The notes beneath the pieces are model-generated. The model was not told where the DNA came from, searched no databases, and worked only from the letters and a program-made list of their open reading frames with translations. From Leptolyngbya iicbica LK (GTDB taxonomy: Bacteria > Cyanobacteriota > Cyanobacteriia > Phormidesmidales > Phormidesmidaceae): a DNA stretch of 64,000 bases. The stretch is from the NCBI RefSeq assembly GCF_004212215.1, contig NZ_QVFV01000001.1, forward strand, positions 630,814-694,813, in the 5' to 3' direction. Positions 1 through 64,000 of the stretch are shown piece after piece (position 1 is the stretch's first letter; the number at the start of each line of letters is the position of its first letter). A program made the translations under genes and the position numbers.

Positions 1-2301
1 CTGGAATATCCCGAAGGGCATACGTCGCCGAGTATCTATGCAGCCTTTCCGATGGTCAAGGCCTCTGAGGCGGCGGCTCCGACCTTAGCGCCTTACCTGT
101 CCGAACTCGGGGTGGCGATCTGGACGACGACACCATGGACGATTCCCGCCAATATGGCGGTGGCGCTCAATCCTGAATTGACCTACGCAGTGGTGGAGGT
201 GGGGGCTGGTCAGCCCTTCAAATATTTGCTGATCGCGAAGGATTTGCGCGATCGCCTCAGCCAGGTCATGGGTACTGACTTAACGCTGAAGGCCGAGATT
301 AAAGGCGCGGCTTTGGAAGGCAGCACCTATCGCCATCCCTTGCAAGATCATTTGCCCACAGATAAGCGCAGCGAAACGAGTCCGATTGTGATTGGCGGCG
401 ATTACGTCACCACTGAATCCGGTACGGGCTTGGTGCATACCGCTCCGGGCCATGGGCAAGACGACTTTATCGTGGGGCAGCGCTATGGCTTGCCCGTGCT
501 GTGTCCGGTGGATGAGCGCGGCACCATGACCGAGGAAGCCGGACCGTTTGCGGGCAAGAATGTGCTCAAAGACGCCAATCCGGCAGTCATCGAAGCTCTA
601 GAGACGGCGGGCTCCCTGCTGAAGCAAGAAGACTACGTTCACAAATATCCCTACGATTGGCGCACCAAAAAGCCCACCATCTTCCGGGCGACAGAGCAGT
701 GGTTTGCCTCCGTAGAAGGCTTTCGTGATGAAGCGCTGCAGGCGATTAAAGATGTCACCTGGATTCCGGCCCAGGGCGAGAACCGGATCACGCCGATGGT
801 GAGCGATCGCGCCGACTGGTGTATCTCCCGCCAGCGGACGTGGGGCGTTCCCATCCCCGTGTTTTACGACGAGGAGACGGGCGAACCCCTGATCAACGAA
901 GAGACACTGACCTACATTCAACAGCTTTTTGCGGAAAAGGGGTCGGATGCCTGGTGGGAGCTACCCGTCGAAGAGTTGCTGCCCGAACCCTATCGCAACA
1001 ACGGTCGCACCTATGTCAAAGGCATGGACACCATGGACGTGTGGTTTGACTCCGGTTCTTCTTGGGCGGCGGTGGCTCAGCAGCGCGAGGGCCTCAGCTA
1101 CCCCGTCGATATGTATCTGGAAGGGTCGGATCAGCACCGAGGCTGGTTCCAATCCAGTTTGCTGACCAGTGTGGCGGTAAATGGCCACGCCCCCTATCGG
1201 CAAGTGCTGACCCACGGCTTCACGCTCGATGAGCAGGGCCGCAAGATGAGCAAGTCGATCGGTAACGTGATCGATCCGCGCGTGGTGATCGAGGGCGGTA
1301 AGAATCAGAAAAAGGAACCGGCTTACGGAGCCGACGTGCTGCGGCTGTGGGTGTCTTCGGTGGATTATTCCTCGGACGTGCCGCTGGGCACCACGATTCT
1401 GAAGCAGATGGCCGATGTGTATCGCAAGATTCGCAACACGGCGCGGTTCCTGCTGGGCAATCTGCACGACTTTGATCCCGCGCAAGACGCTGTGGCCTAT
1501 GACGACATGCCGGAATTAGATCGGTATATGCTGCATCGTGTCACCGAAGTCTTTGACGAAGTGACGGATGCGTTCAACACGTATCAGTTCTTCCGCTTTT
1601 TCCAAACGGTGCAGAATTTCTGTGTGGTGGATCTGTCCAACTTTTATCTGGATGCGGCGAAAGATCGGCTGTACATCAGTGACGCTAATTCTCCCCGCCG
1701 TCGCAGTTGCCAAACGGTGCTGGCGGTGATCATCGAGAATCTGGCGCGGGCGATCGCTCCCGTCCTCTCCCACATGGCGGAGGATATCTGGCAAAACCTG
1801 CCCTATGCCGCCCCCACCCAATCCGTGTTTGAGGCGGGCTGGGTCAAGCTAGAAGAGACCTGGCGGCAACCTGACCTAGCGGGCAAATGGTCCCAACTGC
1901 GGGCCGTGCGTCAAGAAGTGAATAAAGTGCTGGAGCAAGCCCGGGCAGAGAAGGCGATCGGCTCTTCATTAGAGGCCAAGGTGCTGCTTTATGTGGCGGA
2001 TCAACCGCTGCGCGACACTTTGAACGCCATGAATCCATCAGAGGCTGTGGCGGCAGACAGCGTCCATGTGGATGAGCTGCGCTACCTCTTCCTCGTATCT
2101 CAGGTCGAGGTGCTCGCGACACCAGACAAGCTCACTCAGGCAAAATACCGCAGCGAGGCCGATCATCTCGGTGTCGGTGTCGTCGATGCCGAGGGTGAGA
2201 AGTGCGATCGCTGCTGGAACTACTCCACCAGCGTTGGTCAGTCGAGTGAACACCCGACGATTTGCGATCGCTGTGTCGAAGCGCTATCCGGTACGTTTTA
2301 G
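1..2301 (+). CDS. ileS: Isoleucyl-tRNA synthetase, 5' partial
   Basis: Class I aminoacyl-tRNA synthetase charging tRNA-Ile in the cytoplasm. The frame is open from base 1, so the gene starts upstream; 766 residues are visible and the N-terminal catalytic part with the HIGH motif lies outside the window. Seen here: most of the CP1 editing domain (WTTTPWTIP near the left edge, then TGLVHTAPGHG), the second half of the Rossmann fold with the KMSKS loop (GRKMSKSIGNVIDP, about 1236-1277), the anticodon-binding helical domain, and a C-terminal zinc finger with two CDRC pairs (about 2203-2275) as in bacterial IleRS. It ends about 50 bp before a convergent gene. The identification is secure. Confidence 0.97.
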   Translation: MEYPEGHTSPSIYAAFPMVKASEAAAPTLAPYLSELGVAIWTTTPWTIPANMAVALNPELTYAVVEVGAGQPFKYLLIAKDLRDRLSQVMGTDLTLKAEIKGAALEGSTYRHPLQDHLPTDKRSETSPIVIGGDYVTTESGTGLVHTAPGHGQDDFIVGQRYGLPVLCPVDERGTMTEEAGPFAGKNVLKDANPAVIEALETAGSLLKQEDYVHKYPYDWRTKKPTIFRATEQWFASVEGFRDEALQAIKDVTWIPAQGENRITPMVSDRADWCISRQRTWGVPIPVFYDEETGEPLINEETLTYIQQLFAEKGSDAWWELPVEELLPEPYRNNGRTYVKGMDTMDVWFDSGSSWAAVAQQREGLSYPVDMYLEGSDQHRGWFQSSLLTSVAVNGHAPYRQVLTHGFTLDEQGRKMSKSIGNVIDPRVVIEGGKNQKKEPAYGADVLRLWVSSVDYSSDVPLGTTILKQMADVYRKIRNTARFLLGNLHDFDPAQDAVAYDDMPELDRYMLHRVTEVFDEVTDAFNTYQFFRFFQTVQNFCVVDLSNFYLDAAKDRLYISDANSPRRRSCQTVLAVIIENLARAIAPVLSHMAEDIWQNLPYAAPTQSVFEAGWVKLEETWRQPDLAGKWSQLRAVRQEVNKVLEQARAEKAIGSSLEAKVLLYVADQPLRDTLNAMNPSEAVAADSVHVDELRYLFLVSQVEVLATPDKLTQAKYRSEADHLGVGVVDAEGEKCDRCWNYSTSVGQSSEHPTICDRCVEALSGTF

Positions 2302-2350
2302 AGATGTTGCATAAATGTGTTCTAGAAGCTGAAAAACTACAGATGTTAAT

Positions 2351-4150
2351 CTAAATCTGAACAAAATCGTACTTCTCGACTGTTTCGGGGGAGGATACTC
2401 TAGATTCCTCCCCGCTCTCCTCTACTACCTTGAACTGTACTAGGACACCAATTTCTTCTGTATCTTTCCTGTCTCCTGTTCCCAAAAAGCTGATTGTTCC
2501 TGTAGCCCCAACCGCATTAAACTCAGGATCGCGCATACGATCTGCTAATTTGGAAGCATCAGGAGTTATACTTTCCAACTCACTTTCATCGTATTCATCG
2601 GAAATAGCTTTCGTGACTACTTGAACAGCATCGTAAGCTGTCGCAGAACGCCAGCTTATGTTATTCCCGGCCCACAAGTCACAAGCAAGCTGTTCAAAGT
2701 TGTCATTATCATTTAAAGAATTACAACCTTTGCGATGCCAAGGAATTGCAATAGTTAATCGACTAGCTGAGGCTTGCTCAGCAATAATCGCGGTTTGTCC
2801 GATCTCGGGTTGATATAAAGAATCGCCTCCGAGGAGTTTAATCTCTTCGCCTATCGCTGTAATGATATCTATCGCTTCATCTACAATGTCATTACTACTT
2901 GGAATTAATAAAAACGCATTGGCGTCATTTTGGACAGCTGGGTCTACACAATCGTTCTGAGCGTTATAGCCTCTCTTACCCAAATCACATTGGGAAGCAG
3001 GGCGTTTGTTGCCAAAGAAACTTTTACTCAGAGATTCGCCGTAAGAATCACCGTAGACATAAGCTACAGAGATATTGCCTATATCTATTCCATACGTTTG
3101 GATATGCTCAGCAAGTTGTTTGGCAGCTACTGCATCACTTGTTGCAGTCCTAAAAAAATAGGAAATATCATCTCTTGATAGCTCGATTCCAGTAGCAGTT
3201 GGAGAAATTAATATTTTTTTATTGGTATTGTATATATCCAAAACCTCTTTTGTCAGATTAGTTGAGTAGTGGCCAACAGTAGCGATGATTGAACTTTCAG
3301 GATTGGCAACTTTCCGAGCCAATTCTTTCGCTACTTCGGCATCATCCTTATCATCAGCTATTCCAACCTCAAGCAAGGCTCCTTTGAGAATCTCAGGAGA
3401 TTGAAGCAATTCATATTGAGCTTGTGCAATACCTCGAAGAACTTCAGCGGAAAAATCTGGATCTACTGCAATTGGAACGGCTACAACCAATTTCAATACT
3501 TGCCTTTCAGCATTTTGGGCCTTAATTTCGGTCAAGACATTATTAAGGTAGATTCTAGCTTCTGGATCATTAGGGTTAGGCGTTATTTGTTCTCCGCTAA
3601 TCTCAGAATCTGCCGACGCACTTCTATAGTCTCCGAGATATCTCTCGAACTCTTCTTGAGCCAAGTATAATCCATCAAAATTATCGCCTTTGCCCGCGAG
3701 ATACCGAGAAAAGTTTTCCACCGCAGACTCCTTCAATTCCAGAGCCTGAGCGCTCCCTCCAGCCTTGAGAAAATAGCTGTCTCCAAAACTTAGACTGACT
3801 TCAGGTGTCGGCGACAGAGGTTCTACATCGTCTCGGTCAAAATCAGTAGGCTGCTTATAATCCTGCAAAAAATTCAAAGTTAGAATAAACACTATCAAAA
3901 AAGTAGCAGAGGCTCCAGAGGCTTTTATGACAGCTTTAGAAAATGGTAACACTCCTTCTATTTTTCCTGAGAATAGATAGCCAGAATAGCCCGCCGCCGC
4001 CGCAATAAAAAATGAAATAATGACAGCTGTCAGATTATTTACTTCTTGGGGAGGACTAAAAATGAAGGTGATTAACACCGCCATAATAATACCAGCAAAA
4101 ACAAGTCCGACAATTTTTTCCCATCGGGTTAGTTCGTTTGAGTTGCTCAT
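2351..4150 (-). CDS. Membrane-anchored periplasmic-binding-type (Peripla_BP_6) receptor
   Basis: 599 residues. The N-terminus carries about three hydrophobic segments (residues ~13-32, 40-58, 78-97). A charged/helical linker follows, then from about residue 215 a type I periplasmic-binding fold of the Leu/Ile/Val (Peripla_BP_6) kind: LVVAVPIAVDPDFSAEVLRG, SSIIATVGHYST, KILISPTATG and VAYVYGDSYGES match the usual strand/loop pattern. Such domains bind small ligands outside the membrane. Here the domain is tethered rather than secreted, and no ABC permease or ATPase lies nearby, so a sensor or receptor role is inferred. Base composition is visibly AT-richer than ileS and the following oxidoreductase, a sign of possible transfer. 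Several Cys (QCDLGKRG, NDCVDP, KGCNS, LACD) could form disulfides. The ligand is unknown. Confidence 0.8.
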   Translation of the reverse strand: MSNSNELTRWEKIVGLVFAGIIMAVLITFIFSPPQEVNNLTAVIISFFIAAAAGYSGYLFSGKIEGVLPFSKAVIKASGASATFLIVFILTLNFLQDYKQPTDFDRDDVEPLSPTPEVSLSFGDSYFLKAGGSAQALELKESAVENFSRYLAGKGDNFDGLYLAQEEFERYLGDYRSASADSEISGEQITPNPNDPEARIYLNNVLTEIKAQNAERQVLKLVVAVPIAVDPDFSAEVLRGIAQAQYELLQSPEILKGALLEVGIADDKDDAEVAKELARKVANPESSIIATVGHYSTNLTKEVLDIYNTNKKILISPTATGIELSRDDISYFFRTATSDAVAAKQLAEHIQTYGIDIGNISVAYVYGDSYGESLSKSFFGNKRPASQCDLGKRGYNAQNDCVDPAVQNDANAFLLIPSSNDIVDEAIDIITAIGEEIKLLGGDSLYQPEIGQTAIIAEQASASRLTIAIPWHRKGCNSLNDNDNFEQLACDLWAGNNISWRSATAYDAVQVVTKAISDEYDESELESITPDASKLADRMRDPEFNAVGATGTISFLGTGDRKDTEEIGVLVQFKVVEESGEESRVSSPETVEKYDFVQI

Positions 4151-4629
4151 AGATACACCAAAAAAAGAAAGAACGAAAAAGGATAGATACTAATAGTCTT
4201 TAAAAAGCTCAAAGTCAAAATCAGTCAATCTTTCAGTTGAGAATAGCTATCAAGTTGATTAGTCTTGACTTGCCCATTTGATAAAATGACATTATTAGAT
4301 ACGCTCAAATCACTATCTATGCAGTTGCTTATTAGTCATATAAGCAAATGCATCACATACACATACTGCTTAGTTGAATCCAAAGAGATTTAGCAATATT
4401 CCGTATTTTTGCTGACATAAAGGTATCTTATCGGGTAAAGTGCCAAAATCGCTGTAGTGACATTTGCAAAAATTGCACCATTGAAACTGTCAACTAGTTG
4501 TTTGATCGCGACATTGCTGCCCTCCCCGGCAACTTCTTGGCAGACAATTCGGCCTTTCTGCAGGCATCTTTCTGGTTATGCGGCAAAATGCCTGCCGTTT
4601 AGTCGGTCCAAAACTATCGATGACCCAAT
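4151..4629. other. Gene-free spacer, AT-rich then mixed
   Basis: Divergent spacer between the receptor gene and the oxidoreductase. The left half is AT-rich like the receptor gene. No coding signal was seen. The only clear structure is the inverted repeat just upstream of the oxidoreductase. Confidence 0.6.
4560..4595. promoter_or_regulatory. 8-bp inverted repeat upstream of oxidoreductase
   Basis: GCAGGCAT (4560-4567) and its exact complement ATGCCTGC (4588-4595) are separated by 20 bases and lie 34 bases before the start of the MDR oxidoreductase. The position suits an operator or 5'-UTR hairpin. No regulator family could be assigned. Confidence 0.3.
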
Positions 4630-5628
4630 ATGAAAGCCTGTATCTTCAAAACTCCGGGTGCCCCTGATGTGTTGACCCTGGCCGATTTGCCAGTGCCGAC
4701 GTTACAACAAGGCACGGATATTTTGGTCAAGCTGAAAGCGGCGGGGGTGAATCCGATTGATACGAAGATTCGGGGGCGGGGCGCGTTTGTCCCCAATGCT
4801 GACTTTACGGTGTTGGGCTGTGACGGGGCCGGAGTCGTGGAAGCGGTGGGCGATCGCGTCCGCCAATTTAGCCCCGGTGACGAGGTGTTCTTTTGCAGTG
4901 GCGGGTTGGGGGGTGATCGCGGCAACTATGCCGAATATACCGTGGTGTCCGAAGCCGATGCCGTCCTCAAACCCTCTCGACTCAGCTTTACTGAAGCGGC
5001 TGCCGCCCCGCTGGTACTCCTCACCGCGTGGGAAGCTCTGTACGATCGCGCCCGCCTCGCGCCCCGCCAGCGGGTACTAATCCACGCCGGGGCAGGCGGC
5101 GTCGGCCATGTCGCCATTCAACTGGCGAAACTGCGTGAGGCGCAAGTCGCCACCACCATCAGTTCCGAAGATAAGGCCCGCTTTGTCACACACCTGGGAG
5201 CCGACCACTGCATTTACTACAACCGCATGGACTTTGTGCGGGCGGTGATGGCGTGGACGGATAACAAAGGCGTGGATGTGGCCTTCGATACGGTGGGGCA
5301 ATCGGTTCTGGCCCAAAGCTTTGAAGCGGCGAAATATGGCGGGGATGTGGTAACGCTGCTCGCCCCGGCTGACAGTACAAATTGGAAAGCGGCCCGCGAT
5401 CGCAACCTGCGGGTCAGTTTTGAACTCATGCTAACGCCCCAACTCCAAAACCTGCCGGAAGCGCGCCATCATCAAGCCCAGATTTTGGCCAGCTGCGCCA
5501 AATGGTTAGACGCAGGCAAGTTACATATCCATGTCGACCAGACTTTTCCCCTCAGTCAAGCTGCTGCCGCCCACGAGTGGATTCATCGTGGTGGTGGTAT
5601 GGGCAAAGTCGTGATCACTATGGACTGA
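4630..5628 (+). CDS. Zinc-independent MDR-family NAD(P)H:quinone oxidoreductase/alcohol dehydrogenase-like
   Basis: 332 residues, medium-chain dehydrogenase/reductase superfamily. An N-terminal GroES-like domain (GVNPIDTKIRGRG, DGAGVVEAVGDRVRQFSPGDEV) precedes a Rossmann NAD(P)H domain with HAGAGGVGHVAIQLAK near residue 155 and VDVAFDTVGQ near 215. The structural and catalytic zinc Cys clusters of true alcohol dehydrogenases are not evident, so quinone-oxidoreductase-like (QOR/zeta-crystallin) activity fits better. Length is normal. It is a single gene between divergent and convergent neighbours, so it is probably its own transcript; the inverted repeat at 4560-4595 may control it. The substrate is not predictable. 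Confidence 0.88.
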   Translation: MKACIFKTPGAPDVLTLADLPVPTLQQGTDILVKLKAAGVNPIDTKIRGRGAFVPNADFTVLGCDGAGVVEAVGDRVRQFSPGDEVFFCSGGLGGDRGNYAEYTVVSEADAVLKPSRLSFTEAAAAPLVLLTAWEALYDRARLAPRQRVLIHAGAGGVGHVAIQLAKLREAQVATTISSEDKARFVTHLGADHCIYYNRMDFVRAVMAWTDNKGVDVAFDTVGQSVLAQSFEAAKYGGDVVTLLAPADSTNWKAARDRNLRVSFELMLTPQLQNLPEARHHQAQILASCAKWLDAGKLHIHVDQTFPLSQAAAAHEWIHRGGGMGKVVITMD

Positions 5629-6007
5629 GCCACTGCTGCTCGTTTGGGGCACCGATCCAGGCGTGCAGATCCCCTGACGACACTTCAGTAGCAAGCATTG
5701 GACACAACGTTCAGGACTATTTTGCGTTGAGTCATCAGTGGATGGTCTTCACGACCTCACGCCGCTGCTGGATTGGTTCGAGCGATCGCCCAATCAAGCG
5801 ACAATTGAAGCCGCGTGCACAGGTCGTGAAGGCCAGAGCAATCAGGTTGGTGCAGCTCAATTGCTTGATCACCGTCTGGTTGCTGACAAACCCACTAATC
5901 TAGGAGACCCTGAATCCATGGCTGCGCAAAGAATTGACCGACTGATATTTGGTTCTTTGCAGTAGGCTAAGGCGCTAACAGTAAAGCCGCTCCCGCACAA
6001 CATGTTC
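5629..6007. other. Gene-free convergent spacer
   Basis: Lies between the ends of two convergent genes. Short open frames here have no family features and no ribosome site; I see no gene or terminator hairpin. Confidence 0.5.
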
Positions 6008-7753
6008 TTAGGCAACTACCGTAGAAACTGGCGGAGAAGATTTTCGTTCCAAATCTTGCTTAATGAAATCGCCCAGTCGCAACGCCATGGCCACAATCGT
6101 CAGCGTTGGGTTGGCATATCCGCCTGTGGGAAAAGTGGAACTGCCTGCGACAAAGAGGTTATGCAGACCATGAACACAGCAGTTCGCATCAACAACGCCA
6201 TATCGAGGATTGTCATGCATTCGAGTCGTTCCCATTAAGTGGGCCGAGCCCGTCGGTCGTCCAATCTTCGGGAGTCCGGCCTCATCCAGTTCCACACGAA
6301 ACGTCCCCAATCCCGAGCGCTTTAGCTCCTCTGCCAAAATGCGCTGAGCCCGTATGACCTGGGCGGCATCGTCACGACTCCAACTCCAGTGCAACTCCAA
6401 CTTCTGACATCCCAAAGCATCGCGATCGCGGCTCAAAACAATGCGATTATCCGGATCTGGCGACTGCTCCAATAAGTGCATCACCTCAAACTGTCTGAAA
6501 CGCCTATGGTTATCCGGTACTTCAGACCAACCTCCCCGTCCTAAGTTCGGCAACATAGATTGTTTTTGAGTTTTTGCCAAATAGGCGGCTTTGAGCACAT
6601 AGTCAAAGCCCCAAGCCACGTTCGTGAGATGAGTCAGTGGTTTTTCTGGGAAGCGACGCAAGAGACTTGAGAATCCCGTTTTCGCCCTGGGATCCATGAC
6701 CCAGTTGTTGCTTCCAAACATTTGTTGCAAGAGATATTTAAAGGAGCTCACCGCATCTGCCTCGCGCTGACTGGGACGAGGGAACAAAATGGCATTGTTA
6801 TTGAGCAACTGTTCTCGCTCTTGCACGGCTCGCGACAATCGCAGGAACCCCATTACCGGCACTCCGTTAACCTGACGAAGATCGTAAAGGGCCGTTCGAT
6901 TCAACAACTGGGGATTGCGAGGGACAAAATAGCCACCAACCGCCTGCGGATGGTCATGGTAATAACGACCCACAACATCATATTGATTGCCTAGCCCCGC
7001 CGGGTGTTGTTGATTCGCCGCCAACAGTAGCCGCGCGTTTTGAAAACCACCGCCCGCCAGCACAAAGACCTTAGCGGTGACCCACGCCTCTTTGCCCCCT
7101 GGTGCAGCAATTTTGACCGCAGTGGCAGCCTTCCCCGCATCATTCACTCTGATGTCAACAACAGTGGCATAAGTGTAAATATTGACGTTGCGAGCCGATT
7201 CGAGCTCTGCTCGATAGTCGGCATAAAAGGTTTTTGCCGGCCCAAATTGGAACATGCCCGTCTCAACGGTCGACGCATCTACCGACAGTCGCGGCGCGTC
7301 ATTGCCTTCCCAAACGTCAGGCGTGTAAGCAAAGTCGCCTAACTGACAAACTTGTTGAGCCCGTTCGTAGTAAGGCAAGAGATGCGATCGCTCAAATGGC
7401 CAGCCGCTGTTGGGTATCCAATCTCGCTTTTCGAAATCAACCTCATCATAGGGAACGTACCGCACCCCAATCTGGTTTTGCTCAGGCCGAATTTTAATCG
7501 ACCACACATTTGAGTTGCCTCCCAGTTGGCGCTTACAAACTTCCATGGGGGGCATCGCATGTCCTACATTTTTGCCATCAGCCAACATCTGGATGTCTGG
7601 GTCAGCGTCTATCCCACCGCTTTCTAGTAGCGCCACTTCCAGGCTGTGACCAATAAACTCACGCGCCAGGCTGATGCCAGCCGGCCCAGCACCAACAATG
7701 CAAATATCCGTTTCGATGTGCTCAATTGGCAAAGAGCGAAAATCACTTAGCAT
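6008..7753 (-). CDS. GMC-family FAD-dependent oxidoreductase
   Basis: 581 residues from the ATG at 7753, which has AAGAGG upstream; the frame extends to a TTG at 7786. A Rossmann FAD site IVGAGPAGISLAREF lies near the N-terminus, followed by E of LLESGG (ribose binding). GMC signatures follow: GGNSNVW, VLAGGGFQNARLLL, and the C-terminal block with HLMGTTRMH (catalytic His region) and VAGSSTFPTGGYANPTLT (Asn region). GMC enzymes oxidise alcohols, sugars or sterols using FAD. No Tat or Sec signal is present, so it is probably cytoplasmic. It stands alone, preceded by a long AT-rich spacer. The substrate is unknown. Confidence 0.92.
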   Translation of the reverse strand: MLSDFRSLPIEHIETDICIVGAGPAGISLAREFIGHSLEVALLESGGIDADPDIQMLADGKNVGHAMPPMEVCKRQLGGNSNVWSIKIRPEQNQIGVRYVPYDEVDFEKRDWIPNSGWPFERSHLLPYYERAQQVCQLGDFAYTPDVWEGNDAPRLSVDASTVETGMFQFGPAKTFYADYRAELESARNVNIYTYATVVDIRVNDAGKAATAVKIAAPGGKEAWVTAKVFVLAGGGFQNARLLLAANQQHPAGLGNQYDVVGRYYHDHPQAVGGYFVPRNPQLLNRTALYDLRQVNGVPVMGFLRLSRAVQEREQLLNNNAILFPRPSQREADAVSSFKYLLQQMFGSNNWVMDPRAKTGFSSLLRRFPEKPLTHLTNVAWGFDYVLKAAYLAKTQKQSMLPNLGRGGWSEVPDNHRRFRQFEVMHLLEQSPDPDNRIVLSRDRDALGCQKLELHWSWSRDDAAQVIRAQRILAEELKRSGLGTFRVELDEAGLPKIGRPTGSAHLMGTTRMHDNPRYGVVDANCCVHGLHNLFVAGSSTFPTGGYANPTLTIVAMALRLGDFIKQDLERKSSPPVSTVVA

Positions 7754-8614
7754 TGCAAAACCTCTTGTCTTAAAAAGAAAATTCAACAGCTCCCATCACC
7801 ACCACGTGCTCTGCGGTAGCGACAACGCATTTTCCTGTTTTGAATAAAAAGTCCAACTAGTAAAGCAAAGAATTTAAATTGAATAGAGATAAAACGAAAG
7901 ACGTTTCCATCTATTCGAAAGAATTAATAGGACTCAAAATAGTTGCCGTTAAAAAATAAAGTTTAGATCGATTAACACCAAATAATTTAATTTCAAGATG
8001 CTACGGTTTTGCCTAAAAAAGCACAATCCTCTATCTGCCTTATCTGACAGAATTCATGGAATCTTTACGTGAATTTCACATGGATAAAATATTTCTTGCC
8101 CAAAAAATCAATCAGCTAGGCTGACTGAGTCTTGGCTAAAGAGTTCAGCCAAAGCTGGCGCTCAACCTGAGCGGTGTTATAGATCTCGTTTGACTGGCAA
8201 ACTTTTTAAGTCTCGCAGTGGGGCCTGCCCTGACAGGCCTTATCAGCTGAGACCTTGCTGCGAAACGTCGCCAACTGGAGCCCTCAGGGGGTGCTTTAGA
8301 GCTTTGCTATATGAACTTAGTGATTTGGAACTCTGTTTATGGCTCAGCGGCATCGTCAATCAAGAGGCGACTGGAGCCATGGGCTTACCAGCAACTCTCG
8401 CTTCGATGCATGTCTGTGCCGCTATATCGAAGCGAACCCGACTCAGACATACCGTTGTGCCCATGTTGGCGCACGAGCCTATGAAGTCACGGGCAAGATA
8501 CCAATAAATTCTCACGTTGAAATGCTCCCATCCTGCAGGCTCTGACAGATGGATACATGGGGTGATCAGCTAAGACTGCCCATACCAATATGAACGGTGG
8601 GCTTAAGGCTGGGG
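7754..8614. other. Long spacer without a convincing gene
   Basis: About 860 bases. The part near 7800-8110 is AT-rich and could hold the promoter of the GMC gene. Two overlapping open frames at 8190-8545 have atypical amino-acid composition, no ribosome site and no recognisable family; I treat them as chance or as decayed sequence. Confidence 0.5.
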
Positions 8615-9766
8615 TCAATTATCGTTTGAGGCCGCACCGTTATTGTCTGGTTGGGACGATTGAGGGGATGGACTTGATTGGCGAGATGTTGTGTTCTTTG
8701 ACCGAGATTGACGCGTTTTAGAAGCCTGTGCTGAGCGTTGTGCTGGTGCCGCTGTCGCTGCCTTGGTGGACTTGGTCGAGGTTGCTTTTGCTTTTGCTTT
8801 AGGCGCTGCTGCACCCGGCACTAACAAAATCTGACGAAGCGCATGTCGATTTTTAGTCGTTAAGTAATAGGCCTGATGAGCTTGCCATTGTTGCCAAGCC
8901 CGATGGCGACTGTCTAAAAGTAGTGATTTGAGCGTAGGAAGTTGGGCGGCCCAATCCGATCGCCACTCCGCCAAAAAATCTTCTAACACGAGACTGTCTT
9001 GCAATGCCCCCAACACATCTTGCAAGTCGGCGAACCGTTCAAGATCGGCGGTGAGGCGATCGCCATAATGCTCTGACACAAATTTCAGCTGATATCGCAC
9101 CCGCTTCACCTGCTTACGCAGACTGTGGAGGGTACTGCTGCGATCGCTCATCAACGCATCGACACTTTCAACACTCAGGCGGGTATCTGGCTTAAAGGTG
9201 CCGCGAGTGACCTTGGTGCCCAACAACCAACCAGGATGCAGCCATAATTGGCTGACCAGCGGCAGCATCAAATCAGGTAACACCGCATCAATGCTGAGGC
9301 GAGCAGTCGCCTTGCAGTCAGGGGCTGCCGTCCATTTGTACAGAGCTGATTTGAGGGTTTTATAGCGCTTGCTCTGCAATTCTTTTTTGACCCGCCGATG
9401 GGCTTTTTGCTGACGCTTGGCCAAACGCCGCCGCACCTTGTCTAGCATGGCCCGCTCACCGTCAGGCAAATCCGGCGCAAATTGCGTTTGCAACGTGATC
9501 CCAATGACATCGAGATCGCGCTGTTTGCCCAACTTTCGAGCCACTTGAGCAACTTGGGCCTCGCGAGCGCCTTTGGGCAATACCAAACTGGGCGCAAACA
9601 CCTGCATAGCCGTGCGCAAACGCCGCAATTGTACGCGCATCTGATGCAAATCTTCGGGATCAGTATTGTTCGCCACCGGCTTTTCGTACTTTTCTGCCTT
9701 TTGCAAACAGGCAGCCAAAGACTCAGTAGCCAAGACCCCTACAGTCGATTTGATGGCGGTTTTCAT
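8615..9766 (-). CDS. CHAD domain-containing protein
   Basis: 383 residues from the ATG at 9766, chosen because AGGAG sits 7 bases ahead; an ATG at 9772 and a GTG at 9820 are in frame. CHAD domains are all-helical with conserved His/Arg/Lys and bind polyphosphate. The pattern is clear: DLHQMRVQLRRLRTAM near the start, GKQRDLDV, LHSLRKQVKRVRYQLKF in the second half, then LGALQDSLVLEDFLAEW. The last ~75 residues are a low-complexity tail rich in Ala, Lys, Ser, Thr and Gln (PKAKAKATSTKSTKAATAA), probably disordered and basic, suiting polyanion contact. No partner triphosphate-tunnel (CYTH) or ppk gene lies next to it. Association with polyphosphate is inferred from the family. Confidence 0.9.
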   Translation of the reverse strand: MKTAIKSTVGVLATESLAACLQKAEKYEKPVANNTDPEDLHQMRVQLRRLRTAMQVFAPSLVLPKGAREAQVAQVARKLGKQRDLDVIGITLQTQFAPDLPDGERAMLDKVRRRLAKRQQKAHRRVKKELQSKRYKTLKSALYKWTAAPDCKATARLSIDAVLPDLMLPLVSQLWLHPGWLLGTKVTRGTFKPDTRLSVESVDALMSDRSSTLHSLRKQVKRVRYQLKFVSEHYGDRLTADLERFADLQDVLGALQDSLVLEDFLAEWRSDWAAQLPTLKSLLLDSRHRAWQQWQAHQAYYLTTKNRHALRQILLVPGAAAPKAKAKATSTKSTKAATAAPAQRSAQASKTRQSRSKNTTSRQSSPSPQSSQPDNNGAASNDN

Positions 9767-10099
9767 GCCCATGCTCCTAAATTCTCCCCTGCTGGTGACG
9801 GCCTTTTCCCACCCAGACACCTAGCAGTCAAATGAGAATTCTGTAATTTCAATCTTTTGTCAGCCTAGCTTACCGACACCTGGAGGAATGAAGTTTGAGC
9901 TTTTTTCTTTGGGGTTTTGTGGGCCACATCCCAGCCTTGCCGCACTGAGACTGCGAGGGGGCGTCATCAATTCAGTCCAGGCCCCCTTCTACAAACATTA
10001 CCGGCCCCGATTTTTGAGGGAACTAGGAGCCAAACCCCTGGCATGAAGGGGCACTCATCGCTGATTGATGGTAATCCGTAGGTCGGCTAAAGACTGGTG
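9767..10099. other. Gene-free spacer
   Basis: About 330 bases upstream of the CHAD gene and downstream of the membrane protein gene. No gene, tRNA or clear hairpin terminator was seen. Confidence 0.5.
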
Positions 10100-10483
10100 T
10101 TATGACTGGGCTCTTAACTGGCGCTGCTGGGCGAGATAGCGCTTGAGGTCGACATTGGTCACCAAATAGACCGGAATCAGTATGCTGAGGGCCACCAGAA
10201 TCCAACTACCCACGACCAGAACTGAAGACAATTCCGCGCCTAGAAGCAGTAGGAGCGCGATCAGAGCAAATGCTGATAGTCCCATCAGCACGATCAACAA
10301 CCATTTAGCCCATTTGCGACCGCGCAGCACAAAGACCATCACCCCGATATTCAAAAGCACGCGACCGATCGCCCACGCATCCCCCGCCAAGGTCACCAGC
10401 ACAATATCCAATCCACAAAACGCCCCAAACAAGGCGATGAGCAGATTACGGGCGCGGAGGGCAGCAGCATCGACTGAAGTCAT
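10100..10483 (-). CDS. Small four-helix membrane protein, unknown function
   Basis: 127 residues from the ATG at 10483 (the frame extends to a TTG at 10498). Four strongly hydrophobic segments: LLIALFGAFCGLDIVLVTLA, IGRVLLNIGVMVFVL, WLLIVLMGLSAFALIALLL, and SVLVVGSWILVALSILIPVY, with short basic loops (RGRKWAK) and a basic C-terminus (LKRYLAQQRQLRAQ). Inner-membrane location is predicted. I do not recognise the family. It is followed by a gene-free stretch and preceded by a GNAT gene on the same strand about 180 bases away, so co-transcription is possible but unproven. Confidence 0.65.
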   Translation of the reverse strand: MTSVDAAALRARNLLIALFGAFCGLDIVLVTLAGDAWAIGRVLLNIGVMVFVLRGRKWAKWLLIVLMGLSAFALIALLLLLGAELSSVLVVGSWILVALSILIPVYLVTNVDLKRYLAQQRQLRAQS

Positions 10484-10659
10484 GGGCAGGATGGGCAAAG
10501 ACGCCGGGGACAGCCTGTCTATCTTGCCATTATGGCCGTCCTCGTCGTCAGTTCATGCCACAAATCTCAGCCCTCAAAGGCACCGCTTTGCCGATCGTGA
10601 TTTTAGTGGGCATAGCGGTGGGCAATGGCCCTAGCCATCCGGCGATCGCGCGTTTAGCG

Positions 10660-11148
10660 TTACTCCACTTCGACCCACTGCTCCCGGGCCCCGACTTCCA
10701 CAGCGGCCAAGCTGGGAACAGGCTCGATTTCGCGGTGAAATAGCACCATAGTAGTGGTCTGGTTTTCTTCAAACCCGATGCGCTCGTAAAACGCCTGCTG
10801 GTTAGTAGTCATTAAATACACCCGCTCGATCCGGCTCATGAGGGGATGGCTGAGCACGGTTTGCACCACTTTGCGACCTAGGCCAGCTCCCTGGTAGTCG
10901 GGGTGAATAACGACATCCCAAATGGTGGCGCGAAACACACCGTCGGATGTGGCCCGTGAGAAGCCGATCATCCGATTATGATCCCACACGGTAACCACAG
11001 GATGGCTGTGGGCGATCGCGATCGCCATCTCTTCGGCAGTGCGATCGCTGGCCCAAAACGCAGCGGCTTGAAAGAGTTCAATCAACTGCTGCAATTGAGC
11101 AGGATTCAGGGTATCGGTATACCGAAATTGAATGTGACTACAGTCCAT
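10660..11148 (-). CDS. GNAT-family N-acetyltransferase
   Basis: 162 residues. The acetyl-CoA-binding motif A is clear: WDVVIHPDYQGAGLGRKVV (Q/RxxGxG/A), followed by the C-terminal motif B region FYERIGFEE with the usual Tyr. GNAT enzymes move acetyl from acetyl-CoA to an amine on a small molecule or protein. The cyanobacterial version of this length next to housekeeping genes is usually uncharacterised; the substrate is not predictable. The ATG start at 11148 is unambiguous from the alignment of the first strand. Confidence 0.9.
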   Translation of the reverse strand: MDCSHIQFRYTDTLNPAQLQQLIELFQAAAFWASDRTAEEMAIAIAHSHPVVTVWDHNRMIGFSRATSDGVFRATIWDVVIHPDYQGAGLGRKVVQTVLSHPLMSRIERVYLMTTNQQAFYERIGFEENQTTTMVLFHREIEPVPSLAAVEVGAREQWVEVE

Positions 11149-11715
11149 AAGTAATAGATGAATGTTAGAAGAACAACACGAGACAAAACCCCAGCAACCA
11201 AGGCTCAGGGCAACGGTGAGGGAGTCAAAAGCTTAATTCGCGCGGCTGAGCGCGGGACAGACAAGGGGGCCGAAGCGCAAAAGTCAGTGGTCAAAAAGCC
11301 CCCTTTTTAAGCCCCAAAATCAATCGTCATCGTCGCCCGCCAGCCTGACGCTGCGATCGCAACCGGGCCTGAGTGTGGGTCACTCGGTTCACTCCAGTGG
11401 CATGCCAGCGCAGCCATAAAAAAGACGGCTGTGTCGCCCGACTCATCCCGTAGAGGACTTCTAAGGTCATAAAGGCATTAAACTCTCGAAAGCTCAAAAA
11501 GTTCGATGTGAACATATTTTAAGCACAGAGTTTTCCAAATGGATATGCCGTATGGGCGAAAAAGTCACCGTTTCCTCATCCCTAAATTCAAGTGGTAGGA
11601 TCGCTAAAGTGTAAATAGAAAGGATTTCGCTGAATTAGGTGCGGCGATCGCCCCTTGTGAAGCGCTGACGTTTTCGTTTTACTAAAGATTCTGTCAACCC
11701 ATCGTCTCCGGACAT
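11149..11715. other. Spacer upstream of secA with inverted repeat
   Basis: Contains a doubtful small frame (11327-11515) and an 8-bp inverted repeat: AAGGGGGC at 11263-11270 and GCCCCCTT at 11298-11305 followed by three more T. On the plus strand this resembles a weak terminator with a long loop, though no plus-strand gene ends just before it. The secA promoter must lie in the right-hand part. Confidence 0.4.
11327..11515 (-). CDS. Doubtful small protein divergent from secA
   Basis: 62 codons with an ATG start, no obvious ribosome site, and an Arg-rich C-terminus. No family recognised. It could equally be chance in the long spacer ahead of secA. Included at low confidence because no other gene occupies the space. 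Confidence 0.25.
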   Translation of the reverse strand: MFTSNFLSFREFNAFMTLEVLYGMSRATQPSFLWLRWHATGVNRVTHTQARLRSQRQAGGRR

Positions 11716-14508
11716 ATGCTCAAAGCTCTGCTTGGTGATCCAAACGCTCGTAAACTTAAGCGCTACAAGCCCGATGTAGTGGAAATCAACTTGCTGGAAG
11801 AAGAAATCCAGCCGTTGTCAGATGAAGATTTGGCCGCCAAGACCGGAGAATTTCGGCAGCGCTTAGAAAAAGGCGAATCTCTCGACGATATCCTCACCGA
11901 AGCCTTCGCCGTGGTACGCGAAGCCTCACGACGAGTGCTGGGGATGCGACACTTTGATGTGCAGCTCATTGGCGGCATGGTGCTCCATGAGGGGCAAATT
12001 GCCGAGATGAAAACGGGTGAAGGGAAAACTCTAGTAGCGACCCTGCCCAGCTACTTGAATGCACTCACGGGCAAAGGTGCCCACGTCGTCACCGTGAACG
12101 ATTACCTGGCTCGTCGAGATGCCGAATGGATGGGCCAAGTGCATCGCTTCTTGGGCTTAGAAGTGGGCTTGATTCAGCAAGGCATGAGCCCAACCGAACG
12201 CAAGAAAAACTACGGCTGCGACATCACCTACGGCACCAATAGCGAGTTCGGTTTTGACTACCTGCGCGACAACATGGCGACATCCATTGAGGATGTGGTG
12301 CAGCGTCCTTTCAACTTCTGCGTCATCGATGAAGTGGATTCCATCCTGATTGACGAAGCGCGGACCCCCTTAATTATTTCAGGTCAGGTCGAGCGACCCA
12401 GCGAGAAGTACACCAAGGCCGCCGAAGTGGCGAGTCAACTCAAAGCTGACGATCACTACGAAGTCGATGAAAAAGCCCGCAACGTCCTGTTGACTGACGA
12501 AGGCTTTATTTTGGCGGAAGAGCTGTTGGGCGTTCAGGATTTGTTCGATCCCAAAGATCCCTGGGCTCACTACATCTTCAATGCCATTAAGGGTAAGGAA
12601 CTTTTCGTCAAAGATGTGAACTACATTGTGCGCAACGATGAAGTCGTCATTGTGGACGAGTTTACCGGACGGGTGATGCCCGGTCGGCGCTGGAGTGACG
12701 GCCTGCACCAAGCGATCGAAGCTAAAGAGCATGTCGACATTCAACCTGAGACTCAAACCCTCGCCAGCATCACTTATCAGAATTTCTTTTTGCTGTATCC
12801 CAAGCTGTCGGGGATGACGGGCACCGCCAAGACCGAAGAAGCGGAATTCGAGAAAATCTACGACCTGGAAGTCACGATCATCGACACCAACCGCCCCTCA
12901 CGCCGTCAAGATTTGGCGGATGTGGTCTACAAGACGGAGATGGCCAAGTGGAAAGCGCTGGCCGGTGAATGTGCCGAGATGCACGAAACCGGACGTCCGG
13001 TGCTGGTCGGGACTACCAGCGTGGAAAAATCGGAGCTCTTGTCAGCGCTACTGGCAGAGCGCGACATTCCCCACAACTTGCTGAACGCAAAACCTGAGAA
13101 CGTCGAGCGGGAAGCCGAAATCGTCGCTCAGGCAGGGCGCGGTGGGGCGGTGACGATCGCCACTAATATGGCGGGTCGCGGGACTGACATCATCCTTGGC
13201 GGTAACGCCGACTATATGGCGCGGCTCAAGGTGCGGGAATATCTGATGCCCCGCATTGTGAAGCCTGAAGACGATGAAGAGCTGATGATTTCCGTGCCAG
13301 GAGCGGCCAAAGGGCGCAACAAAGCACAAGGGTTTGGCGATGGCAAAAAGAAAGTCAAAACCTGGAAAGCGTCTCCCGATATCTTCCCCACTGAGTTATC
13401 AGCCGAGACCGAAAACTTCTTAAAGGAGACGGTAGATCTCGCGGTCGACACCTATGGCGATCGCAGTCTGCCAGAACTGGAAGCCGAAGATAAGGTCGCG
13501 ATCGCAGCCGAAAAAGCCCCTACGGATGATCCCGTCTTGCAAAAGCTGCGGGAAGCCTACAATCGGGTGCTGGCCGAATACGAAGCTTACACCGATGCCG
13601 AACACGATAAGGTCGTAGAAGCAGGCGGGCTGCACGTTATTGGTACCGAGCGTCATGAGTCACGCCGCGTCGACAACCAGCTACGGGGTCGGGCCGGACG
13701 ACAGGGCGATCCCGGTTCAACTCGCTTCTTCCTCAGCTTGGAAGATAACCTGCTGCGAATTTTTGGCGGCGATCGCGTTGCGGGCCTGATGAACATGTTC
13801 CGCGTAGAGGAAGACATGCCGATCGAGTCCGGCATGTTAACTCGCTCGTTAGAAGGAGCCCAGAAAAAAGTCGAGACCTACTACTACGACATTCGGAAAC
13901 AGGTCTTTGAATATGACGAGGTGATGAATAATCAGCGCCGGGCCATTTATGCCGAGCGGCGACGAGTGCTTGAGGGTCAAGACCTGAAAGAACTCGTGAT
14001 TACCTATGCTGTGCGGACAATGGATGACATTGTCAACGCCTACATTAACCCCGAATTGCCGCCAGAAGAGTGGAAGCTGCCAGAGATGGTGGACAAGGTG
14101 AAGGAATTTGTTTACCTGCTTTCCGACCTGGAACCCAGTCAGCTCGAAGACCTCTCTTTTGGTGAAATCAAAACCTTCTTGCACGAACAAGTGCGGACGG
14201 CCTACGACATCAAAGAAGCCCAGGTCGATCAGGCAAAACCGGGTCTCATGCGGGAAGCCGAGCGCTTCTTCATCCTCCAGCAGATTGATACGCTCTGGCG
14301 TGAGCACCTGCAGCAAATGGATGCCCTGCGAGAAACCGTAGGTCTGCGGGGCTATGGCCAAAAAGACCCGCTGATTGAGTACAAGAGCGAAGGCTACGAA
14401 GTCTTCCTGGACATGATGACTGGTATTCGACGCAACGTGGTTTACACCATGTTCCAGTTCCAGCCCCAAACGAAGCCCCAGGTGAAGACTTCTCAAGAAG
14501 TCGGCTAA
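11716..14508 (+). CDS. secA: Preprotein translocase ATPase SecA
   Basis: 930 residues, the cyanobacterial SecA length. The motor drives protein export through SecYEG at plasma and thylakoid membranes. Seen: NBD1 Walker [15 protein letters not shown] (~residue 100), Walker B region [17 protein letters not shown], the preprotein cross-linking domain, NBD2 with [10 protein letters not shown] and [33 protein letters not shown], and the helical scaffold/wing domains ([19 protein letters not shown]). The NBD2 region carries an insertion around residues 510-625, usual in cyanobacterial and plastid SecA. The C-terminal zinc-binding SecB-contact tail of proteobacteria is absent, also normal here. It is preceded by a long spacer and followed after 20 bases by a possible small membrane peptide gene. 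Confidence 0.98.
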
Positions 14509-14528
14509 CCCGGCCTGAGGTTCCCCGC

Positions 14529-14705
14529 ATGAGACTGATATGGGTAATGACCGTAATGATCGGTAGCGTCTTGCTGGGTGGCTGGATGGCGTATGTGACC
14601 ACACCCCGCCCAGTGCGATCGTTCATCCCAGATGTCACACCTCTCAGCAACTGGCACGCCAGCGCCATTGGGGCCTTGGTAGTCAACCGCGAAGTGTCTC
14701 GGTAA
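14529..14705 (+). CDS. Possible small single-pass membrane peptide downstream of secA
   Basis: 58 residues. The ATG at 14529 has GAGG eight bases upstream and lies 20 bases after the secA stop. The N-terminus is one hydrophobic segment (LIWVMTVMIGSVLLGGWMAY) after a single Arg, resembling a signal anchor; the rest is short and polar. No family recognised. Good ribosome-site spacing and its position favour a real gene, possibly co-transcribed with secA, but conservation cannot be judged here. Confidence 0.45.
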   Translation: MRLIWVMTVMIGSVLLGGWMAYVTTPRPVRSFIPDVTPLSNWHASAIGALVVNREVSR

Positions 14706-14941
14706 ATTTGGTGTAGTAGCCAAAGGCGATCGCAACATAAGGCGATGGCGCATTCCGACAGCTGTGCTGATAAGCCCACCACGAGCATGTCGGGTCTATT
14801 GCTTGACCAGAATCGAACTAATGAGATTGGAGCAACAAAGTAGAGGAAATTAGCAGCAGCGTTCACCTTATCAGCTTGGCTGAAACCCTTGCCATGTGAG
14901 TGCTTGATGATGGCGAGAGTAGTGGCACAGCAAAAAAGCGC

Positions 14942-14975
14942 AAAAAAAATCCCGCGACCAAAGCCGCAGGATTTT
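14942..14975 (-). terminator. Rho-independent terminator, minus strand
   Basis: Arms AAAATCC (14946-14952) and GGATTTT (14969-14975), extended inward by GCG/CGC after one mismatch, with a run of A at 14942-14949 that reads as eight T on the minus strand. It lies 36 bases after the stop of the small frame at 15012-15203. Confidence 0.65.
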
Positions 14976-15011
14976 GGAATCAGGGTGCATCTACCATTCC
15001 AATAACCGTCG

Positions 15012-15203
15012 CTAACCAACGTTGCTCCGGAAATTGCGAGAGAGTTCATCAAGGCTTGATAAACTCGTCTCATTTGTGAATTGCCCGTGAAATAGATGCC
15101 CTGCCAATGCAGCAGTCAGGGTTGGTCTTTGCCTGAAACTGTTGGCTACTGCGCCAGTTGCCTTAATAGGATCTTGTCCCGGTGGTGGCGCGATCGCAGT
15201 CAC
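15012..15203 (-). CDS. Possible 63-residue protein with its own terminator
   Basis: GTG start at 15203, stop at 15012, followed by the hairpin terminator at 14942-14975. The peptide starts TAIAPPPGQDPIKATGAVAN and has a polar C-terminus (SLDELSRNFRSNVG). No signal peptide, no Cys, no family recognised. The terminator is the main support; without it I would not list this frame. It could also be the remnant of a longer gene, since the surrounding region (14706-15458) is otherwise empty. Confidence 0.35.
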   Translation of the reverse strand: MTAIAPPPGQDPIKATGAVANSFRQRPTLTAALAGHLFHGQFTNETSLSSLDELSRNFRSNVG

Positions 15204-15458
15204 CTTCGTGATGGAATATCGCCATTACGATGTTGCGAACCGTGCTGATGGCATCTGGGGGCACAGATTTTTGCGTAATTCCGTTCTATTTCTTAGCGTA
15301 GAAGTACCGCAATAGATAGCTCTGCGGCGGACTACTCGCTTATTTGGCATGATCGCCACCTATAGCCAAGTCCCACCACCCAACACAAAGCCCTTAGTGC
15401 CATCACCGACGAAGGCCTGAACTCTCTGCACAATGCAACGGAACTAATCTACACCGCT
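15204..15458. other. Spacer, nothing recognised
   Basis: No gene, RNA or repeat was seen between the small minus-strand frame and the plus-strand gene at 15459. Confidence 0.4.
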
Positions 15459-15695
15459 ATGATCATCGATCCCCATTACCCCAACATCGTGCTGACTTGC
15501 CCCTACCGAGAGTTCACCATTGAGTTGGAACAATCAGTTTGGCAAGATGTGACGACTTATGCGGCTTGGGTCAACTATGACACTGGCTCGGCGGTAGCGG
15601 TGCCTAAAGCGTGGACTCGGGCCGAGGCCATCAAGCGCGCTAAGCAGTGGATTGATCGCAATTTTTATGGTGCGAATACTCGGCCCTCTTCATAG
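15459..15695 (+). CDS. Conserved-looking hypothetical protein, 78 aa
   Basis: ATG start. Composition is that of a soluble folded protein: MIIDPHYPNIVLTCPYREF, a central Trp-rich strand region, then WTRAEAIKRAKQWIDRNFYG, which looks like an amphipathic helix. The family is not recognised and no membrane segment or signal peptide is present. It is convergent with the His-tailed chelatase gene. Good codon usage supports coding, but the function is unknown. Confidence 0.55.
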   Translation: MIIDPHYPNIVLTCPYREFTIELEQSVWQDVTTYAAWVNYDTGSAVAVPKAWTRAEAIKRAKQWIDRNFYGANTRPSS

Positions 15696-15800
15696 AGGGA
15701 CAAGCCGTGGCATCTCGCCCAAATCCTGGCGGCGCTGACAGAGTGGTGGAAGGCCACACTTAAAACTCCGCAGTCGCTACCAGGATTCTCAGCCGTTGGT

Positions 15801-17003
15801 TTAATGGCTGTGGTGATGATGCTCGTGACCGTGGCTATGGCCGTGATGGTGATCATGCTCATGGGCATGGCTGTGAGGCTGCGACTGGGCGTAGGCGATC
15901 GCCAATGTGGGATTCACCGCCAAAGCATCTTCTTCCAACAAGTCCCGAATCTGATCGTCAGCCCAATCAGCCACCATCTTCAAGAATGTCGGATGATCAT
16001 TAACGCAGGGCATTTGCACAAAGCTGACATCTGAGTGCTTTTTACGGACGTTTTCAATGATGTGCTCGACATCTAGCAGCGTCTCATGGTTTTCGGTCGC
16101 AAAGCCAATGGGCATCATGACGATCGCCTTAGCACCCAAATCGATGAGGTTTTGCGTCGCGAGCTTAGCGTTGGGCTGCGTCCACTTAATCATGGGGGTT
16201 TGATGATTTAGCCAACCGACTGAAATCAGCGGATAGCGATGAATTAGGCGTTCTCGCACCCGCTCATACAGCATTTGACTTTCATCGATGCCAGAGGTGA
16301 ACCCTTTCGCCTCAAAGGGACAGCCGTGGTTCATCAAAACGATGCCGATTTGAGAGGGGAGATAGGCTTTAGCAAGTTCCGCTGCGATTTTTTCTTCCAC
16401 CATCTGCACCATCAGATCCAGATAGGCTGGTTGGTCAAAGAAGGAGGGAATGTAGCGCACGCCTTTGACCCAATGCTCTTCACCATCGCTCAGCTCGGCT
16501 AAGGCGTTATTGACCTGCTCGACAGCGATGCCGCTGGTGAAGATAGAATCCACCACCAACAACGGGTAGATGAGCAGTTTGCTGAAACCTTCCGCTTTGA
16601 TTTGCTCCAATACTTGACCGGGCAAGTGCGGCTTGCAAAAGTTGAACGCTTTGAAGACTTTGACGCGATCGCCCCAGCGGTGTTGTAGTTCGTGTTCTAC
16701 CCCCGCGCGCTGCTTCTCAAAAATGGCATTGTGAGGCGAGATAAATTTATCGTGCTGATGACTCCACTCATGTAGGTCAAAGACAGCCAGTAGCTTGGCC
16801 ATGGGGGGATACACCCAGGTGGGCACAGGAGCGAACTTCGCGGTCAGCAGATTCAATGCCTGTTCGTTGTAGTTCGCGAAGTCTTCGTAACTTTCCACCT
16901 CGCCATAGCCCATCAGCAGGACGGCTACCCGGTCTGGACTAGCGGACGAGTCTGCCTCAGACGCCTGAAGATTGTCATGAATGTTTTGAGTAGTCGTGAC
17001 CAA
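15801..17003 (-). CDS. Ferrochelatase-superfamily protein with histidine-rich C-terminal tail
   Basis: 400 residues. The TTG start at 17003 is supported by GAGG eight bases ahead. The fold is that of the ferrochelatase/CbiX class II chelatases: first strand VAVLLMGYGEV, LEQIKAEGFSKLLIYPL, the active-site His in IVLMNHGCPFEAKG, and the catalytic Glu region GFATENHETLLDVEHI. Sequence is far from the usual cyanobacterial HemH and lacks its C-terminal chlorophyll-binding-like helix. Instead the last ~24 residues are almost all His with Ser, Gly and Glu (HSHAHEHDHHHGHSHGHE...), a metal-binding tail as in some cobalt or nickel chaperones and CbiX proteins. It probably inserts or handles a divalent metal with a tetrapyrrole; which metal is open. 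A C5/G5 palindrome lies in the promoter region (17093-17109). Confidence 0.8.
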   Translation of the reverse strand: MVTTTQNIHDNLQASEADSSASPDRVAVLLMGYGEVESYEDFANYNEQALNLLTAKFAPVPTWVYPPMAKLLAVFDLHEWSHQHDKFISPHNAIFEKQRAGVEHELQHRWGDRVKVFKAFNFCKPHLPGQVLEQIKAEGFSKLLIYPLLVVDSIFTSGIAVEQVNNALAELSDGEEHWVKGVRYIPSFFDQPAYLDLMVQMVEEKIAAELAKAYLPSQIGIVLMNHGCPFEAKGFTSGIDESQMLYERVRERLIHRYPLISVGWLNHQTPMIKWTQPNAKLATQNLIDLGAKAIVMMPIGFATENHETLLDVEHIIENVRKKHSDVSFVQMPCVNDHPTFLKMVADWADDQIRDLLEEDALAVNPTLAIAYAQSQPHSHAHEHDHHHGHSHGHEHHHHSH

Positions 17004-17092
17004 AACGTTTCCTCGATGATGCTTAACGATGTCTGCGGAGATTCTAACGATTGAATCACTAGCAGATGCATTCTTTGAAGTTATAAGTTAAC

Positions 17093-17109
17093 ATCCCCCT
17101 TAGGGGGAT
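17093..17109. promoter_or_regulatory. Palindrome resembling a CsoR/RcnR-type metal operator
   Basis: ATCCCCCTTAGGGGGAT is a perfect inverted repeat (ATCCCCCT/AGGGGGAT around a central T) about 90 bases upstream of the His-tailed chelatase start and 180 bases before the divergent DUF3120 gene. CsoR, RcnR and InrS repressors bind G/C-tract palindromes flanked by A/T of this kind. Assignment is by resemblance and gene context only; a simple transcript hairpin is the alternative. Confidence 0.4.
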
Positions 17110-17289
17110 AACCTAAGGCCTGAAAACACCTTCTACAAAGGACTTGCACCCCTGAACCAATACAATAAAGTTAATTTCCAAACCAATAATTTACGCTTGT
17201 TTTAATGATCGCGGTCATCGCTAAGAAACTGACCCAACACATAGATTTTCAACAAAAAGATTTGCCCATATTTGTGAGATCCGGGCTGC

Positions 17290-18051
17290 ATGCACGATTC
17301 GACTTATTTCAATACGATCGCTCTCAAGATTCCGGCGATCGTTTCGGGGCCATCTGAGTTTCTGGCACTCCCCTCCAAACGTCTTGCCACCGCGATCGAT
17401 GCCCTTTTACTCAATCCCCGTTCAGCTGGCGGCGGCATTACCTTGGGTATTTTCCTGGTATCGGTGCCCGTTTTTTTTGAAGCCCCCCTGGTGAGAACTG
17501 CTCCGTGGCTATGTGTGGCACTAACAGCAGTGTGGGTTTGGCTCGGCGAGCAATGTCGCCAGCGGCCTCGCACTATCTTTGTAGGCGAACTCTGTATTGG
17601 ATTAAGTTGGAGTTGGCTGGCTGGAGCCATTTACTGGGGCTGGTTTCGATGGGAACCGCTATGGCATTTACCGATCGAATCGATTGGCTTGCCGATCGCT
17701 CTCTGGGGGCTCTACCGAGGGCGGCATCAGGTCGGACATTGGTTTTACCTCGGCTCGCTGCTTGGCACTGCCGTCACCGATCTGTATTTTTACCGTCTGC
17801 ACCTCATGCCTTATTGGCGGGCCATGATGGTTGCGCCCCCGACCGACGGCATGGCCATCGTGCAAGCCGCCTTTGCCCAGATTAAAACCCTAGAAGGGAT
17901 TGTATTCGCGGTCATCTGTGCGGCTTTTCTGCTGCTGTTAGCCTGGGTCAGCGGCCGATCGCGTCAGCGACCATACTGGGTGTTTAGCGGCACTTTGGTC
18001 GGTACATTACTGGTCGACAGTCTGTTTGTGGTGTTAGCCAGCTTGCCATAG
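17290..18051 (+). CDS. DUF3120-like cyanobacterial membrane protein
   Basis: 253 residues with about six hydrophobic segments starting near residue 50 (GGITLGIFLVSVPVFFEAPL, TAPWLCVALTAVWVWLG, LSWSWLAGAIYWGWFRW, ...). The first ~45 residues are soluble. The motif FFEAPLVR..PW and the length match the DUF3120 family of cyanobacteria as I remember it. Its function is unknown. The ATG at 17290 is accepted although a later start near residue 35 is possible. It is divergent from the chelatase gene and shares its intergenic palindrome. Confidence 0.65.
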   Translation: MHDSTYFNTIALKIPAIVSGPSEFLALPSKRLATAIDALLLNPRSAGGGITLGIFLVSVPVFFEAPLVRTAPWLCVALTAVWVWLGEQCRQRPRTIFVGELCIGLSWSWLAGAIYWGWFRWEPLWHLPIESIGLPIALWGLYRGRHQVGHWFYLGSLLGTAVTDLYFYRLHLMPYWRAMMVAPPTDGMAIVQAAFAQIKTLEGIVFAVICAAFLLLLAWVSGRSRQRPYWVFSGTLVGTLLVDSLFVVLASLP

Positions 18052-18248
18052 AAGACGTCGCTCACCGATGGCAAACTCGGGCCGCTGGCTGTCGTGGCAG
18101 GTGTTTGGTGATACGGTGATAGAGCGGGCAGCACCGCTTTGATAACCGCTATTTATGCTCGGCATAGAATATTTCTCTACAGAAAACGCAATAGTTATTA
18201 ACAAATAGTTACAATGAAGAGGTGAGTTCACCTCCTATACAAGGCGAG

Positions 18249-19019
18249 ATGACATCAATTGTGTTTGGTAATTTGCCAGTGCCCGGTCAGAGCGGCGATC
18301 GCGTCGTGAGTAAAGCTGTCACCGCAGCAATCTCGGCGTTGTTCCGGCAGGCCGAGAAATTGGAAGCGATCGTGCGGGCGGAGCCAGTAGCGAAGCTTTT
18401 TCAAGGTAGCGTGGACGGTTTTGACTTCATTGGTAAGGGGCTGCTGATGTACAGCGGTCTGCGAGTCGAGTCGATGGAATTCTATGTCCAGTCGGTCGCG
18501 ATCGACTTTGGCGCAATCTTCAAGGGCCAAGTTAAGTTGAAGCAGGCCACTCAAGCCAATATGCGCATTGAGTTGACCGAAGAAGACCTCAACGCCTCTT
18601 TCAACACCCCATTCCTCGTTGAGAAAATGCAGCAGCTCACCTTCAACGGTGAGTCCTTGACCTTTGAAACCGTGGAGCTCAAGGTAGAAGACGACGGGTC
18701 GCTCCAGCTGGATAGTCGCGTCCGCGTGGGCTACGCCGCAGAGCGAGAGAAGATCAGCCTAAAGACCCGACTAGAGGTCGAAAACCGTCGTCGCATCCAG
18801 TTCACTGATGTCAGCTATGGTGATGAGTCAACCAATTTAGACCTTTGTCAGGCTTTGGTTGAGCATCTCAACAATATGCTGGATTTGGATAAATTTGCGC
18901 TGGATGGGATGCAGCTGCGAGTTGATCAACTGCGGTTGCGGAACCAGAAATTGACGTTGTATGGCATGGCCAATATTACGAACTTTCCTCGCCGCACAGC
19001 CACACAAGCAGCGGCCTAG
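18249..19019 (+). CDS. DUF2993 (LmeA-type) lipid-associated protein
   Basis: 256 residues from the ATG at 18249 (AAGG just ahead); the frame extends to a GTG at 18222. The DUF2993 pattern is visible: a helix with ISALFRQAEKLEAIVRAEPVAKLFQGSVDGFDFIGKGLL, then strands VESMEFYVQSVAIDFGAIFKG, and LTEEDLNASFNTPFLVEKMQ. The family is related to BPI/LmeA-like folds that touch lipids. No signal peptide is evident, so a cytoplasmic or peripheral membrane location is likely. It is a single gene between plus-strand neighbours with a spacer of about 180 bases. Confidence 0.82.
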   Translation: MTSIVFGNLPVPGQSGDRVVSKAVTAAISALFRQAEKLEAIVRAEPVAKLFQGSVDGFDFIGKGLLMYSGLRVESMEFYVQSVAIDFGAIFKGQVKLKQATQANMRIELTEEDLNASFNTPFLVEKMQQLTFNGESLTFETVELKVEDDGSLQLDSRVRVGYAAEREKISLKTRLEVENRRRIQFTDVSYGDESTNLDLCQALVEHLNNMLDLDKFALDGMQLRVDQLRLRNQKLTLYGMANITNFPRRTATQAAA

Positions 19020-19203
19020 ATGGGGATCCCTTAGCTTGGGAGTGGCGTTGTCTACATTTGCTAAGTTGTCGAGGCTGAGCTCATTAACTTAGGCGTTTTG
19101 GTCAGCGCCTTTCCAGTAAGATAATGAAATGCCTTCGCGTGGTGGGTGAGTGAAATCATGCGAGAAGCTATTGATGACATTTGGGGTCGTAGCCGCAATT
19201 AGG

Positions 19204-20595
19204 ATGGATTCGAATTCAACGCTCAACCAACTCAAAGCTGCGCTCCCCCCGGGGCAGATGCCCTCTAGCTACCGCGTTTACTTTAAGAGCACACTGATTG
19301 CACTGTGTCATGCTCTAGAAGATCACATTCTCAAGAGCACAGCTCAGCATCCCGCCCAAGAGCCTTTGGTACTGGTGACCTTCCAAGAAGGGAAATGGTA
19401 CATGCAGGAGGCCGATCGCTATCTGAGCATTGCTCAAAATTCAGCGGCGGTCGCGATCGCTGCCTGTGCCGATAGTGGTTTTGAGCAGCATCCCACCGGG
19501 CAACTAGATAACGTATCGCTGATTGAGTTGTCCCGCGATGACAGCTTGGCCAATGAATGGAATCTCATCATTGTGGCTCCCGGTTATACCGCCATGGTGC
19601 TCTGCCACGAATTGTCACCCGAAGAGTATCAGGCCGATACCCAGCCCCGTAACGATGTTGAACGCAAGTTTTATGGATTGTGGACCTTTGACCGAGCAGC
19701 AGTTGAGGCCACTGCCACAATTTTGATTGAGCGGATGCGTCCCTATAATGCCGCGCTAGCTGATCGCTTGACGGCCTTGCAGCAGCAGATGAGCACCTCC
19801 CCCGACTCCATCCCAATTGATTTAACGAGCGTGGTATCGCGCATTGTGAACTATCTGCAAGATAGTCAAGAGCATCTCATTACTGCCAGTCGTCAAGCGC
19901 AGGAACTTTGGGAGCTGGAAGGTCACGCATTGCGGGTTAATCGCAACATGACCGCCAACAAGCTGCAAGCCTTTTTGCGTATGGCTCAGCGCGTCGATGA
20001 GCGGGATCAAGATAATCCTCTCGCGTCTTTACAAGTAGCCGCCCTGGCGGAAACCCTTGGGCAAATATTAGATTTGCCGACCATTCGCCTGCGTCGACTA
20101 CGCCTAGCCGGATTGCTATTTCGCATTGGGCTGGCCGAAGCGCCCTTAGAAGTGTTTAAACAGCCCGCCAGTCAGCTCCGCGAGTCAGAATTGGTTACAT
20201 GGAATAATCGGGCGTATTTGGGTGGGCAGTTACTCGGAGCGATGGCTGAGCTAGAGCCAGTACGCCTGATCGTCAGCCATCAGCTGGAGAACTGGGATGG
20301 CAGCGGTCGTCCCGATGGCCTGCGCGGTGAAGCAATCCCGTTGGAGTCGCGTATTTTGCAGCTGGTTGCTCACTTTCAAGAACTGACTCAGGCGCGGGGA
20401 GATCGCCCCGCTTTGTCACTGAGCGATGCCCTCAACAAATGTCTTCAACATAGCGGGACACGATTTGACCCCACGCTGCTAGAGCATTTGTCAACCATTG
20501 TGCGATTGACCGAAATCGGTATGATGCAACTGCCTGAACGGCCCAGCCAACTTCCCAAAGTGTGGCTAGAAGAATCCCTATCTCCTGTCAATTAA
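19204..20595 (+). CDS. DICT sensory domain plus degenerate HD-GYP-like protein
   Basis: 463 residues from the ATG at 19204; a GTG at 19150 is the alternative. The N-terminal ~220 residues match the DICT domain found with cyanobacterial diguanylate cyclases and kinases (ALEDHILKS...PLVLVTFQEGKWYMQEADRY, then FYGLWTFDRAAVEA). The C-terminal ~200 residues align with HD-GYP phosphodiesterases, but the metal site is broken: the usual LLHDIGK reads LLFRIGL, and the HHE...GYP region reads SHQLENWDGSGRPDGLRGE. It is therefore probably a non-catalytic c-di-GMP-related sensor or adaptor. The pentapeptide-repeat gene starts about 20 bases after its stop, so both may form one transcript. Confidence 0.8.
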   Translation: MDSNSTLNQLKAALPPGQMPSSYRVYFKSTLIALCHALEDHILKSTAQHPAQEPLVLVTFQEGKWYMQEADRYLSIAQNSAAVAIAACADSGFEQHPTGQLDNVSLIELSRDDSLANEWNLIIVAPGYTAMVLCHELSPEEYQADTQPRNDVERKFYGLWTFDRAAVEATATILIERMRPYNAALADRLTALQQQMSTSPDSIPIDLTSVVSRIVNYLQDSQEHLITASRQAQELWELEGHALRVNRNMTANKLQAFLRMAQRVDERDQDNPLASLQVAALAETLGQILDLPTIRLRRLRLAGLLFRIGLAEAPLEVFKQPASQLRESELVTWNNRAYLGGQLLGAMAELEPVRLIVSHQLENWDGSGRPDGLRGEAIPLESRILQLVAHFQELTQARGDRPALSLSDALNKCLQHSGTRFDPTLLEHLSTIVRLTEIGMMQLPERPSQLPKVWLEESLSPVN

Positions 20596-20616
20596 CCTTT
20601 AAGTGCTGCCCGAATC

Positions 20617-21237
20617 ATGACTTCGCCTACGACTCCATTGACTTCACCGCTGGATATTGCCGCTGTGCGTGCCGGTCAACATCAAGACCTCAGCGATGCG
20701 AAGCTGGCTGGCCAAGATTTGTCAGGAGCCAATCTGGTCGGAGTTAACTTGGCCCGGGCTGACCTTTCAGGAGCTAATTTGACGGGAGCCAATCTGAGTC
20801 ATAGCAATCTGCGTAGCGACCTACGGGGAGCAAACTTGGGCGGTGCGAAGCTTGTTGGGGCCGATTTCCGTAATGCGGAGCTCCAGGGCTCTATTTTGAT
20901 CGAAGCCCGATTCCAAAATGCGAGCTTTGCTGGTGCGTTTATGGCGGGGGCCAATCTCAGCCAAACAAATTTGGCGGGTATCGATTTTCGGGGAGCCGAC
21001 CTGCGTGGCGTAGATCTACGGGGTGCGCAACTGGAACAAGCCGATTTTAGTAATGCTAACTTGGCTGGGGCTAACTTAGCGGATGCCAATCTGGAAGAAG
21101 CAATTTTGAGCGGGGCGATCGTCCGTGGCGCAAATTTTGCCGGAGCCAATTTACTCTGTGTCGAAGGGGAAGGCGTAGCGTGGGAAGGAGCCTGTCTTGA
21201 AGGCGCAGCCAGCGCAGGTAGTATCCTAGACTCCTAA
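20617..21237 (+). CDS. Pentapeptide-repeat protein
   Basis: 206 residues. From residue ~25 to 185 the sequence is a run of A(D/N)LXX five-residue repeats (SGANLVGVNLARADLSGANL and so on), which form a right-handed quadrilateral beta-helix. Cyanobacteria carry many such proteins; most are uncharacterised. The ends are short and non-repetitive, with one Cys pair near the C-terminus (LLCVEGEG, EGACLEG). No signal peptide. It follows the DICT protein gene by about 20 bases and precedes the DUF4079-like gene by 25, suggesting a three-gene transcript. Confidence 0.9.
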   Translation: MTSPTTPLTSPLDIAAVRAGQHQDLSDAKLAGQDLSGANLVGVNLARADLSGANLTGANLSHSNLRSDLRGANLGGAKLVGADFRNAELQGSILIEARFQNASFAGAFMAGANLSQTNLAGIDFRGADLRGVDLRGAQLEQADFSNANLAGANLADANLEEAILSGAIVRGANFAGANLLCVEGEGVAWEGACLEGAASAGSILDS

Positions 21238-21262
21238 GCTGGATGTCACCGGAGAAACAGTT

Positions 21263-21730
21263 TTGAATCTTCCTTCTTTTATCTGGTTATGGCGCATTGC
21301 CGCCTGGTCAATGGGACTGACGGGATTTTTATTTGTCAGTTTGCTCGCAATCGGTGGCTGGATGCGTTATTTGCGGCTCCAGGGAGAAACGGTACCGAGT
21401 CTTGACGGACAAACATCAACCTTTATCGGGTTGCGGCGTCTCCATTTTGCGCTGGGAGTCGGGCTAGTGCTTACGGTGCTGCTGCTGCTCAGCATTGGCA
21501 TTGTCGGTACGTTAGGCCATTTTGGCAGTCTCGGGCATTCTGCCCACTTGCCTGCCGGTCTGACTGTCGTAGCACTGACCATGGCCTCGGCTTGGTCGGC
21601 TACACAGATTAACCATCCACAAAAACCCTGGGCGAGATCGCTCCACCTGACCCTCAACGGTTTATTAATGGTTGCCCTAGGGCTAGTCTCATGGTCAGGT
21701 TGGCTCGTCGTACAGAAATATTTACCGTAG
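21263..21730 (+). CDS. DUF4079-like four-helix membrane protein
   Basis: 155 residues. The TTG start at 21263 is supported by GGAG nine bases ahead; there is no ATG before the first membrane helix. Four hydrophobic segments (residues ~10-33, 62-84, 93-113, 128-150) and a RLHF/SLHLTLNG pattern of His in the helices suggest the DUF4079 family, a membrane group seen in cyanobacteria and plants. The His pairs raise the possibility of haem binding as in cytochrome b561-like folds, but this is inference. It is the last gene of the plus-strand group starting at 19204. Confidence 0.6.
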   Translation: MNLPSFIWLWRIAAWSMGLTGFLFVSLLAIGGWMRYLRLQGETVPSLDGQTSTFIGLRRLHFALGVGLVLTVLLLLSIGIVGTLGHFGSLGHSAHLPAGLTVVALTMASAWSATQINHPQKPWARSLHLTLNGLLMVALGLVSWSGWLVVQKYLP

Positions 21731-21765
21731 TTAATTTCAATAGCTGTAGTCTTGAGCCCAGTGAT

Positions 21766-22980
21766 TTATTTCTGCACCGGTGACTTACCTTGGGAACGTT
21801 CTGTACGAACCCATTCCGATTGAGGCTTGACCAAAAACTTGAAATACAGGGGAATCTTCCAAAGCAGGTAACCAGCAAAGGTGAGCAAGCTGCTGAGGGG
21901 AATATCCTGACGAGCAAATCGCAGCCAGGCTGACGCGATCGCAATTAGCAATATTCCCCCTGCCATAGCCGCAACCAATATCGGCAGCGTTCCCAAACCC
22001 ACTACAGCAGCTAAACCTGTTAGGCCAATTGTCAGAGTCCAGAGCATCACCAGCAATGTCAATGGCGGCACAGCCAGATCCAGCGCTAAGGCCAGTAAAT
22101 CCAGGCGTCTTTGTTTGAGGCTTTGCCCCAAGAGTTGCGGCACATAATCGCGCAAAACGCTGAGATGGCCGTGTTCCCAACGAGTTCGCTGACTGGTAGC
22201 GGCTTGGGTGTTATCGGGTAACTGCCCCATGACTTGCACCTCTGGGGCAAATAGGGGCGGATGCCCTGCGATCGCCAGATCAAAGCCCAGCTTCATATCT
22301 TCCACAATGTGACCACTAGCCAGATCTACCGTCGTTAGCACCGACCAGGGAAAGGCCATGCCCGTGCCAAACAGCAAACTGGGCAACCCGAGTTGGCGCA
22401 TCCCAAGGGGGCGCACCCAGTTTTTGACCGTAATGGCAAAGGCGGAAATCAACGCTTTGGTACTGGGCTCGGCAGGGACGGCAAAGAGATAACGAGACTG
22501 AACGGGGCGATCCGTTGCCAGTGCTTGGGCCGCCAGCGTCAGCAAAGAACCGCCTGTGATCAGACAGTCAGCATCCATCATGACTACAACATCTGGCGCA
22601 TCGGCAGCGAGAGCACGAATCCCAAAATCGAGAGCATAGCCTTTGCCTCGACGTTGCGTGTCTTGCCGTTCTAGCACTTGCGCTCCTGTTGCCCGAGCTA
22701 CGGCAGCAGTGTCGTCAGTGCAGTTGTCGGCGATCACGAGCAATAGGTCCTGCGGGCGCAATTGCTGCTGAATGCCTTGTAAAACGGGGGTGATCGTACC
22801 GCTTTCGTTGTGGGCAGGCATCAAGACGGCCACTTTCGTGTTGGCGCTCAGCACCGGAGTAGAGGTCCGAACGGCCGGCCACACAGCGGCGATGACGCAC
22901 TCTACAGCCAATACTCCAATGGGCAGCGCCACCGCGATCACCGCCAATAGCAGCACACTCTGAACAGCCGATAGCAGCAT
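21766..22980 (-). CDS. Family 2 glycosyltransferase, membrane-bound
   Basis: 404 residues from the ATG at 22980 (a TTG at 22989 is in frame). An N-terminal membrane helix precedes a GT-A catalytic domain: VAVLMPAHNESGTI, IADNCTDDTA, RGKGYALDFGIR, the D-x-D-like VVMMDADC, and the acceptor motif TSQRTRWEHGHLS (QxxRW). About three C-terminal helices (residues ~290-385) follow. This is the COG1215 type that polymerises or transfers sugars at the cytoplasmic face, as in exopolysaccharide or glycolipid synthesis. It is a single gene and the sugar donor is unknown. Confidence 0.9.
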   Translation of the reverse strand: MLLSAVQSVLLLAVIAVALPIGVLAVECVIAAVWPAVRTSTPVLSANTKVAVLMPAHNESGTITPVLQGIQQQLRPQDLLLVIADNCTDDTAAVARATGAQVLERQDTQRRGKGYALDFGIRALAADAPDVVVMMDADCLITGGSLLTLAAQALATDRPVQSRYLFAVPAEPSTKALISAFAITVKNWVRPLGMRQLGLPSLLFGTGMAFPWSVLTTVDLASGHIVEDMKLGFDLAIAGHPPLFAPEVQVMGQLPDNTQAATSQRTRWEHGHLSVLRDYVPQLLGQSLKQRRLDLLALALDLAVPPLTLLVMLWTLTIGLTGLAAVVGLGTLPILVAAMAGGILLIAIASAWLRFARQDIPLSSLLTFAGYLLWKIPLYFKFLVKPQSEWVRTERSQGKSPVQK

Positions 22981-23542
22981 AACGATCAATCACCGTAGGT
23001 TAAATAATAGGGCGTTGCCGAATCGCAGGATGAATTCGGTCTTTTAGACCGCGGGCAAGATGCTCCGCTCTCCACGATCGATGGTGAATCAATTCGTGTC
23101 GTTCTTTCTGTCCTCGATTCAATGCATCCCCAAAATCAGCAACGCCAATCATAGTAATTGTGGCTGAATGAGGAGGGCCGGCAAAACACCGTTCCCCTGT
23201 TGCGAGCAAGCTATAGCTTTTAGCGAGACGCCACAAAAACTACGACCGCAGCCCCCATCCTACAAAAGGTTCCAGCAGTTCCCGAGAGGCTAGAGCGGAC
23301 TTTACAAGAGCTTCACAGTGACGGGGAGAATTCTGACAAAACCTCATGAATTTGCGGGCCAGACTCCGAAGTTTCACGTCGTCAACGACTATGGTTGCTG
23401 GTGAAATTGGCGGGGCTTAAGAGCGGATAGGATGCTTAGAGGCCGAGATGTAGAATGGTCCAGAGCCACAGCTTTCCCAAAGTCTGAATCACCCGTCACA
23501 ATAGAAGGGTTCTTTCGGGCGATCGCCGCTCTCGTTCACGCT
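22981..23542. other. Gene-free divergent spacer
   Basis: About 560 bases between the glycosyltransferase and the methyltransferase. Short frames on both strands look like chance. No repeat, RNA or clear operator was seen. Confidence 0.45.
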
Positions 23543-24169
23543 ATGTCTGTCCCCCTGTCTTCTTCTGCGGATCGCGATCCCCTGTCGGCCGATTTTTGGG
23601 AAGGTCGATATCAAAACGGTACGGCTCGTTGGGACCTGGGAAAACCCGCACCGGCCTTGGTGGATTTATTGACATCTTCTGATGGGCCGCAGCCGGGGCG
23701 AGCGGTGGTGCTAGGTAGCGGCAGTGGCCATGACGCGGTGTTGTTTGCCCAACACGGGTTTGAGGTGACAGGGGTGGACTTTGCGCCAGCGGCGATCGCC
23801 GCTGCTAGCCAGCGAGCCGCCAATGCTCAGGTGGCGGTTGATTGGCTCCAACACAATATTTTCGACCTGGTGCCGACCTATGCTCAGCAGTTTGATTATG
23901 TGGTCGAGCACACCTGCTTTTGTGCGCTAGAGCCGAACTTGCGAGAGCCTTACGTTCAGCTCGTGCATCAATTGCTCAAGCCGGGTGGTCAATTGATTGG
24001 CGTATTCTTCACCCACAGCCGCCCAGGAGGGCCGCCATTTGGCAGTCAGCCGGACGAATTGCGTCGGCTCTTTGGCCCGCACTTTGAGCTGCGTCACCTC
24101 GCAGTAACGCCGCACTCTGTTCGCGATCGCCTCGGCGAGGAACATCTAGGCCTGTTTGATAAACGCTAG
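23543..24169 (+). CDS. TPMT-like class I SAM-dependent methyltransferase
   Basis: 208 residues from the ATG at 23543; the frame runs back to 23432 but the added residues do not fit the family. The N-terminus has the thiopurine-methyltransferase signature DFWEGRYQNGTARWDLGKPAP, then the SAM-binding motif VVLGSGSGHDAVLFAQHGFEVTGVD and the post-motif FDYVVEHTCFCAL. TPMT-like enzymes methylate thiol, selenium or tellurium compounds, or halides (halide/thiol methyltransferases have the same shape). It stands alone, convergent with mutY. The substrate is not predictable. Confidence 0.88.
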   Translation: MSVPLSSSADRDPLSADFWEGRYQNGTARWDLGKPAPALVDLLTSSDGPQPGRAVVLGSGSGHDAVLFAQHGFEVTGVDFAPAAIAAASQRAANAQVAVDWLQHNIFDLVPTYAQQFDYVVEHTCFCALEPNLREPYVQLVHQLLKPGGQLIGVFFTHSRPGGPPFGSQPDELRRLFGPHFELRHLAVTPHSVRDRLGEEHLGLFDKR

Positions 24170-24269
24170 CGGTCCTACCTGCGGCGAGCTGAACTAAGGC
24201 ACCACAGAGCCACCAGTGTCGCTCCTGCCGAAGTACATTGGCTGTCTGAACGGAGACTCCATGTTGGTG

Positions 24270-25418
24270 CTAGGACACCGCGATCTCTTTGATAGCCTCA
24301 ATGATTTGCCCATTGGCCTTGGGAAAGGGAAACTGCTCCAGGTCTGAGACTGCGACCCAACGCACTTCATCGCATTCAATTGGCTGAGGTTTGCCGCCGA
24401 TATGTCGACAATGAAACACGTTGAGCGTCACTTTGAAATGGGTATAAGTGTGGTCGATGGTGATGAGGCGATCGCCCACTTCCACATCAATGGCTAGCTC
24501 TTCCTGAAGCTCCCGTCGTATGCAGTCCTCAACGGCCTCGCCCGGCTCAATCTTGCCCCCGGGGAACTCCCACAGTCCCCCCAGCAAACCACTTTGCGGA
24601 CGACGGTCAATCAAAATTTGACGCTGCTCATTCCACACTACGGCCACGCCAATCTGCTTATGGGGCAAAGGGGCACGAGTTTCGGTCATGGGAATCTCCA
24701 ACTGAACGTTTTGATTGTAAGCTGCACAGGGCGATCGCCAAGGACAAATCAGACACGCTGGCCGATGGCGGGTACACACCGTCGCGCCCAAATCCATCAA
24801 TGCCTGGTTAAAGTCGCGGGCCTCGCGGGGCGGCACCAAGGCTGTGGAAAGTTGCCAGAGCTGATCCAATGCCTTACTAGGCGGCTGACGCAGAGCAATT
24901 AGACGAGCCAACACCCGTTTCACATTGCCATCGAGGATGGGTACGGGTTGATTAAATGCAGCGCTGAGAATGCCGCCCGCTGTGGTGCGTCCAATGCCGG
25001 GCAGCGCCACCACATCCTCAAACTGCTCGGGAAACTGCCCCTGATGTTGCGCCACAATTACCTGAGCGGCTTTGTGCAGGTTGCGAGCGCGGGCGTAGTA
25101 TCCCAGCCCTTCCCAGGCTTTCAACACCGTCTGTTGATCAGCCGCTGCCAGGTCATACACGGTGGGAAAAAGCTGTAACCAGCGCTGATAGTAGGGCAGT
25201 ACCGTTTTGACTTGGGTTTGCTGCAACATAATCTCCGAGATCCAAATTGCGTAGGGATCACGGGTCTCTCGCCAGGGCAATTGGCGCCCCTGTTGACGAT
25301 ACCAAGCCAACAAGGTTTGATGCAGCTCCGCAAGCAAATCGCTCGGCCCAGTCGACAATGACTGAGTCGAGCGATCGCGGTTCAATAATTCAGATTTTTG
25401 GGAGGCTTTCTGAGTCAC
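24270..25418 (-). CDS. mutY: A/G-specific adenine DNA glycosylase MutY
   Basis: 382 residues, GTG start. It removes adenine mispaired with 8-oxoguanine. Seen in order: RQLPWRETRDPYAIWISEIM with the catalytic Glu, helix-hairpin-helix LPGIGRTTAGGIL, the conserved Asp in ILDGNVKRVLARL, the 4Fe-4S cluster loop (C-x6-C-x2-C-x5-C in CTRHRPACLICPWRSPC), and a C-terminal NUDIX-like 8-oxoG recognition domain with GGLWEFPGGKIEPGE and RRELQEEL. In this C-terminal domain the Nudix box (G-x5-E-x7-REXXEE) is well preserved, more so than in most MutY proteins. It is a single gene, 35 bases downstream of DUF760 on the same strand. Confidence 0.95.
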   Translation of the reverse strand: MTQKASQKSELLNRDRSTQSLSTGPSDLLAELHQTLLAWYRQQGRQLPWRETRDPYAIWISEIMLQQTQVKTVLPYYQRWLQLFPTVYDLAAADQQTVLKAWEGLGYYARARNLHKAAQVIVAQHQGQFPEQFEDVVALPGIGRTTAGGILSAAFNQPVPILDGNVKRVLARLIALRQPPSKALDQLWQLSTALVPPREARDFNQALMDLGATVCTRHRPACLICPWRSPCAAYNQNVQLEIPMTETRAPLPHKQIGVAVVWNEQRQILIDRRPQSGLLGGLWEFPGGKIEPGEAVEDCIRRELQEELAIDVEVGDRLITIDHTYTHFKVTLNVFHCRHIGGKPQPIECDEVRWVAVSDLEQFPFPKANGQIIEAIKEIAVS

Positions 25419-25453
25419 TCAAGCAGTCTCTGGACAACTTTCCAGAAACTATA

Positions 25454-25795
25454 TTACTCTGACTCTTCAGTTGCTCCAGAAGAGACGATGGCCTCTTCAA
25501 AGGCGAGACGTTGCTCAGCACTTTTCAAAAAGTAGCCGCTCATCATTGCGGAAGCCAATAGGCGACCCAGATGCTCACGGCTAGTCGTGACTGAAATGTC
25601 AAAGTGTTGCGCCGGCAATCCCCCCAGCAAGCCGATAATGTTGTGTTCCATGGCTTGCATGACTTCTGAAGACACCGGACGAGATAACTGAGCGACCGTT
25701 TCAGGCGACATCGACTGAACGTACTCAAGCAGAGAATTACTACCCCCCTTATCGTTATCCCAAAAGGCTGGAGTGTGGCCTGACGAGTTGTTCAC
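25454..25795 (-). CDS. DUF760 protein
   Basis: 113 residues, GTG start with GAGG eight bases upstream. The sequence SLLEYVQSMSPETVAQLSRPVSSEVMQAME..I.GLLGGLP and HLGRLLASAMMSGYFLKSAEQRLAFE match the DUF760 family found in cyanobacteria and plastids (UVR8-interacting or seed proteins in plants have this domain). Function in cyanobacteria is unknown. Soluble, helical. It lies just upstream of mutY and may be co-transcribed with it. Confidence 0.85.
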   Translation of the reverse strand: MNNSSGHTPAFWDNDKGGSNSLLEYVQSMSPETVAQLSRPVSSEVMQAMEHNIIGLLGGLPAQHFDISVTTSREHLGRLLASAMMSGYFLKSAEQRLAFEEAIVSSGATEESE

Positions 25796-26039
25796 AATTC
25801 ATACCTCAATCGGCTAGCGACAGACTAACTGCGTTAATCAAGCTGTGCAACTAGTGCGTAACAGTTGTTCTCAATGTAGCAAGCAAGGACTTGACAGCGG
25901 GTAGGTAGAACCGTACCGAAATCGGTAAAGTTAACGCCCCCGAAGTGGTCGTTGGTGCATCTATTACTAACTTGCCCGCGTCATGTTTGAGAGCAACACC
26001 GTTGTAAAAACCAGTAATTTTCGTAGCAAAAGAGACTCG

Positions 26040-26282
26040 TCACCATGTGGGGTCTACATAGAGATTAATGGTTAATTCGGTCTCTCCCGGCGGCACCGCA
26101 CTGATGCAAGAACAGATAGGATCTTCGCGCCCTTCAATTTCCACTTCGCAGGCGTGGCAAGACCCCATCAAACACCCAGTGGGAATTGTGATACCCGCGC
26201 GTTCTGCAACCTGTAACAGCGGTTCGCCGACTTCAGCATCAACAACGACATCGTTGGGTATAAATCTTATCTTGACGGTCAT
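26040..26282 (-). CDS. 2Fe-2S ferredoxin, short form
   Basis: 80 residues from the ATG at 26282; a TTG at 26303 is in frame. Plant-type 2Fe-2S fold: MTVKIRFIPNDVVVDAEVGE, the cluster loop C-x4-C-x2-C in GCLMGSCHACEVE, and the fourth ligand in DPICSC. Shorter than photosynthetic PetF and lacking its acidic face, like the 'thin' ferredoxins in cyanobacteria that serve specific partners. It may be an electron carrier for a particular reductase. The gene stands alone, followed after about 200 bases by DUF2470 on the same strand. Confidence 0.88.
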   Translation of the reverse strand: MTVKIRFIPNDVVVDAEVGEPLLQVAERAGITIPTGCLMGSCHACEVEIEGREDPICSCISAVPPGETELTINLYVDPTW

Positions 26283-26479
26283 GTCAGCGATCGCCCCTAA
26301 CAATTCAATGTACTTCAGTGCTCCTCTCTCTCTGCGTCCCCGTCAAACAGACGGGAGCACAGGAGATTGCATGGATGCCACTATTCATCCTCAGCAGGGG
26401 AGGCCACTCGCTAGCCAGATGGATCAGTGTCACCGATTCGCCAGCAGAGAACCCCCTTCATGATCTGGCTACCCAGCTT

Positions 26480-26767
26480 TTAGCCCTGGGCAGCTTCACC
26501 CGGTTGCTTCAGCATTTCCACCAGTACATGGTGGGCTTCTTTGGCGCTTTCCAGTTTGTGATCAAAGGGAATCCGCAGTGGGGTAGCGGCACCGTCCACA
26601 TCTGCGGTCAAATTCATGCCCTCGGCATCAATCGACTCCATGGTGGCGGCGATCGCGGATTCAGCTTTGCCATAGACTTGGGCATACATCAGCACCGCAT
26701 CGGCGTGATCCTTATTCATGTGTTTGCAAATGCGATCGCTCACTGCGGCAGTAATTGGCTCTGACAT
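26480..26767 (-). CDS. DUF2470 protein
   Basis: 95 residues. The family pattern is complete: DRICKHMNKDHADAVLMYAQ, IAATMESIDAEGMNLTADVDG, and LRIPFDHKLESAKEAHHVLVEML. DUF2470 is often fused to pyridoxamine-oxidase-like haem-binding domains (HugZ, plant glutamyl-tRNA reductase-binding protein); here it is free-standing. A link to haem or tetrapyrrole handling is an inference from those fusions. ATG start at 26767, divergent from the next gene by about 48 bases. Confidence 0.85.
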   Translation of the reverse strand: MSEPITAAVSDRICKHMNKDHADAVLMYAQVYGKAESAIAATMESIDAEGMNLTADVDGAATPLRIPFDHKLESAKEAHHVLVEMLKQPGEAAQG

Positions 26768-26815
26768 GATAGATCTCGTAAAAGACGTTTATAGATAGAC
26801 ATCACTTCCGTTTTG

Positions 26816-27220
26816 ATGATACCGCCTTTGCCAGACCACGCTGAGCATCCCTGGCCCTCTGGGCATATCTTCCAAAGTCCGGGGGCACATCTGACTTACC
26901 GGGTCGTTGGTCCCTGCTGTCGCCTGTACGATCGCGAGCAATTGCCCTGGCCCTGTTGCCGTCTACAGTGGCGCAGCAAAGAGCCCAGTTGGCGACGGAT
27001 CGGTCGGCGGTTTGTGCCGGACATGGCAACCCGCAAGTTTCCTTCCTATTGTGTTGAAATCTTGGGCCAAAGCAGTAGCACGCCTTTCGTCACCACGCTT
27101 TACACCACCAAACTCTCTCACGAAGTCCAAAACTGGTGGTACACCAAGCGTATGCAGGCTGCTGATACGCCCATTGCCATGACCGCCACGACTGCTGCCG
27201 CCCTCGCTGAACCCAGGTGA
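26816..27220 (+). CDS. Conserved-looking hypothetical protein, 134 aa
   Basis: ATG start at 26816 after TTG in frame at 26813. The protein is rich in Pro, Trp and Arg (PPLPDHAEHPWPSGHIFQSP, CCRLYDREQLPWPCCRLQWR), followed by a hydrophilic half ending in KLSHEVQNWWYTKRMQAADT. Two Cys pairs (CC x2) in the N-terminal half could bind a metal. I do not recognise a family. The frame at 26907-27182 overlapping it is less protein-like. Divergent from DUF2470. Confidence 0.5.
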   Translation: MIPPLPDHAEHPWPSGHIFQSPGAHLTYRVVGPCCRLYDREQLPWPCCRLQWRSKEPSWRRIGRRFVPDMATRKFPSYCVEILGQSSSTPFVTTLYTTKLSHEVQNWWYTKRMQAADTPIAMTATTAAALAEPR

Positions 27221-27318
27221 GCATCGTGCTCCTCCTGGGTTGGCCAGTGGGTGATCAGGAGCAGGATTTCATATTGAATGTTGATCAAGCCTCATGTCTC
27301 AGTGCTCCACTCCAGCAG

Positions 27319-28563
27319 TTAACCCGCGATCGTGTGGGGAATTTGAACCCGAAAAGTAGAGCCTTGATTGGGCTGACTATCAACAGTAATGAAGCCCTGC
27401 ATCATGCTCACCAGTGAATGGGTAATGGCTAGCCCCAATCCGGTGCCGCCATGGTGGCGCACGATAGATTGATCAGCCTGGCGAAATGGTTGAAAAATGG
27501 TTGAAAGTTGTTCAGGCTCAATACCGATACCGGTATCTTGTACAGCAATTTCGAGACTGTTGGTCGCTAAGGTTTTAACTGAAATGGTCACAGTCCCCGT
27601 CTGAGTAAATTTGATGGCGTTAGAAAGTAGATTGACCAGAACTTGCTTTAACCGTTGGCGATCGTTGTAAACTTCGCAGTTTTCAAGTGCAATCATCTGG
27701 CTCACTTTCAGCCCTTTTTTCTCGGCCACCCAGAGCATTTCGGAAGCGACTTCTTGCACTAAGGTCGTCAGGTCAAAAAAATGGGGTGTTAATTGCAACC
27801 GCTCCGACTCAATAGTTGACATATCTAAAATGTCATTCACCAAATAAAGTAAACTTTCACCATTGGTATGGATGCAGTCAACCATTTTGGTTTGATAGTC
27901 GTTTAGTGAACCTTTTGTCTGACTTTTGAGAATTTGAGAAAAGCCGAGAATTGAGTTCAGCGGAGTCCTTAACTCGTGGCTGACGGTCGCTAAAAACTCT
28001 GCTTTGTGCTGATTTGCCTGCAGCAATCGAAGGTTTTGGCGTTCTATTTGTTGGCGCTGGGCTTCTAACTCTTGGTTTTGCTGCCTCAGCAACATGTTGG
28101 TTTGCCGCAGTTGTTCTTGTGCGGCTCTAACTCGCTGCTCAGCTCGATAAGCGTTGATGGCGTGGCGAATCAGACTGTGGAGATTTTCTGGCGACAAGTG
28201 AGACTTGGCCAGATAATCCGAAGCGCCTGCCTTCATCAACTCGACCGCAATTTGTTCGTCACCCTGCCCAGTAAGCACAATAATTGGCAGAAAGTTACCT
28301 TCTAACCGCAGTTGCTTGATAAATGATATGCCGTCTGTATCAGGCAACCGAAAGTCTAAAAAAATACAATCAAACGAATCATCAGCCAAAACCCCTTTAG
28401 CGTTTTGAGCAGTTTCTGCCTCTGTGATTTTTGCTTGTAAGGGAGTCTTAGCAAAAGAGCGACGAATCGCCATGCGATCGGTGACATCATCGTCGATGAC
28501 TAAAACACTCAAAGTTTCATGCATCATAGTCGCAGACATTACGGGAGATGAAAAAGTTTTCAT
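27319..28563 (-). CDS. Receiver-histidine kinase hybrid
   Basis: 414 residues: an N-terminal receiver (SVLVIDDDVTDRMAIRRSF; phospho-acceptor Asp in CIFLDFRLPDTDG), a coiled-coil linker (~150-190, Gln/Arg/Glu-rich), HisKA with VSHELRTPLNSILGFSQIL, and HATPase_c ending in HHGGTGLGLAIT. The receiver-first layout is that of phosphorelay or multi-step kinases whose output is regulated by their own receiver. No membrane segment. It follows the Rcp-type regulator gene by 5 bases, so both are translated from one transcript, probably together with the ethylene-receptor-like kinase further upstream. Confidence 0.93.
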   Translation of the reverse strand: MKTFSSPVMSATMMHETLSVLVIDDDVTDRMAIRRSFAKTPLQAKITEAETAQNAKGVLADDSFDCIFLDFRLPDTDGISFIKQLRLEGNFLPIIVLTGQGDEQIAVELMKAGASDYLAKSHLSPENLHSLIRHAINAYRAEQRVRAAQEQLRQTNMLLRQQNQELEAQRQQIERQNLRLLQANQHKAEFLATVSHELRTPLNSILGFSQILKSQTKGSLNDYQTKMVDCIHTNGESLLYLVNDILDMSTIESERLQLTPHFFDLTTLVQEVASEMLWVAEKKGLKVSQMIALENCEVYNDRQRLKQVLVNLLSNAIKFTQTGTVTISVKTLATNSLEIAVQDTGIGIEPEQLSTIFQPFRQADQSIVRHHGGTGLGLAITHSLVSMMQGFITVDSQPNQGSTFRVQIPHTIAG

Positions 28564-28568
28564 GATGC

Positions 28569-29000
28569 TCAGGGCATTTCGCAGAGTGTCCAGTAATGGT
28601 TGAGGGCGGCCATTACTTCTGCAAAACTCGAAAATGTAACGGGCTTAAGGATGTAGCCTGCAACGTTGAGTTTGTAAGCTTCGATACGATCTTGATCTTC
28701 GTCAGAGGTGGTCAGCACAATGACTGGCGTGGGGGCTAACGCTGCATCTTTACGTAACTCTTGCAAAAACTCAATGCCGTTCATTTTCGGCATGTTGATA
28801 TCAAGGAGAATGATGCGTCGAGTGTTGGGAAGATTTTCTGCGGCAGCCTTTTCACCTCTGAGCATGGCGAGGGCTTCTAGGCCGTTTTCTGCGACAAATA
28901 AGGGATTGGTAATGCGATTGCGTTTGAATGCCCGCTTCACATTCATCACATCAACTTCGTCATCTTCGACAAGCAAAATATTGATTGTTTTATCCTCCAC
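28569..29000 (-). CDS. Rcp-type response regulator, single receiver domain
   Basis: 143 residues, GTG start. A receiver with no output domain: NILLVEDDEVDVMNVKRAF, acceptor Asp in RIILLDINMPKMNG, the conserved Thr in VIVLTTSDEDQD and Lys in AGYILKPVTF. The closest well-known relative is Rcp1, partner of the phytochrome Cph1, which shares the extended first helix (VKRAFKRNRITNPL). It sits between the ethylene-receptor-like kinase upstream and the hybrid kinase downstream (5-base spacing), so it is probably the shuttle that passes phosphate between them. Confidence 0.93.
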   Translation of the reverse strand: MEDKTINILLVEDDEVDVMNVKRAFKRNRITNPLFVAENGLEALAMLRGEKAAAENLPNTRRIILLDINMPKMNGIEFLQELRKDAALAPTPVIVLTTSDEDQDRIEAYKLNVAGYILKPVTFSSFAEVMAALNHYWTLCEMP

Positions 29001-29278
29001 TTATCAGTCCCTCGTCGCTTATGTGGCGTCAAAGTTTTTTAGAAAACTGTTTATATATGTGATTAATCATACCGACTCTCTTTTTTTTTGCCGTCATCCA
29101 TAAGTTAGAAGGTCAGGGGCTTTGCGGATAATTGCCGAGGCAGGGAGCGACGGGAAATACCTCAGTGGCCGCGTAGCAGGATGAATCCGCTCTGGGTGGT
29201 CTTGATTGCGGGGGGGCGGCACTTTGATGACGACTGGGACAATGGCGCATTCGCCATGATGGAGCCGCCGGGAGGTCA

Positions 29279-31387
29279 TCACTGCTTGGGCCACTTAAAC
29301 CGAAACGTGCAGCCTTGGCCTGGCTCTGATTCGAGGGTGATGGTGCCGCCTTCGGACTCTACGGTTTTTTTGACGATCGCGAGCCCAATCCCGGTGCTTT
29401 CCAACTCGTCCCGCGATTTCAGCGTCTGAAAGATAGTAAATACTTTGCGCTGATACTGCGGTGCGATACCGGGACCATCGTCAGTCACGGCAAATTCGAC
29501 AAAGTCGTCGTGTTCGATCGCGGTAATTTCAATGCGTCCCTCGTCGCGATCGTGGTGTTTGATGGCATTGCTGATCAGGTTAGAAAATACCTGATTGAGA
29601 GCTGATTGGCTGGTGGTGAGGCAAGGCATTTGTTCTGGCAGGGCGATCGTAAAAGCGTCAGAGGGAGCGATGAGGTCGATGGTTTCCACCAACATTTGCC
29701 GCACATCCACTGGGCCAATTTGTCGCTCTCGCCGCCCGACTCGTGAATATTCCAACAGACCATTGATGAGCGCTTCCATGCGATGGACCCGATTGCGCAG
29801 TAAATCGAGTTGGTAGCGATTTTCCTCCGGCAGGTCATGGCCCAGGTCTTCTTCAATCCATTCCGACAGGTTGGCGATCGCCCGCAACGGAGCTTTCAGG
29901 TCATGGGAAGCCACGTAGGCAAACTGGTCGAGCTCAACGTTGCGATTTTCAACCAGAGCATTCGTAATGGCCAGCATGTTGTTCATTTGCTCCAGTTCTC
30001 TGGCTCGCTGCTCTAGCTCTGCTGTGGTTTGCTTGAGTCTGCGAATGTCTTCAATCACCGCGATGAAAGAGCGCACCTGTTCCTGCTCGTCAGTCTCGGT
30101 CGAAACAGTCACCTGCGTCCAAATCGGGGTGCCGTCTTTGTGAAGGTAGCGTTTTTCAAAGCAGCGGGTGTCGTACTGACCAGACAACAGCTGTTGATAG
30201 TGATGCTCGTCTTGCTCGACATCAGCCGGATCGGTAATGGCTTGAAAAGTACACTGCAGCAATTCGTCAGCTTCGTACCCGAGCATGTTGCAGAAGGTTT
30301 CATTGACCTGCAGCCAGTGACCGTCTGGTGACAGGCGCGCCATCCCGACGGCGGCTTGTTCAAAGACGACGCGAAACCGCGCTTCGCTGGCCGCCAATGC
30401 GAGGGCTGACCGCTTCGCTTCCGTGGTTTCTTGAATCACCCCGATCATGCGTGGGGACTGGTCATGCGCGTCCAAAAACCGTCCCTGAGCCAAGACCCAG
30501 TGCCAGCTTTGGTCGGGCCACTGCACCCGATATTCTTCGGCAAAAATGTCTCGATTAGTTTGGGCTGCCGCGATCGCTCCCTCAACCCGCGCTAAATCTT
30601 CGGGGTGAACCCGCGCCTGCCAGTGATCGTAGGTAGGTTGCTCCTGGTCGGCATCAAAGCCCAAAATCTCATAAGTTTTCGGCGACCATTGCAAAAACTC
30701 GGCATCCAGATGCCAATCCCAGGTGCCCATCTGGGCAGCACTGAGCGCGATATTTAACCGCTCGGTGGTGTCTTGCTGATGTTGTAACGCAGTTTCGAGT
30801 TCTGTCCGGGTCTTCTGTTCTTGCCGCAATAGCTGCTCATTGTCTTGTTGGGCTTGGGTGAGCTGCGCCGTGCGGTTGGCGACCCGAGCCTCTAACTCCG
30901 TCGCCAGGGCCTGGTACTTCGCTTCGGCCTGCTGTCGTTCGGTCACCTCTTTAGAGAGGGTCTGATTTAACTGCGCCAAGCTCTCGGTGCTGGGCATGGC
31001 GAGCGCTTGAGGAATTCGGGGAACCAGCTTTAACGCGGTCAATAGCGAGATCACGGCGGTCACCGCTTTCACAGTGCCGCTGAGCCAGTAGTCCGGCACC
31101 CAAAGGGTCCAAATTCCCAAGGCGTGGGTGAGGCCACAGGCGGCGATGAATGCCCCAAATAACCAGAACAGGCCTCGGAATGGGACATCTTGCCGTTGCT
31201 GAACGAAATAGATCAGGGCAGCGGCGATGGTGAAATAGGCGATCGCAATGATGCCGTCAGAGAGGGCGTGCAACCCGACCAGAGAGGGCTGCCATAAATA
31301 GCAGTGGCCGTGGGGAACGTAGGAGTCAAGTGCGATGAGTGCTCCCACCTGAGTCGCGATGCCATCAGTTACGGATTGAAAAAACAT
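29279..31387 (-). CDS. Ethylene-receptor-like (ETR1-type) sensor histidine kinase
   Basis: 702 residues. The N-terminus has three membrane helices with the ethylene-binding-domain pattern: SDGIIAIAYFTIAAALIYFV, FGAFIAACGLTH, then SGTVKAVTAVISLLTALKLV. D44, C84 and H88 match the ETR1 Asp25, copper-binding Cys65 and His69; the ETR1 Pro36 is Ala here. A coiled coil follows (~135-220), then two PAS domains (~215-330, 335-450), HisKA (FAYVASHDLKAPLRAIANL) and HATPase_c (DDGPGIAPQYQR...GIGLAIVKK). In Synechocystis a protein with this domain senses ethylene and affects phototaxis; ethylene or another small ligand is inferred here. An Rcp regulator and a hybrid kinase follow on the same strand. Confidence 0.9.
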   Translation of the reverse strand: MFFQSVTDGIATQVGALIALDSYVPHGHCYLWQPSLVGLHALSDGIIAIAYFTIAAALIYFVQQRQDVPFRGLFWLFGAFIAACGLTHALGIWTLWVPDYWLSGTVKAVTAVISLLTALKLVPRIPQALAMPSTESLAQLNQTLSKEVTERQQAEAKYQALATELEARVANRTAQLTQAQQDNEQLLRQEQKTRTELETALQHQQDTTERLNIALSAAQMGTWDWHLDAEFLQWSPKTYEILGFDADQEQPTYDHWQARVHPEDLARVEGAIAAAQTNRDIFAEEYRVQWPDQSWHWVLAQGRFLDAHDQSPRMIGVIQETTEAKRSALALAASEARFRVVFEQAAVGMARLSPDGHWLQVNETFCNMLGYEADELLQCTFQAITDPADVEQDEHHYQQLLSGQYDTRCFEKRYLHKDGTPIWTQVTVSTETDEQEQVRSFIAVIEDIRRLKQTTAELEQRARELEQMNNMLAITNALVENRNVELDQFAYVASHDLKAPLRAIANLSEWIEEDLGHDLPEENRYQLDLLRNRVHRMEALINGLLEYSRVGRRERQIGPVDVRQMLVETIDLIAPSDAFTIALPEQMPCLTTSQSALNQVFSNLISNAIKHHDRDEGRIEITAIEHDDFVEFAVTDDGPGIAPQYQRKVFTIFQTLKSRDELESTGIGLAIVKKTVESEGGTITLESEPGQGCTFRFKWPKQ

Positions 31388-31809
31388 GTTGTTACTGTCG
31401 ATGATTAGCCGCTCCGCCGATCATTTGATCGTGGCCGCGGCCCTGCGATTGAACACACCGCCACCTTGTATATCTCGTGCTGCTGCGGCAAAGAAACCGG
31501 CCCAGGAAACCCATCAAAATGTCGTTGTCTGGGATGCAACCTGGCAACATTTCGCGACAGCGCTCCCCAGCATTAAAGAGCTTCCCTAGGTTAATAAGAT
31601 AGATAATCGTGAAGTTCTGGCACCTAGACGAAAGATAGATTTTGTTGATGCCAGGTTCTACAGCCAAATGCCAAATGACAAGTTCCAAATTCAAAGGCAA
31701 AAATTCCGCCGCTAGTGAACGGTCAGGATGTGAGGCGGGGCAACTTGGGTGACAGCGAGCATGGCCTGGGTGAACATGGCCTGGGTGAACTACGCTTGCA
31801 GTCCCCACG
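31388..31809. other. Spacer between two sensor kinase genes, with tandem 15-mer
   Basis: No gene. It contains the exact tandem repeat at 31761-31790, near the end of the upstream kinase gene, and an AT-rich stretch near 31590-31700 that may carry the promoter of the ethylene-receptor-like operon. Confidence 0.5.
31761..31790. repeat. Two exact copies of a 15-bp unit
   Basis: ATGGCCTGGGTGAAC at 31761-31775 and again at 31776-31790, with no change. It lies in the spacer 20 bases past the stop of the multi-PAS kinase gene. Confidence 0.85.
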
Positions 31810-34800
31810 CTATCTCTCTGATGGCGGAGACTGCAGGAGCTCGGTAATGGTGCGGGTCAGCACATCAATTTCGATCGGCTTGGCAAGATGACGTTGGAAT
31901 CCATTGGCTAGACTCTTTTCCAGGTCTTCTTCACGGGTGTAGGCGGTGAGCGCGATCGCGGGAATTTGCCCACCCTCTTTGACTGATCGCGACCGAATTT
32001 GCTGAATCAGACCGTAGCCATCCAACTGCGGCATCCCCAGGTCGCTAATCAAGACGTCGGGCTCAAACTGGTGCAGGTGCGCCAACGCCTCGTGGGCGGA
32101 GGCCGTAACCAAGACCTCCGCGCCATAAGCCGACAATAGGTTGACCAGCAGATCTCGGCAATCAGCATCATCATCGACAGCCAAAATCCGCACATCGGTC
32201 AAAGTCGGATCAACCGCGATCGCGCTGTGAGCCTGGGGAACCGCAGAGGGAGCAGCCATCAACGGCAGCGTTACGGTAAAGGTGGCCCCTTGTCCCACGC
32301 CGGGACTCGATACTGCAATTGAGCCACCGTGAGCTTCGGTGAGATGGCGCGCGATCGCGAGTCCCAAACCTAAGCCGCCATGTTCTCGGGTAATCGAGAC
32401 ATCTTCTTGCCGAAAGGAGTCAAAAATGTGTGGCAAAAACTCGGGCTGAATACCTTTACCTGTATCGGTTACGGCAATGCAAGCGGTGGTTTCTGTTTGG
32501 GTCAACGCTACGGTGACCTGACCAGCCTTTGGGGTGAATTTGATAGCATTGGAGAGCAGATTCCAAATAATCTGCTGCAGGCGTCCCTGATCGCCCCAAA
32601 CAGAATGTTTGGAGGGTTGCAACTGCGATTCTATGGCAATAGATTTGGCGATCGCTGACGTCTGCACAATTTCAATCGCGGCATTAATCACGAGGATAAG
32701 ATCAACGGCTGCGTAATCAAGCTTGAGTTTGCCCCGTAAGATTTTGGCAACATCCAGCAAGTCATCAATGAGCTGGGTTTGTAGCTTGGCATTGCGCTCA
32801 ATCGAGGACAACGCTTGTAGCATTTTGGGACGCTCAAATTCTCGAGTTTGTAACAGTTGAGCCCACCCCAAAATCGGGTTGAGTGGCGATCGCAACTCGT
32901 GGGAGAGAATCGCCAAAAATTCGTCCTTCATCCGGTTGGCCCGTTCCGCTGCCGCCCGAGCTGCCTGTTCTTGGGCTAGCAGTTGCTCTCGTTCCGCTGC
33001 GGCGAGCTTGCGATCGTGAATATCCGTCGCCGTACCAAACCAATTAATCACCTGTCCCGCCTCATCACAGAGGGGCATGACTCGGGTCAAATGCCAGCGA
33101 TACGTTTGGTCATAGCGTTTGATTCGGGCTTCGACCTCGTAGGCAGTTTGCCGAGCCAGCGCATCCGTCCGAATCGCCTCAATTGGCGCTAAGTCGTCTG
33201 GATGAATCACCTCAGACCACCTTCTACGGGACAAGTCAGCCTCGGGCAGGCCCGTGTAGGCATACCATTGCTGATTGAAAAACTCTACTTGACCATCGGC
33301 CCCACTCACCCAAATGAGCTGCGCGACTGCGTTGGCCAGGGTGCGGTAACGAGCCTCACTCAGGCGTAATTGGGCTTCTGCCTGCTTGCGATCGCTGATA
33401 TCGAGATGAATGCCCGCCATCCGAATCGCTTTACCGGCTTCGTCACGCTTCACCACCTTGCCAAAGTTGGCAATCCATTTCCAACCGCCTGTCTTCGTTC
33501 GCAGTCGATACTCATACTGATACGAATGCCGCTCATCCTGTAGATGGGCATACAACGTTTCCATCACTCGCGACTTGTCATCAGGGTGAATCAGTTGTTC
33601 CCAAGAACTGTACTTATCGGGCAACTCCGACGCTTCATAACCGAGCATTTGCAGCCACTCAGCGCTGAGATAGTCTTCGTTGGTAACGATATTCCAATCC
33701 CAAAACCCGCTCCCCGATCCTTCGATCGCCAGCTGCAACCGCTCCTGACTCTCTCGTATTGCCGCTTCTGCTTGTTTCCGATCCGTAATTTCCAGCACGG
33801 TGCCAATAAGCCGCTTAGGCGTACCCTCGGTCGTAAAGTACGCCTGCCCCTTGGCGAGAATCCACCGCTCAACCTGATCTTCGAGACCCACGACGCGATA
33901 TTCCACATCGTAAATGCCATCACCTGCGGGATTCAGGCAATCATCAATCTGCTGTTGCAGCCGCTCCCGATCGTCGGGGTGCAGCGCCGCAAAAAAGTGG
34001 TCAATGGTTACGGTTGCGTGGGGAGGGAACCCAAAGATAGCTTTGCAGCGGTCGTCCCAGATCAACTGGTTAGTGGTCAAATTCCAGTCCCAAGTCCCCA
34101 TCTGCGCCGACTCTAATGCCATGCGTAAGCGGTCTTCAGTCCGGCTGTGGGCCCGTTCCACTTGTTTCCGAACGGTCAAATCCAGCACAAAGCAGACCGA
34201 TTGTTCCCGGCTTTCTCCCAACAAGCTGAAACCAATGAGAATTGGCACCCGCTTCCCGTCTTTGCGGACGTATTCTTTTTCAAAGGGCGTACAAGCTCCA
34301 TGCTGCCGGGCTTCCGCACATTTGCGTTCATCCAGAGATTGATATTCAGGCGGGGTCATCTTCATCCAGTTCAGCCTTCCAGCGGCTAAATCTGCTCGGG
34401 TATATCCCACCATGCGCAGCAGTTCGTCATTGGCCTCCACAACGTTGCCGTAGACATCGCCATAGAGAATGCCGACCACATTGGACTCAACAAATCCCTG
34501 GAGGCGCGCTTCGTGATCTTGTAAGGCGATAGGGGTAAGGGGCGGCGCCATCAATTTCTCAGGGGACTTTGGTGAAGGCACATCAGCCAGAGCCGCCCGG
34601 ATTTGCGCAGCCGTGAGGCGATCGCCCACCCAATAATCCTCCGCCCCCGCTTTGATGGCTTGCACCGCCAACGCGGCATCATTCTCCCCCACCACGATGA
34701 CCGTCGGCCCAGCGGCTTGAGCACCTTTGGATAACTGTCGTAAGGTTTGGAGCCAACTGGCCGGAGCGATCGCCCCAGTAATTATGAGCACCGCCAAAGA

Positions 34801-34953
34801 CTCTTGCCAAAGCTGCACGAGAGTATCACTAGCGGCATCAGCGGTCGTGGTGAGCTGAGCCAGATTGTGGTGCACCACCTCAATCAACAACGGCTCCGGC
34901 AACAGCGGCGGATGATCATCCGCAATCGTCAACAAGACAGCAGCAGGGGGCAT
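31810..34953 (-). CDS. Hybrid histidine kinase with four PAS domains and C-terminal receiver
   Basis: 1047 residues from the ATG at 34953; two GTG codons at 34962 and 34959 are in frame. Order: a degenerate receiver-like N-terminus (~1-125, VIVVGENDAALAVQAIKAGA), four PAS/PAC units (~145-260, 280-395, 400-525, 535-655; repeated WDWN, HPDD and IDRKQAEA motifs), a short coiled coil, HisKA (LSHELRSPLNPILGWAQLL), HATPase_c (DTGKGIQPEFLPHIFDSF, HGGLGLGLAIARHL), and a true receiver (RILAVDDDADCRDLLVNLL, acceptor Asp in DVLISDLGMPQLDG). No membrane helix, so it is soluble. PAS ligands are unknown. A 420-base spacer separates it from the ethylene-receptor-like kinase. Confidence 0.94.
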   Translation of the reverse strand: MPPAAVLLTIADDHPPLLPEPLLIEVVHHNLAQLTTTADAASDTLVQLWQESLAVLIITGAIAPASWLQTLRQLSKGAQAAGPTVIVVGENDAALAVQAIKAGAEDYWVGDRLTAAQIRAALADVPSPKSPEKLMAPPLTPIALQDHEARLQGFVESNVVGILYGDVYGNVVEANDELLRMVGYTRADLAAGRLNWMKMTPPEYQSLDERKCAEARQHGACTPFEKEYVRKDGKRVPILIGFSLLGESREQSVCFVLDLTVRKQVERAHSRTEDRLRMALESAQMGTWDWNLTTNQLIWDDRCKAIFGFPPHATVTIDHFFAALHPDDRERLQQQIDDCLNPAGDGIYDVEYRVVGLEDQVERWILAKGQAYFTTEGTPKRLIGTVLEITDRKQAEAAIRESQERLQLAIEGSGSGFWDWNIVTNEDYLSAEWLQMLGYEASELPDKYSSWEQLIHPDDKSRVMETLYAHLQDERHSYQYEYRLRTKTGGWKWIANFGKVVKRDEAGKAIRMAGIHLDISDRKQAEAQLRLSEARYRTLANAVAQLIWVSGADGQVEFFNQQWYAYTGLPEADLSRRRWSEVIHPDDLAPIEAIRTDALARQTAYEVEARIKRYDQTYRWHLTRVMPLCDEAGQVINWFGTATDIHDRKLAAAEREQLLAQEQAARAAAERANRMKDEFLAILSHELRSPLNPILGWAQLLQTREFERPKMLQALSSIERNAKLQTQLIDDLLDVAKILRGKLKLDYAAVDLILVINAAIEIVQTSAIAKSIAIESQLQPSKHSVWGDQGRLQQIIWNLLSNAIKFTPKAGQVTVALTQTETTACIAVTDTGKGIQPEFLPHIFDSFRQEDVSITREHGGLGLGLAIARHLTEAHGGSIAVSSPGVGQGATFTVTLPLMAAPSAVPQAHSAIAVDPTLTDVRILAVDDDADCRDLLVNLLSAYGAEVLVTASAHEALAHLHQFEPDVLISDLGMPQLDGYGLIQQIRSRSVKEGGQIPAIALTAYTREEDLEKSLANGFQRHLAKPIEIDVLTRTITELLQSPPSER

Positions 34954-35908
34954 AAACACCACATCAAAGAGTGAAACCGGAAGCTGAGCGCAATCCTAAA
35001 ACGAGCAAGTCCTGCAGTCGATAACGGCGATCGCCCATCGCCACATCATGCCTATATCTTAGACATCCCTAATATCTTAGACATCATAGATGAGGACTTA
35101 CCCACTTCATTGAGAACCCAATGATTTCGCCCCTCCCCTTCCCCCTAGACCAGTTGCTTCAGGGGCTAAATTACTCGCTCCCTCCAGCTTTCAGCACGAC
35201 GAGCACAATCTGACGCGGCTTACTGCAAAGCGATCTCCAGCAAGGGTTTGCCATCACAGCCTCTGGGCCACTAGCTTCGCCATGAGTCATGTTTGGGCAG
35301 CGATCGTTCTGGATCTATCGCTTCGCAGTCAGAGTCTGACAAACACACCAAACAGCCACAGTTCCATCGTAGAGAACGGCAAGGCGGTCACTTACCGATG
35401 CCACGCGATGCTAACCGACCTCACTACTCGGTACTATTTCACACGAGGTATCCAGCTTTACATCGACCACGCATTTTTGTGGCCTTTAATAATCGCTGAG
35501 CCTTACTCTGAGCCCCCTTAATTATCGGCCCGGGCATCTTCCTGATATATATCCATCTAAAATCGGAGACAATATAATCTAAATTGTTATTGGCATCATG
35601 CCCACCCTAATTCAGGCGTTCATATCCGGCGTACACCTAGCTCTTATGATCCCCCCCGCCTCTGCTTAAAGTTTTGAGAGCAATGAGGGCCTAAAGTCCT
35701 TTCCCTAGCCTTGGGAGAAGAACTCAGAGCGAGGATCATTAGCGCCGTGCATCCAGCATGTGATTGCCCAAAATAGCCCCCCTCTATTTACCTGCCTCAG
35801 TTACCAACTACATATAAAACTCACCAATCATTTTTGTCCGTCACAACTGATGAGGTCCCCTAGCGAAGGCTGATCAGCGGCGGTCACATTCTCTCATCGC
35901 AAAAAATC
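34954..35908. other. Gene-free region of about 950 bases
   Basis: No convincing gene. Overlapping frames near 35282-35521 have odd composition. The segment 35060-35095 repeats the phrase ATCTTAGACAT twice. The middle could be decayed coding sequence, but I cannot name a parent. The promoter of the MpsC-type gene must lie at the right end. Confidence 0.45.
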
Positions 35909-36316
35909 ATGACGGACAGCATCGTACAGACTCAATCTCAAGGGCAGGTTCAACGCACCCTCTCTCAACAGATTCAAAAGCTGTACAAAAGTCACATTGG
36001 CCATGCGCCTGGCAAAGTCACTTGTCAAATCACCAATAATACGATCACGTTTTTAGCCGAAGATTCTCTGACGAAGCTGGAACGTCTGTTGCTCAAGGAA
36101 GACAAAAGAGATGATGGGAAATCGACGCAAGTCAATGTCGAGCAAGTGCGCGATGACCTTGATAAAGCCCTCCGACCGGCCCTGATCGAAATCGTGCAAA
36201 CGACTCTGAATTTGGAAGTGGTTGATATTTTGAGCGACACTACGCTCGCAACAGGCAGAACCGCGATCGTGGTGGTGTTGTCCGACACCCCTCACTTCAA
36301 ATCAAACGATCTCTAA
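35909..36316 (+). CDS. DUF2294 / MpsC-family protein
   Basis: 135 residues. The pattern LSQQIQKLYKSHIGHAPGKVTCQITNNTITFLAEDSLTKLERLLL, then VRDDLDKALRPALIEIVQTTLNLEVVDILSDTTLATGRTAIVVVL matches DUF2294, also called the MpsC family after a component of a membrane-potential-generating system of Staphylococcus. No membrane segment is seen, so it is a soluble protein. Its role in cyanobacteria is unknown; the 'Na-translocating' label is inherited from the family. It is a single gene convergent with a receiver gene. Confidence 0.85.
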   Translation: MTDSIVQTQSQGQVQRTLSQQIQKLYKSHIGHAPGKVTCQITNNTITFLAEDSLTKLERLLLKEDKRDDGKSTQVNVEQVRDDLDKALRPALIEIVQTTLNLEVVDILSDTTLATGRTAIVVVLSDTPHFKSNDL

Positions 36317-36430
36317 GCGATCGCTCTGTGTCAGCAAGTTAGCCTGCCCACAGACGAATTGACGCAGCCGTTTTCCGTACGACCCTTTATCCGCTAGTCG
36401 AACAAAATTCGCCCGCTTGCCTGACAATCA

Positions 36431-36865
36431 TTACAACTGAGTTGCGACAAACAAATATTGCTGAATCGCCGCTTGAATATCATTTAGCCCATATGGCTTA
36501 CAAATGTAATGATTAAATCCTGCTGCCCGCAACGCTTGCTGATACCGCTGACCGGCTAAGGCCGTTACTGCTATCAGGGGTATCGACGCCGTATCGGGTG
36601 AGCTCTTTAACTGATGGACAATGTCAAAGCCACTAATCCCTGGCAGGCGAACATCTAACAGCACTAGATCAGGTTTCAGACTAATAATTCTCTCCAAACC
36701 AGCCTGTCCATCCGTTTCACAAACTAATGAACAAGGCAAACCTTCAACTACATAGCTGAGTAACACTAAACTGTCTTCGTCATCATCAACCGCCACAATG
36801 ACCGGTAAAGATTGAGGTCGCTGTGTAACAACACTATTGTCGAGACCAATATTGTGAGTCTCCAT
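36431..36865 (-). CDS. Single-domain response regulator
   Basis: 144 residues. After ~20 polar residues comes a receiver: VIVAVDDDEDSLVLLSYVVEG, acceptor Asp in DLVLLDVRLPGISGFD, Thr in LIAVTALAG, Lys in HYICKPYGL. No output domain, so it probably acts through protein contact or as a phosphate shuttle for one of the nearby hybrid kinases. It is alone on its transcript, with gene-free sequence upstream. Confidence 0.93.
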   Translation of the reverse strand: METHNIGLDNSVVTQRPQSLPVIVAVDDDEDSLVLLSYVVEGLPCSLVCETDGQAGLERIISLKPDLVLLDVRLPGISGFDIVHQLKSSPDTASIPLIAVTALAGQRYQQALRAAGFNHYICKPYGLNDIQAAIQQYLFVATQL

Positions 36866-37436
36866 ATGGGGTAAGTCTTAAGCCTGAGTCTGTCAGCAAT
36901 CAACCTAAATGTGATTCGCTTAAAAAGACACTCTTCAAGTGGTGTGACAGCACTCGAACAAAGTTGGCTCTAGCTGAACAGCGAGTCACTCTAAGCCAAC
37001 GAGGCACCGCTCGAGGGTCAGAGAGTATCGGTGTTTTTAGGCTACAGCTATGTTAGCATCCTCAATCGAGTCCTGTGAGCACCGACCTGTCACCGGACTC
37101 AGGATGGCTGACAACCACCATTGATATGTACATCTCTCACAAGAGAGCCTCACACCAAAGCTGAGCTAACCAGTAAACATTAGAGTGACAGCTTGCCATC
37201 ATGAGGAAATCGACTGAGGGGTAGGGGATGAGACGTTGCTCAGGAGCACTGAGCCAGTTTGTGAGTCTGACGTTAGGGACCAACTGAAGCCATTGGCCCA
37301 TGAGCCGATGCTAAGTAGAGAGCCGGAAAGAAGGCTGTAAAGATTTTGCAGTCGGGCTTTTAGGGGTAGCTTGAGCCCAGCTAGATTGACTAATGTAGGG
37401 AGGATTCTATTTCGTTGAGTTGGTTGTGGTTAGGCC
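36866..37436. other. Gene-free region of about 570 bases
   Basis: No coding frame of note and no tRNA seen. GGGAGGA at 37398-37404 lies 32 bases before the ATG at 37437, too far to be its ribosome site. A non-coding RNA here cannot be excluded. Confidence 0.4.
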
Positions 37437-37703
37437 ATGATGTCGGCATCTGATGATGATGTAAGGAAAGAAGCGTTATTGGCGCTGACGGCGGAGTTTG
37501 TCAAGCAGGGGCACCCCGCTGAATATGCCAAATACATGGCAATGGCGTCGATTTTTCAAGCCGATTTAGATTTACGTAATGCTCAATTCAGTGGCCTATT
37601 ACACTGGCTGCAAGTCCAGCATGAGGACATTTATCCAGCCGCGCTGCAAGTAGCTGAGGGCATTCGCCAAGAGTTCGAAAATCGCATTCAACAGCATTCC
37701 TAA
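37437..37703 (+). CDS. Small helical protein, unknown function
   Basis: 88 residues with two Met codons at the start (37437, 37440). Fully helical composition: DDDVRKEALLALTAEFVKQGHPAEYAKYMAMASIFQADLDLRNAQ, then LLHWLQVQHEDIYPAALQVAEGIRQEFENRIQQ. No membrane segment, Cys or signal. Codon use and composition are protein-like; family not recognised. It precedes petL by about 140 bases on the same strand. Confidence 0.6.
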   Translation: MMSASDDDVRKEALLALTAEFVKQGHPAEYAKYMAMASIFQADLDLRNAQFSGLLHWLQVQHEDIYPAALQVAEGIRQEFENRIQQHS

Positions 37704-37845
37704 AGTTCAGCCCATCAAGGCACTCTGTCTCTACATCCTGTGAGCGCAATCGGTAGACAAATCAGGGCTTTTGTCAATTTCACGCTGCATCAAGTAGAGC
37801 GTTCATGGTTGAATAGAGGAGCCGTTGTTAAGTAGGAGAAGCTCG

Positions 37846-37947
37846 ATGAACGTTGGTGGAGCGATCGCATTTATTGCATTACTAGGTGGTGGATTTGCGA
37901 CTGCCATGGTTCTCTATTTTGGAATGAGAGCCGTCAAGCTAATCTAA
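37846..37947 (+). CDS. petL: Cytochrome b6f complex subunit PetL
   Basis: 33 residues: one membrane helix (GGAIAFIALLGGGFATAMVLY) followed by the C-terminal signature YFGMRAVKLI, very close to the YFGLRAIKLI end of cyanobacterial and chloroplast PetL. PetL is a small subunit stabilising the cytochrome b6f dimer in thylakoids. AGGAG lies eight bases before the ATG at 37846. The gene is shorter than ordinary gene-calling cutoffs and ends 10 bases before the convergent O-antigen ligase gene. Confidence 0.88.
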   Translation: MNVGGAIAFIALLGGGFATAMVLYFGMRAVKLI

Positions 37948-37957
37948 ATGATGATGA

Positions 37958-39235
37958 CTAGTGGTTAATCTTTTGGCTGAGTACTGGGCTAGCAGCAATG
38001 ACGCTCAGACTCAGCCAAGTTACAGCATTCACCCGCGCTTCGAAATAGGTGATGTCGAGTAGCGAAAATAAAGCAATCCCTAAAAATGCCAGGCAGTAGC
38101 CCATTAATAATGCATGGTGGCTCACCGCCGGCTTGAGCGACATCAGCGCTCGGCAGCCGCGATAGCAAATGAGTCCGATGGCCAGCGTAAAGAGCACTGT
38201 GACAATGAGTCCGGCTTCGGCGGCCAGCGTGAGCCAAAAGTTATGGGCATGGGCAATGTAGGTATACAGCGGAATCTCGCCGTTATAGAGCAGTTTGTAG
38301 TTGCCAAGTCCCTGCCCTAAAATCGGCTCGTCTAGAAACATTTGCCAGGCGAGACGCCAGACCTGAATCCGTGGGTCATCCGTCACCCAGCTCCACGAGA
38401 CACTCCGGCCAGCCACCCCAAAACTCAAGGTCGTCACGACAATCAAGGCCAGCCCAGCGAGCCCGAGTAAACGCACCCAGCGATTGGTTCGCATTCGCAA
38501 TAGACTCACTACGATCAGGGCGATCGCCGCTAGGAGGCCATTACGCGACCCAGAGGCAAACAAACACCCCAAAGTCAGCAACACATTCGCTCGAATTAGC
38601 CACAGAGAAAGTGTCGATTGTCGGCCCCACGGGGTCTCTTGCCCCTCTAAAAACACTAAACCCAGATTTAGCCCCAAGATGAGGGTGAGATAGCTAGCCA
38701 GCGTATTGGGATAGTCAAATAGAGAATACGCCCGAAGAATGTCGGTATCACCCAAGTACAGCCAGTCGATCAAGGGAAAATAGGGCAATAGGGCGGGATT
38801 TGGCGCCAGCTTTAACAGGTACTCGACAATGCCGACCAGGTTAATCGGCACCGCCGCCAGCACAAGGACGACAGTCCAGCGATAGATCTGCGCCCAGGGA
38901 TGGAGTGTCTGTTGTAGATAGACGGTTAAACAAGCCCACAGCCAGAAAAAAGGTAAAAAGTGAGCCAGTTGCAAATAAGCTTCGCCCGGATAGACGGCTT
39001 GGCTGGAACTGATCACCATCAACACCGCGATCGCGATCAAGCCACTATTAAAGAGCGTGAAAAAAATCGCTTTGGGGCTGCGTAGGGTCTGCCAAATGCT
39101 CAGGCTCAACAAACCCAACAGCCCCACAAACATCGAATAGGGATACGAGAGTAACCCTAAGCAAATGGGCAAAACTTGGTGCCAACGTGGAATTCCTTGC
39201 ATTAGCCAATGCGATTGTGCGTCAGTATGCGCCAT
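37958..39235 (-). CDS. O-antigen ligase (Wzy/WaaL-type) membrane protein
   Basis: 425 residues from the ATG at 39235; a TTG at 39241 is in frame. About ten membrane helices. The family loop is visible: FASGSRNGLLAAIALIVV, WQMFLDEPILGQGLGNYKLL, and AHAHNFWLTLAAEAGL (conserved His/Asn). These enzymes polymerise or transfer lipid-linked glycans at the outer face of the membrane. The start overlaps the end of the wbaP-like gene by 14 bases, so both are translated together for exopolysaccharide or O-antigen assembly. Confidence 0.9.
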   Translation of the reverse strand: MAHTDAQSHWLMQGIPRWHQVLPICLGLLSYPYSMFVGLLGLLSLSIWQTLRSPKAIFFTLFNSGLIAIAVLMVISSSQAVYPGEAYLQLAHFLPFFWLWACLTVYLQQTLHPWAQIYRWTVVLVLAAVPINLVGIVEYLLKLAPNPALLPYFPLIDWLYLGDTDILRAYSLFDYPNTLASYLTLILGLNLGLVFLEGQETPWGRQSTLSLWLIRANVLLTLGCLFASGSRNGLLAAIALIVVSLLRMRTNRWVRLLGLAGLALIVVTTLSFGVAGRSVSWSWVTDDPRIQVWRLAWQMFLDEPILGQGLGNYKLLYNGEIPLYTYIAHAHNFWLTLAAEAGLIVTVLFTLAIGLICYRGCRALMSLKPAVSHHALLMGYCLAFLGIALFSLLDITYFEARVNAVTWLSLSVIAASPVLSQKINH

Positions 39236-40667
39236 CGCCAATCATTACCACCCAAATGGTTCTCAACAGAATATATATATCTAACCAGACAGACCAGTTA
39301 CGCACATAGTATGCGTCTAAATTTACCCGTTCGGCATAAGTTACGTCATTGCGACCAGACACTTGCCATAAACCGGTGATACCAGGATGTACCCGCTTAT
39401 AGAGCTCGTATTTGTCGGCATAGTGGCCAATCTCTTCATCCACAATGGGGCGAGGACCAACCAGGCTCATGTCGCCACGCAGTACGTTCCACAGTTGGGG
39501 TAATTCATCCAGGCTGGTGCGCCGCAAAAAGCGACCCACTCGGGTAATGCGCGGATCACTCTTCAGTTTCCGTTCGCGCTCCCACTCTTCGCGCAGCAGG
39601 TGATTCGCCTCCAAATGCTGTTGCAACACAGCATCAGCATTCGTCACCATGGAACGAAACTTCCACGCCGTAAAGGGCCGACCGCGCCGCCCCAATCGAT
39701 AGTGGCCATAAAAAATCGGTCCGCATGAGTCGAGCTTGACGGCCACCATAATGACGAGCAGCAATGGCAGGGTACACAGTCCCAGCAGCAGCGTCAGTAC
39801 ATAGTCGAGAATCATCTTGGTGAGCCGAGGACCATACAGTAATAGGCGTTGGCGAATTTCCAAGCCTAAAATGCCGCCCATATCAGTGGCCCCGACCCAT
39901 AGGCTAGACAATCCAAATAAGTCTGGAATGATGAGCAAGTGCGGAAACATATGCCCATAGCGTTCCAAGATCGCTAGCAGCTTCGTTCGGGGAACCCCTG
40001 GCATGGCAACGATCGCATAACTAATTTTGCGATCGCGAGCGATAAATGGGGCGATCGCCAGCTTCCCCAAAACCGGCACCGATTCAATATCACTTTGTTT
40101 TTTGGGGTCATCGTCCAGCACCGCGATCGGTTTAAGCCCCAACCCGGGCTGGCGTTTCAACGTGCGAATCACCAACGCCCCAGTGCGGCCTGCACCCAAA
40201 ATCAATACGGGGAAGCCCCACCAGCTATAGGGAGCAACTAACCGTCTGATCAAAATCCGCGACAGCCAAACCCCCACTAACGATAAGGGCCAGGCCATTA
40301 AAAAGATGCCTCGGGAATAGGTTGTGCCTTCGCGAAACAGAAAAATAACGGCAGCTAGTGCTAAATAAAACAACGTTGTGGTCAAGACCAAACGCCTTAA
40401 CTCTTCGACCGGGCTCAAACCAACCCCTGGATATAGCCGGGCAAGGCCATACACCAAAATCACCGCCCCCAATAGTGGCCACAAATTCCAATACAAAATC
40501 GGCTCAAACTGGCCGCCCATGACATATCGCAGCATGACGCTGATGTAAGCAGCAGCCACAAAGCCAAAGAGATCAGCCACCATGAGAGGCGCTGCGGTAG
40601 AAACCGATCGCAGGGAAAAGGTTAATGGCCCATAAGCCGGTTTTAGTAGCTGAGTTAGGGGGGTCAT
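39222..40667 (-). CDS. wbaP: WbaP-type polyprenyl-phosphate sugar-1-phosphate transferase
   Basis: 481 residues from the ATG at 40667; the frame runs back to a TTG at 40706. Four N-terminal membrane helices and a central NAD-like cytoplasmic domain ([19 protein letters not shown], residues ~165-280) are followed by a fifth helix and the catalytic bacterial sugar transferase domain: [63 protein letters not shown]. It starts glycan synthesis by loading a hexose phosphate onto undecaprenyl phosphate; galactose is the usual sugar for WbaP, but sugar choice is not readable. First gene of a two-gene operon with the O-antigen ligase. Confidence 0.93.
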
Positions 40668-41106
40668 AGACACAAAAGCAGCCCACACCACCGCAATGCG
40701 TAGCAAAGCATTAAAGTATCCCGATCCTACAGGGCGGCTGCATGATTACCGGATAAATTATGCAGGTTTTTGAGCGATCCGCATAGGTTATGCCATGGGG
40801 GTAACGCTCTCAACAGTCCGATATTTTCCGTTCCCAGCTAGCCCATTGAACTAAACTACTGGGCCTGAACCACGGAACTCGCCAAGTGAATGCTATGTTT
40901 TGAGAAATCGTTCAACACCGATGACACCGTTCTATATAGCCCTCTTTCGCTGACGCTGTCACTATTGAAACCCTTTCGTTTGGTGAATCGTCTCTGAACT
41001 GGTGATGCAGCTATAGACCAGTCCCATTCCTAAATGTGAGACTGTCGACTAGGTGACGGTTTGAGCATGGCCCCTGAGTTGATGGAACAGAATTGAAGTT
41101 GTGAGC
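40668..41106. other. Divergent spacer, nothing recognised
   Basis: About 440 bases between the wbaP-like gene and the secreted protein gene. Promoters for both must lie here. No repeat or operator was identified. Confidence 0.4.
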
Positions 41107-41691
41107 ATGAATTTTAGCGAGCATTTTTCACGCCCATTGCCATTGAACTTGCCTGGAACTTTAAGGCTCCTGATGGTTATTGGGATGATGGTTATGCCCA
41201 GGGGCGGAGTGCTAGCTCAAACCGTACCGCTGCCCCAAGAATGCAATGAATTTGCCGAGAGCGTCAATCGTAATCAAGCCATCATGGCTAACTTTGAAGC
41301 CGAAATTGCGACCTTTGCTGAGAATGCCGCAGCAGCGTCAACCTTGGACGAAATCACCGCCGCCGCCTCACAATATGTCGATGCAGTTGATCAAGTGACC
41401 AATAGTTTAGAAGCATTGGCTGCTGAGCTGGAATCTTTAGCATTCACGGATGCTCAACTCCAAGGTTATCGTGATGATTACGTTGATGTACTCGCCGGAT
41501 TCAACGGGGCGCTCGACACTGTGAATGCCGCCATGTCGAAGGTCGCGATCGTGGAGACTGAGTCTGAGTTGATTGCCAGTCTGGAGGCTGTCGAGATGGA
41601 TTCATCCACAGCTATAGAACAAATTGCATCCCTAGCCACAGATGAATCTAATCTGATTGATGACGTCAATAGTTACTGCGGCGTGGAATAG
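41107..41691 (+). CDS. Secreted helical protein, unknown function
   Basis: 194 residues from the ATG at 41107 (GAAG eight bases ahead; GTG at 41101 is also possible). The N-terminus is a signal peptide: a basic/polar start, hydrophobic LRLLMVIGMMVM, and a likely cleavage after VLAQT. The mature part is acidic, Ala- and Glu-rich and predicted all-helical, with one Cys near each end (PQECNEF, SYCGVE) that could pair. No family recognised. It lies next to exopolysaccharide and pilin genes, so a cell-envelope role is a guess. Confidence 0.6.
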   Translation: MNFSEHFSRPLPLNLPGTLRLLMVIGMMVMPRGGVLAQTVPLPQECNEFAESVNRNQAIMANFEAEIATFAENAAAASTLDEITAAASQYVDAVDQVTNSLEALAAELESLAFTDAQLQGYRDDYVDVLAGFNGALDTVNAAMSKVAIVETESELIASLEAVEMDSSTAIEQIASLATDESNLIDDVNSYCGVE

Positions 41692-42549
41692 GACTCTATT
41701 CCAAAAGGTATTGACTCCCGGTTGATTGCGTCGGTGGCAATAGGTCACAAAAACCAAATAATGTTGTCAATGCTGCTAGTTTCGACTCCGCCCAACCAGC
41801 TGAATGAGTTAATTTTAGGCAGACGAGGTCTGAGCGGCGTCAAAGCCCGAATCGAGGGCTAATGCTGAGTCCCTACTCATCACAAGGGAAGTCAGACGTC
41901 TCTAAATAGGCAGCTCCATTTAAGCTAGACTGACAACAGCCACAGACCAGTGCTGAGGCTCAATCAAGTATCCAGGCCCTCGGTCTTCACTCACATCGCT
42001 CAAAGCAGAAGACCATACATCTTTAACGGCAGATTTAGTAAAGCCCAATCCATGTAAATTTTGGGTGATTTCTCTTCATTAAAACTTCATAATTGTCAAG
42101 TTTAATTGTGGCGATCGCCTAAGGTCCGGATGGAGGGTGAACGCATTGAATCAATGAATTGGCAAGAGATTTTGCACCTTGTATTTGGGAAGCCATGAAT
42201 TCTCTTTAAACAAGGTATAGCCACTTACCCCTGCTTGCATCTTCACGTATTTTTTTTGACATTCAGCCTTAAATAATTAATTAAATGATCTTAAAAATAT
42301 CAGTGCCGAGATCTCAGTCTGAATGTATTTTCCCAAAAAACCATGCCCGGAAACCCCTACAAATAAAAGGTCTGGATACCCTGAGATGAAGCTTTCAGTT
42401 TTTCACTTATTCCATAAAGCTACCTAAGACATAGACCCGTATTCTTTCACCACAGATGACAACTCTCACAATGAATCAGAAAAATTGATGAAACTTTCTG
42501 GTTTTTCAAGGGAAGCATAATTTTCAAATAGTTTATTTTTACCTGATTT
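41692..42549. other. Long AT-rich spacer upstream of the pilin gene
   Basis: About 860 bases without a gene. The right half is much AT-richer than its surroundings (TTAAATAATTAATTAAAT near 42268-42286). It probably holds the pilin promoter and a long leader; no specific site could be assigned. Confidence 0.45.
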
Positions 42550-43002
42550 ATGAGACGTCACTATGGTCAAAGTGGGTTCACGCTGATCGAGTTATTGGTA
42601 GTTATTATTATTATCGGTGTCTTAGCCGCGATCACTCTCCCATCCTTTTTAAATCAAGCGAATCGAGCACGATCGACAGAAGCTGAAATCTTTTTAGGTG
42701 CTTGGTTACGCGAACAGCAAGCTGACTACCTAGAACAGGGCGAGTTCTCTGATGATGCTGGCGAGCTTGATGCTGGCCTCAACAATTTCAGAATCCTAGT
42801 CAACCCCTTTACGAATCACCAAACCGCAGCTGGACTAAATGTTTCGGGACTGCGGATTCGAGCACTGCCAACAAAACCGAGTCTCAAACAATTCATGGGT
42901 AAGGTCTGGTACGACCCAGACAGTAGCCGAGTCGATTTTGTTATCTGTGATGATGAAGGCACCAATGCGTTTATGGATTCTAAAACTTACTGTCCTAATT
43001 AG
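42550..43002 (+). CDS. Type IV pilin-like protein
   Basis: 150 residues. A class III signal: short basic leader MRRHYGQSG, then the prepilin peptidase site G/FTLIE with Glu5, and the hydrophobic helix ELLVVIIIIGVLAAITLPSF. The rest is a globular head with a C-terminal disulfide-type Cys pair (VICDDE, TYCPN). The gene order suggests a PilA-like major or minor pilin used for motility, DNA uptake or adhesion. It is not in a pilin cluster here. The AT-rich leader upstream is unlike the neighbouring genes. Confidence 0.9.
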   Translation: MRRHYGQSGFTLIELLVVIIIIGVLAAITLPSFLNQANRARSTEAEIFLGAWLREQQADYLEQGEFSDDAGELDAGLNNFRILVNPFTNHQTAAGLNVSGLRIRALPTKPSLKQFMGKVWYDPDSSRVDFVICDDEGTNAFMDSKTYCPN

Positions 43003-43042
43003 TTGCTGGGGACTTACAAATGTACGGAGTTCGTCGGCGATT

Positions 43043-43774
43043 TTAGGCTGAGTTAGCTTCTTGCCAGAGGGCGGTGGTTTGTCGGAGGCTGCTAAAGTCA
43101 CCATTCCCCAGGATCAGGTGATCCAAAATGGGCACGCCTAATAGATTGGCGGCTTCCAATAACTGGCGGGTGAGATGAATATCTTCTTGCGAGGGGTCGA
43201 GATTGCCACTGGGATGGTTGTGCGCCACGATGATGCGAGTCGCCCCATGCTTCAAGACTTCGCGAAAAATATCACGAGGATGAGCGAGGGTCTCAGTTGC
43301 CGTGCCAATGGTAATCACCTTCATACCCAAAATGCGGTGCTTGATATCGAGAAAGAGGACGGCAAAGCGCTCTTGCGCTTGCCACATCAATTCATGGCTC
43401 ATGGCCGCAGCGGCCACACTAGGGTCATCCACAACCGTTTGCTCAGGTGGGCGCGACTGTAGCACTCGCTTACCGAGTTCGATCGCGGCCAAGATACTGG
43501 TGGCTTTGGCTGGTCCGACACCGGGAATTTCCATTAGTTCTCGGGGCGATACATCTCGCATGACGCTCATAGCATCACGCTGATTTTCGCCCAGGCATTG
43601 CAGAATGTATTGCCCCAAGCCCACGGCTGAGAGCTTGCCTGGACCTTGCCCAGTACCTAATAAAATGGCAATCAGTTCTGCGGTTGCGAGGGTTTTGGCC
43701 CCATAGTTAAGCAGGCGCTCGCGCGGGCGCTCGCTGGTGGGCATGTCGGTCACACGCACTTGATACGTCGTCAT
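43043..43774 (-). CDS. radC: RadC-family protein with JAMM metalloprotease-like motif
   Basis: 243 residues. An N-terminal helix-hairpin-helix part ([22 protein letters not shown]) and the C-terminal JAMM/MPN+ domain with the zinc motif [14 protein letters not shown] are both intact. RadC was named for DNA repair, but its biochemical role is unresolved. The starting segment [29 protein letters not shown] is typical for the family. Divergent from the DUF1824 gene by about 90 bases. Confidence 0.95.
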
Positions 43775-43861
43775 AGATGCACCTCAGCCAGTAAGGTAGG
43801 TGGGCAAAGCCCTGCTTTCAGTAAGCCCAAGAGAATTTGAGATTTAACGGTGAGTTAACTT

Positions 43862-44293
43862 ATGACGGTCACAGACTCTAACCCGGTTGATTACAAGGCA
43901 CTGCGCCAACGCCTGGCCCAATTTAGCTGCTTAGAAACCCCTCCCGTACTGGCTGAGACTGATAAGGTGGCCATTCGAGAGGCGCTACGGACATTTAACG
44001 AAGCGGCAGACTATGAGACTTTGGGGGTCTGTGCGGATACGCTGGCGATCGCTCAAACCGCTTTGGAGAGCTTTGTTGCAGCCTTAAGTCGCCCGGTACA
44101 GCTGTCGCTGGATGCGCGTAGTGGGCCAGTCTTTCTCAAGTTCAATACGCTCAAAGGCGCTTGGTATTTAGATGGCTATACGGGCACATCACGGGGCGTA
44201 CTGGTGTCATTTCACGCTTCTGAGCCAGAGTTTGACCTGGTCAACGGAACGTACGGCCCATTGCCATTTGATTTGTTTGAATCGCCACAGTAG
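43862..44293 (+). CDS. DUF1824 protein
   Basis: 143 residues. Matches the DUF1824 family, which I know only from cyanobacteria and plastid-bearing organisms: VLFKFNTLKGAWYLDGYTGTSRGVLVSF-like core (here VFLKFNTLKGAWYLDGY) and the C-terminal VNGTYGPLPFDLFE. Soluble. Function is unknown. Single gene, divergent from radC. Confidence 0.85.
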   Translation: MTVTDSNPVDYKALRQRLAQFSCLETPPVLAETDKVAIREALRTFNEAADYETLGVCADTLAIAQTALESFVAALSRPVQLSLDARSGPVFLKFNTLKGAWYLDGYTGTSRGVLVSFHASEPEFDLVNGTYGPLPFDLFESPQ

Positions 44294-44551
44294 TTAGGTG
44301 TTTTGCCCCTAGCGTTTTGCGATTAACCATCTGTCTGAGGCGCTGAGTTGAGGCTGAGCTGAATGGTTGACACTTCAGGAACTGGACATTGAAACCACGA
44401 GTGAGGGGGGCGATCGCAACCGTATTTCCCCAGAATTCTAGAGCCGTCTGAAGGACGACTTGGGTAGTGTCTTGGGGGCGAATAGGGAACCTAATCGGCA
44501 AGATAAGACTGTATGTAGACAGTTGTCCGAATATTCCCAGCCTGAAAACAC

Positions 44552-44698
44552 ATGAAGATTCAATCAGTCCAATGTCCCCACTGTGGTGAAACAAAACTGC
44601 GTCGCATTCGCGTACGGGGCATTAAAAAATGCGGCAATTGCGGCACATTTGTGGATACTCGTCGTCGCTTTTGGTGGCACAAAGCTCGGTCGGCGTAG
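44552..44698 (+). CDS. Small zinc-ribbon protein
   Basis: 48 residues from the ATG at 44552. Two CxxC pairs spaced for one zinc ion (VQCPHCGE and KKCGNCGT) within a very basic chain (RRIRVRGIK, RRRFWWHKARS). This is a rubredoxin-knuckle-type zinc ribbon, likely to bind nucleic acid or a protein partner. No membrane segment. It is below normal gene-calling length. Two hairpins follow at 44805-44886 and could end its transcript. Confidence 0.6.
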   Translation: MKIQSVQCPHCGETKLRRIRVRGIKKCGNCGTFVDTRRRFWWHKARSA

Positions 44699-44804
44699 GG
44701 TAGGTTCGATTGCTTCCCAACGCCAAAGGCCGCGATTGGGCGCCGAGTCACTCTCTCGCCAGGGCATGACGCTTACTGTGCCGCACCTCTTCAATCATTA
44801 AGAT

Positions 44805-44886
44805 CACGCCGGGGCAAGACTCGATTCTTGCTGCGGCGTGACTCGTTTTGAGGGCAACATAGCCCACCTTGGTGGGGCTTGTTTTG
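44805..44886 (+). terminator. Two tandem hairpins downstream of the zinc-ribbon gene
   Basis: First hairpin 44805-44840: CACGCC/GGCGTG, a 3x3 internal loop, then GCAAG/CTTGC, followed by ACTCGTTTT. Second hairpin 44861-44879: AGCCCACC with GGTGGGGCT (one bulge), followed by TGTTTT. Each looks like a moderate Rho-independent terminator; T runs are short. Confidence 0.45.
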
Positions 44887-45026
44887 GGGGCGTCATTTTC
44901 TAAGTAGGGCTAGTGACCTGTCGTCGCTAATGCCGATCAGGAATTGTGATTATTCACCAACCAGGAATTTGGCAGTGTGGCGCCGGGGCTAGAGAGGCCA
45001 TGGAGCTGGGGACTGGGGTCTTGAGA

Positions 45027-45635
45027 TTAGGGATGACGGTGCGGAGGTCGGCTTTGTATCAGCAAGCCTATACTGCCAACGATGCATAAAGTCAGGGCAG
45101 CCATCGCCCGTTGGGTAAGAGTGTCGTGGGGTTTGAGATAACGGCTGAAAATACCCACCACGGTAAACGCGATCGCGCTACTGCCCAGACTCAGGAGCAA
45201 CCAGCTGATCCAAAACTGCCATCTGAACTGTGGCTGTTGTGGGGGGCGGCGGGGAGGGGTGGATAGCTTATTTGGAGAGGGTTCTGGTGAGGTAAACCGG
45301 GACGGTGATAGGGTGAACTGACTTTGGTCGATGACGGTGTTTTCTCGCAAAGACACGACGGTCTTCCAGGCAAACTCACGATGGCCGGTCGTGCGGCCAT
45401 AAATATGAGCTTTGTCGATCGCGGCGATCGCGAGCTTTTGGAGTCCTTGGTGCACAGCTTTGCTGTAAGTGGCCTGAGCGGGCGGGGGCTGACTTTCGAG
45501 CACAATGTGTAGGGTGCCTGCGTGCTCACCGACAGTCGCCTGGATGTTTTGAGACTGGAGAGAATGATTGAGCAGCAGGGCGATCGCTTGGGGGTGCCCT
45601 TGTTGGGCTAGCTTAATCAGCTCGGACTTCTTCAT
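45027..45635 (-). CDS. Cyanobacterial membrane-anchored protein, unknown function
   Basis: 202 residues. The N-terminal ~100 residues (LIKLAQQGHPQAIALLLNHSL, then AIDKAHIYGRTTGHREFAWK) match a domain I have seen repeatedly in cyanobacterial proteins of unknown function. A Pro/Ser-rich linker (residues ~110-140) leads to two membrane helices (ISWLLLSLGSSAIAFTVVGI and AMAALTLCIVGSIGLLIQ). The soluble domain probably faces the cytoplasm. It is alone on its strand; nothing around it suggests a pathway. Confidence 0.65.
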   Translation of the reverse strand: MKKSELIKLAQQGHPQAIALLLNHSLQSQNIQATVGEHAGTLHIVLESQPPPAQATYSKAVHQGLQKLAIAAIDKAHIYGRTTGHREFAWKTVVSLRENTVIDQSQFTLSPSRFTSPEPSPNKLSTPPRRPPQQPQFRWQFWISWLLLSLGSSAIAFTVVGIFSRYLKPHDTLTQRAMAALTLCIVGSIGLLIQSRPPHRHP

Positions 45636-46121
45636 GACTCAAGGGTGCCGGTTCACGATCCCGATGGTGAGGCGATGCATTTTGCCCAGGCAGAAGCCTA
45701 TTAACTTACACGTTTGGGGCGGCAAAACCCGGAGGCTGACCTGGATAATTAACGTCTTTTTGTGAACCAGTGGTTGGTCGGTTGATCGGGAAACATGGCA
45801 GCAGCCTCCCAAGGCGAAGGACAGACGAGCAATCGTGTCGCTTTTTGAGAGGAGACGAGAGCATAGATCGTTGTTCTGAGATGGGGGGATATCAAAATGC
45901 AGCCAAATTCATCCAAATTCATCATCGGCGCTTGGCCAAATTTGGGTTTAGCCCAAGAGGACGCCTCACACAAAGCATGACTCAACGGGTAGTCAGCCGC
46001 TGGCGATGTCTTAAAGAACAGTGAGCATTGAGTTTGACTGACCGGGAAGGTGTCTTCGGTGGGTCACGGCCCCGGTCTGCAGTTCTGCACATGCGGTTGT
46101 GGAAAACCACTGGCTGGCAAT
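45636..46121. other. Gene-free spacer
   Basis: About 490 bases. A plus-strand frame at 45770-46024 is not convincing. The phrase CCAAATTCAT is directly repeated around 45903-45922. Nothing else was seen. Confidence 0.4.
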
Positions 46122-47348
46122 TTAGCTGGCGATCGCTAAATCCCTGAGTAAGCGGCGATGGGGCTGAATGGGCTGACCAGATTTAACGACCCAGGCGGGG
46201 CGCAGTTGCTGGGGGGCGATCACCTCTTCTCCGGCGGCATCCCGACAGACCCAAGGCGCGTCGATGCGGTCTAGCACGGTGATATCGGCGCGAGTGCCGA
46301 CTTTCAGGGTACCGAGTTCCGCTTCAGCTTTGAGGACCGTTGCGGGATGCAGGGTGACGGCCGCGATCGCCTCTTTCAGTTTCATGCCCAAGGCGACCAG
46401 TTTAGAGAGGGCACCACAGAGGCTGTAGTCGAGGGTAGCGTCGTTGTGGGGCGTGGCAAAATCACCGTGGACGTCACTGCTGATGGTGTATGGCAGCAAT
46501 CCCCGAGCCATCATGCGACGGGCGATCGCAAAACTGAAGTTGATGCCGTGGCCCAAGTCCAGGCGTACTCCGTCCGCGATCGCTTGCATCAGAGCAGGAG
46601 AAGGCGTGTCGCGATCGCCCATCAGTCCATCGGGACGACAGCTGTAACAATGCGCCAGCAAATCCCCTGGCTTGAGATGCGGCAAGACATAATCAATCAC
46701 CTGCTCGGGGGATGGGCGGTTTTCCTCAACCACGGCGAACAGTTCGCCCGTGTGGACATAAAGGGGCAGTTGCACCGCATCAGCGGCCTGTCGCGCCAGC
46801 TCGATCACCTGGGTGCCCCAGCGAGACAGGGCTCCCGACTCGCCATGCACTTTGAACCCGCGCACAATTTCGGGATAGGTTGCCGCCATTTGCTGCAAAG
46901 CTTCGAGGTCAACCATGTCGGGACTGTGTAAGGCGGGAGAACCCATGCCCCCTTTCAGGGCTCCAGCCATATTCACGGAAGGAAAGCAGCGCACGTCCGT
47001 CTGGGCCTGTTCTACGATGTTGGCCTTGAAGCCAAGGAACGTCAGTGGGCCGCAGCTACCCTGGTCAACGATGGTGGTGACGCCCGCGTTCACACCGACA
47101 TCATCGGGCCATAGGCCAAAGTCCGTCACCCATTCGTAAACGTGAACGTGGAGATCGATGAAGCCAGGACAGATGAGTTGCCCGGTGACATTTTGAGTGG
47201 CTTTGGTCGTGTGGGGTGGCAGTTCAGTGACAACGGCCGCAATTTTGCCATCCTGAATCGCGACATCGTAAAACCCATCGAGGGATTGGCTGGGGTCGAT
47301 GACGTGTCCGCCTTTGAGGACGAGGTCGTAGGTTTGCATGGTGATCAT
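46122..47348 (-). CDS. Amidohydrolase/deacetylase-family metallohydrolase
   Basis: 408 residues; ATG at 47348, with another in frame at 47339 that suits the family start (MQTYDLVLKGGHVID). Metal-site motifs of the amidohydrolase superfamily are visible: PGFIDLHVHVYEW, the Lys in GFKVHGESGA (a carboxylated Lys bridge), HTGEL, LLAHCYS and the C-terminal SSDVHGDF. The branch resembles COG3964, whose members hydrolyse N-acyl amino acids or acetylated hydroxy acids; dihydroorotase activity is unlikely. It ends the minus-strand peptide ABC operon, separated from the ATPase gene by a G-rich repeat, which suggests that the imported compound is its substrate. Confidence 0.85.
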   Translation of the reverse strand: MITMQTYDLVLKGGHVIDPSQSLDGFYDVAIQDGKIAAVVTELPPHTTKATQNVTGQLICPGFIDLHVHVYEWVTDFGLWPDDVGVNAGVTTIVDQGSCGPLTFLGFKANIVEQAQTDVRCFPSVNMAGALKGGMGSPALHSPDMVDLEALQQMAATYPEIVRGFKVHGESGALSRWGTQVIELARQAADAVQLPLYVHTGELFAVVEENRPSPEQVIDYVLPHLKPGDLLAHCYSCRPDGLMGDRDTPSPALMQAIADGVRLDLGHGINFSFAIARRMMARGLLPYTISSDVHGDFATPHNDATLDYSLCGALSKLVALGMKLKEAIAAVTLHPATVLKAEAELGTLKVGTRADITVLDRIDAPWVCRDAAGEEVIAPQQLRPAWVVKSGQPIQPHRRLLRDLAIAS

Positions 47349-47355
47349 GGGCTTT

Positions 47356-47577
47356 GAGGGCAGGGGGGCTTCGGGGGCAAGGGGGCGTGAGGAGCAAGGG
47401 GGCAGGGCAAGGGGCTTAGGGGCAGGGGAGATGAGGGGCGAGGGGGCTTTGGGGCAAGGGAGCCTAAGGGGCAGAAGGCTCAGAATCTCTGAATGAGCAA
47501 TTCTTCAAAAGATTTACCAACAAGCATTAGCCCCCTTTCTCCCCTGCTCCCCTGCTCCCCCGCTCCTCTGCTCCTAT
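47356..47577. repeat. G-rich/C-rich palindromic repeat, copy 1
   Basis: A G-rich arm (47356-47479, units like GGGGCAAGGGGGCTTTGGGG) is followed by ~50 ordinary bases and a C-rich arm (47530-47577, CTCCCCTGCTCCCCTGCTCC). The arms can pair into a long imperfect hairpin. Several G-runs could form quadruplexes. It fills the whole gap between the amidohydrolase and oppF genes. Confidence 0.85.
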
Positions 47578-47579
47578 CT

Positions 47580-48563
47580 TCAGTTATGAAAATGACAGGC
47601 AGCCCAATGATCGGGGGCGACTTCTTCCAGGGTGGGCATGACTTGCTGGCATTGGTCTTCGCCTTTGGGACAGCGACCGTAGAGGCGGCAAACGTTGGGG
47701 TCGGGGTTGATGGGGCTGCGGGGCTCGCCAGTCAGGGGGATGGGGTGGGGTTTGGCTTCAAAGCTGGGAATGGCGGAAATCAGGGCTTCGGTGTAAGGGT
47801 GGCGAGGATGGTTGAAGACTTGCTCCACCGGGCCAGACTCGATAATTTTGCCGAGATACATGACCAAGATGCGATCGCACAGCAGCCGCACCACGTTCAA
47901 GTCATGGGACACGAACAGATAGCTCATCCCCAGGCGCTCTTTGAGATCGGCGAGCAGGTGCAGAATCACCGCTTGCACGGAGACATCCAACGCGGAGGTG
48001 GGTTCGTCGAGGACGAGGAGTTTGGGGTTGAGAGCGATCGCGCGCGCAATCCCGACACGGGCTTTTTGGCCGCCAGAGAGTTGGTGGGGAAAGCGGTTCA
48101 GGAGTTCTTGCGGCAGGCCCACCAGTTCGGCGAGTTCAGCCGCCCGGGCTTGCAGTTGAGCCTTGTCGTGTCCGCCTTCTAATCGCTTGATGGGTTCGGT
48201 GATGGTGTCGTAGGCAGTGAATCGGGGGTTCAAGCTATCGGTGGGGTCTTGGAAGACCAGTTGAATGCCCTTGCGGTGGGGGCTTTTGGGGAATTGGCGA
48301 ACCGCCACTGTACTCAAAATCGTGTTGTCGAATTGGATGGTGCCGGAAGTGACGTCGAGCAGGCGTGTCACGAGCCGAATCAACGTGGATTTGCCGCAGC
48401 CTGATTCGCCCACCAGTCCCACGCTTTCTCCAGCTTGAATGTTGAAGGAGACATGATCGACAGCATGCAGGTTAGCGGTTTTGCTGATCGAGAAAGTTTT
48501 ACAGAGATCGCGAACTTGCAGGAGGGTATCGGTTTGGGGGGGAGAGGGGGAGAGGGAGGTCAT
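47580..48563 (-). CDS. oppF: Peptide ABC transporter ATP-binding protein (OppF/DppF type)
   Basis: 327 residues from the ATG at 48563. The open frame runs ~80 codons further into the G-rich repeat, giving a meaningless Pro/Ser run, so the internal ATG is chosen. ABC ATPase: Walker [13 protein letters not shown]-loop [13 protein letters not shown], signature [17 protein letters not shown], Walker [13 protein letters not shown], switch His VSHDLNVV. The C-terminal oligopeptide-type extension [13 protein letters not shown] (Cys-rich) is present. With OppD it drives import by the DppB/DppC permeases. Confidence 0.93.
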
Positions 48564-48752
48564 GGGTGGAGATGGGTGAGATGGGGCAGGGGGGCTTGGG
48601 GAGCTTGAGGGGCTTGGGGAGCAAGGGGGCAGGGGGGCTTGGGAGCTGAAGGGGCAAGGGGAGCAAGGGGGCTTTGGAGGTTTGAGAAAAATATATGCTG
48701 ATGGCTCATCTACCGATACTGATCTGCCTTGCTCCCCCGCTCCCCTGCTCTC
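48564..48752. repeat. G-rich/C-rich palindromic repeat, copy 2
   Basis: G-rich arm about 48564-48680, ordinary centre (AAAAATATATGCTGATGG), C-rich arm 48727-48752 whose last bases form the stop codon of the oppD gene. Same unit family as the other copies. Confidence 0.85.
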
Positions 48753-49788
48753 ACAGTGGTTTCCAGCAGGCAACTTGATGATCGGGAGAGAGGTGTTCAC
48801 GGACGAGGGGGGCTTGGTCGCAGAGGGCGGGGTCGTAGCGATCGCACCGTTGGCTAAAGCGACAGGGGGGAATGGTGGTCGCCTTGAGGTCGGGCAGGTT
48901 ACCGGTGATGGGAATCAGGTCGGCGAAGGCTTTGTGGGGTTCGGGGGTGGCGGCGATGAGTTTGGCGGTGTAGGGATGTCGCGGCGCTTGAAACAGGCTA
49001 TGGGTGGGAGCAGACTCAACGACGTGTCCAGCGTGCATGACGACGATGCGATCGCAGTACTCGGATGCCAGGGCGAGGTCATGGGTGATGAGGATGGCGG
49101 CCATCTGCTGCTGGGTGGCCAAGTCTTTGATGAGATTCATCACGGTGGCTTGGGTGGTCACGTCTAGCCCGGTGGTGGGTTCGTCGGCGATGAGCAGTTT
49201 AGGTGAGCAAGCGAGGGCGATCGCAATCATGATGCGCTGGCAGAGGCCACCGGAGAGTTCGTAGGGGTAAGCGTCGTAGCGCTTTTCGGGGTCGGGAATA
49301 CGGACGCTGGCGAGCATTTCGATGGCGCGATCGCGTAGGGCCGCTCCCGACAGGTCAGTGTGGCAGCGCAACACATCGGTAATCTGTTTGCCCACTTTCC
49401 GAATGGGGTTCAGCGCCGTACGAGGATTCTGAAAGATCATCGACAGCTCTTTACCCCGCAACTGCCGCAGCGATGATTCGGGCTCTTTGAGCAGGTCAAC
49501 GGCCACGCGATCGGTCTGGAAAAGCGCACTGCCACCCGTGACTTTCCCGGCGCGATCTAACACGCCCATCAACGTAAAAGCGGTGACCGATTTACCGGAG
49601 CCACTTTCCCCCACGATCCCAACGGTTTCCCCCGGCTGAATCGCAAAGTTGACCGCCTCTAGCGCTTTGACAGTTCCAGAGCGGGTGCGAAACTCAACGT
49701 CGAGATTTTCGACCTTTAACAGCTGCGGCGTAGCTGGATCGGTTGCCGCTGAGGTTAGTGGGGATGAGGAAGACGGGTGCAGTGTCAT
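48751..49788 (-). CDS. oppD: Peptide ABC transporter ATP-binding protein (OppD/DppD type)
   Basis: 345 residues. Walker A GESGSGKSVTAF, Q-loop MIFQNPRTALNPIRKVG, signature LSGGLCQRIMIAIALAC, Walker B LLIADEPTTGLD, switch ITHDLALA. The C-terminal Cys-containing extension PPCRFSQRCDRY...CDQAP is typical for OppD/DppD. The signature reads LSGGLCQR rather than LSGGMRQR, a mild variation. It is the first ATPase gene of the operon and is flanked on both sides by G-rich/C-rich repeats. Confidence 0.93.
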   Translation of the reverse strand: MTLHPSSSSPLTSAATDPATPQLLKVENLDVEFRTRSGTVKALEAVNFAIQPGETVGIVGESGSGKSVTAFTLMGVLDRAGKVTGGSALFQTDRVAVDLLKEPESSLRQLRGKELSMIFQNPRTALNPIRKVGKQITDVLRCHTDLSGAALRDRAIEMLASVRIPDPEKRYDAYPYELSGGLCQRIMIAIALACSPKLLIADEPTTGLDVTTQATVMNLIKDLATQQQMAAILITHDLALASEYCDRIVVMHAGHVVESAPTHSLFQAPRHPYTAKLIAATPEPHKAFADLIPITGNLPDLKATTIPPCRFSQRCDRYDPALCDQAPLVREHLSPDHQVACWKPL

Positions 49789-49796
49789 AGGTGGTT

Positions 49797-49843
49797 TGGG
49801 CGGGGGAGCAGGGGAGCGGAGGGGCAGGGGAGTAGGAAAAGGT
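49797..49843. repeat. G-rich arm left of the four-helix-bundle gene
   Basis: GGGCGGGGGAGCAGGGGAGC and similar units between the start of oppD and the four-helix-bundle gene. It belongs to the same family as the other repeats but has no C-rich partner before the gene; the matching arms lie beyond the gene. Confidence 0.75.
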
Positions 49844-49911
49844 TGAAAAGTGTTCAGGGGGAAGATTTGGGAAAAATGAGGGGGAATTGCGTTTCAGGGT
49901 GATTAGGGATT

Positions 49912-50283
49912 ATGGCGATACGAGGGCATGAGGAACTGGAGGTTTATCAGCTGGCTTTTGAGATGGCGATGCAGCTATTTCAAGTCAGTAAGCGGTTTCC
50001 GGTCGAGGAGCGATATTCGTTAACGGATCAGATGCGGAGGTCTTCGCGATCGGTGTGTGCAAATTTGGCTGAAGCCTGGCGGAAACGTCGATATCGAGCG
50101 GCGTTTATTGCTAAGTTGAGTGATTCAGAAGCAGAAGCCGCCGAGACGCAGACCTGGATCAACTTTGCAGTCAAGTGTGGCTATTTGAAACCGGAACTGG
50201 GGAAAGACCTGTCGCACAATTACGATCGCATTCTCGGCAAGCTGGTGAAAATCATTCATAATCCATCTCCTTGGTTGATATGA
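49912..50283 (+). CDS. Four-helix-bundle protein (S23/IVP family)
   Basis: 123 residues. The pattern IRGHEELEVYQLAFEMAMQLFQVSKRFPVEERYSLTDQMRRSSRSVCANLAEAWRKRRY is the TIGR02436 four-helix-bundle family first seen as proteins encoded in 23S rRNA intervening sequences. It is related in fold to Avd proteins of diversity-generating retroelements. It is transcribed against the peptide ABC operon and lies exactly between G-rich repeat blocks. Function is unknown; basic surfaces suggest nucleic-acid contact. Confidence 0.9.
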   Translation: MAIRGHEELEVYQLAFEMAMQLFQVSKRFPVEERYSLTDQMRRSSRSVCANLAEAWRKRRYRAAFIAKLSDSEAEAAETQTWINFAVKCGYLKPELGKDLSHNYDRILGKLVKIIHNPSPWLI

Positions 50284-50286
50284 GCC

Positions 50287-50482
50287 AGAGGGCAGGGGGG
50301 CTTTAGGGGCAGGGGAGATGAGGGGCGAGGTAGCTTTGGGGCAGGGGGGCTGTGGGGGTAGAAGGAGCCTTAGGAGCAGAAAGAACTGAGGCGATGATGA
50401 AATTTGCTGATAGCTAAGCATGTATTAAACGACTCCTTATCTCTTCTCCCCTGCTCCCCCTCTCCCCTGCTCCCTTGCTCTC
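50287..50482. repeat. G-rich/C-rich palindromic repeat, copy 3
   Basis: G-rich arm 50287-50391, centre AAATTTGCTGATAGCTAAGC, C-rich arm 50441-50482 ending at the dppC stop. The stretch GGCAGGGGAGATGAGGGG is shared letter for letter with copy 1 (near 47421). Confidence 0.85.
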
Positions 50483-51331
50483 TCACGTACGCATGCGGGG
50501 ATCGATCAGATCGCGTAATCCGTCACCGAGCAGGTTAAAACAGAAAACCGCCAGCATTAGAACTGCACCAGGGAACAACGCGAGCCACCATTCCCCCGAG
50601 ACGATGTAAGTCGCGCCTTCGGCGACCATGATGCCCCATTCTGGAGTCGGTGGCTGTACGCCCAGACCGATAAAGGATAGGCCAGCCGCATTGAGAATGG
50701 CCCAGCCCATATTTAGGGAAATATGCACCATCATCACCGGGAGCACGTTGGGAAACAGGTGACGCGCCATGATGCGCCATTCGCTGTTCCCCGTCAGCCG
50801 GGCCGCTTCGACAAACCCGGCTTCGCGGCGTACCAGAACCTCTGACCGCACGACGCGGGTATAGAGCGGCAGATTGATGATGGCCGTAGCATAAATGATG
50901 TTGGCAACGGTGTTGCCCAGGGCAGCGACCAATCCCATGGCGAGTACGAAGAGGGGAAAGGCCATCAGGGTGTCGATGCAGCGGGAAATGATGCGATCGC
51001 TCCACCCCCCAAAGTACCCCGCACAAGTGCCTAGCAAACTACCGACTAAAAACGATAGAAACACTGCGACGACAGCGATGCCCAAATCCAAGCGCGTGGC
51101 GACAATTACCCGGCTGAGAATGTCGCGCCCCAATTCGTCGGTGCCAAACCAATGGGCCGCTGAAGGTGGCTGGAGGGCGACGGCGGAATTGCTCGCGAGG
51201 GGATCGTAAGGGGCGATCGCTTCGCCAAAGATGGCAAACAGTACGAACACCAAAAACAGCGCAAAGGCCCCAAAGGTGACCAAATTCTCGCTGATGACGT
51301 AGCGGGTATGTTGGAAGGTCGTAGAGGTCAT
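50483..51331 (-). CDS. dppC: Peptide ABC transporter permease (DppC/OppC type)
   Basis: 282 residues with about six membrane helices. A DppC-type N-terminal cytoplasmic segment precedes the first helix (LVTFGAFALFLVFVLFAIFG); the HFGTDELGRDILSR-like loop reads WFGTDELGRDILSRVIV; the EAA loop is EAARLTGNSEWRIMARHLFPNVLP. The substrate family is di- or oligopeptides, nickel or glycan fragments. Its ATG overlaps the dppB stop (ATGA at 51328-51331), so the two permeases are translationally coupled. Confidence 0.93.
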   Translation of the reverse strand: MTSTTFQHTRYVISENLVTFGAFALFLVFVLFAIFGEAIAPYDPLASNSAVALQPPSAAHWFGTDELGRDILSRVIVATRLDLGIAVVAVFLSFLVGSLLGTCAGYFGGWSDRIISRCIDTLMAFPLFVLAMGLVAALGNTVANIIYATAIINLPLYTRVVRSEVLVRREAGFVEAARLTGNSEWRIMARHLFPNVLPVMMVHISLNMGWAILNAAGLSFIGLGVQPPTPEWGIMVAEGATYIVSGEWWLALFPGAVLMLAVFCFNLLGDGLRDLIDPRMRT

Positions 51332-52353
51332 GCGTCAACTCCTGCCCGTGGGTCAATCACGACGTAGAGCAAATCAATGAGCAAATTCAGCACCACGTAG
51401 AGCAGCGCCATGGTCAGGATGAATCCCTGAATCGGGGCATAGTCCGAGGCCACCAGGGCTTCGACCGCGTAGGAACCGATGCCGGGCCAGGCGAAGACCT
51501 TCTCCACCAAAATGTTGGCTCCCAGCAGAAACGAGAACACGACGCCGAGGGTGGTAATGACGGGCAGCATGGCATTGCGGAAAGCGTAGCCAAACAGTAC
51601 CTGTCGGGGGGGCAGGCCACTGGCGCGAGCGGTGCGAATGAAGTCGCTAGACAGCATCCCCAGCATGGAGGCGCGGGTGACACGGGCCAGGGGCGCGAGG
51701 GCAAAGAGGCCCAGCGTCACGGCAGGCAAAAAGAGTTGAGAAGCCGCTGCCCAGAACAGCTCTAAGTCGCCCGCCAACAAACTATCGATGAGATACAGCC
51801 CCGTGATTTTGGGTGGTGCGCTGTACAAAATATCGAGTCGGCCAAGTGGTGCAGGAACGACACCCATTTTGTAATAGAGCACGTAAATGAGGAACAGCCC
51901 CGTAAAAAAGGTCGGGAGGGAAACCCCTGCGGTGGCTAGCAGACGTACGCCGTGGTCAATCCAGGAGTTGGGTTTGGTGGCGGCAAGGATGCCGAGGGGG
52001 AGGGCCAGGGCGATCGCAAATACCAACCCCGCCAAGGTCAATTCGAGGGAGGCGGGGAGCCGCGTCATCAAGTCATACACCACGGTTTGTCCGGTCGTGA
52101 GCGAGGTCCCCAAATCACCACGTACGAGATCACCGAGGTACAGAAAAAACTGTTCTGGCAAGGTTTTGTCGAGTCCTAAATTGGCGCGCACCTCTTCGAT
52201 CGCCTCTGCCGTCGCCGCCGGACCCGCAAAAAACGCCGCCGGATCTCCCGGCAACGCTCGCGTCAACACAAAGGTCACAATGATCACGCCAATCACGCTG
52301 GGAATCGCGCCGAGAATGCGTTGACCAATAATTTTGCCAGTGGAATGGGCCAT
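51328..52353 (-). CDS. dppB: Peptide ABC transporter permease (DppB/OppB type)
   Basis: 341 residues. Six membrane helices with the usual large periplasmic loop after helix 1 (RALPGDPAAFFAGP), Pro/Gly-rich segments, and the EAA loop RTARASGLPPRQVLFGYAFRNAMLP. The N-terminal helix begins QRILGAIPSVIGVIIVTFVL. It forms the channel with DppC. The upstream spacer holds a G-rich/C-rich repeat separating it from the binding protein gene. Confidence 0.93.
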   Translation of the reverse strand: MAHSTGKIIGQRILGAIPSVIGVIIVTFVLTRALPGDPAAFFAGPAATAEAIEEVRANLGLDKTLPEQFFLYLGDLVRGDLGTSLTTGQTVVYDLMTRLPASLELTLAGLVFAIALALPLGILAATKPNSWIDHGVRLLATAGVSLPTFFTGLFLIYVLYYKMGVVPAPLGRLDILYSAPPKITGLYLIDSLLAGDLELFWAAASQLFLPAVTLGLFALAPLARVTRASMLGMLSSDFIRTARASGLPPRQVLFGYAFRNAMLPVITTLGVVFSFLLGANILVEKVFAWPGIGSYAVEALVASDYAPIQGFILTMALLYVVLNLLIDLLYVVIDPRAGVDA

Positions 52354-52359
52354 GGTTTG

Positions 52360-52642
52360 GGGAGGGGCTAGGGGATGGCGGAATAAATCGTCAGGGGAGA
52401 AAGGGAGCGAGGGAAATGGGGGATGGGGAGCTAGGGAGATGGGGGGATGGGGAGAAAGGGAGCGAGGGGGATGGGGGGATGGGGAGAAAGGGAGCGAGGG
52501 AGAGGGGGGGATAAATCATCTGTTAAGGCAGGAAACATGTTAAGGGAGGAAACATTTTGGCCTATCTGGCTCCCAAAGCTCCCCTGCCCCTAATGCTCCC
52601 TTGCCCCTTACGCCCCCTTTGCCCCTCACGCTCTCCTGCCTC
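52360..52642. repeat. G-rich/C-rich palindromic repeat, copy 4, with internal tandem unit
   Basis: G-rich arm 52360-52511 contains a tandem 32-base unit (GGATGGGGAGAAAGGGAGCG, two copies near 52445 and 52477). A centre of about 60 bases follows (GATAAATCATCTG...), then a C-rich arm 52571-52642. It fills the spacer between the binding protein gene and dppB. Confidence 0.85.
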
Positions 52643-52647
52643 CAGCG

Positions 52648-54336
52648 CTACGCCTTCTCTAACTGCCGGAAGTCCAACTGCCGATGGAACCAGTACTGGT
52701 AGCCGGTGATGTTGGGCTGCATGGCGACGCCAAGTTGCGGCTGCACCAGCGGAGCGCGGGGCACTTCCTGCCAGGCCATCTCGATAAAGCCTTTGACGTT
52801 GTCGTCGTACTCCTTATTGCCCGGTTCCGAAGCGAGGGCGGCCTCGATTTTGGTGTCCATTTCCGGATTTTTGTAAGAGCTGCCGTTAAAGGTGGCGTCT
52901 TGACCGTGGTAGGCGTAGAAGAAGAAGTAATCGGGATAGTTCAACCAGCCGCCAAAGTTGTTGATAATCATGGGACGGCTCTTTTCCACCAAGACGGAGC
53001 GGAAGTTAGCACTAGGCACCTTCTCAATATTGACGGTGATGCCCAGTTCGGCCAGCGCTTCTTGAATCAGCACCACCGTCGGTTCAGCCCACTCTTGCGT
53101 CCCCATATCAAAGGCGAGGGTGGTTTCAAAGCCATCGGGATAGCCGGATTCCGCCAGGAGGGCTTTGGCCTGCTCCATATCGGTGGTGTAGGGGCTGGGC
53201 TGGGGCCAGTCAATGGTCTCTGGCTTAGCAGAACCGCCATACATCGGCACCGCCTGACCATACAAAGCCGTATCCATAATGGCGTCATAGGGAATGGCGT
53301 AGGAAATGGCTTGCCGCACTTTCACATCGCCCAAGGGATTGGCTTCGCCATTCAACTCTGGGTTGGCGTGCATATCTACGGAATAGAGGCAGTTTTCAAT
53401 TGGCGTGGAAACGACGGTAAAGTTGCCAGTCGCGTCCAATTCCGTCTGGTCTTTTTCCGACACGGTAAAGTTGACATCGACATCCCCTCGCTCCAGCAGG
53501 GCGCGGCGGTTGCCCGCTTCGGGAACGTTGAGCAAAATCACTTCTTTGACCTGGGGCATGGGGCCAGATTTCCAGTCCTCAAAGCGCTCCAACACGATGC
53601 GCTCGTTGGGTTGGTACTCTTTGATGGTGTACGCACCGCTGCCCGCGTCATTGTTGTTGAGCCATTCTGCCCCCCAGGGATCGTCGTCCGTGAGGTGAGG
53701 CTCGACGAGCTTGGCATTAATGATGACGGGAATGGGCACCGCCATGTCGATCATGGTGAGCTTGTCGGGGCGCAGGAAGTTCACCTTAAAGGTTTGGTCG
53801 TCCACCACCTCGAACTGATCGGGACTTTCCAGAGCCCCGGCTTTCATCTGGAAGCTGGGGAAGCCACCGATGGAAACGGCGCGATCGAAGGACCATTTCA
53901 CATCGTTAGCGGTGACGGGGGTGCCGTCGTGGAAGATGGCGTCGGAGCGCAGGGTGAAGGTCACAGACATACCGTCTTCGGCCATTTCCCAACTTTCGGC
54001 CAGCTCGGGTTCCAGCACGGTGTAGTCGTAGGAAATGGAACCATCATCCAAAGTCTTTTTACCGAAGGTCATGAGGCGATCGTAAATCACCCAGGAAACC
54101 CCGTAAGCGGGACGATTGGTGCCCACCCGGTGCAAGTCCAAACTGTTGGGAAAGCCGCCGCCTTGCACAACGGTCAGGGTCGCATCACCAGCTGCCGCAC
54201 CCCCCTCGGCGGTGTCGGCGGGGGCGGTATCGGGGGTAGAGGCGGTGTCATTGCTGCTACACGCTTTGAGGCCACCCGCCAGGGTAAGGCCAGCGGCAAA
54301 TCCCATACTGGTTTGAATTAAGCGTCGGCGTCTCAT
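52648..54336 (-). CDS. Peptide ABC transporter substrate-binding lipoprotein (SBP family 5)
   Basis: 562 residues. The N-terminus MRRRRLIQTSMGFAAGL has a Tat-like twin-Arg run and a lipobox LKAC, so it is probably exported and lipid-anchored at Cys26. A short Ala/Thr/Asp-rich linker leads to the family 5 binding fold: YTVLEPELAESWEMAEDGMS, FTLRSDAIFHDGTPVTANDV, VRQAISYAIPYDAIM and ALLAESGYPDGF. The family binds di-/oligopeptides, murein peptides, nickel or glutathione. First gene of the minus-strand operon that runs through dppB, dppC, oppD and oppF to the amidohydrolase. Confidence 0.93.
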   Translation of the reverse strand: MRRRRLIQTSMGFAAGLTLAGGLKACSSNDTASTPDTAPADTAEGGAAAGDATLTVVQGGGFPNSLDLHRVGTNRPAYGVSWVIYDRLMTFGKKTLDDGSISYDYTVLEPELAESWEMAEDGMSVTFTLRSDAIFHDGTPVTANDVKWSFDRAVSIGGFPSFQMKAGALESPDQFEVVDDQTFKVNFLRPDKLTMIDMAVPIPVIINAKLVEPHLTDDDPWGAEWLNNNDAGSGAYTIKEYQPNERIVLERFEDWKSGPMPQVKEVILLNVPEAGNRRALLERGDVDVNFTVSEKDQTELDATGNFTVVSTPIENCLYSVDMHANPELNGEANPLGDVKVRQAISYAIPYDAIMDTALYGQAVPMYGGSAKPETIDWPQPSPYTTDMEQAKALLAESGYPDGFETTLAFDMGTQEWAEPTVVLIQEALAELGITVNIEKVPSANFRSVLVEKSRPMIINNFGGWLNYPDYFFFYAYHGQDATFNGSSYKNPEMDTKIEAALASEPGNKEYDDNVKGFIEMAWQEVPRAPLVQPQLGVAMQPNITGYQYWFHRQLDFRQLEKA

Positions 54337-54876
54337 GGCAATCTAAGGGTGAAGGGGACAGTCACAGGGATGACCTGTAATTCAAAACTCTCAAGCGATC
54401 GCTCACCGATTTCTCAAGATGTATTCTCGAAAATGGTAAAAAGCGCTACGATTCCTACAGGGCGGCGAGTTGCCGCTGGGAGTTGGGTGCCACCATACGA
54501 TTCACCCCAGCAATTTTTTGAGAAGAAATCGGGAAGAAATCGGGAAGATTGCTTTTTGTATCTTCTAAATCCCAGAAGTATTTAGACCGTTTTGACAGGG
54601 CGCAGCGATCGCGCTATCCGCCATCCTCACAGGCTCTGAAGCCATCCTGCCAATGGAGAATGAGCCTGAGTCAGACCATTTCCACTGAAAAGCTGAGCAG
54701 AATTCTGGCCAAAAAACACCACGATGACTTTTAGGTGTTAAGGTGTGGGGGTGAAGATGTTAGATATCGGTTGTAGCTTTTGTTTCAAGTATTAAATAGC
54801 GTTTGCGTTTTTGTATTGACACAGTTCTCTCCGAAATTTCCTTCTCAAGTTAAGTTCAATTTTGGAGACAACTAAT
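54337..54876. other. Divergent spacer between the binding protein and the RNA-binding protein genes
   Basis: About 540 bases with no gene. TTGACA occurs at 54816-54821, but no well-spaced -10 box follows. The right end forms the 5' leader of the RNA-binding protein gene, ending in GGAG before its ATG. Confidence 0.45.
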
Positions 54877-55161
54877 ATGTCGATTTATGTGGGCAATTTG
54901 TCCTATGACGTCACAGAAGAAGATCTAAATTCTGTGTTTTCGAAGTACGGTTCCGTCAAGCGAGTTCAGCTACCGGTTGATCGTGAAACGGGCCGCATGC
55001 GGGGCTTTGGCTTTGTGGAACTCGGTGACGAAGCCAATGAAACGTCCGCCATTGACGCCCTTGATGGTGCTGAGTGGATGGGTCGTGACCTCAAAGTTAA
55101 CAAGGCCAAGCCTCGTGAAAACCGTAATAATCGTCGCGACAGTTTTTCTCGTAGCTACTAA
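54877..55161 (+). CDS. RNA-binding protein with one RRM domain (cyanobacterial Rbp)
   Basis: 94 residues from the ATG at 54877 with GGAG ahead; the TTG at 54862 is not used because it contains that ribosome site. RNP2 is IYVGNL, RNP1 is RGFGFVEL; the fold ends near residue 80 and a short basic Asn/Arg tail follows (KPRENRNNRRDSFSRSY). Cyanobacterial Rbp proteins bind mRNA, are often cold-induced, and some guide mRNAs to thylakoids. This one lacks a Gly-rich tail. It is a single gene followed by a strong terminator. Confidence 0.93.
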   Translation: MSIYVGNLSYDVTEEDLNSVFSKYGSVKRVQLPVDRETGRMRGFGFVELGDEANETSAIDALDGAEWMGRDLKVNKAKPRENRNNRRDSFSRSY

Positions 55162-55230
55162 GCTTTGAGAGCAAAAATTGGATAGTCGATTTTGTATCTT
55201 AGACAAAATTTTTTGAGCTAAAGATACGGT

Positions 55231-55261
55231 AAGCTTCAGGCAATTGTCTGAAGCTTTTTTT
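55231..55261 (+). terminator. Strong Rho-independent terminator of the RRM gene
   Basis: AAGCTTCAG (55231-55239) pairs perfectly with CTGAAGCTT (55248-55256) around an eight-base loop, followed directly by a T run. Confidence 0.9.
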
Positions 55262-55334
55262 ATGTCGCAAGCCGGGGTGGAGCGTGAGCGCTGGGCTGCT
55301 TTGAAGCCCACGACCGGTTGCGGTTAAGAGGTAC

Positions 55335-57080
55335 ATGGTACGGTTACTCCGCTATTTCCCAACGGCGCTGATTTTGGGGTTGGGTCTGGTACTGACTCTG
55401 GCGGCGACTGCGTGGGTCGAGCGGTGGGAAAGGCTTTCGCGGCAGAGTGAGTTTCAAAAACAAACGAACAACCTCACCACCGCATTGCAGCGCACCACCA
55501 ACCGTTACACCGAACTGTTGCTCTCCATCAGTGATTTATATGATGCGGCCAATAACGAAGTTGATGACGCCGCTTTTCGGCGCTTTGTAAATCGGGCAGT
55601 GACCACCTACCCCGGCATTCAAGCGCTGGAGTGGGCGCCACAAGTCACCCAACCAGAGCGAGCGAATTACGAGCAGCAGCTCAGTCAGTTAACCGACGGC
55701 GATCGCACCTTCATTACCGAACGCGATGAGCAAACGGGACAACTCATTCCCGCTGAGCAGCGCGATCGCTACGTGCCCGTCACCTTTCTCGAACCCATTC
55801 CCAGTAACGAACCAGCGCTCGGCTATGACCTCGCCTCCGATGAGACGCGCCGCATTGCGTTAGAGCAAGCGCGGGATACGGGCGCGATCGCCGCTACCGG
55901 GCGCATTCAGCTCGTGCAAGAAACCAATGAAAACCAGTACGGCTTTTTGGTCTTTGCCCCCATCTACGAAGCCCCAACCGTCAGCCTGGCCGACCGCCAG
56001 AGCAAGATTTTAGGGTACGTGCTCGGCGTGTTTCGGGTCGCCGATGTGGTGGAAGAATCCTTGCGCGACCTGGATTACGATATCGATTTTTACATTCTGG
56101 ACCAAACGGCACAGCCCAGCGAGCAGCTGTTGGGGGTTTATCAGACTGCTTCGCGCAGCGTCAGTGCCGAGCCGCAGAAGATCACCATTCTCGAAACCAA
56201 TAGTGCCCTCTGCGCAGTGCCCGCAGATTGCATTCAAACCATTCAGCTGGGCCAGCGCGAATGGCAGATCGTGTTTGTGCCCAGCAGTATGCAGACTTTT
56301 CTCTGGGGCACTGTGGCAACTTTGGTGATTGGGCTATTGCTGACAGCAACGGTGCTGATTTATGTGGCGCGCTGGCAAAGCGAACTGCAACGCACTCGCG
56401 AATTGAGCGACCTGAAGCTGCGGCTATTTTCCATGGCCTCTCATGAACTGCGCACGCCACTCAGCATCATTTCCGTGTCGGCCCAGTCCCTAGCGGCCAA
56501 CCTCAACGAGCTATCGCCCGAAAAACGTGCCAGTAGCCTCGATCGCATTCAAGTGGCCGCCCAACGCATGGGCAAACTCGTCAACGATATGCTGACTCTG
56601 ACGCGGGCCGAGGCGGGCAAGCTGGAATTCAACCCCGAAATCATTGCGCTGGAACCGTTTTGCCAGCAGCTGTACGAACAAATTCATCTCAAAGCGGGAC
56701 AAACGCTGCTGCGAGCAGGCAATGCCACACACAGCCAAATTTTTGCCGACAAGAGTTTGCTCAGCTCCATCCTGCTAAATTTGCTCTCCAACGCCGCCAA
56801 ATATTCCCCAGAGCACAGCTCGATTCGCCTGATGATTCACCAGGAAAAAACGGCTGTGTGCTTTCAAGTGGTGGATCAAGGCATCGGCATTTTGCCAGAA
56901 GAGCGATCGGCGATTCTGGATGCCTTTTATCGGGGCGAAAATGTCGGAGCGGTTTCCGGCACGGGCTTAGGGCTGGCGGTGGTCAAAACCTGCGTCGATA
57001 TTCATCAAGGCACGTTGGCGATCGCCAGTAACGCTGATGGGGGAACCACTGTGACAGTGTGGCTACCGCAGGTGGAGTGA
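55335..57080 (+). CDS. CHASE-domain sensor histidine kinase
   Basis: 581 residues. Membrane helix (~7-26, FPTALILGLGLVLTLAATAW), an extracytoplasmic CHASE domain (~45-300: PGIQALEWAPQV, FLEPIPSNEPALGYDLASDE, GFLVFAPIYEAP), a second helix (~313-338), HisKA (MASHELRTPLSIISVSAQSL) and HATPase_c (NLLSNAAKYSPEHS, DQGIGILPEERS, GTGLGLAVVK). The phospho-His is in SHELRTPL. CHASE binds small external ligands; in plants it senses cytokinins, in bacteria ligands are mostly unknown. The convergent OmpR-type regulator is its likely partner. Confidence 0.93.
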   Translation: MVRLLRYFPTALILGLGLVLTLAATAWVERWERLSRQSEFQKQTNNLTTALQRTTNRYTELLLSISDLYDAANNEVDDAAFRRFVNRAVTTYPGIQALEWAPQVTQPERANYEQQLSQLTDGDRTFITERDEQTGQLIPAEQRDRYVPVTFLEPIPSNEPALGYDLASDETRRIALEQARDTGAIAATGRIQLVQETNENQYGFLVFAPIYEAPTVSLADRQSKILGYVLGVFRVADVVEESLRDLDYDIDFYILDQTAQPSEQLLGVYQTASRSVSAEPQKITILETNSALCAVPADCIQTIQLGQREWQIVFVPSSMQTFLWGTVATLVIGLLLTATVLIYVARWQSELQRTRELSDLKLRLFSMASHELRTPLSIISVSAQSLAANLNELSPEKRASSLDRIQVAAQRMGKLVNDMLTLTRAEAGKLEFNPEIIALEPFCQQLYEQIHLKAGQTLLRAGNATHSQIFADKSLLSSILLNLLSNAAKYSPEHSSIRLMIHQEKTAVCFQVVDQGIGILPEERSAILDAFYRGENVGAVSGTGLGLAVVKTCVDIHQGTLAIASNADGGTTVTVWLPQVE

Positions 57081-57083
57081 GTG

Positions 57084-57260
57084 AGGGCAGGGGAGCATCA
57101 GGGCAGGGGGGCGGTTGGGGCAAGGGGGCTTTGGGGGCAAGGGGGCTTTGGGGGCAAGGGGGACTAGATGACATGTCGAACGTTAATCTGCTGATTTATC
57201 ATCGCTCCCCCGCTCCTCATCTCCCCCGCTCCCCTGCCCCAATCGCTCCTCCGCTCCTCT
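57084..57260. repeat. G-rich/C-rich palindromic repeat, copy 5
   Basis: G-rich arm 57084-57165 (GGGGGCAAGGGGGCTTTGGG in near-tandem), centre about 40 bases (CATGTCGAACGTTAATCTGC), C-rich arm 57206-57260. It lies between the convergent kinase and regulator genes and could act as a two-way terminator. Confidence 0.85.
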
Positions 57261-57265
57261 CCGTG

Positions 57266-57940
57266 CTAAACCTCCATCAACCGATATCCCAACCCATGCA
57301 CGGTTTCCACAAAGTTCCGGGGGGCACCTGCCTTGTGCAATTTCTTCCTCAGGGATTTGAGATGCGCCTTGACCGTTTCTTCGCCAGGGGGGTCGTCCAT
57401 CGGCCAGATTGATTCCAACATGAAGTAGCGACTGAGGACTCGACGACCATGCCGCATCAGTAAATTGAGGATGGCAAACTCTTTGGGTGTCAGCCGCAGC
57501 GGCGTATCCCCATAGGTAACTTCATAGGTGTTGGGGTTGAGTCGGAGCGCTCCCCAGGTCAGGGTCGTGGTGGCACTGGTCTGGCCGCGTCGTAACAGCG
57601 CCCGAATTTGAGCGGTGAGCTCTGCCAGGTCAAAGGGCTTGACCATGTAAGCGTCGGCCCCAGCGTCGAGCCCCGCAATTTTGTCTTGGCGAGTATCGCG
57701 GGCGGTGAGCATGAGCACGGGCGCATGAATGCTGTGCGATCGCATCCGTTGACACAGGGCCAGCCCATCCAGGCACGGCAGCGTCACATCCATCAGCATG
57801 AGGTCGTAGGGCATGAGTCGCATGTGCTGCCAAGCGGTTTCGCCGTCAGTGGCAACATCCACGGTATATCGCATCGCTTCTAACGCTTCGGCCAGCGATG
57901 CCGATAGATGGCGATCGTCTTCGACTAACAAGATCCGCAT
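57266..57940 (-). CDS. OmpR-family response regulator
   Basis: 224 residues from the ATG at 57940; the frame extends to 58054 but MRILLVEDD is the family start. Receiver 1-120 with acceptor Asp51 (LMLMDVTLPCLDG), Thr in VLMLTARDT and Lys in AYMVKPFDL; winged-helix DNA-binding domain 130-222 (LRLTPKEFAILNLLMRHGRRVLSR, VKAHLKSLRKKLHKAG, VETVHGLGYRL). A transcription factor, probably phosphorylated by the convergent CHASE kinase. The RppA/ManR-like family controls metal or redox genes in other cyanobacteria, but the target here is unknown. Confidence 0.93.
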   Translation of the reverse strand: MRILLVEDDRHLSASLAEALEAMRYTVDVATDGETAWQHMRLMPYDLMLMDVTLPCLDGLALCQRMRSHSIHAPVLMLTARDTRQDKIAGLDAGADAYMVKPFDLAELTAQIRALLRRGQTSATTTLTWGALRLNPNTYEVTYGDTPLRLTPKEFAILNLLMRHGRRVLSRYFMLESIWPMDDPPGEETVKAHLKSLRKKLHKAGAPRNFVETVHGLGYRLMEV

Positions 57941-58173
57941 AGCGACAGCATTGCCCTCTCTGGTAGGAGAGAGGCCCCCAAGCTCGTTCAACCTGCTCAA
58001 TGACTTTCCTTGTTGGAAACGAGAACTGGCTTGGTGGCAGTCCAGGGCACCCAAGCCCCGGTGTCAGCCCCTAACCGCCTCACCGCCCTCAAGGAAAATC
58101 TTTTAGATGTTGGCATCATGCGTTTTGCCAGAGATGCACACGGTAATGCAGATTACATAAATCAAAAACTTTT

Positions 58174-59100
58174 TTATTGTCCGGTCAAGGCTTCGAAGCC
58201 AGAGATGACATCCAGGAGCTCGGCGGTGATGGCGCTTTGGCGCTGCTGGCGATATTGCCGGGTGAGGTCTTCGAGACGGTCGTCAATGTTGCTTTCGGCG
58301 GCCTGCATGGCGGCAAGGCGGCTGGCATTTTCGCTCGCGAGGGAGGCCGCCAGAGCCTGATACAGCGAAATGAACAGGTATTGTCGCACGAGCTTGAAAA
58401 ACAGGGTTTCCGGATCCATCAGGGGGGTAGGTAAGCGGCGACTGGGCCAGGGGCGCTGCCGCAGTTGAGCCAGCCAAGCTTCATCAAGGGGTAGCGGCTG
58501 CACAATCACAGATTCGTAGGCGACGCTCGACGTAGGCCGGTTATAAAACAGCAGAATCCGTTGGTTGGGCACCAGGCCACGCGAGCCAATCGTTCCCCAG
58601 TGGGTTTGCCAGCGATCGATCATCAGCAACAGGTCTTGAACGGTGGCGGTAATGCCATCAACATTGCTGGGTACGGCAAAGGTTTCGTCGATTCGCAGGC
58701 CCAACTCTTGCAGCGTCGGCAGAGGGCGAGCACCGACGACGGCAAGGTGGCGCTGTTCAGCGATCGCGATCGGCGGATCGCCCAGGTAGCGATCGAGGTA
58801 CTGGGCAATTTGCTGATTAAACTGCCCGCACAAGCCCTGATCAGACCCAAATAAAATGATGCCTAACGGATCGGGTGAAGACGAGGCTGGGGCCAACGCC
58901 GCCGGCGGCGCGACCGAGGCTGACTGCTGGAGCAAAATTTGCAGTCCCAGCTCGAGGGTGTGGGAATATTGCTGCAGGGAAGCCAGGGCCGCTTCGTACT
59001 GCTGAATGCTAACTGCCGCCTGGGCTTTCATAGTTTTGACCACCGATTGCAGATCTGCGGTGCTGCCGATTTGCGACTTGAGGGCTTCAGGGGTTTGCAT
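58174..59100 (-). CDS. atpG: N-ATPase subunit gamma (alternate F1F0)
   Basis: 308 residues, the alternate-type gamma (central rotor shaft). It starts QTPEALKSQIGSTADLQSVVKTMKAQA, with the shaft helix, and ends AITAELLDVISGFEALTGQ, the matching C-terminal helix. The middle domain DPLGIILFGSDQGLCGQFNQ is the usual gamma loop. Its ATG follows the alpha stop directly (TAAATG), so translation is coupled. It is the last gene of the N-ATPase set; nothing follows on this strand before the OmpR-type regulator. Confidence 0.92.
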   Translation of the reverse strand: MQTPEALKSQIGSTADLQSVVKTMKAQAAVSIQQYEAALASLQQYSHTLELGLQILLQQSASVAPPAALAPASSSPDPLGIILFGSDQGLCGQFNQQIAQYLDRYLGDPPIAIAEQRHLAVVGARPLPTLQELGLRIDETFAVPSNVDGITATVQDLLLMIDRWQTHWGTIGSRGLVPNQRILLFYNRPTSSVAYESVIVQPLPLDEAWLAQLRQRPWPSRRLPTPLMDPETLFFKLVRQYLFISLYQALAASLASENASRLAAMQAAESNIDDRLEDLTRQYRQQRQSAITAELLDVISGFEALTGQ

Positions 59101-60645
59101 TTAGACCTCACTATCTGCGGGGGACGATGGGGATGGCGCGGCGGCGATCGCATCATCAACGGCTTGGGCGGCCACGGCGAGTAGGGCAGCGCGATCGCGA
59201 TCGGACAAGTTTTCCCCCGCCTCAATTTGGTCGCAAAGGTCCGCCCGTTCCCAGCGCACCGCCTGCCGAATGGCCGCTGTCACCCGCTGAATATCCGCTA
59301 AGGGCACCCCATCCAGTTCCCCTTCAGCCAGGGCGAGCAAGACCGCGATTTGCTCAGCAGCAGCCAGGGGTTCGGCTTGGCGCTGCTTCAACACCTCTTG
59401 CACCCGCCGCCCCCGCGCCAGGGTGTGGCGAGTATCGTCGTCGAGCTGGGTGCCAAAGCGAGCAAATACCTCCATCTCTTTGTATTGGGAATAGGACAGC
59501 CGCAGATCTCCCGCAACATCGCGATAGGCGGGGAGTTGCGTTTTGCCGCCCACCCGCGACACCGATTTTCCCACTTCCACGGCGGGCAAAATTCCCTGCT
59601 GAAATTGTTCTGGGGACAGATAAATCTGACCGTCGGTGATGGAAATCAAATTCGTGGGAATGTACGCCGCCAGGTTTTGCGCCTGGGTTTCCACAATCGG
59701 CAGCGCCGTGAGAGAACCGCCGCCATACTCTGGTTTCAGCCGGGTCGATCGCTCCAGCAGTCGCGAATGAATGTAGAAAATATCGCCGGGGTACGCCTCG
59801 CGCCCGGGGGGCCGACGCAGCAGCAGCGACAGTTCGCGATAGGCCCAGGCGTGGCGGGTCAGGTCGTCGTACACCACCAGCACATCGCGCCCCTGATCCA
59901 TAAAGTATTCCGCCACAGTGGTGGCGGCGTAGGGGGTGATGTATTGCAGCGCCGGGGGATCTTCGCCCGTAGACATCATCACCAGACTGTAGTCCAGCGC
60001 GTCGCGATCGCGCAGGGTGGCAATGACGTTGGCGATCGCACTCGCCCGCTGCCCAATCGCACAGTAGATGCAAATCATGTCCTGATCATGCTGATTGAGA
60101 ATGGTATCCACCGCGATCGCCGTTTTGCCGGTCTGGCGATCGCCCACAATCAGTTCCCGCTGGCCCCGCCCCACCGGAATCAGCGCATCCACCACCTTCA
60201 GCCCCGTTTGCAACGGCACCTTGACCGGGGCGCGATGGATAAACGGCGGGGCTGCCCGCTCAATCGGTCGGCGTTCTTTGGCGGCAATGGCCCCCAGCCC
60301 ATCCAACGGTCTGCCCGTCGGATCAATCACCCGCCCCAGCAAGGCATCCCCGACCGGTACATCCACCACCCGCCCGGTGCGCTCTACCCGCTGGCCGACC
60401 TCCAGGTGGTCACTCGCCCCCAACAAAATCACCCCCAGCTCATCCGCGTCAAGGTTAAAAGCAATCCCCGGTACCTGCCCCCGAAACATCAGCAACTCAT
60501 CGGCCTGGGTGTGAGGCAGCCCCGTAACCGTGGCGATGCTTTCGCTAATCGAGGCGATCGTCCCCACTTCCCGGAGTTGGGGGACTGGATCGCGATCGCG
60601 CTGGAGTAGCGCGTCGAGGGTGTCATGGAGCAGGGCGGTGAGCAT
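59101..60645 (-). CDS. atpA: N-ATPase subunit alpha
   Basis: 514 residues from the ATG at 60645; the frame extends upstream through a GT-rich repeat to 60759, which would add an artificial MHPTR run. Seen: P-loop [74 protein letters not shown] (near the alpha-Arg finger region), and a C-terminal helical domain. This is the non-catalytic nucleotide-binding subunit; catalysis needs beta (AtpD), which is not encoded in the window. Sequence is of the N-ATPase branch, clearly not the housekeeping ATP synthase. Confidence 0.93.
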
Positions 60646-60772
60646 GGGTGGAGTGGGGTGTGAGGGTGGCAGGGTGTGAGGGTGTGAGGGTGAGGTCGGT
60701 GGAGTGGGTGAGCGTGTAGGGTGCATTCGCGTAGGGTGCATTCGCGTAGGGTGCACCATTTCACCATGCCCC
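60646..60772. repeat. GT-rich tandem repeats in the atpF-atpA spacer
   Basis: Two kinds: GTGTGAGG-type units (about 60657-60715), and a 15-base unit GTAGGGTGCATTCGC repeated almost three times (60717-60760). On the minus strand it is open and in frame with atpA, reading MHPTR repeatedly. It differs from the G-rich/C-rich family of the peptide operon. Confidence 0.8.
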
Positions 60773-61555
60773 TCAAGAACGAGCCGATTGGCCTTGGGAA
60801 TGAGAATCAGATTGGGCCGATCTCATTGTTTTTTCCAACGCCTGCAAATAATCTTCGGCACTCCAGGCAAGGTCATAGGCGTCATTTTGTAGCCGGATGC
60901 CGCAGAGGAGTTGGGGCGATCGCTCGAAGTGGATGGCTTGCCCATTCAGCAGATGAGTCTCACGCAGGGTTTGGCATAGCGCGGCCTGGCTGGCCTCGGA
61001 GAGGTCGTCACTGGTTTGTACGGTGACGGGATGATCAGCAAAGGCTGTAGCGATCGCCCGCCGCTGCCCATCATCCAACCCACGCAGCTTTTGTTGAAAG
61101 GCGTAGACAGTTTGCGCTTCTAAATCGGTGTTGGCAATATCCTGCAGCACTCGCCGCACGATCGCGACCATCTGTGCGCCAAATTCGGCTTGCAAATCGG
61201 TCAAAAGGCTGTGTTGCTCATGGGCCAAGGCGGTAGCCCATTGCTGGCGTTTGTGCGCGAGTTCGGCTTGAGCTTGCTGCACTTCTTGGTGGCGCAGCGC
61301 TGCCGCTTCGGCTTGGGCCTGACTGAGCAGTTGCTCGCGCTGGGCTTCCAGGGCTCGCTGAGCTTGGTGATATTCCTTCGCTGCCGCCGCCGCTTTCACT
61401 TGTTCGGCCTCGGCGGCATCCCACCGCGCCTGCATTTGGTCTTGTCGCTGATCAATCGTTTTGAGAATCGGCTGGTACAAAAACCGATGCAGCAAAAACA
61501 GCAGGATCAGAAAGTTGATGATCTGGGCGATGACCGTAAACCAGTCAATCAGCAT
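60773..61555 (-). CDS. atpF: N-ATPase subunit b (alternate F0)
   Basis: 260 residues, longer than normal b. One N-terminal membrane helix ([20 protein letters not shown]), then a long charged coiled coil ([21 protein letters not shown]...) and a C-terminal delta-like part ([20 protein letters not shown]), as in N-ATPases where b and delta are fused and no separate atpH exists. It is the peripheral stator. The atpE stop lies 6 bases ahead. Confidence 0.92.
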
Positions 61556-61561
61556 GATGCC

Positions 61562-61852
61562 TTACCCTCCCCCCGCCTGCTCGATGAAGTAATTCCAAAA
61601 GGGATTGGCAAAGATCAAAATCATCGACACGACAAAACAGTAAATGGCGGTGGATTCCACCAGGGCCAAGCCCACAAACAGGGTGCGAGTGATGGTGTTG
61701 GCCTCGTCTGGCTGTTGGGCCAAGGCCCCCAGCGCGCGGGCTAACGCCAGACCTTCGCCGATCGCCGGGGCGATCGCGCCAATGGAGATCGTGAGTCCGG
61801 CGGTCATAATCGAGATCACGCCAATCCAGCCCAATTCGGTCAGATTTTCCAT
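61562..61852 (-). CDS. atpE: N-ATPase subunit c with sodium-binding residues
   Basis: 96 residues, two membrane helices joined by the polar loop RALGALAQQPDEANT. Helix 1 has Glu33 (PAIGEGLA); helix 2 has Glu66-Ser67-Thr68 and Tyr71 (LVESTAIY). This Glu/Glu-Ser-Thr/Tyr set is that of sodium-binding N-ATPase rings rather than proton rings. The subunit forms the rotor ring. Sodium specificity is inferred from the residues. Confidence 0.93.
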   Translation of the reverse strand: MENLTELGWIGVISIMTAGLTISIGAIAPAIGEGLALARALGALAQQPDEANTITRTLFVGLALVESTAIYCFVVSMILIFANPFWNYFIEQAGGG

Positions 61853-61906
61853 GGCTTGACTCCTAGATAAAGTGCCTGTCCACCCGTGATGGGCGAAGGT
61901 TGCTGG

Positions 61907-62626
61907 CTATGCCTGCCCCTCACTGGCCACGGTGGCATCTGCCGCGTCGGTTTTGGCCTGTTGTCGCCGCATCCCCGACGCGATGTAGACCATCGCCAAA
62001 ATGGCAAACACATACGCCTGAATCACGCCGACCAGCAGTCCAAACGCCTGCATCACCACAGGAAAGAACAGCGGCACAATGGACAGCAAAATCGCCACCA
62101 GCAAACTCGTGCTCATGACATTGCCAAAAAGCCGAATGGCGAGGGCGATCGTGCGCGAAAGTTCACTGATGAGGTTGAACGGCAGCATGACTGGCGTCGG
62201 CTCGATGTAATGCTGGAGATAGCGTCCCCACCCCAAACTTTGAATGCCAAACAAGGGCACGGCGATGAACACGCACAGAGCCAAGGCCAGCGTGGTAGAC
62301 AGTGACGCCGCTGGCGACATCAGGCCGGGGATGATCTCGATAATGTTAGCGGTCGCAATGAACAAGAATAAGGTGCCGATAAACGGCAAAAAGGGCCGCG
62401 CATCCTGACGGCTGGCGTCGCCGATTTGGTCACGCATGGCGGTCACGATAATTTCGACTCCGTGCTGCCAGCGCGATATGCGGTCTGGCCCGACGGCGAG
62501 GTGGCGCGTCACCCACCCGGCCATGAAGACTAGCACCAGCATCGTCACCCAGGAAAACACCAGCGTCGCATTGAGCTTAAAAAAGCCAGACTGCCAGTAA
62601 ATGATGTGGTCAGGGGTGATTTCCAT
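61907..62626 (-). CDS. atpB: N-ATPase subunit a
   Basis: 239 residues, about five to six membrane helices. The essential Arg is in ALAIRLFGNVMSTSLL; the last helices contain QAYVFAILAMVYIASGM. It forms the ion channel with the c ring. It starts with MEITPDHIIYWQSGFFKLN, typical for the N-ATPase branch. The atpR stop lies 4 bases ahead, and atpE follows about 54 bases after. Confidence 0.93.
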   Translation of the reverse strand: MEITPDHIIYWQSGFFKLNATLVFSWVTMLVLVFMAGWVTRHLAVGPDRISRWQHGVEIIVTAMRDQIGDASRQDARPFLPFIGTLFLFIATANIIEIIPGLMSPAASLSTTLALALCVFIAVPLFGIQSLGWGRYLQHYIEPTPVMLPFNLISELSRTIALAIRLFGNVMSTSLLVAILLSIVPLFFPVVMQAFGLLVGVIQAYVFAILAMVYIASGMRRQQAKTDAADATVASEGQA

Positions 62627-62630
62627 CGGC

Positions 62631-62924
62631 TTACCCCACCGCGTCCGGGGTGCGCGATCGCCCCAACGGCAAGCGCCGCATCAGCATGAACCGGGCCGTG
62701 ACAAACCCGACCAGTCCCGCGATCGCTCGCCGCCAATCGCCCTGCATAATCAGGTAAAAGCCGAGGAGCGCGATCGCCATGCGCCCAAAGTAGCTGCCCA
62801 CCATCAGCCGCACCGGCCACCCCGTGGTGGGCAACTGACGCACCGTAAACCACAGGCTGCCAAAGAAAAAGCCGCCTAACCCCGCACCCGCCAAAAAAGC
62901 CAGGATCAAAGTGCCCGCTGACAT
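62631..62924 (-). CDS. atpR: N-ATPase membrane subunit AtpR
   Basis: 97 residues, three hydrophobic segments. GGFFFGSLWFTVRQL and GSYFGRMAIALLGFYLI match AtpR, a small membrane protein found only in N-ATPase operons, where it follows atpQ. Conserved Arg residues in the helices were proposed to meet Glu residues of the c ring. Here it is the first gene of the set. A perfect AAGGAGG (62931-62937) lies 6 bases upstream of its ATG, and no atpQ remnant is seen before it. Confidence 0.88.
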   Translation of the reverse strand: MSAGTLILAFLAGAGLGGFFFGSLWFTVRQLPTTGWPVRLMVGSYFGRMAIALLGFYLIMQGDWRRAIAGLVGFVTARFMLMRRLPLGRSRTPDAVG

Positions 62925-63365
62925 CTTTTACCTCCTTGCAGCGTTGATGCGAAAAATCACTGCTGTCTCGATGGTAAGCAACGATCAGCGGGAAATTTCC
63001 TGGCTGACGGAAGACTTAAAGTTCGAGTTGCAAAAGTTCAACTCTTGGCCCCTCTACTTACCAGTGCATCTTGTGGGGCGTCTCAGACTTGACGCGATCG
63101 CGGCCTTTTTTAGCCGAATCGCATGATCGCTGGGTCGCTGAGAGCCACAATGTAGAAAGGCTCGGTTTGTAAACATACACTGCTGCAACGCCAGGAAATC
63201 GGAGCTGTGAGCTAGGTTGAAGGCGTTGGGGCTGCTCTGGATATGGTTCGTCGCCGGATGCGGCGCTGTGTTTATCGCCCCGAGTCCACCGGCCACATCG
63301 CTCTGCTCAACGACGCTCGCGATGTTGCCCATCCTGGAGTGATCGCCCCTCCGCCATTAATTGCC
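62925..63365. other. Divergent spacer where atpD, atpC and atpQ would be expected
   Basis: About 440 bases between atpR and the coiled-coil gene. Minus-strand frames here are short and lack any beta, epsilon or AtpQ features. Promoters for both neighbours should lie here. Confidence 0.6.
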
Positions 63366-63704
63366 ATGTCATTTTCCCGCCCCCCTAGCCGCATTCATCC
63401 CAAAGTCAGTACGATGCCTCGACAACAGTCCGAGTCGTCGCACTATTTGAATCTGTACAAACTCACCGTCGAGCGCAAACGGCTGCATCAAGAACTCAGT
63501 AGCTTGGAGAAGCGCCGCGATCGCATCCAAAATCGGCTCGCGGCTTTAGACCAAGAAATTGATCACCTCAGCAACCAAGCCCGGGAAATGGGTGAAACCA
63601 GTGCGCCGACGCCGCGATCGCTATCAGAACCCAACAGCGTCATTTATCCACCCGCCAGAACCGATCAGGCTGATCCGTACAAAACCGTCACATTGGATTA
63701 TTAA
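63366..63704 (+). CDS. Short coiled-coil protein
   Basis: 112 residues from the ATG at 63366; an ATG at 63414 and frame extension to 63243 are alternatives. Core: SHYLNLYKLTVERKRLHQEL, then SLEKRRDRIQNRLAALDQEI, a two-turn coiled coil. The tail is polar with PPARTDQADPYKTVTLDY. It resembles short coiled-coil proteins sometimes labelled GvpV-like in cyanobacteria, but no other gas-vesicle gene is near, so I do not assign that function. It is divergent from the N-ATPase genes. Confidence 0.7.
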   Translation: MSFSRPPSRIHPKVSTMPRQQSESSHYLNLYKLTVERKRLHQELSSLEKRRDRIQNRLAALDQEIDHLSNQAREMGETSAPTPRSLSEPNSVIYPPARTDQADPYKTVTLDY

Positions 63705-63812
63705 GTTTAATTTTTTCGCGCTTCAGAGCCGGCACAACGGTTGCTAGTTGGTAGATATCGGCAGGGTTGTGGCGCCTTTGTCTGACCGCAGTGACTGAAT
63801 TTGGCATAATGC

Positions 63813-63827
63813 TCTGACCGAGTCAGA
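63813..63827. promoter_or_regulatory. Small inverted repeat before the glycerate kinase start
   Basis: TCTGAC, CGA, GTCAGA: a perfect 6-base stem 7 bases before the ATG, overlapping the place of a ribosome site. CATAAT (63805-63810) just left of it resembles a -10 box. Confidence 0.3.
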
Positions 63828-63834
63828 AAGCCCT

Positions 63835-64000
63835 ATGTCTCCGACTGAGATTTTGCGCCAATTATTTGATACTGCAGTGGCCGCCGCTCAACCTGAATGC
63901 CGCATCCCCGCCTTTTTGCCACCGCCCCCCAAGGGCAAGACGGTGGTGGTCGGGGCTGGTAAGTCGGCGGCGGCGATGGCCCGGGCAGTCGAACAAGCCT
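63835..64000 (+). CDS. Glycerate 2-kinase (DUF4147/MOFRL type), 3' partial
   Basis: Only the first 55 codons are in the window. MSPTEILRQLFDTAVAAAQP and then GKTVVVGAGKSAAAMARAVEQA are the start of the type II glycerate kinase/hydroxypyruvate-reductase-like family (TtuD/GckA), where VVGAGKAA is the phosphate-binding loop. The enzyme phosphorylates glycerate to 2-phosphoglycerate and so would recover photorespiratory glycerate. The gene continues beyond the window. Confidence 0.85.
   Translation, partial: MSPTEILRQLFDTAVAAAQPECRIPAFLPPPPKGKTVVVGAGKSAAAMARAVEQA

Follow-up and report, generated by a model that had tools for sequence, protein, structure and literature searches.

Ahead of the gene for a His-tailed, ferrochelatase-like protein of the cyanobacterium Leptolyngbya iicbica LK lies a G-tract palindrome that recurs before the genes of its relatives and whose presence follows that of a CsoR/RcnR-type sensor gene across genomes. 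We tentatively read the protein as a second, paralogous class II chelatase that would be under the control of the cytosolic nickel sensor InrS, as part of its regulon, and would be fed with metal by its own tail; judged from sequence comparisons and a predicted structure, we give this reading a probability of roughly 0.4.

Results

All positions refer to the window, i.e., the whole stretch of 64,000 nucleotides that was analysed (Table 1). The chelatase gene occupies a 400-residue open reading frame on the minus strand and opens on a TTG codon, a start that agrees with the relatives, since most of the 80 named loci compared begin with (M/V/L)V(A/T)T. Its product has the HemH fold: Pfam PF00762 matches it with 134.9 bits against a cut-off of 27 (E=4e-39), and the AlphaFold model superimposes on human ferrochelatase (1hrk) with Z 30.2 over 325 residues and on LmCpfC with Z 28.9, compared with 19 for SirB and 18 for CbiK. 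The mean pLDDT of this model is 75 and its pTM 0.74, with loops 229-235 and 269-272 below 50, and as this confidence is too weak for such geometry we took no metal-site distances from it. The NCBIfam hemH equivalog (TIGR00109) gives the protein 84.5 bits, below its cut-off of 124.6, and the CfbA nickelochelatase model (NF033198) gives 18.1 bits against a cut-off of 120. An identity as CbiX or CfbA was considered as well and ruled out by the profile scores. Two further CbiX-type proteins (frames of 371 and 320 residues) are encoded in the same genome, and the CbiX model is also matched by the true HemH of this organism.

Table 1 Position of the chelatase gene, its protein features and its putative control elements in the window
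Feature	Position	Strand	Basis
CDS, His-tailed chelatase, 400 aa	15801..17003	-	TTG start; stop codon 15801-15803
Ferrochelatase (HemH-type) domain, residues 26-349	15957..16928	-	Pfam PF00762 E=4e-39; AlphaFold model vs 1hrk Z 30.2
Catalytic His226, motif NHGCP	16326..16328	-	HemH alignment; 141/141 tier-1 rows
Catalytic Glu307, motif ATENHETLLDVxH	16083..16085	-	HemH alignment; 141/141 tier-1 rows
His-rich C-terminal tail, residues 377-400, 15 His/24	15804..15875	-	Translation; tier-1 conservation
G-tract palindrome ATCCCCCTAAGGGGGATGTTA, proposed InrS-type operator (putative)	17089..17109	-	Upstream-region statistics; single strict match in genome
-10-like hexamer TAACTT, family consensus TANNCT, directly after palindrome	17085..17090	-	Column profile of 77 aligned regions; inferred

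The original prediction had called the protein far from cyanobacterial HemH, had proposed a search of the genome for a separate hemH, and had named placement inside true HemH, or the lack of a further ferrochelatase in the genome, as outcomes that would speak against it; neither outcome was observed. A canonical, CAB-type HemH is indeed encoded elsewhere in the 5.7-Mb assembly of 16 contigs (G000:C2:1445430-1446383), scoring 408 bits against 135 for the chelatase. The two proteins share 25% identity, which bears out the distance that had been claimed, and the C-terminal CAB motif ExxNxR, present as EVWNGR in HemH, is absent from the His-tailed chelatase. For the comparisons that follow, tier 1 denotes close, His-tailed relatives, and tier 2 denotes tail-less paralogues with 46-49% identity. 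In a maximum-likelihood tree of 49 rows, 16 tier-1 and 5 tier-2 rows stood apart from 28 HemH-type rows with a support of 100/100, so that the chelatase falls outside true HemH; the sister group of the family is uncertain in this tree due to its long branches and midpoint root. By these comparisons the chelatase is probably not the main haem enzyme of the genome.

The predicted retention of the active-site His and Glu of ferrochelatase is confirmed by the HemH alignment, in which NHG stands for SAHG and TENHETL for SEHIETL. Neither His226 nor Glu307 varies in any of the 141 tier-1 rows, i.e., 140 loci from two collections in which species were not merged plus the window protein, or in any of the five tier-2 rows. 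Around them the pocket has changed relative to HemH, from RYW to NFC, from YPQYS to LVVDS, from QSR to LNH, and from SEHIE to TENHE. No tier-1 row deviates at those replaced residues that were checked (N121, F122, C123, D152, H267, E304, N305, and H306), and many other residues are likewise invariant across 43 orthologues. Every tier-1 row has Cys228, His306, and His314, none of which occurs in the five tier-2 rows. Trp274 and Phe301 are conserved with HemH. As for the tail, its predicted length of about 24 residues and its richness in histidine hold, and the description as nearly pure His does not, since 15 of the 24 residues are His. Of the 140 tier-1 loci, 135 encode at least six His in the final 20 residues (minimum four), so the tail is not a product of chance; the five tier-2 proteins have only one to three His in the same stretch.

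The palindrome of the window, ATCCCCCTAAGGGGGATGTTA, runs from position 17109 down to 17089, approximately 90 bases ahead of the chelatase start. Among 109 non-redundant upstream regions of the family, ATCCC-N7-GGGAT was found in 49, against 0.0 expected from mononucleotide shuffles, and the top-ranked palindromes were all of the G-tract or a related type, the first of another type (ATAAT-N4-ATTAT) occurring in five of the 109. Alignment on the right arm took in 77 of the 109 regions, including a few spurious ones, and yielded the consensus AT(C/G)CCCC-N-GGGG-ATG(T/C)TA-NN-CT(A). In the strict pattern ATCCCC-N-GGGGATGTTA-NNCT, the palindrome abuts a -10-like box. This pattern matches 17 times in 386 genomes, once in the 5.7-Mb genome of L. 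iicbica, and its reversed form not at all; by comparison of coordinates with chelatase matches, 16 of the 17 lie just before a chelatase gene. The remaining match, in genome G008 (L209 7985-11041), is flanked by a divergent ferritin-like gene on one side and by an operon of fused cbiMN, cbiQ, and cbiO on the other. The G-tract palindrome was found before none of the five tail-less tier-2 paralogues. As side observations, the ferritin-like gene beside the shared palindrome of G008 may also be controlled by a metal sensor, and arrays of CCCCGCAAGGGGATTGAAA with a spacing of about 70-80 bases (L300, L311, L318, and others) resemble CRISPR repeats and mimic the palindrome.

Operators of the CsoR/RcnR family are described as G-tract pseudo-palindromes (PMC3902906), and the RcnR site is given in a review (PMC7055735). 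One PF02583 protein is encoded in the L. iicbica genome, and its best match in the PDB is InrS (5fmn, E=1.6e-44). A site was present in 79 of 89 PF02583-positive and in none of 10 PF02583-negative chelatase holders (Fisher p=1.2e-8, a value that overstates independence since the sensor-negative holders represent about three clades and roughly two to three independent events); a genome counts as PF02583-negative, as 10 of the 99 tier-1 holders do, if it has no match at E<=1e-5. Counted as a site was, within 400 bases, either the chelatase form or ATCC-N2-14-GGAT enclosing CCC or GGG, a rule with false positives in 269 of 4950 Markov shuffles (5.4%) and in 0 of 99 coding-sequence controls. This final rule combines the rule used at CbiM loci with the chelatase form and was adopted after the result of a first rule had been seen; under that earlier rule, which included a GC requirement, the counts were 40 of 89 versus 0 of 10 (p=0.005), and Nostoc-type sites were missed.

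The sensor-negative holders fall into family f2 (G002, G066, G205, G296, and G118), genus g30 (G095, G097, and G233), and genus g14 (G039 and G352). Ten sensor-positive holders fail the site rule (G213, G334, G193, G109, G119, G045, G033, G235, G116, and G099). One of them, G213, carries a site variant that the rule misses, as judged with an exploratory PWM scored in 60 genomes, and the two PF02583 matches of G235 are weak, the better having E 8.6e-16. Three, namely G334, G193, and G099, belong to genus g14, in which sensor-positive members are thus also without the site. Two members of genus g30 differ in the left half-site, which is ATCCC in the sensor-positive G251 and ATCGC in the sensor-negative G097. 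Genome G039 is PF02583-negative, yet has a palindrome before cbiMN, so that either a sensor gene escaped detection or a different factor acts at this palindrome. Since PF02583 also occurs in 18 genomes of the class without a chelatase gene, the sensor is not dedicated to the chelatase.

Related palindromes were found before some nickel/cobalt uptake genes. Starts could be located at five of 10 CbiM(N) loci, and a palindrome precedes the gene at all five, four of which were read by eye; the gene is a fused cbiMN in G008, G282, G261, and G039, and CbiM in G060. With the wider pattern CCCC-N-GGGGATTG, 17 of 30 loci were read: five lie before CbiMN and one before a NikL-like gene, and 11 of the 17 are without an evident metal-uptake gene. 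These loci were picked by the pattern itself, which CRISPR-like repeats swamp in several genomes; they include the CbiMN genes of G193, G253, and G249 and the NikL-like gene of G111, the score of which is under its cut-off. In a second CbiM set, 11 of 20 starts were located, and a clear palindrome was found only at L275 (CbiM of G288), with weaker G-tract repeats at L285 and L286 (two Synechocystis-like genomes) and no convincing palindrome at the remaining eight of the 11, the CbiM of L. iicbica itself among them. The metal carried by cbiMN behind the related palindromes may be cobalt rather than nickel. At nine uptake-gene promoters the palindrome leads into a -35-like box (TTGNAA in six, TTGAAT in two, TTGTTT in one), whereas at the chelatase promoter it leads into the -10 box instead, an arrangement that would fit activation of import and repression of the chelatase. 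InrS is described with such a dual action at nik and nrsD (PMC7055735), and NikKLMQO is the nickel importer in Synechocystis (PMC5904137).

The chelatase family is old and common among cyanobacteria. Tier-1 genes are held by 99 of 386 genomes of the phylum, with L. iicbica and the broken copy of G066 counted in, and matches at E<=1e-5, including those at the level of HemH, occur in 198 of the 386. Tier-2 copies were found in five genomes (G334, G350, G380, G167, and G091). Named genera with relatives are Halomicronema, Leptolyngbya, Okeania, Nodosilinea, Crocosphaera, and Trichodesmium, and a Prochloraceae-labelled MAG (L114) also carries the gene. In the 386-genome search, the small-genome family f20 and the genus g7 gave HemH-level matches only; we call g7 Synechocystis-like because the sensor of its member G093 (L249) is nearly identical to InrS (5fmn). 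Plasmid relatives comprise 26 records, of which one is a tail-less Nostoc paralogue at 48% identity and the rest are distant, some of them annotated hemH.

Several further observations concern individual genomes and gene neighbourhoods. The genomes G266 (L157) and G181 (L158), of about 3.0 Mb, contain only fragments of the chelatase gene, which is intact in their congener G143, and perhaps represent reduced endosymbionts. A MAG named Chloroflexaceae (L108) has a chelatase gene with 75% identity, probably on a misbinned cyanobacterial contig. The tail-less paralogue of Nostoc sp. UHCC 0926 sits on a plasmid. Near the tier-2 paralogue, a ZIP-like metal transporter occurs in four of five genomes (L152, L153, L156, and L164; not L154), the one tested matching Pfam Zip just below the cut-off (E=7e-8), and a DnaJ-like gene occurs in three of five. 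Synteny around the chelatase gene is little conserved. A divergent gene of 185 residues without a Pfam match, alpha/beta-hydrolase-like by eye, lies within 4.5 kb of the chelatase at 43 of 119 loci (e.g., L138); because the copy of L. iicbica lies elsewhere, we make no functional claim for it. Elsewhere in the window, positions 58174-62626 of the minus strand encode an alternative F-type ATPase set that resembles an N-ATPase operon and in which Pfam identifies the gamma, alpha, B, and A subunits.

Discussion

In the proposed mechanism, apo-InrS would occupy the palindrome abutting the -10 box when nickel is low and block transcription of the chelatase gene; upon a rise in Ni(II), InrS would leave the operator and the gene would be expressed. 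The His-rich tail would then capture Ni(II), possibly also Co(II), and pass it to the chelatase site, which we propose to comprise His226 and Glu307 together with the family-specific Cys228, His306, and His314, and insertion of the metal into a tetrapyrrole would give a harmless or useful metal complex. Binding by InrS, nickel as the inducer, delivery of metal by the tail, and insertion of nickel by the chelatase are steps that we infer. In favour of this reading, structures of SirB and CbiK, which have the same fold, are available with nickel or cobalt. His tails also bind zinc and copper, and the chelatase domain could still insert Fe(II). The link to nickel or cobalt made in the original prediction gains support from the conserved palindrome, the sites at some Ni/Co uptake genes, and the co-occurrence with the sensor; insertion of that metal into a tetrapyrrole, or a new substrate, is no more than plausible, on account of the changed pocket residues. 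A more specific version, that oxygenic phototrophs have a nickel-induced chelatase which loads porphyrins or chlorins with Ni(II), either for detoxification or for making Ni-chlorins, seems to us somewhat unlikely. We know of no enzyme for nickel insertion in acyl-tunichlorins. These Ni chlorins are known from a tunicate with a cyanobacterial partner; a review assigns their nickel to the animal and the pheophytin to its partner (PMC8074062).

The HemH fold, the retained catalytic His and Glu, and control by a metal sensor would also suit a back-up ferrochelatase that inserts Fe(II), comes on when an excess of nickel or cobalt disturbs the main HemH, and has its active site shielded from competing metals by the tail. 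Two annotated hemH genes in Nostoc PCC 7120, alr4616 and alr3751 (PMC7699953, PMC8147232), point the same way, with alr4616 as no more than a candidate member of the family. Against such a role speak the pocket residues of HemH that were replaced and then frozen, a hemH equivalog score under the cut-off, and a separate deep clade, and we consider it unlikely. Still less probable is that catalysis was lost and that the protein serves as a buffer or metallochaperone for nickel (or zinc or cobalt), storing metal with its tail and active site as other His-rich stores do: the near-universal tail (135 of 140 loci) and a palindrome of metal-sensor type agree with this, but a mere buffer would not need the invariance of His226 and Glu307 (141 of 141) or the many residues frozen in 43 orthologues, and we regard it as quite improbable.

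A different question is whether the regulator is InrS and the metal nickel. Another CsoR/RcnR-like protein or an unrelated factor could act at the palindrome, in response to cobalt, zinc, copper, or oxidative stress, and the palindrome that G039 keeps before cbiMN without PF02583 would fit this, as would the brief response of InrS to zinc and copper (PMC4235346) and, if alr4616 is this gene, its increase with peroxide in a pkn22 mutant (PMC4518582). However, about three clades lack both the site and a PF02583 gene, NikR and Nur are reported absent from cyanobacterial genomes (PMC4284471), and some Ni/Co uptake genes have related sites, all of which makes a regulator other than InrS or a metal other than nickel unlikely. 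Expression of alr4616, which is annotated as hemH, rose 8.6-fold in low CO2, a condition in which metal efflux clusters were also up (PMC7699953), and as a candidate member this gene is a lead for the family in Nostoc PCC 7120.

Returning to the reading as an InrS-controlled second chelatase, the protein can be set against systems already described. With the CAB-tailed cyanobacterial HemH it shares the fold, the catalytic His and Glu, Trp274, and Phe301, but it differs in its 25% identity, the lack of ExxNxR, an altered pocket, the His-rich tail, and a promoter palindrome of metal-sensor type. CbiXL, SirB, CbiK, and CfbA have the superfamily fold in common with it (Z 19 for SirB and 18 for CbiK), and a C-terminal region rich in His is known from CbiXL as well (PMC7689651). 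In contrast to these enzymes, the chelatase has a His/Glu pair rather than two His and a fold nearer to HemH, and while it has a His-rich tail, the MXCXXC Fe-S motif of CbiXL is absent from its 400 residues. The InrS regulon of Synechocystis, comprising the nrsD exporter and the nik importer, offers a shared sensor orthologue and a promoter G-tract palindrome of the type described for CsoR/RcnR, whereas the available portions of its descriptions (PMC4235346, PMC7055735, PMC4284471) list no tetrapyrrole chelatase among the targets. The CAB-less, His-rich ferrochelatases of a 2021 paper (PMC8529089) are very probably this family, as matched by their description (cyanobacterial, with a His-rich C-terminus). 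That paper mentions them in one paragraph as 'not previously identified or studied' and calls them ferrochelatases; co-occurrence with CAB HemH, regulation, and metal are not mentioned in the portion available. Our literature search, with partial journal coverage, found no study of the function of the family or of its control by InrS, and no report of the palindrome, the tie to an InrS-type sensor, or the co-occurrence with CAB-type HemH. The control region of the chelatase is new here, and the protein family was already mentioned in 2021.

Nickel is toxic in excess. Its users in cyanobacteria are hydrogenase and urease (PMC5904137). If the widespread gene encodes a chelatase controlled by nickel, the enzyme would tie nickel homeostasis to tetrapyrrole chemistry. 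The chelatase is missing in the Synechocystis-like genomes (g7) of our sample, which may explain why it was overlooked. If our reading is true, the family would provide a testable nickel insertion step in a phototroph and a protein with a natural His-tag, and the chelatase promoter might report intracellular nickel in Nostoc and its kin.
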